From a virus, in IMG/VR virus record IMGVR_UViG_3300046477_000710, positions 1 to 26,874 of that record: a stretch of 26,874 bases of DNA. The stretch is one strand, 5' to 3'. Position 1 is the first letter of the stretch; the number at the start of each line of letters is the position of its first letter. The notes under the pieces were generated by a model. The model saw only the letters and a program-made list of their open reading frames with translations, searched no databases and had not been told where the DNA came from. Both the position numbers and the translations under genes were made by a program. Below, piece by piece: positions 1 to 26,874 of this stretch.

Positions 1-419
1 CGCAGGCGGTTGGATTCGAGATAGAAGGCCAGCTGGCCCTCTTCCCGAAGATTGAGGGCCTGCTCGAATTCCTTCTTGCGAAGGACGTCGGCGGGGACCT
101 CGGGGGTCGTGGTCGAGCCTCCCTCGGGGGTCCAGCCTTTGTCGAGCGCGGCGGCGCCAAGTTTGGCGGCGGCTTCGTTCTGCGTCCACCAGGCGTCGAG
201 CTTGGCTTGGTGGTCGCGGAGCCGTGCCTCCGATTGCTTGACTTCGTCGAGCGCGCGCGAGTGATCAGCTCGGCGCAAGGCGGCGTTCCCGAGTTCTTCG
301 AGCGCAGGCGCAGCCGCAGGGTCATTCCAGATGGCCCGAGCCGCGTCGGCTTTGTCCTGGGGGAGCTTCCCGAGGACGGTTTCAAGGACGGATTTACCCG
401 CCTGGAGGAGATCAGCCAC
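1..419 (-). CDS. Coiled-coil scaffold-like virion protein, 3' end outside window
   Basis: Reading leftward from a GTG at 419 the frame is open to the window edge (139 codons). The protein is mostly charged helix, with a run of Glu/Arg/Lys/Ala between residues 45 and 75 (ALRRADHSRALDEVKQSEAR) that looks like a coiled coil. A Pro/Thr-rich linker (TPEGGSTTTPEVPADV) then leads into a second charged helix. It lies downstream of the portal gene and the tiny basic proteins, the usual place for a capsid assembly (scaffold) protein. That role is inferred from position and helical character, since no family motif is visible. The start follows the TAG at 427-429 by 7 bp, and the upstream ribosome site is weak, so GTG is chosen mainly because the frame and protein character begin there. 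Confidence in coding is high, in function low. Confidence 0.72.
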   Translation of the reverse strand, partial: MADLLQAGKSVLETVLGKLPQDKADAARAIWNDPAAAPALEELGNAALRRADHSRALDEVKQSEARLRDHQAKLDAWWTQNEAAAKLGAAALDKGWTPEGGSTTTPEVPADVLRKKEFEQALNLREEGQLAFYLESNRL

Positions 420-426
420 AGTCTAC

Positions 427-849
427 CTACCCTTGCTGGGGCAAGCGTGGGGGGCCGTTCTGGTCGATCCCACCGCCGGGGAATCCCGGGCCAGTGGAGG
501 TCGGAGAGGTCGGCCCCGCGCCGGCCAGTTGGAGTTTGCTCATTGCACTTTGGAGGGCCGTGAGGACGGCCGCCCAATCTTGGGCCAGGTCTGGGGTCGC
601 CTGGGCGAAACTGTTGAGGGTCTGCACCATCGCGTCGGCCGCCGACTGCATCCCGGAGAGCATCTCGGGCGGCAGCTGGGCCGAGGCGATCGGCGGGGCC
701 ATCTGCCCCATCGGGGGCATCGGGTTGCCGTTCCCCTGACCGAGCGACTGCGTCATGGACGGGGGCGGCCCGTCGAGTTGATTGGCGCCAGGCGTCGTCC
801 CGGGGACCGGGAGACCGGCGCCGACCGAGCCGCCACCACCGCCGAACAT
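427..849 (-). CDS. Gly/Pro/Met-rich phage protein (140 aa), unknown
   Basis: Starts with ATG followed by FGGGGGSVGAG, with a low-complexity Gly/Pro/Met N-terminal half. A predicted helical segment follows at about residues 65-110 (SGMQSAADAMVQTLNSFAQA and on), then a Pro/Gly-rich tail. The start overlaps the upstream TAG by nothing (TAG then ATG back to back), and the upstream gene's last codons carry AAGGGA as the ribosome site. It sits between the tiny basic genes and the scaffold-like gene. I do not recognise a family. The flexible ends around a helical core would suit a minor capsid, scaffold or linker protein, but this is inference only. Confidence 0.7.
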   Translation of the reverse strand: MFGGGGGSVGAGLPVPGTTPGANQLDGPPPSMTQSLGQGNGNPMPPMGQMAPPIASAQLPPEMLSGMQSAADAMVQTLNSFAQATPDLAQDWAAVLTALQSAMSKLQLAGAGPTSPTSTGPGFPGGGIDQNGPPRLPQQG

Positions 850-1014
850 CTAGCGCCGTCCCTTCATGCCGCCCATCGAGCGGCCGGGGGAGGTGAGCGT
901 GCCGGGCTTGGCCGGTGGCTTCTTGCCCCCGGGGGCCGTCGGCTTCCGGGCCGACGACAGGATGCCGGTCGGGCCGGTCGGCTTGTCCATCACGGTCGGG
1001 CGAGGGGTCGGCAT
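850..1014 (-). CDS. Tiny basic protein (54 aa), unknown
   Basis: A short ORF from ATG at 1014 to TAG at 850-852. The protein is rich in Pro, Lys, Gly and Arg, with stretches such as RKPTAPGGKKPPAKPG, and ends MGGMKGRR. It has no visible fold signature and is probably disordered and nucleic-acid or capsid binding by charge alone. The next gene's ATG follows the stop directly. The codons for Lys-Gly-Arg (AAG GGA CGG) provide its Shine-Dalgarno sequence. The start is supported by AAAGGA inside the upstream gene, 9 nt before the ATG. It belongs to a run of five such genes downstream of the portal gene. Confidence 0.68.
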   Translation of the reverse strand: MPTPRPTVMDKPTGPTGILSSARKPTAPGGKKPPAKPGTLTSPGRSMGGMKGRR

Positions 1015-1017
1015 GGG

Positions 1018-1197
1018 CTAGCGTCCTTTGCTCATCGACTTGGGCGCGGCCGGCGCCTTGCCGCCGTTCTTGCGCGCTTCCGAGAGGCTGATCGCGATCG
1101 CCTGCTTGCGCGAGGTGACCTTCGGGCCGCCCTTGCCGGAGTGCAGGTCGCCCGACTTGAACTCTTTCATGCCTTGCTCGACGGTGGAGAACGGCAT
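1018..1197 (-). CDS. DUF6496-like small phage protein (59 aa)
   Basis: The core reads FKSGDLHSGKGGPKVTSRK followed by QAIAISLSEARKNGGK. This matches the pattern of a small phage family of unknown function I know as DUF6496 (basic N-terminal part, Leu-x-Ser-Gly, then RKQAIAIALSEARK). A longer reading of this frame exists upstream, but its extra N-terminal sequence is Arg/Gly/His-rich shadow of the neighbouring gene. The ATG at 1197 is chosen because GGGAAG lies 11 nt upstream, in the same arrangement as the neighbouring start at 1391. The C-terminus is SMSKGR. Family members often sit near structural genes, but their role is unknown. Confidence in the family is good, in any function nil. Confidence 0.78.
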   Translation of the reverse strand: MPFSTVEQGMKEFKSGDLHSGKGGPKVTSRKQAIAISLSEARKNGGKAPAAPKSMSKGR

Positions 1198-1202
1198 GGC
1201 GG

Positions 1203-1391
1203 TTACCGCTTCCCGGCGATGCGCGAGAACGACCGCGCCTTGGTCGCCGCGTGCTTCTTCACCGCGGCGTGCAGACCCGGCTTGCGCTTGATTTCCTCGG
1301 CGCGCTCCATGGTGCGGACCCCGTCCTCGACGTCGTACTTGTCGTGGCCGTGCAGCTGCGGCGGCTTGTGGTCCATGGGCATCGAGGCCAT
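1203..1391 (-). CDS. Small basic phage protein (62 aa), unknown
   Basis: Begins MASMPMDHKPPQLHGHDKYD, continues with an acidic/basic helical segment (VEDGVRTMERAEEIKR), then a basic tail (HAAVKKHAATKARSFSRIAG, ending GKR). In-frame ATGs also occur 3 and 5 codons further in. The first is preferred because GGGAAG is placed 11 nt upstream, as in the next gene. The protein is histidine- and lysine-rich and of unknown family. It is the third from the end of a run of five tiny basic genes between the portal and the Gly/Pro-rich protein. A link to head assembly or genome condensation is only an inference from location and charge. Confidence 0.7.
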   Translation of the reverse strand: MASMPMDHKPPQLHGHDKYDVEDGVRTMERAEEIKRKPGLHAAVKKHAATKARSFSRIAGKR

Positions 1392-1396
1392 GGCCG

Positions 1397-1588
1397 CTAC
1401 CGCTTCCCCGACATGTGGCCGGCGCCCATCGGGTGGTGGCCACTGGCCTTGTGCGTCGCGTGCTTGCCCGACTTCCCGCCGCGCTTGCCGCCCTTGTCGA
1501 GATTGATCGCGGGCGCCTTGATTTCGTTGCCCTTGCCGGTCGGGCCAGGAATCGTGTGCAGCGCTTTCCCGTAGGTGGGTGCAGCCAT
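1397..1588 (-). CDS. Small Gly/Lys/His-rich protein (63 aa), unknown
   Basis: The protein starts MAAPTYGKALHTIPGPTGKG, has a short hydrophilic core (NEIKAPAINLDKGGKRGG), and ends in a His/Gly/Met-rich basic tail (HHPMGAGHMSGKR). It is probably unstructured. The start has a good AAGGGA site 8 nt upstream, within the last codons of the preceding gene. The last codons (GGG AAG CGG) act as ribosome site for the next gene. I do not recognise a family. It is a member of the five-gene run described in the findings. Confidence 0.7.
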   Translation of the reverse strand: MAAPTYGKALHTIPGPTGKGNEIKAPAINLDKGGKRGGKSGKHATHKASGHHPMGAGHMSGKR

Positions 1589-1590
1589 TG

Positions 1591-1767
1591 CTAGCGTCCC
1601 TTCGCCATGGGCTTAGCGCCCTTGAGAGAGTGGCCGGAGGTGGCGGCCGACGCCATCTTCTTGGCGCCGTACTTTTTGCGCCCCACGGCAGCGGCGACGG
1701 CGCCGGGATTACGCGCGCCGGATTTCGCGGCGGATGCCTCGACGGCCTTGAAGCCTTCGTACGCCAT
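1591..1767 (-). CDS. Small Ala/Lys-rich protein (58 aa), unknown
   Basis: Opens MAYEGFKAVEASAAKSG, then ARNPGAVAAAVGRKKYGAKK and a tail ending KPMAKGR. The pattern (short amphipathic helix ending in Ser-Gly, then an Ala-rich helix, then basic residues) resembles small phage proteins found beside portal genes. No function is known to me. It is the first of the five tiny basic genes after the portal stop, 47 bp downstream of it. Charge and Ala content suggest DNA or capsid interaction, which cannot be shown here. Confidence 0.68.
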   Translation of the reverse strand: MAYEGFKAVEASAAKSGARNPGAVAAAVGRKKYGAKKMASAATSGHSLKGAKPMAKGR

Positions 1768-1814
1768 GGCGGAGGATTGTGCGCGACCGGTAGTGGTGCT
1801 GTCAACACCGGCTA

Positions 1815-3968
1815 CTAGGTGCCGGGCCCCGGCTTTGAGTTCTCCCCGCGATCGTGGTGACTCTCGGTCACCGTGGTCCGGCCGTCGGATTTTTGCTCCA
1901 TCGCCGGAGGCGCCTGACCGCTAGCCTTGCGTCCTGCTGGACTGGCCGTCATCCCTATCCCCAGCATCCCCTGACATTGCAGCCGCTCGACAATCGTCAC
2001 CGGCTCGCGGATCTCGAGAATCTGGCCGCTGGCCGGGTCGATGGTGTACTGCTGCGACAGCTGCGCCGCGAGCGCCGGGTCCTGCTGCGCCTGGAGCATC
2101 ACCTGCTGGACGATCTGCGGGTCGAGCGGCTTCAGCGGCGGGAGCGGAATCTTCGGCGGCGCCCCAGCGTTCGGGATTTCGAGCGCCTCCCAGAGCGACC
2201 ACACATCCATCATGCCCATGCGGGAGAGCTGGAGCTTCATCAGCTTCCCTTCCATGGCGTTGAGCGAGAGGATGGAATTGGGCGCCAGCACGAAGACGAT
2301 CTTCTTGTGGACGCCCTGCGCCCGCTGGTCCCGCGTGAGCTGCGCGTCGATGAGCGGCGAGTACCCGGGCGTCCCCGGCGTGAGCGCCGGGACGAGCACC
2401 TCGGGGTCGAAGTCGAAGTCCTGGAGGAGCGTGCCGGCGTCGCCGAGGATGGTCACGCGGCGGGCCGACGACTCGTACTGGAAGCGCAGGACTTTGGACT
2501 GCTCACCCACGTCGCGGAGAAACGCTTCGACTTGGCGGCCTTCTTGACGCAGCTCGGGGGTGAGGGCCTGGAGCGCCTTGTCGATCGTGTCGGCGGCGGG
2601 CAGCTGCCGGAGCGCGAGAATCTCCTGGAGGTTCGGCGTGCCCGAGAGCGAGTCGAATCGCTGGAGGAGGAACTGGATGATTTCCAGCGAGAGCTGCATC
2701 ACCTGCGGCGGCGGCCCCTCGAGCGGCTTGAACCCTTCCTTGCTGCCGGTCGGGTTGAGCTTCACCTTGCTGCCGGGCCGGCGCGCGTCGTACAGGCGCA
2801 TGAAGGATTCGGAGACCGCGCCCCGGTCGTAGACGACGGCTGGGTCCATCCACTTGCGAATGCCGAGCAGCACGTCCTGGATGGATTGGTTGATCCCGTC
2901 CTGCATGGGAATCAGGTCGTTCAGGAGCCCCTGCCCGAGGAAATGCCACGGCAGGTCCCACATCTTGAGGCGGCTGACCGGGTACTGGCCGTGCCAGTAC
3001 GGGGAGGGGCCGTCGTAGAGGATCTGCTCGGGGGTCGAGACGACCATGCGCTTGTACGGGTAGAGGTACCCGCGGGGCGGCACGATGTACGACCAGGACG
3101 CGCCGGGCGTGCCCATGGGAATCGCTTTGTTGGTGAGGTTCTGCGAGCGGTCGTTGAGATAGGTCCGGTAGAGGAGGATCTCGCCACTGCGCACGCGCGA
3201 GGCCATGGCCGGCGCGTTCAGGCCCGAAAGCGTGTCATTGGCCGGCGAGAGGAAGCGGCCGGAGATTTGGCGGAACCGGCCCATGAGGGTCGACAGCATC
3301 GAGTCGGTCGTGGGCCGGAAGGCCGAGGCGTACTGCGGGTAGAGCGACCGCAGGACGTTCACCGTATGCGATTCGCGCAGGATGAGCCCTTCCCAGTTCT
3401 GGACCGAGCGGCCGTGCGGCGCCGGGCGAATCGGGAGGGTGTCGCGGAAGTCACGCGCCTGGATCGCGATGTCGCCACCGAGGGTCGTGTACGGGTTCCA
3501 CTCGGTAACCAGGTCGCCCGTGCCGGCCGCTTCGGCGTACTTGATGACGTAGCCCAGCTCGATGTCGGCCATGGCGGTGACCCACCAAGCGACGGTCAGC
3601 TTGTTGAGGTAGTCGGCCTGGAGCGTGAAGGCCGGGTCCATCGACTTGTAGGAGAAGAGCGGCTTCAGGTCGGTGAGGGCCGACACGTGCGCGTTCACGA
3701 CGCGGCGCGATTCGTTGAGCGTGGTGCGGGGGAGATACGCCGGCGGCTCGGCGGCGTTCTCGGCGTTCACGCGCTGGTCGCCCGAGACGTACCGCATCCC
3801 GATTTCGGCGCGGTCGTAGAAGGGGTCCGAGCGGTTGATCCGGTCGCCCTCCATGACGGCTTCCTTGATCCAGCCGAGGACGCGCGGGTCGCCGGTGCCA
3901 CTGACACTGTCGTGCGTGAGGGAGGGAAGGCCCATGCCTTCGAGGCCCGAAGACGAGTAATCCGCCAT
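1815..3968 (-). CDS. Portal protein
   Basis: At 717 aa this is of the size of podovirus-type portals. The N-terminal part carries an acidic/aromatic region. A middle segment (about residues 330-370) reads PWHFLGQGLLNDLIPMQDGI and NQSIQDVLLG, resembling the portal stem/wing region. A later part has SLEIIQFLLQRFDSLSG followed by LQEILALR, typical of the helix after the portal wing. The C-terminal third is rich in Pro/Gln (LPPLKPLDPQIVQQVMLQAQ) and is probably disordered. The family match is by my reading, not by search. Portals form the dodecameric ring at one capsid vertex through which the terminase packages DNA, and the two terminase genes lie just upstream. Two TAG stops in tandem end the gene. 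Confidence 0.82.
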   Translation of the reverse strand: MADYSSSGLEGMGLPSLTHDSVSGTGDPRVLGWIKEAVMEGDRINRSDPFYDRAEIGMRYVSGDQRVNAENAAEPPAYLPRTTLNESRRVVNAHVSALTDLKPLFSYKSMDPAFTLQADYLNKLTVAWWVTAMADIELGYVIKYAEAAGTGDLVTEWNPYTTLGGDIAIQARDFRDTLPIRPAPHGRSVQNWEGLILRESHTVNVLRSLYPQYASAFRPTTDSMLSTLMGRFRQISGRFLSPANDTLSGLNAPAMASRVRSGEILLYRTYLNDRSQNLTNKAIPMGTPGASWSYIVPPRGYLYPYKRMVVSTPEQILYDGPSPYWHGQYPVSRLKMWDLPWHFLGQGLLNDLIPMQDGINQSIQDVLLGIRKWMDPAVVYDRGAVSESFMRLYDARRPGSKVKLNPTGSKEGFKPLEGPPPQVMQLSLEIIQFLLQRFDSLSGTPNLQEILALRQLPAADTIDKALQALTPELRQEGRQVEAFLRDVGEQSKVLRFQYESSARRVTILGDAGTLLQDFDFDPEVLVPALTPGTPGYSPLIDAQLTRDQRAQGVHKKIVFVLAPNSILSLNAMEGKLMKLQLSRMGMMDVWSLWEALEIPNAGAPPKIPLPPLKPLDPQIVQQVMLQAQQDPALAAQLSQQYTIDPASGQILEIREPVTIVERLQCQGMLGIGMTASPAGRKASGQAPPAMEQKSDGRTTVTESHHDRGENSKPGPGT

Positions 3969-3977
3969 GAGCGGAGA

Positions 3978-4490
3978 CTATAGCGCGTCGAGGGGCGAGG
4001 GTGTCGACTCGGTCACGCCCGGGCCGAGGTCGCCGGTCGGCTCGCCGCCCACCGCACGGACTTTGAGCTTGGCGGATTTGGTCGGCGCTTCGGACGGGTC
4101 GGCCATGAGGGAGTGCACGTCGCGGTTGGACCGATCCTGGGAATAATCGCGCCACGCCATTGGGCGGCCCTCGCCGTTCCGGTACCGCTGCTCGGATTCG
4201 CGCTCGACCTTGCGGAGCTTGGCCAGTGAGTCGATGTGCTCGGTGCGGTAGCCGCCACGGCCGTCTTCGACCGAGGTGGAGAACTCGCCGAAGGGTTCGT
4301 AGGCGTCGACGGCGACACGTGGGGGGAGGATGACGAGCGGGTCGCCGCACGTCCCGCAGGTCGGCCGCTCGAAGTCCTGCGTCACGCGGTACCCGTCACG
4401 GACGCGCGGTTCGGGCAGGGTGTACAGGCGGCTGTAGACGTTGCGTGAGACGGCCCCGCAGCTTGGGCATTGATAGTCGTGGTTCGGCAC
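3978..4490 (-). CDS. Zinc-ribbon protein beside the portal (170 aa)
   Basis: The protein opens VPNHDYQCPSCG, and a second pair (CGTCGD) follows at residues 45-48. The cysteines C8, C11, C45 and C48 form a two-knuckle zinc ribbon of the FmdB/rubredoxin-like kind. The rest is hydrophilic, with a charged helical centre and an acidic C-terminus. GTG at 4490 is chosen because the protein-like sequence begins there and the upstream TAA (4495-4497) leaves only 4 bp. The ribosome site is weak, which suggests translational coupling. Such zinc ribbons are common just upstream of phage portal genes. Function is unknown. Confidence 0.72.
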   Translation of the reverse strand: MPNHDYQCPSCGAVSRNVYSRLYTLPEPRVRDGYRVTQDFERPTCGTCGDPLVILPPRVAVDAYEPFGEFSTSVEDGRGGYRTEHIDSLAKLRKVERESEQRYRNGEGRPMAWRDYSQDRSNRDVHSLMADPSEAPTKSAKLKVRAVGGEPTGDLGPGVTESTPSPLDAL

Positions 4491-4494
4491 GGGG

Positions 4495-5004
4495 TTACGC
4501 TCGCGCAGCCTTCGGGGCCTTGGCGGCGGGCTTGAGCGCCGGCGGCGGCACGCCGATCGCGCGGTCGAGCGCGGCATCCTCGTCGGCTTGGGCGGCTTCG
4601 CGGACGAGGACGGGGAGGTCGCCTGTCGCCTTCCAGAAGAACTGGTCGTTGAAGGTGCGCAGGATCTCGCGGATGAGGCGCTCGACGGGCAGCCCTTGGC
4701 GGGCGGCGCGCGACTCCAGTTCCACCAGCTGCGACGGCGTGAAGTCGAGGTCGACCCGGTGGAAGCGGATCCCGGCCAGCTGCGACACGCGGATGACGAG
4801 GTCGGCGACGCTGGTAAACGTCACCGCGCCGAGCTTCTTGGCGAGGAGTTCGAGCGTCGCCTGATCGAGCGTGAGGTGTGGCCGGCCGAGCGTCGGCAGC
4901 GCGTGGACGAGCTGGTCGGCGATGACGGATTCGACCGGGAGGGCGTGGGCGTCGGCGTACTGGGAGTAGAGGTCGACCAGGTCGTCAGGGAGGGAGACGC
5001 GCAT
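4495..5004 (-). CDS. Phage protein with two ribbon-helix-helix-like segments
   Basis: The N-terminus MRVSLPDDLVDLYSQYADAH and an internal segment (VDLDFTPSQLVELESRAARQ, about residues 85-104) share a layout. Each has a short beta-like stretch, Pro or Asp, then two helices separated by Leu-Pro-Val-Glu (LPVESVIAD and LPVERLIRE). This resembles a tandem ribbon-helix-helix fold, the class of DNA-binding proteins that includes Arc and MetJ. The tail is Ala/Lys/Pro-rich. ATG at 5004 is preferred over an adjacent GTG at 5007 because GAGG is placed 6 nt before the ATG. It is located directly after the terminase genes, so a DNA-recognition role in packaging is possible but not shown. Confidence 0.68.
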   Translation of the reverse strand: MRVSLPDDLVDLYSQYADAHALPVESVIADQLVHALPTLGRPHLTLDQATLELLAKKLGAVTFTSVADLVIRVSQLAGIRFHRVDLDFTPSQLVELESRAARQGLPVERLIREILRTFNDQFFWKATGDLPVLVREAAQADEDAALDRAIGVPPPALKPAAKAPKAARA

Positions 5005-5019
5005 CACACACCTCGCGGG

Positions 5020-5976
5020 CTAGATAGTGAAGAACCCGTCATGGGCACTCACGTCCGTCGCGCGCAGATCATACAACGCCTCTTCGTCGGCCGCCTCGGT
5101 GGCGTCCGGGCCGGTCGGGAGTGACGTGGCTTCCTCGGCCGTACAGGCCGTGTTGCGAAAGTCGGGGGTGCCGGCGGCGGCCCGGTCGGCGGCCACGACG
5201 AGCGCCGCTTTCTGCTCCGAGCGGCGTCGCCGGCGGTCCTCAAGCGGTTCCTGCTCCCCCGCGCGAAGCCGCCAGGTGCAGTAGTACGCGATGGCGGCCG
5301 CCATGATGCGGTCGTCATGGGCGCCCTTGGCCGCCTCGGCTTCCCAGAGCGCGCCCTGCGTCTGGAAGTCTTTGAGTTCCTCGTGCAGGTGCGGCGAATG
5401 CGTGATGAGGTCCGGGAGGCCGGTGACCGCGTCGCGGGTCGTCAGCGCCGTGCGGAACTTGTCGAGGAGGATCGGCCGGGTGCGGGTCGTCGTCATCCAG
5501 CCGATTTTGGTCGAGAACCGCGCCGACGGGTCGGCCGAGTCGTAGTACTCCCACCGGTAGAAGTGGGTGTACCCGAGGTGGAGTTGCAGCGTGTCCTGGG
5601 TCGACAGGCCGTGGTTGTTGCACTCGATGGCGACGAGCGCCTCGTACCCGGACTCGTCGCGGTACCAGTCGCCGAGCGCCAGGAGAATCGACGCGAACTC
5701 GGCTGGCGCGATGGTGTCCGAGGCAAACTCGGCGACCTGCTCGTCGGGCTCGTCGATCGATCCCTGGCGGACGACTTGGGCGACCGAGCGATCGAGCCCG
5801 AGGCCGTCGCCGATGTCGGCGCCGATGACGTAGCGGTAGGTACCGCGCCGACGAGGCGGTTCGTAGCAGAGGAGGAGATCCAGACCGAGCGAGGTCGCCT
5901 CGGCGGTCTCGCGGAGTTCCTGCGCCGACGGCACGCGGAAGCCCATGCCGGCCGGGAGGAGGAGCGGCTCGCTCAT
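5020..5976 (-). CDS. Terminase large subunit, nuclease half
   Basis: This 318-aa protein carries the RNase H-like nuclease fold of the large terminase and lacks the ATPase half. Candidate metal-binding acids are D54/D57 in YVIGADIGDG, E118 in ALVAIECNNHG, and D221/D222 in AHDDRIMAAAIA. The order and spacing match the C-terminal nuclease of TerL. The segment LCYEPPRRRGTYRYVIGADI matches the usual linker-to-nuclease junction. The C-terminal 70 residues are hydrophilic and low complexity. Its ATG overlaps the stop of the ATPase gene by 4 bp (ATGA), so the two are probably translationally coupled. The enzyme would cut concatemeric DNA during packaging. Confidence in domain identity is high. Confidence 0.85.
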   Translation of the reverse strand: MSEPLLLPAGMGFRVPSAQELRETAEATSLGLDLLLCYEPPRRRGTYRYVIGADIGDGLGLDRSVAQVVRQGSIDEPDEQVAEFASDTIAPAEFASILLALGDWYRDESGYEALVAIECNNHGLSTQDTLQLHLGYTHFYRWEYYDSADPSARFSTKIGWMTTTRTRPILLDKFRTALTTRDAVTGLPDLITHSPHLHEELKDFQTQGALWEAEAAKGAHDDRIMAAAIAYYCTWRLRAGEQEPLEDRRRRRSEQKAALVVAADRAAAGTPDFRNTACTAEEATSLPTGPDATEAADEEALYDLRATDVSAHDGFFTI

Positions 5977-7286
5977 GGGCGTGGCGCTCCCGATCGGCCC
6001 TCGTCGCTACGTTCCCACGCGCGGAGGGTCGCGATGTCTTTGGCCGGCTCGATTTTCAGAATCCGGGGGGCCGACTCCTGCCGGCGGACGGCTTCGAGGG
6101 TGGCGGCGGTGAAGACCGAGCGGCCCGAGTACTGAAACATCTCGGCGGGGGTGGCCGGGTACTCCTCGTAAAACTTGTACAGGTCGCCCTTCTCGGTGTA
6201 CATGTCGCGCGTCTGCTCGTACCAGGCGAGCTGCTCGCGGGTGAGGCGGATGGTCTTGCCGAAGAGCCACTCGGGGGATTCGCGCTCGACGGCCACCGCA
6301 TGGGCGAGGGTGCCGGCGTCGGGCTGCCAGGTGAGCGACGTCGGCACGGCCCAGTACTTCTCCGGCTCGACGTACCACGGGATGAAGATGTTCCGGAAGC
6401 GGGTTTTGCCGCGCGCGGTGGCCGTCCAGTGCGTGTGCCACCAGTCGTGCCGGCCCTTGGCGGTCGACTCGAAGCCGGCGAAGGACCGCGGGCGACGCGG
6501 GATGGCCGGGATGAGGCCGTCGTCGATCTGGTCGGGCTTCTCCCAGGTCGAGAGTTCCGACAGGTGCACCCGGCCGAAGGTTTTGCCGCGGCCGATGTTG
6601 CCCTTGGCTTTGGCGTCGTCGGCCAGGCCGCCGCGGGACGACTTGCCCCAGGCGGTCCGGACTTCCGTCCGGTTGGTCAAGGTCGACCAGAAGCGGCCCG
6701 TGTCGTAGGCCCCGAGGGTCGGGAGCAGCCACCACGGGAGTTCCTTGACGATGCCCTCGAAGAGGCTGAAGAGGTACTTCGACTGGTCCTCGACGTCGGC
6801 GGCGACCAGGCCCCGGAGCGCCGTTTGCGTCGTCGCCCCGTGCGCCATGATGACTTCCAGTTCGGTCGAGAGGCCCAGCTGGCGGGCTTTGCCGACGTTC
6901 ACGAGGACGCCGTTCTGGCTGCCGGCGCGGAACTGGTCGATCTCCATGGCGGCGACGTGGTCGAGGAAGAGCTGCTGCGACGCCCAGCGCGGATGGATGG
7001 GCGCGGCGTCCTGGGTCTCCTTCGTGATGACGGCCCAGGCGTCACTCCAGTAGCGGTAGTCGAGCTTGGCGAGGAGCAGCTCGTGCGTGATGAAGTCGCT
7101 CTCGGCTGAGGTGAGGGCGCGCGAGGCGGGCTCGCCCTTTTTCTTCGGCGCGGCTGAGGCGAGCTGGTCGCGCATCGTCCAGCGTTCGTCGAGGGAGCGG
7201 CGGACGAGGCGGCCGCCCGGGAGCGTCGCGGCCAGTTGCCGCGACACCGCGTGCTCGGCACGCGCGATGACCTCGGGGTGGAACAC
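5973..7286 (-). CDS. Terminase large subunit, ATPase half
   Basis: The 437-aa protein has the packaging ATPase signature. Numbered from GTG at 7286, the Walker A variant of terminases, KARQLGLST, lies at 133-141. The Walker B region RVHLSELSTW is at about 239-248 with E244 as the likely catalytic acid, and the coupling motif FESTAKG is at 272-278. The frame ends soon after the segment YPATPAEMFQYSGRSVF, where a full TerL would continue into the nuclease. The nuclease is instead encoded by the next gene. The GTG start is inferred. It lies just after the TAA of the upstream gene (7297-7299), and the ribosome site (AAGG) is rather far, so the start is less certain than the gene. Confidence 0.85.
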   Translation of the reverse strand: MFHPEVIARAEHAVSRQLAATLPGGRLVRRSLDERWTMRDQLASAAPKKKGEPASRALTSAESDFITHELLLAKLDYRYWSDAWAVITKETQDAAPIHPRWASQQLFLDHVAAMEIDQFRAGSQNGVLVNVGKARQLGLSTELEVIMAHGATTQTALRGLVAADVEDQSKYLFSLFEGIVKELPWWLLPTLGAYDTGRFWSTLTNRTEVRTAWGKSSRGGLADDAKAKGNIGRGKTFGRVHLSELSTWEKPDQIDDGLIPAIPRRPRSFAGFESTAKGRHDWWHTHWTATARGKTRFRNIFIPWYVEPEKYWAVPTSLTWQPDAGTLAHAVAVERESPEWLFGKTIRLTREQLAWYEQTRDMYTEKGDLYKFYEEYPATPAEMFQYSGRSVFTAATLEAVRRQESAPRILKIEPAKDIATLRAWERSDEGRSGAPRP

Positions 7287-7296
7287 GCGGTCGAGC

Positions 7297-7500
7297 TTAC
7301 ACCTTGGGGTGGGCGGCCAGCCACGCCTCGTCGGTGGCGATCGAGGACGCGCAGGCCGAGAGGTACGCGGCAATCACTTCCGCATCGGTCGGCGGCGTCG
7401 CGCCCGGCGCCTGCGACGTGAACTTCGCCCGCAGGAACGCGATGAGCGCCGGGAGTTCGGCGATGGCGATATTGGTGAGCGACTCGACGGGGGTGGCCAT
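7297..7500 (-). CDS. Small phage protein (67 aa), unknown
   Basis: The sequence reads as a helical, mildly hydrophobic protein (ESLTNIAIAELPALIAFLRA) followed by a Pro/Thr linker and a second helix (DAEVIAAYLSACASSIATDE). The stop at 7297-7299 is about 10 bp from the likely terminase ATPase start. The ATG overlaps the end of the upstream lipoprotein gene by 1 base. No family is recognised. Genes here often encode small terminase or virion accessory proteins, but there is no helix-turn-helix visible, so I leave function open. Confidence 0.68.
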   Translation of the reverse strand: MATPVESLTNIAIAELPALIAFLRAKFTSQAPGATPPTDAEVIAAYLSACASSIATDEAWLAAHPKV

Positions 7501-7928
7501 TAGCTGAGCCCCGCGATGAGGGTCTGAAGCAGCACGAGGTACGGCGCGATGACGTGCTGCTGGGCCGGGGTGAGCGTCTTACTGAACTCGGTCACGGCAG
7601 TCGACACGGCGGCCTGCCAGCCCTGATCGGTCGCCTGCAGCGTCTTGATCGTGGCCTCGTGGAACTGGACGACGAGGCGCGTGTCGTCGGTCGAGAGCAC
7701 CGGCGGCGTCTGCGCATTGGCGAGGATGGCGGTGTCGCGCACGAGGTCGAGCGCCTTCACGACGCGCGTCTTGTTGAAGGCGGTCGCCCCGGCCGGCGAG
7801 AGATTCGGCGGGGTGGTCGGGCAGGCCGTGAAGACGATCACGCTGCTGAAGAGGAGGAACGCCACGAGCGGCGCGAACGGCAGCACCTCGGGGCGACGGT
7901 CGATGAGCCGGTTGAGACGACGCAGCAT
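7500..7928 (-). CDS. Membrane-anchored or lipoprotein of the lysis region (142 aa)
   Basis: Positively charged N-terminus (MLRRLNRLIDRRPE), then a hydrophobic segment (about residues 17-36) ending VIVFTAC. This is a signal peptide with a loose lipobox; Cys at +1 is preceded by Ala and Thr, but Phe at -3 is unusual. The remaining part is a mixed helical domain (TRLVVQFHEATIKTLQATDQ and on). ATG at 7928 has AAGGGA 7 nt upstream. It sits directly after a two-helix membrane protein, as in phage lysis cassettes, where an outer-membrane lipoprotein can act as spanin. That role is an inference, because the domain after the Cys is larger than typical Rz1. Confidence 0.6.
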   Translation of the reverse strand: MLRRLNRLIDRRPEVLPFAPLVAFLLFSSVIVFTACPTTPPNLSPAGATAFNKTRVVKALDLVRDTAILANAQTPPVLSTDDTRLVVQFHEATIKTLQATDQGWQAAVSTAVTEFSKTLTPAQQHVIAPYLVLLQTLIAGLS

Positions 7929-7930
7929 GA

Positions 7931-8158
7931 CTAGGTCCCTTCCTTCGCGTTCATGTGGAGCGCCTGCGAGGTCGCTTCCAAGTTCGAGCCGAGCATCGGC
8001 GGCCCGGAGAGGAGCGCCACGGCAAAGGCGCCGAGCATCCCGAGGACCGAGCCGACAAAGGGCGGCGTCGTCGCGGCGGCCCACGTGGGGAGCGTCGTCA
8101 CGAGCGCCGAGAGGGAGGTGAGGAAGGCCCCGAGGGCCACCCAGTGCAGGGGTCGCAT
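7931..8158 (-). CDS. Two-helix membrane protein, candidate holin (75 aa)
   Basis: Two hydrophobic segments are visible, roughly residues 6-28 and 34-51, separated by a short Thr/Pro turn (ATTPPF), with a hydrophilic tail ending NAKEGT. The length and topology fit class II-type phage holins, which open holes in the inner membrane at lysis. The neighbour downstream encodes a lipoprotein-like protein, supporting a lysis cassette. The first segment could also be a cleavable signal peptide (TWAAA). There are several membrane proteins in this region, so assignment as the holin is uncertain. Confidence 0.55.
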   Translation of the reverse strand: MRPLHWVALGAFLTSLSALVTTLPTWAAATTPPFVGSVLGMLGAFAVALLSGPPMLGSNLEATSQALHMNAKEGT

Positions 8159-8264
8159 GCCGGGGATTCTACACGAACTCGCCCCGGGAGCCGACCACGT
8201 CGTTCGCCGAACCGGGGGAGCCCGGCGACCCAGTCGACGCGGCGACCCGCCGGGGGAGGCTGAC

Positions 8265-8471
8265 CTAGCGCAACCGCGGAATCTGCGGGTCGTAGCCCCA
8301 CAGACCGAGCGCGTGCGCCAGCATCACGAGCACGAGGACGGCGGCGAGCGCCCAGACTGACTTCTTGATGATCTCGGGGGTGCCGGGCGCGTAGGTCGCA
8401 ATGACCCACTGGGCGGCGGCCGCGGCCAACACCACGACGATGACGTAGACGAAGAACTCAATCAGGCCCAT
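8265..8471 (-). CDS. Small two-helix membrane protein (68 aa)
   Basis: Two hydrophobic segments (about residues 3-25 and 35-57) joined by a short loop with Pro and charged residues (YAPGTPEIIKKSV). The protein resembles the short Thivi_2564-type membrane proteins found in phages and bacteria, whose function is unknown; this is my recognition, not a search result. Such proteins may also act as holins. It follows the TIM-barrel-like gene by about 30 bp. Between this gene and 8158 lies 106 bp without a gene, with a small CCGGG/CCCGG stem at 8212-8225. Confidence 0.6.
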   Translation of the reverse strand: MGLIEFFVYVIVVVLAAAAAQWVIATYAPGTPEIIKKSVWALAAVLVLVMLAHALGLWGYDPQIPRLR

Positions 8472-8501
8472 GGGGTTCCCTCCCGGGGATGCGCGCTGAG
8501 T

Positions 8502-9533
8502 CTACGCGACGCGCGAGTGCGGCACCATGGCCCGGAGATACGCCCGGTCGTTCTCGATACCGGCCGGCGTACACCAGCCGCGCACGTCCTCGTAGATCGC
8601 CCACTCCATGCACTCATGGAGGATGGGGCCGCGGGCGCTGTCGGCGAAGTACCCCGGCGGGTTGGGGTCGTCGCCGGCCGGCTGATCAGGCGGCCGATTG
8701 TACGGGTCGTCGGGATAGCGCAGCCGGCCGTTAATCTGCCACACGTTGTCGTCGTGCACGAGACACTGCGTGTCGCCGCCTTGGCCGTTGTACTCACTCG
8801 CGACGATGTCGTAGGCCGCCATCTGGGTGCCGACGCCGTAGTTGAGGGCGCCGTCGCCGAGCGGCGGGTGGCCGATGCCGTGCTCGAGCGCGAGGACGGC
8901 GTGCGGGTACTTGACGCGGACTACCGCGTCAAACAGGCTGCCGAAGGCAGCCACTTGCGCCGGCGACCAGCCGTAGAAGATGGCGTCGTACCCCGGGATG
9001 AATTGAATGTACTGGGCGCGTGGGCCGAGCGAGGCGACCACGCGCTCGAAGTTCGCCACGAGCCAGTCGTGGCCGTAGGTCCGGCCGACCGGGTCGTTGT
9101 AGCCGGGGCCGGCGCCCTGGTCGTCGCCGGCGAGGAACAGGCGGATGGCGCGCGGCTGACCCGGCCGGCTCCCCGTGAGGATCTCGTCGATGAGCGCGTT
9201 GAGGCTGGGAAGGTCCTGGCTGAAGTCGACGCCGGGGTACTGCTCGTACGGCTGGCCCGGTTCGAGGTACGCGCCCGAGAGCGACAGGCCATAGAGGCGG
9301 TCGCCGGCGGCGTCCTTGGTCGCATAGACGGCGGGGCGGTCGGACTTGGCCACCCACGCGAGCGCCGGCTCGAACCAGCCGGTGTTACTCGGCATGGGGA
9401 GGCCCGGTACCCGCAGCCCCTGGAAGTGCCACGGGGTCGTCATCAGCGACCAGCGATCGGGCGGCGGCGGGTACGGGGACCGGCCGTGCGTGGCCTTCCC
9501 CAGGTAGTACGGCGCCAGTGAGAGGAGCGCCAC
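8502..9533 (-). CDS. Possible TIM-barrel enzyme or virion protein (343 aa)
   Basis: The protein alternates hydrophobic strands and helices in the manner of a beta/alpha barrel: AIRLFLAGDD, AQYIQFIPGYDAIFYG, HAVLALEHGIGHPP, YDIVASEYNGQGG, HECMEWAIYEDV. Acidic residues at strand ends (E in LALEHG and SEYNG) would suit a glycoside hydrolase-like active site, but I recognise no specific family. The start is GTG at 9533, with GGGAG about 11 nt upstream. It lies among small membrane proteins, so it might be the lytic enzyme or a virion-associated glycosidase. Both are inference. No signal peptide is seen. Confidence 0.6.
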   Translation of the reverse strand: MALLSLAPYYLGKATHGRSPYPPPPDRWSLMTTPWHFQGLRVPGLPMPSNTGWFEPALAWVAKSDRPAVYATKDAAGDRLYGLSLSGAYLEPGQPYEQYPGVDFSQDLPSLNALIDEILTGSRPGQPRAIRLFLAGDDQGAGPGYNDPVGRTYGHDWLVANFERVVASLGPRAQYIQFIPGYDAIFYGWSPAQVAAFGSLFDAVVRVKYPHAVLALEHGIGHPPLGDGALNYGVGTQMAAYDIVASEYNGQGGDTQCLVHDDNVWQINGRLRYPDDPYNRPPDQPAGDDPNPPGYFADSARGPILHECMEWAIYEDVRGWCTPAGIENDRAYLRAMVPHSRVA

Positions 9534-9536
9534 GGG

Positions 9537-9938
9537 CTAGACCGCTCCCGCCACCTGATCCGAGCGCGTCACCGAGTAATCGAACGCCGGCGGGTTGCCG
9601 CCCGTGAGCGCGAACCAATCGAACCCGGGTTGCGCCGTGACCTTGGCGCCGTCGAACACGAGGATGGCTTCCTGCGGGAAGCTCGGCGCGGTCTCCGGGC
9701 CGCCGATGATGCCTGCGCCGGTCTTCGGGTCGAACTTGTAGAAGCTGCCGTCCGAGATGAACACGTACCGGGCTCCGCCGCCCGCGCCACTCGCGGCCTC
9801 GCCGACATAGAAGAGGCCCCCGCGCAGTTTCGTCTGCGGGTAGGTGAGACTGCCGTCAATCTTCGGCGTGAAGGGATTCACCTGCATCAGGCAGGGAATC
9901 GACGGCCCAAGCGGCGACGGGGCGGCGTGGTCAGCCAT
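9537..9938 (-). CDS. Small beta-rich protein (133 aa), unknown
   Basis: The sequence is rich in Gly, Phe, Tyr and Asp with likely short strands (GGLFYVGEAASG, RYVFISDGSFYKFD, EAILVFDGAKV). This suggests a compact beta domain such as those of tail or capsid decoration proteins. ATG at 9938 is preferred to the GTG one codon upstream, because AGG lies 6 nt before the ATG. It sits between a membrane protein and the TIM-barrel-like gene in the same operon. No family is recognised. Confidence 0.62.
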   Translation of the reverse strand: MADHAAPSPLGPSIPCLMQVNPFTPKIDGSLTYPQTKLRGGLFYVGEAASGAGGGARYVFISDGSFYKFDPKTGAGIIGGPETAPSFPQEAILVFDGAKVTAQPGFDWFALTGGNPPAFDYSVTRSDQVAGAV

Positions 9939-9945
9939 CACTCAC

Positions 9946-10191
9946 CTACGGGGTGGTCGTGACGGGCAGCGCGAGCTGGTTGATCGACGTGGTGTTGGCG
10001 TCGATGCCGGCCTTCACCGTATCGAGGTCCGCTTCGGTCGCCGCGCCGGGCGCCGGGATGCGGGCGGCGAGGGCCACGATGGCGGCCGTCTGGGTGGTGA
10101 GGGAATCGTTCACGTCTGCGAGCTTGGCCATGGTGAGCACTCCAAGGGTGAGCACAGTCAGGAGAATGGCGGCGAGGAAGCCGACAACCAC
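9946..10191 (-). CDS. Membrane-anchored small protein (81 aa)
   Basis: A single N-terminal hydrophobic segment (VVGFLAAILLTVLTLGVL) precedes a helical, Ala/Thr-rich extracellular or cytoplasmic part (TTQTAAIVALAARI and a second helix DLDTVKAGIDANTTSINQ). The layout is like an inner-membrane spanin or a tail/lysis membrane protein. GTG at 10191 has no clear ribosome site. An internal ATG at 10131 has GGAG 8 nt upstream but would delete the membrane segment. The longer form is kept because the hydrophobic segment looks genuinely selected. Both forms may be made. Confidence 0.55.
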   Translation of the reverse strand: MVVGFLAAILLTVLTLGVLTMAKLADVNDSLTTQTAAIVALAARIPAPGAATEADLDTVKAGIDANTTSINQLALPVTTTP

Positions 10192-10235
10192 GATGGCGGG
10201 AGGATAACGCGCGCGGATGACGAAAGTCTAGCGGG

Positions 10236-10751
10236 CTAGACGGTGAGCGCCGCCGCCGTCCGCGTCATCGCCGCCGTCCCGGGGAAGAGATCGACGACCT
10301 CGTCCCCGGCCTGCACGTTGAGCAGGTCGAGAATCCACGCGCAGACCGCGTCGGGCTTCGCGCCGGTGAGCCCCTTCTTGAGCGTGATCGGCGCAACGAT
10401 GAAATCCTTGGGCGTCGTCTGCTTGCCGCCCTTGACTGGCGGCGGGTGGTGGGCGTTGCGGCCGCCGCGATAAATTACCGGCTCCCACGCGTAGCAGGGA
10501 CGCACACCCTTCTTGAACGCGCAGAAGGACTTCACCCACGCGGCTACGCGCACGTCAGGCGGGCACAGCGGCAGCAGCTCGCGCAGCGAGGGCGACGACG
10601 CGCTGAGCGCCCAGCCGTCGGGGAACTCCTCGGTCAGTCGGTGGATCAACGTCGCGTGCGTCGCCAGATCGTTCCAACAGCCGGAGCGGTGATCGTGGCC
10701 GTAGAGGGCGCAGCAACCGAGGTAGGGCGGATCCGCGTAAGCCACTCGCAT
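10236..10751 (-). CDS. Small DNA methyltransferase, permuted motif order (171 aa)
   Basis: Catalytic motif IV, DPPY, is at residues 7-10 and the SAM-binding motif I, DLFPGTAAM, is near the C-terminus (from about 154). This IV-before-I order is that of beta-class amino-methyltransferases (N6-adenine or N4-cytosine). The protein lacks room for a target-recognition domain, so specificity would come from the small inserts. No restriction enzyme is adjacent. Phages use such orphan enzymes to protect DNA or mark it. It starts with ATG at 10751, without a clear Shine-Dalgarno sequence, close after the stop of a membrane protein gene, which suggests coupling. Confidence 0.78.
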   Translation of the reverse strand: MRVAYADPPYLGCCALYGHDHRSGCWNDLATHATLIHRLTEEFPDGWALSASSPSLRELLPLCPPDVRVAAWVKSFCAFKKGVRPCYAWEPVIYRGGRNAHHPPPVKGGKQTTPKDFIVAPITLKKGLTGAKPDAVCAWILDLLNVQAGDEVVDLFPGTAAMTRTAAALTV

Positions 10752-10754
10752 GGG

Positions 10755-11084
10755 CTAACTGTGCCGTTCGCTGCGCAGCGCGTACCGTTCACTGAGCCAC
10801 CCGCCGCGCAGCCGGATTTCCGTCGTGAGGGTCGTAATCGCCGACGTGTTCTCTTTCACCACGTCGGTGAGCAGATCCGTCTGCTGCTGCTGATTGGCGA
10901 GCCGGTCTTTCATATCCCGCCGGTAGAACATGAACATGAAGGCGGCCAGGATCCCGCCGACCCCGAGCGAGGCGCACCACTTCGCAAAGTCGGTCCAGTC
11001 CTGCGTCATCAGCCACCGCTCCGCCGCGAGAAGGGCTACGACGGCGATGGACCCGACCGCGTAGCGCGTGGCCCTCGCGGTCAT
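10755..11084 (-). CDS. Two-helix membrane protein with coiled coil, candidate holin (109 aa)
   Basis: Hydrophobic segments at about 8-25 and 36-54 are followed by a charged helix (YRRDMKDRLANQQQQTDLLT, then DVVKENTSAITTLTTEI). Membrane segment plus a helix carrying VVKENTSAI resembles BhlA/UviB-type phage holins, which I infer by pattern only. The ATG overlaps the TGA of the upstream zinc-finger gene (ATGA), and GGAG lies 8 nt before it. Its distance from the second candidate holin pair at 7.9-8.5 kb leaves it open which one is the lysis timer. It could also be a tail or spanin component. Confidence 0.6.
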   Translation of the reverse strand: MTARATRYAVGSIAVVALLAAERWLMTQDWTDFAKWCASLGVGGILAAFMFMFYRRDMKDRLANQQQQTDLLTDVVKENTSAITTLTTEIRLRGGWLSERYALRSERHS

Positions 11085-11938
11085 GGGAGCGACTCCGATG
11101 ACGACAACGACGCTGAGGGTGCGGTCGTTGTATCACAGGTAAGGTTTCGGTTGGACGCGTCGGGCGCTTCTGTCATGTCAGCCTCGGCGGGGAGCGTCTC
11201 GGCCTCGATGACGCCCGCGGCGTCATCCTCAAGGGCGGCGTCCTCGACGCCCTTCCCATACAGGATCCGATCCACCGCCGTGATCAGCCGGTCATAGGCT
11301 TGGCTGGGCACGAGCGGCGCCGCCTGCGCGACATTCACCCCCACGTTGGTGGTAATTCCCCCACCACCTTTGCTCACGAGCTTCGTCATCTCGAAGAAGA
11401 GTTTCTGGCGCTCGAGTTCCGGGAGCTGGCGGATCGTGCCGAGCGCGTTACAGGTCTCGCAGGGGGACGGGCGGCCGTCGGGCGTGGTCGGCGCGAGACT
11501 GCCGGTGCCGTTGCACACGTGACACGTCTCGTCGTACGGCGCCGACCGGGTGGCCAGATCCTCGACCGCCGCCGGCGCGGCCTGCGCGAGGCGGTACACC
11601 GAGAGGACCGCCATCTTGGCGTAGGTGCCCTGCTTGAACGCCTCCAGCAATTCCCCCAGCGTCACCCCGCCGCGCGCGCAGAGGACGGCCAGATCGGTCG
11701 CGTCTTCTCGTGGATCGGCGATCAAGCCGACGACGTAGTCGAGCGCGCTCGACGGCGGCGCCTGCAGCATGGCCTCGATGAGTTTCACGCGGCCGCCGAC
11801 TGCCGCCTCAAAGGCGCGGACCGCGGCGACCGCGCCCGGCTGCGCGTAGACGCGGCTGGTCTCGCGGGCGGCGAGCGCGTCGCCCTCGCGCTTGGAGGCG
11901 GTGGAGACGAGGGAGAGCGCGCGGGTGGGCGGCCGCAT
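11081..11938 (-). CDS. DnaJ-type zinc-finger phage protein, possible small terminase (285 aa)
   Basis: An N-terminal helical domain (residues 35-130) is followed by a zinc centre made of CHVCNGTG (C139, C142) and CETCNALGT (C160, C163), the CxxCxGxG repeat of DnaJ. A Gly-rich loop then leads to VAQAAPLVPSQAYDRLITAV and an acidic Ser/Thr tail. Some phage small-terminase-like proteins carry a helical domain followed by this zinc motif. Position upstream of the terminase half-genes in the same operon fits, but 3.8 kb of other genes intervene. A clear helix-turn-helix is not visible. TerS is therefore an inference, and the zinc finger is directly seen. Confidence 0.68.
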   Translation of the reverse strand: MRPPTRALSLVSTASKREGDALAARETSRVYAQPGAVAAVRAFEAAVGGRVKLIEAMLQAPPSSALDYVVGLIADPREDATDLAVLCARGGVTLGELLEAFKQGTYAKMAVLSVYRLAQAAPAAVEDLATRSAPYDETCHVCNGTGSLAPTTPDGRPSPCETCNALGTIRQLPELERQKLFFEMTKLVSKGGGGITTNVGVNVAQAAPLVPSQAYDRLITAVDRILYGKGVEDAALEDDAAGVIEAETLPAEADMTEAPDASNRNLTCDTTTAPSASLSSSESLP

Positions 11939-11948
11939 CGTGGGCAGT

Positions 11949-12227
11949 CTACTCCGCGCCGGTCAGGAGAGTGTAGCCGGCCTCAAACGCGGCGGCCGGC
12001 GAGTAGCTCTCGTACCCGTCGTCGTAGCAGACGAGGTAGCCGCCGACCTGCGGGGCGTGCTTGGCCACCCAGGACTGCACGACATAGTGGGGGTCGACCG
12101 CGAGAGCCGCCTCGTCGAAGTACAGGATGGCGCCCCCCACGAGGTGGTTCGGTTCCACCGCCGCGATCTTCGCGGCCCGCACGACTTTGTGGCACCGGTA
12201 CTGCGGCAGGTCGGTCACGTAGAACAT
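11949..12227 (-). CDS. Conserved small phage protein of unknown function (92 aa)
   Basis: The protein begins MFYVTDLPQYRCHKVVRAAK and ends with VGGYLVCYDDGYESYSPAAA then FEAGYTLL. The C-terminal pattern (GGYxVxYxDGYxSxSPAxAFExGYT) is one I recognise as a widespread small phage protein family without known function. The start has an excellent GAGGAGAGG ribosome site just upstream. It overlaps nothing and lies between two late-region accessory genes. Expected length for this type is around 90-100 aa, so it looks complete. Confidence 0.75.
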   Translation of the reverse strand: MFYVTDLPQYRCHKVVRAAKIAAVEPNHLVGGAILYFDEAALAVDPHYVVQSWVAKHAPQVGGYLVCYDDGYESYSPAAAFEAGYTLLTGAE

Positions 12228-12236
12228 GGCCTCTCC

Positions 12237-12548
12237 TCAGCGCCGCACGAACGGCAGCGGCGACACGTCGTCGGGCGGAATCTCTTCCCGCGCGGTGAGG
12301 CCGTCCAGCTCCCGCAGGATTTCTTCCGGCTCGGGGTCGCGGTTGAGCTGGCGGCGCAGGCGCGTCTCAATCTCGTAGGCGGCCGCCATGCGCCGGTCGT
12401 CCACGTAGGTGATGGCGGCGCTGGCTTCGTCCTCGGGCGAGACGGCCAGCGGGACGAACTTCCCTTCGGCGACGTTGGCGAGGCGCTCGAGCGCGTCGGC
12501 GATCCGATCGAGCGAGCGCGAACTGCGCAACAAATCGGCCAGGCTCAC
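12237..12548 (-). CDS. Small helical protein (103 aa), unknown
   Basis: Reads VSLADLLRSSRSLDRIADAL, ERLANVAEGKFVPLAVS, then a segment with MAAAYEIETRLRRQLNRDPE and a Pro-rich end. The GTG at 12548 overlaps the TGA of the methylase gene (GTGA), and GGAGGG is placed 7 nt upstream. A further in-frame ATG upstream lies within that Shine-Dalgarno, so it is rejected. The RLxRxLxRDPEPEEI piece vaguely recalls the sigma-factor or helix-turn-helix style (NRDPTPEEIA), but one motif is not enough to call function. Unknown protein in the methylase operon. Confidence 0.65.
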   Translation of the reverse strand: MSLADLLRSSRSLDRIADALERLANVAEGKFVPLAVSPEDEASAAITYVDDRRMAAAYEIETRLRRQLNRDPEPEEILRELDGLTAREEIPPDDVSPLPFVRR

Positions 12549-13051
12549 GAGGCGGCCCTCCACACGACGATCACCGAGGCGAAGAAGCCGCTGGCGCGAT
12601 ACGGGCCGTCCGTGAGAAAGCGCACACGGCCGCGAATGTACCGGACCTCTGCGCCGGGTTTCACCACGTCGTCATGCCACCAGGCGAGGTCGGTCGAGGC
12701 CGGCAACAGGCCGACCACGAGCGGACATCCCGCACGGACCTCGTCGGCCGCTTTGGCGGTCCACGCATACACCTCTCGGCCGTAGGGCGGGTTCATCCAG
12801 ACCCGCTCGCCGGCCCACGAGGGGATCAGCCCATTGGACGACTCGCCGTAGAACTTGGGCACCTTCGCATTGGCGGCCGTGGCACACACGTCCAACGTGA
12901 AGCCGAATTCCGCCTGCAACGGATCGAACACTTCCGGCGGGGTCGCCCACTCGCGGCCATTCCCGTTGTAGCGGCCATTGTTCTTGGCGCGCATCCCGCC
13001 GAGCACGGCCGCGTTGTCTGAGGCGCCCAGCGTCCGCCGTGTGAGGCTCAT
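12545..13051 (-). CDS. dam: Phage N-6-adenine DNA methyltransferase (Dam family)
   Basis: The sequence matches the phage Dam methylase family. EWATPPEVFDPLQAEFG is at residues 34-50, followed by TLDVCATAANAKVPKFY. The catalytic NPPY is at 87-90 inside GERVWMNPPYGR, and a closing segment EVRYIRGRVRFL is present. Its 168 aa is normal for this family. It transfers a methyl group from S-adenosylmethionine to adenine in DNA; the target sequence cannot be read from the protein. No partner nuclease is present, so protection against host restriction or regulation of packaging is likely. The ATG overlaps the upstream TGA (ATGA). Confidence 0.88.
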   Translation of the reverse strand: MSLTRRTLGASDNAAVLGGMRAKNNGRYNGNGREWATPPEVFDPLQAEFGFTLDVCATAANAKVPKFYGESSNGLIPSWAGERVWMNPPYGREVYAWTAKAADEVRAGCPLVVGLLPASTDLAWWHDDVVKPGAEVRYIRGRVRFLTDGPYRASGFFASVIVVWRAAS

Positions 13052-13371
13052 GGTTGGGTCTCGTCGAGCGTCACACCGGCCGGCGGCGTGGCCGTCATCC
13101 GCGCCGGCGGCCGCACGAGCCGCAGCTGCACCACGAACCCGTACGCGGCGGCCACCTTCACAATCGTCTGGAGCTTGGCCCGCCCGTGTTCCACGCGGAA
13201 CCGATGCGCCGAGTTCAGCCCGGCCGGGTGGCCGTACAACCGGTACAACTGCCGGAACTCGTCACCAAGCGCGGCGAGGACCGCGTCAGCGGCCGGGTCC
13301 GGGGCGGCTGGGCCCCGGCGACGGGGCCCCCCGCGAGGCGTCCGCGCCTCGCCCGCCTCACGCGTGGACAT
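13048..13371 (-). CDS. Small helix-turn-helix-like DNA-binding protein (107 aa)
   Basis: Residues about 57-85 (SAHRFRVEHGRAKLQTIVKV then AAAYGFVVQLRLV) resemble the second half of a Cro/C1-type helix-turn-helix domain, where a recognition helix is followed by E-x-G-R and a Leu/Ile helix and strand. The N-terminus is basic and Pro/Arg-rich. ATG at 13371 follows GAAGGG with 5 nt spacing. A slightly earlier TTG is less likely. It could be a transcriptional regulator of the late region, or an antitoxin-like protein. The match is partial. Confidence 0.62.
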   Translation of the reverse strand: MSTREAGEARTPRGGPRRRGPAAPDPAADAVLAALGDEFRQLYRLYGHPAGLNSAHRFRVEHGRAKLQTIVKVAAAYGFVVQLRLVRPPARMTATPPAGVTLDETQP

Positions 13372-13669
13372 GAATCCCTTCGTCCTCAAGCACGCTCAGC
13401 GGGTGCAGCACGCCCGGCCGGAGCGCGAAGAGCTTCCCATGCGTCGCGCAGCAATCCCCCACCGGGGCGACGCGCTCAATCCCGTACTCGACCCCCGGCG
13501 GGATCCACGCGGCGTTTTCCACGAGGCGGACCACCGCCTCGAGAGCGTCGGGCCCGCCCCGCACGACCATGACCTTGGGCTCGGCCCAGTCGACATGGGA
13601 CAGCGCCACCCAATAGAGGTGGGTCGGCGTCGCCAGGTCGATGGCGTCGGGGGTCTTGTAGACAGTCAT
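13358..13669 (-). CDS. First gene of the leftward late block (103 aa), unknown
   Basis: Opens MTVYKTPDAIDLATPTHLYW and has an alternating strand/helix middle (PKVMVVRGGPDALEAVVRLV) with a C-terminal VLEDEGIHVHA. No family is recognised. It overlaps the next gene by 14 bp. The upstream region lacks a convincing Shine-Dalgarno sequence. In-frame GTG codons further upstream extend into an inverted repeat, so the start is uncertain. A promoter-like sequence lies about 300 bp upstream (13963-13992), consistent with this being the first gene of the leftward late operon. Confidence 0.6.
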   Translation of the reverse strand: MTVYKTPDAIDLATPTHLYWVALSHVDWAEPKVMVVRGGPDALEAVVRLVENAAWIPPGVEYGIERVAPVGDCCATHGKLFALRPGVLHPLSVLEDEGIHVHA

Positions 13670-13719
13670 GGTCGTGGGCGACTCAGGTGGTTGCACAGGA
13701 GATGCCAGCGTCGCCAGCC

Positions 13720-13836
13720 GCCTCAAAGAGTCCACCGAACCGTCCGTGGTGTTCCCCGGAGAACGACGCAGCCCTCAGCCGGCGTCCTCTGGCCACGGTC
13801 AGGTGCAGCCATGCCCCCGAACGGTGGACTCTCTGA
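13720..13836. repeat. Widely spaced inverted repeat upstream of the late block
   Basis: The arm TCAAAGAGTCCACCGAAC (13723-13740) is matched in reverse complement by GAACGGTGGACTCTCTGA (13819-13836). There are 11 uninterrupted matching bases (AGAGTCCACCG) and nearly identical flanks, separated by 78 bp. It lies between the promoter at 13963-13992 and the first late gene. It could fold in the leader transcript or bind a dimeric regulator at two sites. Confidence 0.65.
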
Positions 13837-13962
13837 AGCGTCGCGCGCGTCGGTGGGGCCCGTTCGTGCTGCCTGGCTCCCCAGCTCTTCGGCTCATCCT
13901 TGGATAGATGTGCCTGGGCGACATGTTCGGGCGGTTCCCATCCCGCACGCGCGACGCCTCGA

Positions 13963-13992
13963 ACGATACGCGACTGTAATTACGATTGTCAA
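13963..13992 (-). promoter_or_regulatory. Sigma70-like leftward promoter
   Basis: On the minus strand a perfect -35 box TTGACA (13987-13992) is followed after 18 bp by TATCGT (13963-13968). The surrounding AATTAC stretch is AT-rich compared with the neighbourhood. No other promoter of this quality precedes the leftward late genes, so it may drive the long operon to its left. Confidence 0.65.
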
Positions 13993-14184
13993 GTGGAGGC
14001 CGGCGGACGCCGGTGGACAAACAGCACGTCGTCGGGGTCGGCCCGCGGAGCGCCTGAAGGGATTCGACGAGTCGGCCCGGGGCGAGCCAGGCCAACGCGA
14101 AACCACCTTCGTCGTTGAACGCCGCTGACATCGGCGCGGGAGTGACCGGCGGAGTCGGCGGGCGGAGCGACGACGTGCTGGCGG

Positions 14185-14478
14185 CTAGCGTAGCACAGGC
14201 CCCTGCCAGCGGTGCGGCTTGCGCGACTTCAGCAGGTCCATGAGCGACGACCCCTTGAAGTAGTCGTCGATGACCGAGGGCGTGATGCGTGCGGCGACGA
14301 TCTCCATCGCGTCGCGCAGGTAGGCGGCCCGCCCACTCGGCGTCGCCCGTCGCGCCTCGGCCACCATTTCGAGCGGCGAGAGTCGGCTGAACCGTTCGGC
14401 GGCCGCGGTGACGGCCTCATGCGCCGCCCGACGCGCGTGGCGCTGGCGACGGCGGCGGTGGGTGCGAACGGTGCCCAT
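14185..14478 (-). CDS. Small basic early protein (97 aa), unknown
   Basis: The N-terminus is very basic (GTVRTHRRRRQRHARRAAHE), followed by helices (AERFSRLSPLEMVAEARRAT and on) and a C-terminal part ITPSVIDDYFKGSSLMDLLK ending in PHRWQGPVLR. The Arg-rich start suggests DNA or RNA binding. No family is recognised. No clear ribosome site precedes the ATG. It is the last gene of the leftward early region before the long gene-free stretch. Confidence 0.6.
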   Translation of the reverse strand: MGTVRTHRRRRQRHARRAAHEAVTAAAERFSRLSPLEMVAEARRATPSGRAAYLRDAMEIVAARITPSVIDDYFKGSSLMDLLKSRKPHRWQGPVLR

Positions 14479-14780
14479 GAATGATGTTGGCGGCTGGCCG
14501 GTCGCGTCGGCGACGCAGAAGGCACCGACCCGACCGGCGGCGCATCGAGGGGTCCCCTTGACGCGTGTGCAGCCTGCCGCTGATTACAATCGCGTAGTCG
14601 GCGGCAGAAGTCAAGAGGGCGACAAAAAATTTGCGTCGGTCACCGGCCATGGACGAGGCCCCCACCGCCGGCCCCGTCGGACAATTCCGCCGGTTCGCCC
14701 CATGGCATAACAATTGCATACCCTATCGGCCGCCTGGCCGATGCCACAAACGTAATAGGCTGGGCTGGCCAGCCCGCGAA
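14479..14780. other. Gene-free stretch with hairpins, 302 bp
   Basis: No supported gene. On the minus strand, just after the stop of the 51-aa gene, there is a perfect palindrome GGGCTGGCCAGCCC (14762-14775) and a 7-bp stem ATCGGCC/GGCCGAT (14725-14742). Both suit transcript ends. A T-run (minus strand) lies at about 14624-14630, and a possible weak promoter with -35 TTGACT at 14609-14614 has no good -10 box at standard spacing. Confidence 0.5.
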
Positions 14781-14936
14781 CTAGCAGCTGGCGCGGCAGA
14801 GTTCCACCGCCAGCCGATACGCATCGTCCGCACGGCCGTCGACAATGGCGGCCATCAGTTCGGCGTACGCTTCCCGTGCGACGACCGCACGCGTGTGCGC
14901 ACGTTCGGCGTTGTGTAGTGCTGCAAGGCTTGTCAT
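14781..14936 (-). CDS. Tiny early protein (51 aa), unknown, probably leaderless
   Basis: The ATG at 14936 opens a 51-codon frame to the TAG at 14781-14783: MTSLAALHNAERAHTRAVVA then REAYAELMAAIVDG, RADDAYRLAVELCRASC. This is a clean amphipathic helical protein with alternating Ala/Arg/Glu, and its coding quality is good despite its size. The ATG follows the -10 box of its promoter (14944-14949) by only 7 nt. The transcript would therefore start at or next to the ATG, with no Shine-Dalgarno. No family is recognised. Confidence 0.68.
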   Translation of the reverse strand: MTSLAALHNAERAHTRAVVAREAYAELMAAIVDGRADDAYRLAVELCRASC

Positions 14937-14943
14937 GCCTGTA

Positions 14944-14973
14944 TAGATAGCATGGGACGATACCGGGAGTCAA
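14944..14973 (-). promoter_or_regulatory. Early leftward promoter, ATTGACTCCCGG type
   Basis: Minus strand: -35 TTGACT (14968-14973), spacer of 18, -10 TATCTA (14944-14949) preceded by TGC (extended -10). The string TTGACTCCCGG is shared with the promoter at 16157-16185. The -10 box is 7 nt from the ATG at 14936. Confidence 0.72.
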
Positions 14974-14997
14974 TAGCATTCTACGGCCGTACGCCGC

Positions 14998-15031
14998 ACG
15001 GGCCCAGCGACGCAAGGTCAGCTGGGCCCGT
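14998..15031 (-). terminator. Strong stem-loop after the 139-aa early gene
   Basis: Arms ACGGGCCCAGC (14998-15008) and GCTGGGCCCGT (15021-15031) pair perfectly over 11 bp with a 12-nt loop. The stem lies 28 bp past the stop of the leftward gene at 15059 and just before the next promoter. There is no T-run, so it may be a Rho-assisted end or an RNA-stability element. Confidence 0.6.
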
Positions 15032-15058
15032 ATCCTTATGTAGGCGACGCGTCTACGT

Positions 15059-15478
15059 CTACCGCGCCTTTCGCGGTCCGAACGTGACGAACGTCGTGCG
15101 CATCATGCGATCCAGCTGGGCGGAGTCACGCGCGGCCGTCTCATTGTCGACCGACAATGGATCGTCGCGATCGTCGCCGGACCCGTCGTCCTCACGATCC
15201 AACCCGTCATGCTGACAACCGATCTGGCCACACTCGGCGCAATAGTCGGCACGGCTGATAGGGATCAGGTCCTCACGGTCAACGCGGTGCACCTGATCAT
15301 CCCCGATCATCACCACCGAGACGAACCCGGTACGCGCTTCCATACCGGACCATTCCGTATCCTCATTGGGTTCCGTCGTCCACCCGAGGACGTACACCGC
15401 GATAGCCCCCCAGCCGCGTACCTTGTACGCATCCGCGCCAAACGTCGCGTTATCAGTTTCGTAATGTTTGTGTCGCAT
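15059..15478 (-). CDS. Conserved phage protein with Cys-rich C-terminal part (139 aa)
   Basis: The middle part (VRGWGAIAVYVLGWTTEPNE, DTEWSGMEARTGFVSVVMIG, DDQVHRVDREDL) and the Cys segment DYCAECGQIGCQHDG match a small protein family I recall from phages of high-GC bacteria, including actinobacteriophages. Its function is unknown. C80, C83 and C88 with a nearby His could bind zinc. The tail is acidic. The ATG has GGAG 8 nt upstream. Transcription is probably driven by the promoter at 15518-15546, with a palindromic operator candidate in the leader. Confidence 0.75.
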   Translation of the reverse strand: MRHKHYETDNATFGADAYKVRGWGAIAVYVLGWTTEPNEDTEWSGMEARTGFVSVVMIGDDQVHRVDREDLIPISRADYCAECGQIGCQHDGLDREDDGSGDDRDDPLSVDNETAARDSAQLDRMMRTTFVTFGPRKAR

Positions 15479-15502
15479 TTACCACACTCCCGTAAGGCTA
15501 AT

Positions 15503-15515
15503 CAGTAGCCTACTG
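15503..15515. promoter_or_regulatory. Palindromic operator candidate CAGTAG-C-CTACTG
   Basis: A perfect 6-bp inverted repeat around one central base, placed directly downstream of the -10 box (15518-15523) and covering the expected start of transcription. That is the classic place for a repressor site. The regulator is not identified. Confidence 0.6.
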
Positions 15516-15517
15516 AA

Positions 15518-15546
15518 AGCATACACGCGCACGCGGTAGCAGTCAA
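15518..15546 (-). promoter_or_regulatory. Early leftward promoter with TTGACT and TATGCT boxes
   Basis: Minus strand: TTGACT (15541-15546), 17-bp spacer, TATGCT (15518-15523). An 11-bp inverted repeat (CACGCGGTAGC at 15530-15540 with GCTACCGCGTG at 15567-15577) brackets the -35 box. In the upstream gene's transcript the same repeat would form a hairpin. Confidence 0.72.
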
Positions 15547-15577
15547 TACCCTTATCGGGAGTCGATGCTACCGCGTG
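15530..15577. repeat. 11-bp inverted repeat bracketing a promoter -35 box
   Basis: CACGCGGTAGC at 15530-15540 and its exact reverse complement GCTACCGCGTG at 15567-15577, 26 bp apart. It may act as terminator for the gene at 15640-15879 and as regulator binding site. Confidence 0.65.
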
Positions 15578-15639
15578 TGAAGGCGTGCGCGCGAGCTGGG
15601 CGACCGGCGACGTCCGGCCGGCGACGCGTCGACGGTCGA

Positions 15640-15879
15640 CTAGTCCCTCGGATCAACCGGCCACAGCTCCGACAGCTGCAGCATCGCGAGACGTTGCCGC
15701 ACGTGGCGTGTGCGCTCGCGCGCGGCGTACTGAGCCTGGCCGGCCTGGCCCCACGTCTCAAGGAGATAGGTGCGGCACTGATCAGCACTCCAGCCCGCGA
15801 CGGTCGACGCGTCGACGAGCGTGTACAGATCGGCCGGCGTGTCGACGGTGAACGTCCGGCCGGCATGGGTAACGCGCAT
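15640..15879 (-). CDS. Small early protein (79 aa), unknown
   Basis: Starts MRVTHAGRTFTVDTPADLYT, with a beta-hairpin-like opening, followed by a helical part (QCRTYLLETWGQAGQAQYAA, RERTRHVRQRLAMLQL) and ending ELWPVDPRD. It lies 2 bp after the stop of the zinc-ribbon gene, so the pair is likely translated from one mRNA. The ribosome site is weak. No family is recognised. Confidence 0.68.
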   Translation of the reverse strand: MRVTHAGRTFTVDTPADLYTLVDASTVAGWSADQCRTYLLETWGQAGQAQYAARERTRHVRQRLAMLQLSELWPVDPRD

Positions 15880-15881
15880 GG

Positions 15882-16136
15882 CTACGCGTCTACCTGGCCG
15901 CGGGCGGCGCCGTACGTGAGTCCCATGAGTAGCAGCTCTTCAGCGCCGTACACTTTGGCGGCGCCGCACGTCTCACAGGTATAGCGCCGCGCATCAGGCT
16001 CGCAGCCCCCTTGGGTATTCCCGCACGCGAGACAGAATCCCTCGGAGTTCTCACCTTCGATCACCGACTGGGCCCATCGAAGGGACGGCTTGTACTGCGT
16101 CACTCCCGCGCGTGTCTTGTACGTGTGCTTCGCCAT
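15882..16136 (-). CDS. Conserved phage zinc-ribbon protein (84 aa)
   Basis: A basic N-terminus (MAKHTYKTRAGVTQYKPSLR) precedes a zinc ribbon made of CLACG (C35, C38) and CETCG (C54, C57). After it comes AKVYGAEELLLMGLTYGAAR. The pattern EPDARRYxCExCGxxxVYGAEELLLMGL is one I know from a common small phage family of unknown function. ATG at 16136 is chosen over two ATGs just upstream because GGAGG sits 8 nt before it. It is the first leftward gene of the divergent control region. Confidence 0.78.
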   Translation of the reverse strand: MAKHTYKTRAGVTQYKPSLRWAQSVIEGENSEGFCLACGNTQGGCEPDARRYTCETCGAAKVYGAEELLLMGLTYGAARGQVDA

Positions 16137-16156
16137 ATGCATAACCTCCAAGTGCT

Positions 16157-16185
16157 AGCCTAGCAGGGTATCGGCCGGGAGTCAA
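16157..16185 (-). promoter_or_regulatory. Early leftward promoter of the divergent region
   Basis: Minus strand: TTGACT (16180-16185), 17-bp spacer, TAGGCT (16157-16162) preceded by TGC. The -10 box overlaps an 11-bp palindrome GCTAG-C-CTAGC (16154-16164), an operator candidate. The -35 is followed by CCCGG as in the promoter at 14944-14973. Confidence 0.72.
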
Positions 16186-16199
16186 TGGAAGGATAGGGG

Positions 16200-16228
16200 T
16201 TGACTGGCGATAGGGGATGGGGTATCGT
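16200..16228 (+). promoter_or_regulatory. Early rightward promoter of the divergent region
   Basis: Plus strand: TTGACT (16200-16205), 17-bp spacer, TATCGT (16223-16228). The expected transcript start is about 16235, and GGGAGG follows before the ATG at 16247. It stands back to back with the leftward promoter, 14 bp between the two -35 boxes. Confidence 0.72.
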
Positions 16229-16246
16229 TCGGGCTGGGAGGACGGG

Positions 16247-16972
16247 ATGCACAGCACACAAGACACAGCGGCGAGCGGATACACGTTCGCGCCGGCAAGA
16301 CAGGGTGACGGGATGGACCCGCGGCGCGCGCGGATCGTCCGAGACTGGGCCAAGGTCGACGGGCGCCGGGATACAGCGGCCGCCAAACCTGATCCGCGCA
16401 CACCGACGGTTCGCACGGTGACGGCCAAGGGCCGGCCGGCGGCCGCGATCCTGGCCGGCTTGCGCGAGCTGGGCGATCCCAAGTACGCCGACAAGTACCA
16501 CGGCCGGCCGGTGATCGACGGGTACTGGCTTGTCGTGACCGATGGCCATTTCGCGTTACTAGAGTCCGGGCCGGGGATCGCTGGGCTGTCCCGAGCGCCG
16601 ATCGTGCGGGAGGACCTGCCACGCGTGGCCACGCTGGGGATCGCCTTCTTTGACGTCGTGCGCCGCGTCGCCACGTGCGCCCCGAAGACGGGCCGGATCA
16701 CGCTGACCCCGTGTCAGGGCGGGATCCGCGTGAGCGCCGAGGACATCGGCGCCGGCGTGAGCGCCGCCGAGGTCTATCCCTGCGCGTCGTGCGGGGAGGA
16801 CCTGGCCGCGCCGACGGCCGCCTTTGACGTGATCTATCTGCGCGCGATGGCCGGCGCGGCCTGGACCTGGCAGCACGGCACGGGTGAGGCGGCCGGTAGT
16901 GCGGCGCTCTTTACCGCGGTCGACCGGTTCGCGGCCGTCGTGATTATGCCGATGGCGTCGACGAAGGGGTAA
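16247..16972 (+). CDS. First rightward early gene, possible sliding-clamp-like protein (241 aa)
   Basis: The hydrophilic N-terminus is followed by ILAGLRELGDPKYADKYHG, then RPVIDGYWLVVTDGHFALLE and a Cys pair CASCG at about 178-181. The last part is AFDVIYLRAMAGAAWTW and ends AVDRFAAVVIMPM. The closing pattern, a strand ending VIMPM after a domain with hydrophobic repeats, recalls DnaN-like clamps and clamp-like phage proteins. This is a pattern-level guess. ATG at 16247 is preferred over an earlier one because GGGAGG is 5 nt upstream and the promoter leaves no room for more. It would serve replication if the clamp idea holds. Confidence 0.68.
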   Translation: MHSTQDTAASGYTFAPARQGDGMDPRRARIVRDWAKVDGRRDTAAAKPDPRTPTVRTVTAKGRPAAAILAGLRELGDPKYADKYHGRPVIDGYWLVVTDGHFALLESGPGIAGLSRAPIVREDLPRVATLGIAFFDVVRRVATCAPKTGRITLTPCQGGIRVSAEDIGAGVSAAEVYPCASCGEDLAAPTAAFDVIYLRAMAGAAWTWQHGTGEAAGSAALFTAVDRFAAVVIMPMASTKG

Positions 16973-16989
16973 CCGGCCGGCGGCGTCAC

Positions 16990-17020
16990 GGGAGGTACGT
17001 ACAGCCGGTACGTACCTCCC
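16990..17020 (+). terminator. Perfect 12-bp stem-loop after the clamp-like gene
   Basis: GGGAGGTACGTA (16990-17001) and TACGTACCTCCC (17009-17020) pair fully across a 7-nt loop, 18 bp after the TAA. There is no T-run. It may end transcription or serve as a protein site, since its loop and flanks contain the repeat CAGCCGGTAC. Confidence 0.6.
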
Positions 17021-17045
17021 AGCCGGTACTTAGTACAGCCGGTAC
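17002..17045 (+). repeat. Three direct copies of CAGCCGGTAC
   Basis: Identical 10-mers at 17002-17011, 17020-17029 and 17036-17045, spaced 18 and 16 bp start to start. The first overlaps the stem-loop. The array is just before the ribosome site of the gene at 17081, so it may be a regulator binding site or a small iteron set. Confidence 0.65.
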
Positions 17046-17080
17046 AGCGAGCGAAGGACAGCCAAACAGGGGAGGGCGAG

Positions 17081-17521
17081 ATGGCCAGTTATCAGCGTGA
17101 GCGTGAGCGATTCGTGGCGAATTTCATTATGGGCGTCCTAGGGCGAGGGTCGGATCAGCTCCACCTCAACGAAGCCGCGGCGAAGTTCCTGCGGTACGCC
17201 AGTACGTTGCACCGTCTGGCCGAAGCGCAGTGCAACGGCGATTACCCGTACGAGCATGGCGCCAGTGCCGCCCCCCGTGGCGGGTACCGGACCTGCGTCC
17301 AATGCGAGGGGCAGTGGTTCCCCTCGGCCGTGAACAAGGCGGGGATCTGCGTCGACTGCCGAACGGCGACCAAAGTCAAAGCCTTGGCCGCCGAGTACGG
17401 GTACACCGCCTACGTCCAAGGCGACCCGCGCGGCTACGTACTGCGGCTGTACCCGGCCGGTACGACGGCCGATGACATGCACTGCGGCCGGGGTAACGCG
17501 CTGGGCGTCCCGACCCGCTAG
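17081..17521 (+). CDS. Zinc-finger phage protein with YVQGDPRG motif (146 aa)
   Basis: A helical N-terminus (RERERFVANFIMGVLGRGSD) leads to a two-knuckle zinc finger CVQCEGQWFPSA ... CVDCR (C72, C75, C90, C93). Then comes ALAAEYGYTAYVQGDPRGYV and LRLYPAG. The final motif (YVQGDPRG followed by a hydrophobic strand) is shared by small phage proteins I know as unknown-function family members. ATG at 17081 has GGAGG 5 nt upstream. It is the second gene of the rightward early block. Confidence 0.7.
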   Translation: MASYQRERERFVANFIMGVLGRGSDQLHLNEAAAKFLRYASTLHRLAEAQCNGDYPYEHGASAAPRGGYRTCVQCEGQWFPSAVNKAGICVDCRTATKVKALAAEYGYTAYVQGDPRGYVLRLYPAGTTADDMHCGRGNALGVPTR

Positions 17522-17529
17522 CCGCCCCT

Positions 17530-17586
17530 GAGACAGGCGATCGGCCCCCCGGTCGCCTGTCTCCCTGTCGCGGGGGGCCGATCGCC
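17530..17586 (+). promoter_or_regulatory. Two competing hairpins between early genes
   Basis: Hairpin A pairs GAGACAGGCGA (17530-17540) with TCGCCTGTCTC (17553-17563). Hairpin B pairs GGCGATCGGCCCCCCG (17536-17551) with CGGGGGGCCGATCGCC (17571-17586), a perfect 16-bp stem. The arms of A overlap B's left arm and loop, so both cannot form in full. It could be a terminator, an attenuator or a pseudoknot. Confidence 0.65.
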
Positions 17587-17609
17587 CCGCCTGCCAAGGA
17601 CTGGCGCCT

Positions 17610-18095
17610 ATGAGTGACGACCTGGACGACGACCCCAAGCCCCCGCACGGCCCGCGCATCTACGGCCATATCGCCGCGGCTGAGCTGACCTGCCCGCGCT
17701 GTGGCACGTTTCACCGCTTCGGCAATAGCGGTGCCCGGGCGCGCGTGACGGCGCAGAATCCCTACGATTACAAAACCGGCGTGTTCCGCTGTGGCGTGGG
17801 GAGCTGCAAGTACCGCGCGTACTTGGGGATTGTGTGCTGGCCGATTAAGCCGACGCGCCATTCCCTCACCCGGCCGCCCGATCACGTGCCGACGCCTGGG
17901 GAGGCGGCGCAGATGCGGATCCTCGGGAGCTTCGCGTCCGGCGGCCGGCTGGGCGCCCGGCGCGAGCAAAAGACGCACCTCGAGTGCATTTGCGGGACGC
18001 CGTGCCCGGTCCACACGGCGCCGCCTGACCCCGTGGGGCTGAAGGATGCCACCCCGCGGCGAGCCCAGGTGAGGCGGCCGGCCGCTGACGAGTAG
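17610..18095 (+). CDS. Zinc-binding phage protein (161 aa), unknown
   Basis: The first cluster is CPRCG (C28, C31) with CGVGSC (C61, C66), a zinc ribbon. A later CICGTPC near residue 130 may be a second site. Between them lies YRAYLGIVCWPIKPTRH. The N-terminus is acidic (SDDLDDDPK) and the C-terminus basic. No family is recognised. The ATG is preceded by AGGA 9 nt away. It ends at the AT-rich island and is followed by a stem-loop (18098-18114). Confidence 0.7.
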   Translation: MSDDLDDDPKPPHGPRIYGHIAAAELTCPRCGTFHRFGNSGARARVTAQNPYDYKTGVFRCGVGSCKYRAYLGIVCWPIKPTRHSLTRPPDHVPTPGEAAQMRILGSFASGGRLGARREQKTHLECICGTPCPVHTAPPDPVGLKDATPRRAQVRRPAADE

Positions 18096-18097
18096 CC

Positions 18098-18114
18098 GGG
18101 GCGACTTTCGCCCC
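18098..18114 (+). terminator. Stem-loop after the zinc-binding gene
   Basis: GGGGCGA (18098-18104), loop CTT, TCGCCCC (18108-18114), immediately after the stop at 18095. There is no long T-run. The right arm doubles as one arm of the wider inverted repeat of the island. Confidence 0.6.
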
Positions 18115-18391
18115 AGAATTACAATAACTGTTATGCATGCAATGTATGCATACGATATCGTAATTTGCTATAGGGGGTAGGGGTTATAAGCCTAATTCTG
18201 GCGTATCTCCTGCCCGCTCAACACGTTAACTATCGGGTGAGTAGCGGTTAATTGGAGGGGTTATAACCACCCTTAGTCCGACCGTACTAGTCGGACATTG
18301 TCGGTTATAACCCCCCAAACTCACAGGGGCGAAAGTTGTACAGGGTGTCTTCCGAAACGAGGGTAATTTTAATTAGATCCAGAGGGGTCTA

Positions 18392-18428
18392 TAGGCGAAG
18401 GGGGGCCTACTCACCTCCCCCCCGCCTA
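18392..18428 (-). terminator. Stem-loop downstream of the leftward helicase gene
   Basis: TAGGCG-AA-GGGGGG pairs with CCCCCC(C)GCCTA with a two-base bulge and an 11-nt loop, placed about 28 bp past the stop of the gene at 18456-19460. Strong stem but no T-run. Confidence 0.55.
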
Positions 18429-18455
18429 GGACTGCATACCCGATCCGACCAAAAC

Positions 18456-19460
18456 CTAGTGGACCTTCGCCTCGGCTGGAGGGTCCGCAAAGAGGCCGCC
18501 CGGGCGGGTCGGATCGTACTCCACGCGCATCCAGATCCCCCGGGCGAGCTGGCGCACGAAGCCCATTTCCTTCAGGCGTTGAAGGCGCTTGAAGATAGTT
18601 TTGGGCGTGACGCCCAAGGGGGTAGCCAGCGCGAGGAGTTCGGCGGTCGCGATCTGCCCCGGTTGCTTCGGCATGAGCGCATGAATGTCGAGGAGTTCCT
18701 GTGTGAGCACCGACGGTTCCTCATCGTTGACCGTGGGTTCCAACGGAACAAACGAGAGGAGGCCGGTCAGTTTCGCGCGCTTCAGGTACCACGTCATCGC
18801 CGCGGCGTGATGCGGGTTCACGTAGCACTGGAGGTACCCTGACTTGTCCCCAGTCTCGTCCGGGCCGGCGAGGTTCATCTGCGTCGACGTGAAGCCGAGG
18901 AGCGCCCCTGTTCCGTTAATTCGGTCCTGCATGCGTAGGTACCGCTCGCCCTTGTCCGCTTTCTGCTTGGAGGTGTGGCACACGCCCACCAGGCAATGCC
19001 CCGTGTCCATGGCGTACCGCTGGATGGCGATACAGTTGAGCGCCACCCGATGGTAGTTGAGTAGGTTCCCCCCGAGGAACAACGCGATCGGGTCGATGAA
19101 GATGATCCCAGGCTCGGGCATCTCCAGCCGGTCGATGCACTCGATGAGCGCCGGCGCCGAGTCTTGGACGCGCTCGCTCAGTTTGAGCAGGTCGAAGCTC
19201 CGGTCATCGACGAGCGAGTACTGGGCCACCTCGGGGAACTCCATCCGGTGGAACCATTGCTGGGAGTCGCGCCAGCTCCGATCCCCGGTGAGATAACCCA
19301 CCGAGGTCCGGCGGACGGGGCGGCCGGCAATCTCGCCCCCGCCGTGAAAGAGGGTGGCCATGAGCGCAATAAAGGCGGTTTTGCCGACGCCGCTGGCCCC
19401 AGAGAGGAGCGACAGCGACCCAGCCTCAAAGACATTAGGCAGCGGATCGTGTGTGTGCAT
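18456..19460 (-). CDS. repA: RepA-like (AAA_25 type) replicative helicase/ATPase
   Basis: Walker A SGASGVGKT is at residues 20-28, Walker B GIIFIDP at 118-124 with D123, and a sensor-like stretch GVCHTSKQK at 159-167. This is the RecA-fold layout of RSF1010-RepA-type helicases (AAA_25). The C-terminal third (ALATPLGVTPKTIFKRLQRL then KEMGFVRQLARGIWMRVEYD) looks like a winged helix. At 334 aa it is close to family length. It would unwind DNA or load helicase at an origin. It is the only leftward gene in the rightward block and is transcribed toward the AT-rich island. The gene appears leaderless: the -10 box is 8 nt before its ATG. Confidence 0.85.
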   Translation of the reverse strand: MHTHDPLPNVFEAGSLSLLSGASGVGKTAFIALMATLFHGGGEIAGRPVRRTSVGYLTGDRSWRDSQQWFHRMEFPEVAQYSLVDDRSFDLLKLSERVQDSAPALIECIDRLEMPEPGIIFIDPIALFLGGNLLNYHRVALNCIAIQRYAMDTGHCLVGVCHTSKQKADKGERYLRMQDRINGTGALLGFTSTQMNLAGPDETGDKSGYLQCYVNPHHAAAMTWYLKRAKLTGLLSFVPLEPTVNDEEPSVLTQELLDIHALMPKQPGQIATAELLALATPLGVTPKTIFKRLQRLKEMGFVRQLARGIWMRVEYDPTRPGGLFADPPAEAKVH

Positions 19461-19468
19461 GGGGTGTG

Positions 19469-19497
19469 AGTTTACACACCGCCGCCAGCACCGTCAA
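19469..19497 (-). promoter_or_regulatory. Promoter of the RepA-like gene with operator-like arms
   Basis: Minus strand: -35 TTGACG (19492-19497), 17-bp spacer, -10 TAAACT (19469-19474). The arms GGTGTG (19463-19468) and CACACC (19475-19480) bracket the -10 box exactly and could bind a repressor, perhaps RepA itself. Confidence 0.65.
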
Positions 19498-19540
19498 TAG
19501 TGCTCCGTCGCGGCCACACCCCCACATTTAGTGGCTTGAC

Positions 19541-19593
19541 TGTCAGATGCGACATAGCGCACCATGTCACCCGTGTCACATAACCACTTGACA
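19541..19593. repeat. Cluster of TGTCA half-sites between divergent promoters
   Basis: TGTCA occurs at 19541-19545, 19565-19569 and 19574-19578, and inverted (TGACA) at 19589-19593 within the -35 box of the rightward promoter. A cluster of identical half-sites in the divergent region suggests a regulator binding array. Confidence 0.5.
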
Positions 19594-19617
19594 GCCGTTG
19601 CGGCCCTCGACTAGGAT
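19588..19617 (+). promoter_or_regulatory. Rightward promoter of the replication operon
   Basis: Plus strand: consensus -35 TTGACA (19588-19593), 18-bp spacer, TAGGAT (19612-19617). Only 7 nt separate the -10 from the ATG at 19625, so the transcript would begin at or within a base or two of the start codon. Confidence 0.68.
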
Positions 19618-19624
19618 TCAATCC

Positions 19625-19918
19625 ATGCCTGATACCGCCGCAGTGACCGCCGCCGTACTCGTCCCGACGATTGAACGAGTCGGCCAGAACCCCTACCCCG
19701 ACAAGCCGCTCGAGGAGCGCGCCGCCGCGCTTCAGCCCGGCGAGCCGCTGAAGATTCAGATTCGCCCGCTCATCTACACCAATCCGGGGAACCCGACGCC
19801 GTTCGTGTTCATGAGCGGCGTGAGCTGGACGCTGCTCTTCCCGAAGCTCGACGAGGCCAAGGCGTTTCGGGCCGAGCTGGACGCGTGGATTCGGGCCTGG
19901 GTCGAGGCGAGGCAGTAA
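19625..19918 (+). CDS. First gene of the replication operon (97 aa), unknown
   Basis: Opens MPDTAAVTAAVLVPTIERVG and has a strand-rich middle (LKIQIRPLIYTNPGNPTPFV, FMSGVSWTLLFPKLDE) and a C-terminal helix (AKAFRAELDAWIRAWVEARQ). No family is recognised. There is no Shine-Dalgarno sequence before the ATG, in keeping with a leaderless transcript from the promoter at 19588-19617. The stop overlaps the next start (TAATG). It is possibly a small accessory replication protein, but this rests on location only. Confidence 0.7.
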   Translation: MPDTAAVTAAVLVPTIERVGQNPYPDKPLEERAAALQPGEPLKIQIRPLIYTNPGNPTPFVFMSGVSWTLLFPKLDEAKAFRAELDAWIRAWVEARQ

Positions 19919-20205
19919 TGGCCGACCGTCTCTACACGAATACGCAGGTGAGCGGCACGACCGTCGCGACGAGTTCGTGCGTCCTCAGTGGCAGCGCCGA
20001 GACGCCCGACGAGCATCATGTGGCGTTTGCGCGTCGGGCCGGTGAAGGATCTCCCGTGTTGACGCTCCACGTCGATACGTGGGTGCCGGAGCGGAACCGG
20101 CGAGACCGGCTCTCGTGCTCCTTCGCAGACTTCGTCGCCTGGCTGGAGGCGCGCGAGGCGGTGGCGGCGAGCGTCCTGGACGCCCCGGGCGACGACGGCG
20201 CCTAG
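19918..20205 (+). CDS. Small protein (95 aa), unknown
   Basis: Reads MADRLYTNTQVSGTTVATSS, then CVLSGSAETPDEHHVAFARR, a strand SPVLTLHVDTWV and a helix SFADFVAWLEAREAVAASVL. The ATG overlaps the previous stop (TAATG), so it is coupled to it. It lies 2 bp before the nuclease gene. No family is recognised; the Ser/Thr-rich N-terminus and central strand suggest a small beta domain. Confidence 0.68.
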   Translation: MADRLYTNTQVSGTTVATSSCVLSGSAETPDEHHVAFARRAGEGSPVLTLHVDTWVPERNRRDRLSCSFADFVAWLEAREAVAASVLDAPGDDGA

Positions 20206-20207
20206 CC

Positions 20208-21587
20208 ATGGCCCTCACCCTCTGGCTCGTCGACCGCAGCCGCTACGAGGCCGGCACCGGCCATTGTGCCTGGGACCGCTATCTCACCTATCACGCCGGC
20301 CCGAGTGGGTACGGGTACGCGCGCCTGGCCCAGTCGGTGCCGACCGTGACCGGGACGCTCATCCACGAGCCGATTGCGGCGCTGCTCCAGTACTGCCAGA
20401 CGCACGACCGGCTGCCGGATGACCGCGTGATCTTCACGGCCATCCAGCAAGCGCGGGAGGCGTACTACAAGATTGTCGCCGACCGGGGGCTGACGCAGGT
20501 GGCCGACCCCGAGGCCCTGGCCAAGCGGATGAACGAACAGGTACAGCTGCTCGAGGGGCTGGTGTGGGCCTGGGCACGCGTGACGCTCCCCGCCTTCCTC
20601 ATCGAGTGGCAGGTGGTTCAAGTCGAGACCGAACGGGTGACCGTCATCGGGTGTACCTGTGGGCTGGGCGACCGCATCGGCGAGGCCGAGGCCCACGACG
20701 CGCGCGAGTGCCAAGGCATCGGCTGGATGACGCGCGGGGACTGCATCGCGCGCCGGCGGCAGACGGGGGGCCTGGCCTACCACGACGTGAAGACGGCGTC
20801 GATGCTGTCGGCGAACTGGGAGGCGGCCTATAACTACCGCGTGCAGCTCATCGCCGGGGTGCTGGGCGACGAGCGCGTGCTCGGCCAGACGATCGACGAG
20901 GTATACCTCTGGCCGCTGCTCAAGGGGAAGTACGAGTCGACCTGGAATGCCGAGGAAGGGAAGGCCAGCGGGCCGAAGTTTCAGAACTCGCCACTCGTCT
21001 ACGGCTGGAAGAAGGCGGCCAACCCGCCGCTCTGGGATGAGGAGTGGGCGACCAGCTTCTACTACGTGGGCGACGACGGCAAGCGCCACCGGCTGGGCAA
21101 GATGTTCGAGCGGACGCCGCTCTGGGAGATGGACGCGGCCACCTGGGCCGGGTGCCTGTCGCCGGGGGATTACTGGACGCGCGTGCTGCTGAACGAGGGG
21201 AAGCTCGGCGAGACGAGCCGCGTGATTGGCCCGATTCACCGCGACGACTGGAAGCTCGAGAGTTTCCTGCGCGAGCTGCGCGGCGAGGAACGTCGGTGGC
21301 AAGAGACGCTGTGGGCGCTGCACGAGACGGGCGGCGTCTGGGGCGAGCCGGCCTTCATGGCGGCGCTCGAAGCGCGCGTGACGCAGAACCGCGGCGACGC
21401 CTGCCATCAGTACTTCGGCGAGACGTGTAGCAAGCTGGCCTTGTGCGAGCGCACGCCGGGCTGGGAACGGCCCGAGACGATTGGGTACATCGCGCGCCGG
21501 CCGCATCACCAGCCCGAGCTGGACCAGGCGATTAGCCGGGGACTGCTGCCGCCCACTGACGGTGCGGCAGATACCGTAGAGGAGTGA
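20208..21587 (+). CDS. Cas4/RecB-type PD-(D/E)XK nuclease with Fe-S cysteines
   Basis: The 459-aa protein has the motifs of the Cas4/AddB/RecB nuclease family. H53 is in LIHEP, RGDCI (D178) matches the G-x-I-D position, YHDVKT carries D193 and K195, and Q213 falls in YRVQL. C20 (GHCAWDRYL), with C399, C407 and C413 in CHQYFGETC ... LALCE, has the spacing of an Fe-S cluster as in Cas4. Length is above Cas4 (about 200 aa) and closer to phage RecB-like exonucleases. The likely role is end resection for recombination or replication. Not linked to any CRISPR array here. The start is ATG at 20208, 3 nt after the previous stop. Confidence 0.82.
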   Translation: MALTLWLVDRSRYEAGTGHCAWDRYLTYHAGPSGYGYARLAQSVPTVTGTLIHEPIAALLQYCQTHDRLPDDRVIFTAIQQAREAYYKIVADRGLTQVADPEALAKRMNEQVQLLEGLVWAWARVTLPAFLIEWQVVQVETERVTVIGCTCGLGDRIGEAEAHDARECQGIGWMTRGDCIARRRQTGGLAYHDVKTASMLSANWEAAYNYRVQLIAGVLGDERVLGQTIDEVYLWPLLKGKYESTWNAEEGKASGPKFQNSPLVYGWKKAANPPLWDEEWATSFYYVGDDGKRHRLGKMFERTPLWEMDAATWAGCLSPGDYWTRVLLNEGKLGETSRVIGPIHRDDWKLESFLRELRGEERRWQETLWALHETGGVWGEPAFMAALEARVTQNRGDACHQYFGETCSKLALCERTPGWERPETIGYIARRPHHQPELDQAISRGLLPPTDGAADTVEE

Positions 21588-21592
21588 CGGAC

Positions 21593-21841
21593 ATGGCGAG
21601 ACGACTGACGAAGACGAGACGACGGACGACGACGGTGCCGAACGGGGGCACGGTGACGTACCCCACGATGCCCGAGCTGATTCACCCGCTGCCGCCGCCG
21701 CGCGGGTTCTTCACGCAGCTCCCGTCGACCGAGCTGGTGGCGTCGCTCCACGGGGCGCTCATCCAGACGATTAACTACGGGGTCAAGCCCAGCGACCTCG
21801 AGCTGCTGCGCGACGAGTGCGTGCGTCGAGGGCTGCTGTGA
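21593..21841 (+). CDS. Small basic protein (82 aa), unknown
   Basis: Starts with a basic, Thr/Arg-rich segment (MARRLTKTRRRTTTVPNGGT), then Pro-rich sequence (PELIHPLPPPRGFFTQLPST), and a helical end (DLELLRDECVRRGLL). ATG at 21593 is preferred to a GTG that overlaps the previous stop, because GAGGAG lies 8 nt before it. The stop overlaps the next GTG (GTGA). The basic N-terminus suggests nucleic-acid contact. No family is recognised. Confidence 0.68.
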   Translation: MARRLTKTRRRTTTVPNGGTVTYPTMPELIHPLPPPRGFFTQLPSTELVASLHGALIQTINYGVKPSDLELLRDECVRRGLL

Positions 21842-22275
21842 GCGATCCCATCGTCCCGCCGCCCGGGTTCCGCGGTCGGCAACCCCACGAGAAGGAGGCG
21901 CTCGAGCGCACGCCCTTCAAGTGGCGCTGCGGGACGTGCGGGACCGAGCACTACACGCCGCCGGAAGACGGCTGCCAGAGCTGCGGCATGGGCACGCAGG
22001 CCGAGGTCGCGCGGGCGGTCGCCAGTCGCGAGGCCGAGACGGTGACCGAGGCCGAGTTCACACGCACCGTGTTCGCGCCCCCCGGCGACCCCGACGGCGA
22101 GGTCTTCAGCGCGAAGGCGTGGAAGACGATCGCGGCCGCCCTGGCCTTCTACCTGGCGCAGGGGCCACCGCCTGAAGCCGAGGAACTCCCACGGGTGTAC
22201 GTGCGGGCGTGGCTCACGCGCATCCTCGAGGACGACGACCCGGCGAAGGACGACGAGGATCCGACGACCGACTGA
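21838..22275 (+). CDS. Zinc-ribbon protein (145 aa), unknown
   Basis: Two Cys pairs, CGTCG (C31, C34) and CQSCG (C46, C49), form a zinc ribbon; downstream is an acidic helical part (EAETVTEAEFTRTVF, KAWKTIAAALAFYLAQG) with an Asp-rich C-terminus. GTG at 21838 overlaps the upstream TGA, and GAGGG lies 5 nt before it. No family is recognised. It is the last gene before the structured leader at 22299-22462. Confidence 0.7.
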   Translation: MSDPIVPPPGFRGRQPHEKEALERTPFKWRCGTCGTEHYTPPEDGCQSCGMGTQAEVARAVASREAETVTEAEFTRTVFAPPGDPDGEVFSAKAWKTIAAALAFYLAQGPPPEAEELPRVYVRAWLTRILEDDDPAKDDEDPTTD

Positions 22276-22298
22276 CCGGCCCTGTCACGGGCCACGGA

Positions 22299-22462
22299 GA
22301 GACTGACGACATAGAAGGTGCGTAAGGCTCGCTCAGCCCGAGGCCAAATCGTCCTGTGAACCATCGGGCAAAGAAACATGGACGTCGCACCTTGTTGAGG
22401 TTCTTGCCGCTTTCGCCTCGTCGACAAAAGTGAAGCGGCTGCATATCGGAGACTGACGACAT
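22299..22462 (+). ncRNA. Structured 5' leader bounded by a 14-bp direct repeat
   Basis: The repeat GAGACTGACGACAT occurs at 22299-22312 and 22449-22462, exactly 150 bp apart; the second copy includes the ribosome spacer and start of the ATPase gene. Between them the RNA can form a three-way junction. P1 is AAGGTGCG (22315-22322) with CGCACCTT (22386-22393). P2 is GGCTCG (22326-22331) with CGAGGCC (22339-22345). P3 is CGTCC (22350-22354) with GGACG (22380-22384). A further hairpin P4, GCCGCTT (22406-22412) with AAGCGGC (22433-22439), follows. No protein frame is convincing. It could be a regulatory leader, attenuator or inserted element; no known RNA class is recognised. Confidence 0.5.
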
Positions 22463-24029
22463 GACTGAAACCGTAACGACCCCAGCGGACGCGACGCCAA
22501 AAACCGACGAGACGAGCGCCGCCTCGCCCTCGGCCACCCTCGTGATGGGCCCGAGTGGCTCGGGCAAGTCCAGCTTGCTCGCCACGGCCGCCGAGTACTG
22601 CTGGGAGACCTTCAAGAAGGTGGCCCTCTACTACTGCGCCGATGGCGGGGGCTACCCCACGCAGATGCAGGCGCTCATTAACCACGGCATCGTGCGCGTG
22701 TGGCGCGTGCGGAGCCGCTCGGGGCCGGGACTCGTGCCCGAGACGATCCACCGGGCCAGTCAAGGCTGGTGGCCGGTCTCGGTCGACCCGAGGACCGGCG
22801 AGACGGCCGCCTCGGTGAAGCTCGTGCCGCCGATGACCGAGACCTACGAGACCCGCTGCCCCCACGGCCACCTCGTGCAGGTGTCGCCGATCCAAGCGTT
22901 CCCGCCGGCGGGGAAGCCCTGCCCCACGTGCGCGGTGCTCGTGAGCGCGGCCAACATGCAGGTGACCCGGACCAGCCGGCGGACCAAGGGGTTCGAGAAC
23001 GTGGGCGCGGTGCTCCACGACGGGCTCACGAGCTACTCCAGCTGGCTCATGGACGACCTGAGTCGCCGGAACCTGGGCGGCGAGCAGAGCAACCTCGGCG
23101 GGATTGTCGAGTCGGGGAGCCTGCGGTTTGGCAGCAATAACCGCGCGCAGTACGGGTTCACCCAGGCGAGGGCGGAGAACTGGATCCTCAATGCCCAGTC
23201 GATTCCCGGCATGGTGATGTCGCCCATCTGGACGGCACTCCCCAAGGAAGGCGACGACGAGAGTCTCACCGTCGTCGGGCCGGACTTTGCAGGGAGCGCC
23301 AAGATCGCGGCCGCGCTCCAGTGGTTCGGGAACACGTTCGAGGTGATGGAGGTCGAGAAGGACGGCAAGAAGTACCGGCGCATCATGCTGTCGCCCTACG
23401 TCGACGCGGCCGGCCGCCGCCACATGTGCAAGACGCGGAGCGCGCCGGGCTATCTGCCCGCCTACGTCGAGGACGAGGTCGTCACCGAGACCGGCAAGCG
23501 CCCGGACGGCCGCACGTTTGTGGACTTCAGCCTCGGCTCGGTCTTCCGCATGATCGACCGCGTGCGCGTCGAACTCGAGTCCGACTACAAGGGGAAGTAC
23601 CCCGACGCCCCGGGGTTGGGCGCCGGCGAGGTCGGGGACGCGGCGCCGGAGGGTCCGGCCTCGAGCGGGGTGACAGCCGCCGGAGTGACACCCGCGTCTC
23701 CGATCGCGCCGGTGGGGGCGGCCGCTGGGCCGCGTGCGCTGAGCCCCGCTGAACTGGTCGCCCAACGGCAGCGGCGGCCGTCGGTGGCTGCGCCACCGCC
23801 GGTGGGGGCCACGGTCGTGGCCCCACAGACCGCCGCCCCACCGAGTGGCGAGGGGGCGGTCCTGGGACCGCCACCGGACGCCCCGCCGCCCCAGCCGGCC
23901 ACCAGTGGCCCGACCGCGCCGCCGCCCGTCTTGGCCGCGCCCACCGGGCCCAAGCCGATTTCGGTCAGCCCTCCCGGACGACGGCCATCGACGCCCACGC
24001 CGCCGCCTGCGGAGACGAAAGTCGAGTAG
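22461..24029 (+). CDS. P-loop ATPase of recombination/replication type (AAA_24/Sak4-like)
   Basis: Walker A GPSGSGKSS is at residues 30-38, and a candidate Walker B AVLHDGLTS has D187. This arrangement is seen in phage nucleotide-binding proteins of AAA_24 and Sak4 (RecA-like annealing/recombination) type. A possible zinc site is formed by CPHGH and CPTC (C133, C154, C157). The last 130 residues are Pro/Ala-rich and probably disordered. At 522 aa it is longer than Sak4 (about 250). It sits between the nuclease and the SSB candidate, which fits a recombination role. The start is ATG at 22461, with GGAG 9 nt upstream inside a duplicated leader. Confidence 0.75.
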   Translation: MTETVTTPADATPKTDETSAASPSATLVMGPSGSGKSSLLATAAEYCWETFKKVALYYCADGGGYPTQMQALINHGIVRVWRVRSRSGPGLVPETIHRASQGWWPVSVDPRTGETAASVKLVPPMTETYETRCPHGHLVQVSPIQAFPPAGKPCPTCAVLVSAANMQVTRTSRRTKGFENVGAVLHDGLTSYSSWLMDDLSRRNLGGEQSNLGGIVESGSLRFGSNNRAQYGFTQARAENWILNAQSIPGMVMSPIWTALPKEGDDESLTVVGPDFAGSAKIAAALQWFGNTFEVMEVEKDGKKYRRIMLSPYVDAAGRRHMCKTRSAPGYLPAYVEDEVVTETGKRPDGRTFVDFSLGSVFRMIDRVRVELESDYKGKYPDAPGLGAGEVGDAAPEGPASSGVTAAGVTPASPIAPVGAAAGPRALSPAELVAQRQRRPSVAAPPPVGATVVAPQTAAPPSGEGAVLGPPPDAPPPQPATSGPTAPPPVLAAPTGPKPISVSPPGRRPSTPTPPPAETKVE

Positions 24030-24065
24030 TCTCACGCGTTCACGTTCGCTTGATTCGGTACGACC

Positions 24066-24083
24066 GGCCGCAAAGGAGCGGCC
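24066..24083 (+). promoter_or_regulatory. Hairpin that displays the ribosome site in its loop
   Basis: GGCCGC (24066-24071) pairs with GCGGCC (24078-24083) across the loop AAAGGA (24072-24077), which is the Shine-Dalgarno sequence. The ATG is 11 nt downstream of AAGGAG. The stem may tune translation of the SSB candidate. Confidence 0.62.
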
Positions 24084-24089
24084 TCTCCC

Positions 24090-24773
24090 ATGAGTCTCCA
24101 GGACATCGGTTCCGAGAAGCTGCAAGACACCGTCGACGTCGAACACTTGCCCGAGCAGGGGCGCCAGTTCCCCGACCCGCCCCAGCCCGGGACGTATCGG
24201 TTCGCGCTGTCCCCGCTCGACGACGAGAACTTCAGCGCCATCGACAGCCAGAAGGGCAAGCGCATCCAGGTCCGCTTCAACGAGGACGCCCCGCTCGTCA
24301 TCGTCCAGTCGCCGGCCGGCACGAAAAACGGCGAGACGTTCGAGACGTCCCTCTCCAACATCACGCGCGAGCGCGGCAAGAAGGGCTCGGGCGTCGAGGC
24401 GAGCGACTGGGACTACCTCAACAAGGCGTTGAAGGAGACGGGGCCCCGGCCGGCCAGTAACAAGGAGTTCGGCACCCGGCTCATGGCCAAGGCCGCCGCG
24501 AAGACCGAGTTTGCGGCCGACATCGAGTGGAGCTGGCGCTGCTCGGCGACCCGCGACGCGTACTTCGCCTCGGCCGACGGCTCGACCCAGACGGTCCCCG
24601 AGACCGACCCGGCGACCGGCCAGCCGACCGGCCGGAACGTCCCGGGCTGCGGCAAGAAGCTCTACCAGAAGGACGTCGCCAAGGTGAACGGGGTGTACCC
24701 GGCCCGCATCACCTGCCCGGACTGCCAGGCCAGCGTGCGGGCGTTCGGCAACCTCACGCGGATTCGGGAGTAG
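24090..24773 (+). CDS. Candidate single-stranded DNA binding protein with zinc cysteines
   Basis: The central part alternates strands (GTYRFALSPLDDENFSAI, KRIQVRFNEDAPLVIVQ) like an OB fold. A Thr/Lys-rich helical part follows. The C-terminus has C151, C187 (CGKKL), C209 and C212 (CPDC), enough for a zinc ribbon. The gene follows an ATPase of recombination type and precedes two small genes, a common location for phage SSB-like proteins. The SSB label is inference from context and fold impression. The cysteines and the leader hairpin are visible. Confidence 0.6.
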   Translation: MSLQDIGSEKLQDTVDVEHLPEQGRQFPDPPQPGTYRFALSPLDDENFSAIDSQKGKRIQVRFNEDAPLVIVQSPAGTKNGETFETSLSNITRERGKKGSGVEASDWDYLNKALKETGPRPASNKEFGTRLMAKAAAKTEFAADIEWSWRCSATRDAYFASADGSTQTVPETDPATGQPTGRNVPGCGKKLYQKDVAKVNGVYPARITCPDCQASVRAFGNLTRIRE

Positions 24774-24778
24774 GGGCC

Positions 24779-24988
24779 ATGCCGCGCAGCCGATTGACGT
24801 CGCTCCAGAAGCTCATCCACGCGTTCCTCGACTTGACCGGGGCCGAGCAGGCCACGTTCATCGAGATGGCGGTGGCGATCCAGCGCCGGGGGGCCGAGGT
24901 GGTCTCGGCCGGTAGCCCGGCCAAGCCGGTCGTGCGCAAGCGCACGAAGAAGCTCACGCAGCCGAACCTGCCGGGGACCGGGGCCTAG
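24779..24988 (+). CDS. Small basic helical protein (69 aa), unknown
   Basis: Reads MPRSRLTSLQKLIHAFLDLT, then GAEQATFIEMAVAIQRRGAE, and a Lys/Arg-rich tail (VVRKRTKKLTQPNLPGTGA). The amphipathic helical core with a basic tail suggests a small DNA- or protein-binding factor. GGAG lies upstream, over the end of the previous gene. The stop comes one base before the glycosyltransferase start, so they are translated together. No family is recognised. Confidence 0.7.
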   Translation: MPRSRLTSLQKLIHAFLDLTGAEQATFIEMAVAIQRRGAEVVSAGSPAKPVVRKRTKKLTQPNLPGTGA

Positions 24989-24989
24989 C

Positions 24990-26192
24990 ATGGCCCGCGT
25001 CCCGTTCTTGATCGTTGGCGACGCGCCCGAGGGCCACTCTGGCCTCGGGCGCATTCTCCGAGACCTGCGCCGTCGGCTGACCGCCGACGCCGCGTTTGCG
25101 GGCGGCCTCGACCTCGACGTGAAAACCTGCGCTTGGGTGGCCGACCCCAAGTACCGCGGCACGCCCCCCTGCGGGCTGGTCACGGGCCTGGCCGACTGGC
25201 GGTTCATGAACATCACGTCGTGGGGCCGGGAAGCGGTGGAGTCGGCCTGGCAGTACTTCTACGGCGACCGGCCGGGCATCGTCTTCACGATCTGGGATCC
25301 GGCCCGGTGCCACGCGTTTTTGGAACTGCCGCCGCACCTGACGAAGTGGGGCTACTTCGCGGTCGATGGCCACAACCGGCACGGGACGTTTGGCGGGCCG
25401 GCTGCTGAGGCGGTGAAGGGGTACCAGCGCGTGCTCGCCTACGGGGCGTACGGCGCCGAGGTCCTCACGACGGTCCGGGCCGACGGCACGCACGTCGAGG
25501 CCCTCCCGCATGGGATTGACACGAATGTCTTCAAGCCGACGATGACGGCCGCCGCGCGTGCCTCCGCCGAGCGCCTCATCGGCGCGCGGCTGACGCCCCA
25601 GACGCGCGTCATCGGCTGTGTCGCGACCAATCAAGCGAGGAAGGACCTCGGGCTGGTCTTCGAGACGATGGCGAGCCTCATCATGCGCGGACAGGACGTC
25701 CACCTCTGGTTGCATATCGACGAGCAGGTGACCGAGGCGTGGTCGGTCCCGCAGCTCTATGAAGACTACCCGGAACTGCGCGGCCGGCTGAGCGTGAGCC
25801 AGTCGGTGACCGACGAGGTGCTCGCCGCCTGCTACGCCAGCTGCAGCGTGACGATCGCGCCGGGCCGGGGCGAGGGGTTCGGGTACCCGATCCTCGAATC
25901 ACAGTGGTGCGGCACGCCGGTCGTCGGGTTCGACTACGCCGGCGGGGCCGAGTACCTGCCAGCCGCTGGGCAGGCCCGCGCGTACATGTACCGACCCGAG
26001 GGGCCGTACAACCTGCTGCGCCCGATCGGGGAGGGAGACCACTGGGCGAGCCTCATCGAGGCGCTCCTCCTCACCCCGCCCACGTGGACGATGCCCCCGG
26101 CCGCCCACCAGACCCGCTGGTCGACCCTCTGGCCCGAGTGGCGCGAGTGGGTGGCGGCTGGCTTGACCGATTGGAGAGAGACCCATGGCTGA
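24990..26192 (+). CDS. GT-B glycosyltransferase (GT4-like)
   Basis: The 400-aa protein has a Rossmann-like N-terminus (FLIVGDAPEGHSGLGRILRD) and a C-terminal donor-binding domain. The most diagnostic stretch is EGFGYPILESQWCGTPVV at about residues 293-310, the E-x(7)-E region of GT4 family enzymes (Glycos_transf_1). The segment HGIDTNVFKP at about 175 matches the usual GT4 HGVD-x-x-x-F-x-P motif. It transfers a sugar from a nucleotide-sugar donor; the acceptor is unknown. It lies within replication genes rather than virion genes, which points to DNA base modification but does not prove it. There is no signal peptide. The next gene starts inside its end (8-bp overlap). Confidence 0.82.
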   Translation: MARVPFLIVGDAPEGHSGLGRILRDLRRRLTADAAFAGGLDLDVKTCAWVADPKYRGTPPCGLVTGLADWRFMNITSWGREAVESAWQYFYGDRPGIVFTIWDPARCHAFLELPPHLTKWGYFAVDGHNRHGTFGGPAAEAVKGYQRVLAYGAYGAEVLTTVRADGTHVEALPHGIDTNVFKPTMTAAARASAERLIGARLTPQTRVIGCVATNQARKDLGLVFETMASLIMRGQDVHLWLHIDEQVTEAWSVPQLYEDYPELRGRLSVSQSVTDEVLAACYASCSVTIAPGRGEGFGYPILESQWCGTPVVGFDYAGGAEYLPAAGQARAYMYRPEGPYNLLRPIGEGDHWASLIEALLLTPPTWTMPPAAHQTRWSTLWPEWREWVAAGLTDWRETHG

Positions 26193-26511
26193 GATTCTCA
26201 AGATGGACGGCACGCCCGCGACCCCACCGGCCGCCCTCACCGTGCGCGACGCCTTCGGGCGTGCGCTCGCGGTCGGCGACGAGGTCATTCTCCGCAACGC
26301 GCTCGCCCCGTCGGCGGTCCTGCTCGAGATGACGCCCGTCCTGCACCCGCAGGCGCCGCCGAACCTCATCGCGGTGACGTTTCAGATCACGCTCCAGCTC
26401 CAGGTGTCGGGCCTTCGGCCGGTCGGCGAGTTCGTCCTGGCGCGGACGCTGGCCGAGCGTGAGGCGCACCTGGCCACGCTTACGCCGCCGCCGGCAGGAG
26501 ACCGTCCGTGA
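26185..26511 (+). CDS. Small SH3/beta-barrel-like protein (108 aa), unknown
   Basis: Reads LTVRDAFGRALAVGDEVILR followed by strands (SAVLLEMTPVL, LIAVTFQITLQLQVS) and a C-terminal helix (VLARTLAEREAHLATL). RDxxGRxLxVGDEVxL is a typical opening of small beta-barrel domains in phage proteins. No function is known to me. ATG at 26185 has GGAGAGAGA upstream, inside the glycosyltransferase gene. The stop overlaps the next ATG (TGATG). Confidence 0.68.
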   Translation: MAEILKMDGTPATPPAALTVRDAFGRALAVGDEVILRNALAPSAVLLEMTPVLHPQAPPNLIAVTFQITLQLQVSGLRPVGEFVLARTLAEREAHLATLTPPPAGDRP

Positions 26512-26874
26512 TGGCCGCCGACGAGATCGTCCCGCCGGTCGACGCCGCGCCCCCTCCGCCGCCCGACATCGCGATTCCCGCCGCGCTTGACGAGGGGACG
26601 AGCTTCCTCTGCGGCCCGGCCGGCACGGGGAAGACGTACCTCGCGAAAGCCATCGTGCGTCAACGCCCGGGCACGCTCCTCTGCGCGACGACTGGCATCG
26701 CGTCGATCAACCTCGGTGAGGGGACGACCCTCAATTCGGCCTTGGGGTACTTCGACACGCCCAGTCTCATCGACAGCTACGCCTCGGGCCGGCTCACCGG
26801 CCGGCTGGGCAAGCTCTGGCGCGGCGGGATTCGGCGCCTCCTCATCGACGAGGTCTCGATGATGGACGCCGAGC
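26511..26874 (+). CDS. Pif1/RecD-like DNA helicase, 3' end outside window
   Basis: The N-terminal 121 residues carry Walker A GPAGTGKT (35-42), motif Ia CATTGIASINL (about 58-68), a Thr-rich stretch GTTLNSALGY (71-80) and Walker B LLIDEVSMMDAE (110-121, D113, E114). This is the start of a superfamily 1B helicase of the Pif1/RecD type, which unwinds DNA 5'-3' in phage replication and recombination. The start overlaps the previous stop (TGATG). The rest of the gene is missing, so length and C-terminal domains cannot be judged. Confidence 0.82.
   Translation, partial: MAADEIVPPVDAAPPPPPDIAIPAALDEGTSFLCGPAGTGKTYLAKAIVRQRPGTLLCATTGIASINLGEGTTLNSALGYFDTPSLIDSYASGRLTGRLGKLWRGGIRRLLIDEVSMMDAE

Follow-up and report, generated by a model that had tools for sequence, protein, structure and literature searches.

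The mycobacteriophage LRRHood differs from phage Cali by a 1.35-kb segment that carries four genes and lies between 29-bp direct repeats, of which the relatives have one (PMC3029335). Its authors weighed acquisition against loss and favoured recombination with an unknown partner, the donor being one that could not be reconstructed (PMC3029335). Morons are also extra DNA between phage genes, and consist of an open reading frame with its own promoter and terminator (PMC3029335). The element MPME1, of 439 bp, has inverted repeats (IR-L and IR-R) and a 6-bp addition at its left end, and occurs at several sites (PMC3029335). There are thus precedents in the literature for phage insertions flanked by direct repeats, but we found there no element matching the 136-bp one considered here.

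This segment lies in the window, that is, the whole stretch of 26,874 nucleotides that was analysed, a 26.9-kb phage contig of a virus record in which portal and terminase genes are weakly recognisable. Two minus-strand open reading frames, 5020-5976 and 5973-7373, which overlap by 4 bases, both match the terminase large subunit, so that this gene (5020-7373, minus) appears to be split. The features at the start of the ATPase gene, to which the following discussion refers, are:

22277-22295, plus strand: GGCCCTGTCACGGGCC, a short inverted repeat located after the stop of the upstream gene and before the insertion site; by sequence and alignment, in L002 and not in L003
22299-22312, plus strand: direct repeat copy 1, GAGACTGACGACAT; the next base is A, and a start codon is absent here
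22313-22448, plus strand: insert, 136 bp, 56% GC; missing in L002 and L003
22449-22462, plus strand: direct repeat copy 2, GAGACTGACGACAT; it ends with the A and T of the ATPase ATG
22461-24029, plus strand: P-loop ATPase gene, 522 aa, with the Walker A motif GPSGSGKSS and a weak Sak4-like PHROG match

The 14-bp duplication reported in the original prediction is indeed there, as two exact copies with a start-to-start spacing of 150. The repeat stops at 14 bp, the neighbouring bases on both sides being mismatched, and it is the sole 14-mer that is repeated within 300 bp anywhere in the window. However, ca 0.27 exact 14-mer pairs at this distance are expected by chance per window (8 in 30 shuffles), so that the repeat on its own counts for little. 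It becomes decisive in the light of two related contigs, which have the same flanks with one copy of the repeat and without the insert.

These contigs were found in a homologue search with the downstream ATPase, which gave four relatives, L001-L004. A wider search for ATPase relatives, aimed at finding more leaders, returned the same four and added none. The filled allele, with the same 150 bp as in the window, is present in L001 and L004, while in the empty allele of L002 and L003 a single GAGACTGACGACAT leads into the ATG and first codons, which agree with those of the window. L002 and the window are identical at 90 of 90 bases upstream and 60 of 60 bases downstream of the site, and the alleles therefore differ by precisely 136 bp and one copy of the 14-bp repeat. 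Around the site, the three filled contigs (the window, L001 and L004) share an identical sequence over 2.5-4 kb and are for this reason counted as one event. An assembly error behind the filled allele is unlikely, as the allele is present in three contigs and is not the chimera of one sample.

The empty allele of L002 and L003 thus backs the proposal that a self-contained unit came to lie at the translation start and that this start was duplicated in the process. The insert is real, and probably goes back to a single insertion accompanied by a 14-bp duplication. We infer the direction, insertion rather than deletion, from parsimony in a comparison that has no outgroup; a perfect duplication at both borders is the trace that an insertion would leave. 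The GC content of the insert is 56%, compared to 68% for the window, which is below that of 98% of windows of the same size. This difference in composition suggests a foreign source for the 136 bp.

Turning to the downstream gene, the leader of the empty allele is CACGGAGAGACTGACGACATG, in which 11 nt separate GGAG from the ATG. The leader of the filled allele, where copy 2 comes directly after ...ATATCG, is ATATCGGAGACTGACGACATG, and here the distance is 9 nt; the GGAG of this allele is made up of the preceding G and the start of copy 2. The final two bases of the second copy are the A and T of the ATPase start codon, as had been pointed out. Copy 2 accordingly rebuilds both the Shine-Dalgarno sequence and the ATG, which are intact, and leaves the ATPase frame unbroken, so that expression of the flanking gene is predicted to be kept. 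That the second copy ends at the start codon would then be no sign of a special element, because an insertion survives at this place only if the ribosome-binding site and the start codon remain.

The gene had been called a recombination ATPase. This name depends on a weak P-loop match to the Sak4-like PHROG 124 (E 2e-5, residues 15-45). Among the relatives, the N-terminal 400 residues of the protein are almost identical, and the proline-rich C-terminal part (window 23700-23880) is hypervariable, with an 18-residue difference. The ATPase module is adjoined by a glycosyltransferase gene (GT group 1, 24990-26192). A second P-loop ATPase is encoded on the opposite strand (18456-19460, minus) and belongs to the AAA_25 / DnaB-like helicase type (Pfam E 1.9e-13).

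The explanation that we consider probable, with moderate confidence, is a single recent mosaic event, in which 136 bp of foreign DNA that appears to be non-coding became part of the region with the ribosome-binding site and start of the P-loop ATPase gene, 14 bp of the target site being duplicated in the process. This could have taken place through recombination with another genome, either illegitimate or at a short homology, or through a template switch during replication, with the return point 14 bp upstream of the point of departure. The insertion would have been retained because the Shine-Dalgarno sequence and the start codon were restored by the duplication, the ATPase then being translated from copy 2. 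The 136 bp themselves would have no function. An ordinary event of this kind would be a clean snapshot of phage DNA uptake at a gene start, with the gene unbroken and its ribosome-binding site rebuilt by the duplication.

Such events would not be isolated in this phage group. At least seven further presence/absence segments were found among the same phages, with short direct repeats at their ends, of 3-15 bp except in one case, where the repeat is imperfect and of 38 bp. Several of these segments are whole genes at gene boundaries. Compared to them, the 14-bp repeat is longer than most, and the insert has no open reading frame whereas the others mostly carry one.

Examples are as follows. G001 (L027/L028) and G002, but not the window, have an extra small gene of ca 75 codons precisely where the gene at 26185 has its ATG (window 26184-26189); both ends of this extra gene carry CATGGC (6 bp). 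A methyltransferase gene (12545-13051, minus) is in the window and not in G004, with border repeats of 5 bp, and an open reading frame at 10236-10751, minus, is missing from G002 and G003, with border repeats of 5-6 bp. These two segments are ca 500 bp each, and one of them is a DNA adenine methyltransferase (phrog_111). Further segments were seen near 21802 and 16243 (G002) and near 864 and 20202 (G003).

Short direct repeats readily allow the DNA between them to be deleted, and these phages both gain and lose genes at boundaries. The filled state could therefore be the older one, the 136 bp being what is left of a longer segment or gene cassette that was situated upstream of the ATPase, and L002 and L003 having lost this remnant through recombination between the 14-bp repeats. 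In line with this, one frame of the insert is open up to a TGA inside copy 2, like a gene that overlaps the ATPase leader; such a gene would end in ...CATATCGGAGACTGA. The frame is also very weakly similar (E 0.1, 13/34 identical) to the start of carboxymuconolactone decarboxylases from Rhizobium, yet this similarity finds no support across 398 Pseudomonadota genomes, and the frame is unmatched in Pfam as well. Altogether, three of the six frames are open, but 23% of the shuffles equal that, and the GC contents by codon position, 0.53/0.53/0.60, have a non-coding look. The peptides from the open frames were searched against Pfam, plasmids, phages and the 398 genomes, and the best match, at E 0.1, was rejected as unproven. 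With the frames, the codon positions and the peptide searches all negative, no coding frame was found, in agreement with the earlier statement that the segment holds no credible protein. Finally, also a deletion would leave the perfect 14-bp border repeat to be accounted for, since it demands a duplication at some time. We thus regard the loss of an older segment as rather unlikely.

Another option is that the insert is a very small non-autonomous mobile element, moved in trans, with the 14 bp as its target duplication. The clean insertion, the exact direct duplication, the empty site and the foreign composition are all what such an element would give. However, terminal inverted repeats are absent, the sole 8-bp inverted repeat joining the 5' end to an internal site, and the search for the unit at other locations, as proposed in the original prediction, found no second copy of the insert in the collections covered (the relatives' contigs, IMG/VR, and phage and plasmid collections). 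When 2.9 million viral contigs were scanned with seeds at five positions of the insert, the matches beyond the two filled contigs were all isolated and of 17-22 bases, and a 19-base seed gave only chance hits in 84,980 genomes; exact seeds miss diverged copies, so these results exclude near-identical copies only. The surroundings of the isolated 17-22-base matches could not be aligned, and their contexts are unrelated. We consider the mobile element distinctly improbable, although a second copy found elsewhere would place the insert among the candidates for the smallest mobile elements of phages.

As for more distant matches, BLASTN of the insert yielded zero matches in phages and, in plasmids, only matches of 20-51 bp in unrelated contexts (best E 0.04). 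A DNA search of the 398 Pseudomonadota genomes gave 81% identity over 46 bp and 90% over 29 bp, which were judged to be chance. Neither a diverged homologue of the insert nor a donor of the 136 bp was found among the viral, phage, plasmid and genome searches.

We have also considered the possibility that the segment functions as a structured leader RNA in control of the ATPase, either in the manner of a riboswitch or by self-processing. Its position in the 5' leader would be appropriate, and pairings can be drawn:

22315-22322, plus strand: 5' arm of P1, pairs with 22386-22393
22386-22393, plus strand: 3' arm of P1, pairs with 22315-22322
22406-22439, plus strand: P4 hairpin, GCCGCTT...AAGCGGC

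The predicted complementary strings exist, AAGGTGCG/CGCACCTT over 8 bp and GCCGCTT/AAGCGGC over 7 bp, but stems of these lengths are at the chance level, as among dinucleotide shuffles a stem of at least 8 occurs in 11.6%, and at least two stems of at least 7 in 6.8%. The folding of the whole segment amounts to -47 kcal/mol, compared to -48.5 +/- 4.0 kcal/mol in the shuffles (z +0.38), and 125 of 200 shuffles are as good; the insert folded alone has z +0.19. Folding that does not exceed the shuffled controls was among the outcomes that the original prediction itself had named as refuting it. Locally, the P1 domain (z -1.05) and P4 (z -1.34) slightly beat the shuffles, both being non-significant and picked post hoc. 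A search of Rfam 15, both at the gathering threshold and at E up to 10, returned zero matches to riboswitch, ribozyme or intron families. The segment is moreover missing from relatives that retain the ATPase gene, and all filled copies are identical, with zero variation at the pairings and hence no covariation. The RNA reading of the insert, and with it the suggestion of an undescribed structured RNA, is not supported by these results, and a leader RNA in control of the ATPase is in our view highly improbable. The combined version, a self-contained 136-bp element with neither a protein nor inverted ends, which inserts at ribosome-binding sites with a 14-bp duplication and acts as leader RNA for its target gene, is the least probable of the readings considered.

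It remains to compare the locus with the known systems. The insert shares the 14-bp target site duplication and the empty site with MITEs and other non-autonomous transposons, whereas their terminal inverted repeats and further copies were not found for it in the collections searched. Like MPME1/2, it is very small and is inserted in one phage, the corresponding site of a relative being empty; unlike MPME1, it measures 136 bp and has neither terminal inverted repeats nor a second copy. With morons and gene-boundary indels it shares its context, the extra DNA being placed between genes, missing from a relative and compatible with the functions of its flanks. A moron has an open reading frame, a promoter and a terminator, whereas within the insert a notable start-to-stop reading frame and promoter-like and terminator-like sites are all absent. 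In comparison with LRRHood, the present segment is gene-free and of 136 bp, with a 14-bp repeat that lies over a ribosome-binding site, as opposed to 1.35 kb, four genes and 29 bp. In both cases, however, the extra DNA lies between exact direct repeats that are single in close relatives. The presence and absence of a segment between syntenic flanks, which characterises a phage mosaic indel at a gene boundary, is found here too, and the best reading of the insert is that it is one more of the mosaic segments with short direct repeats of this phage group.
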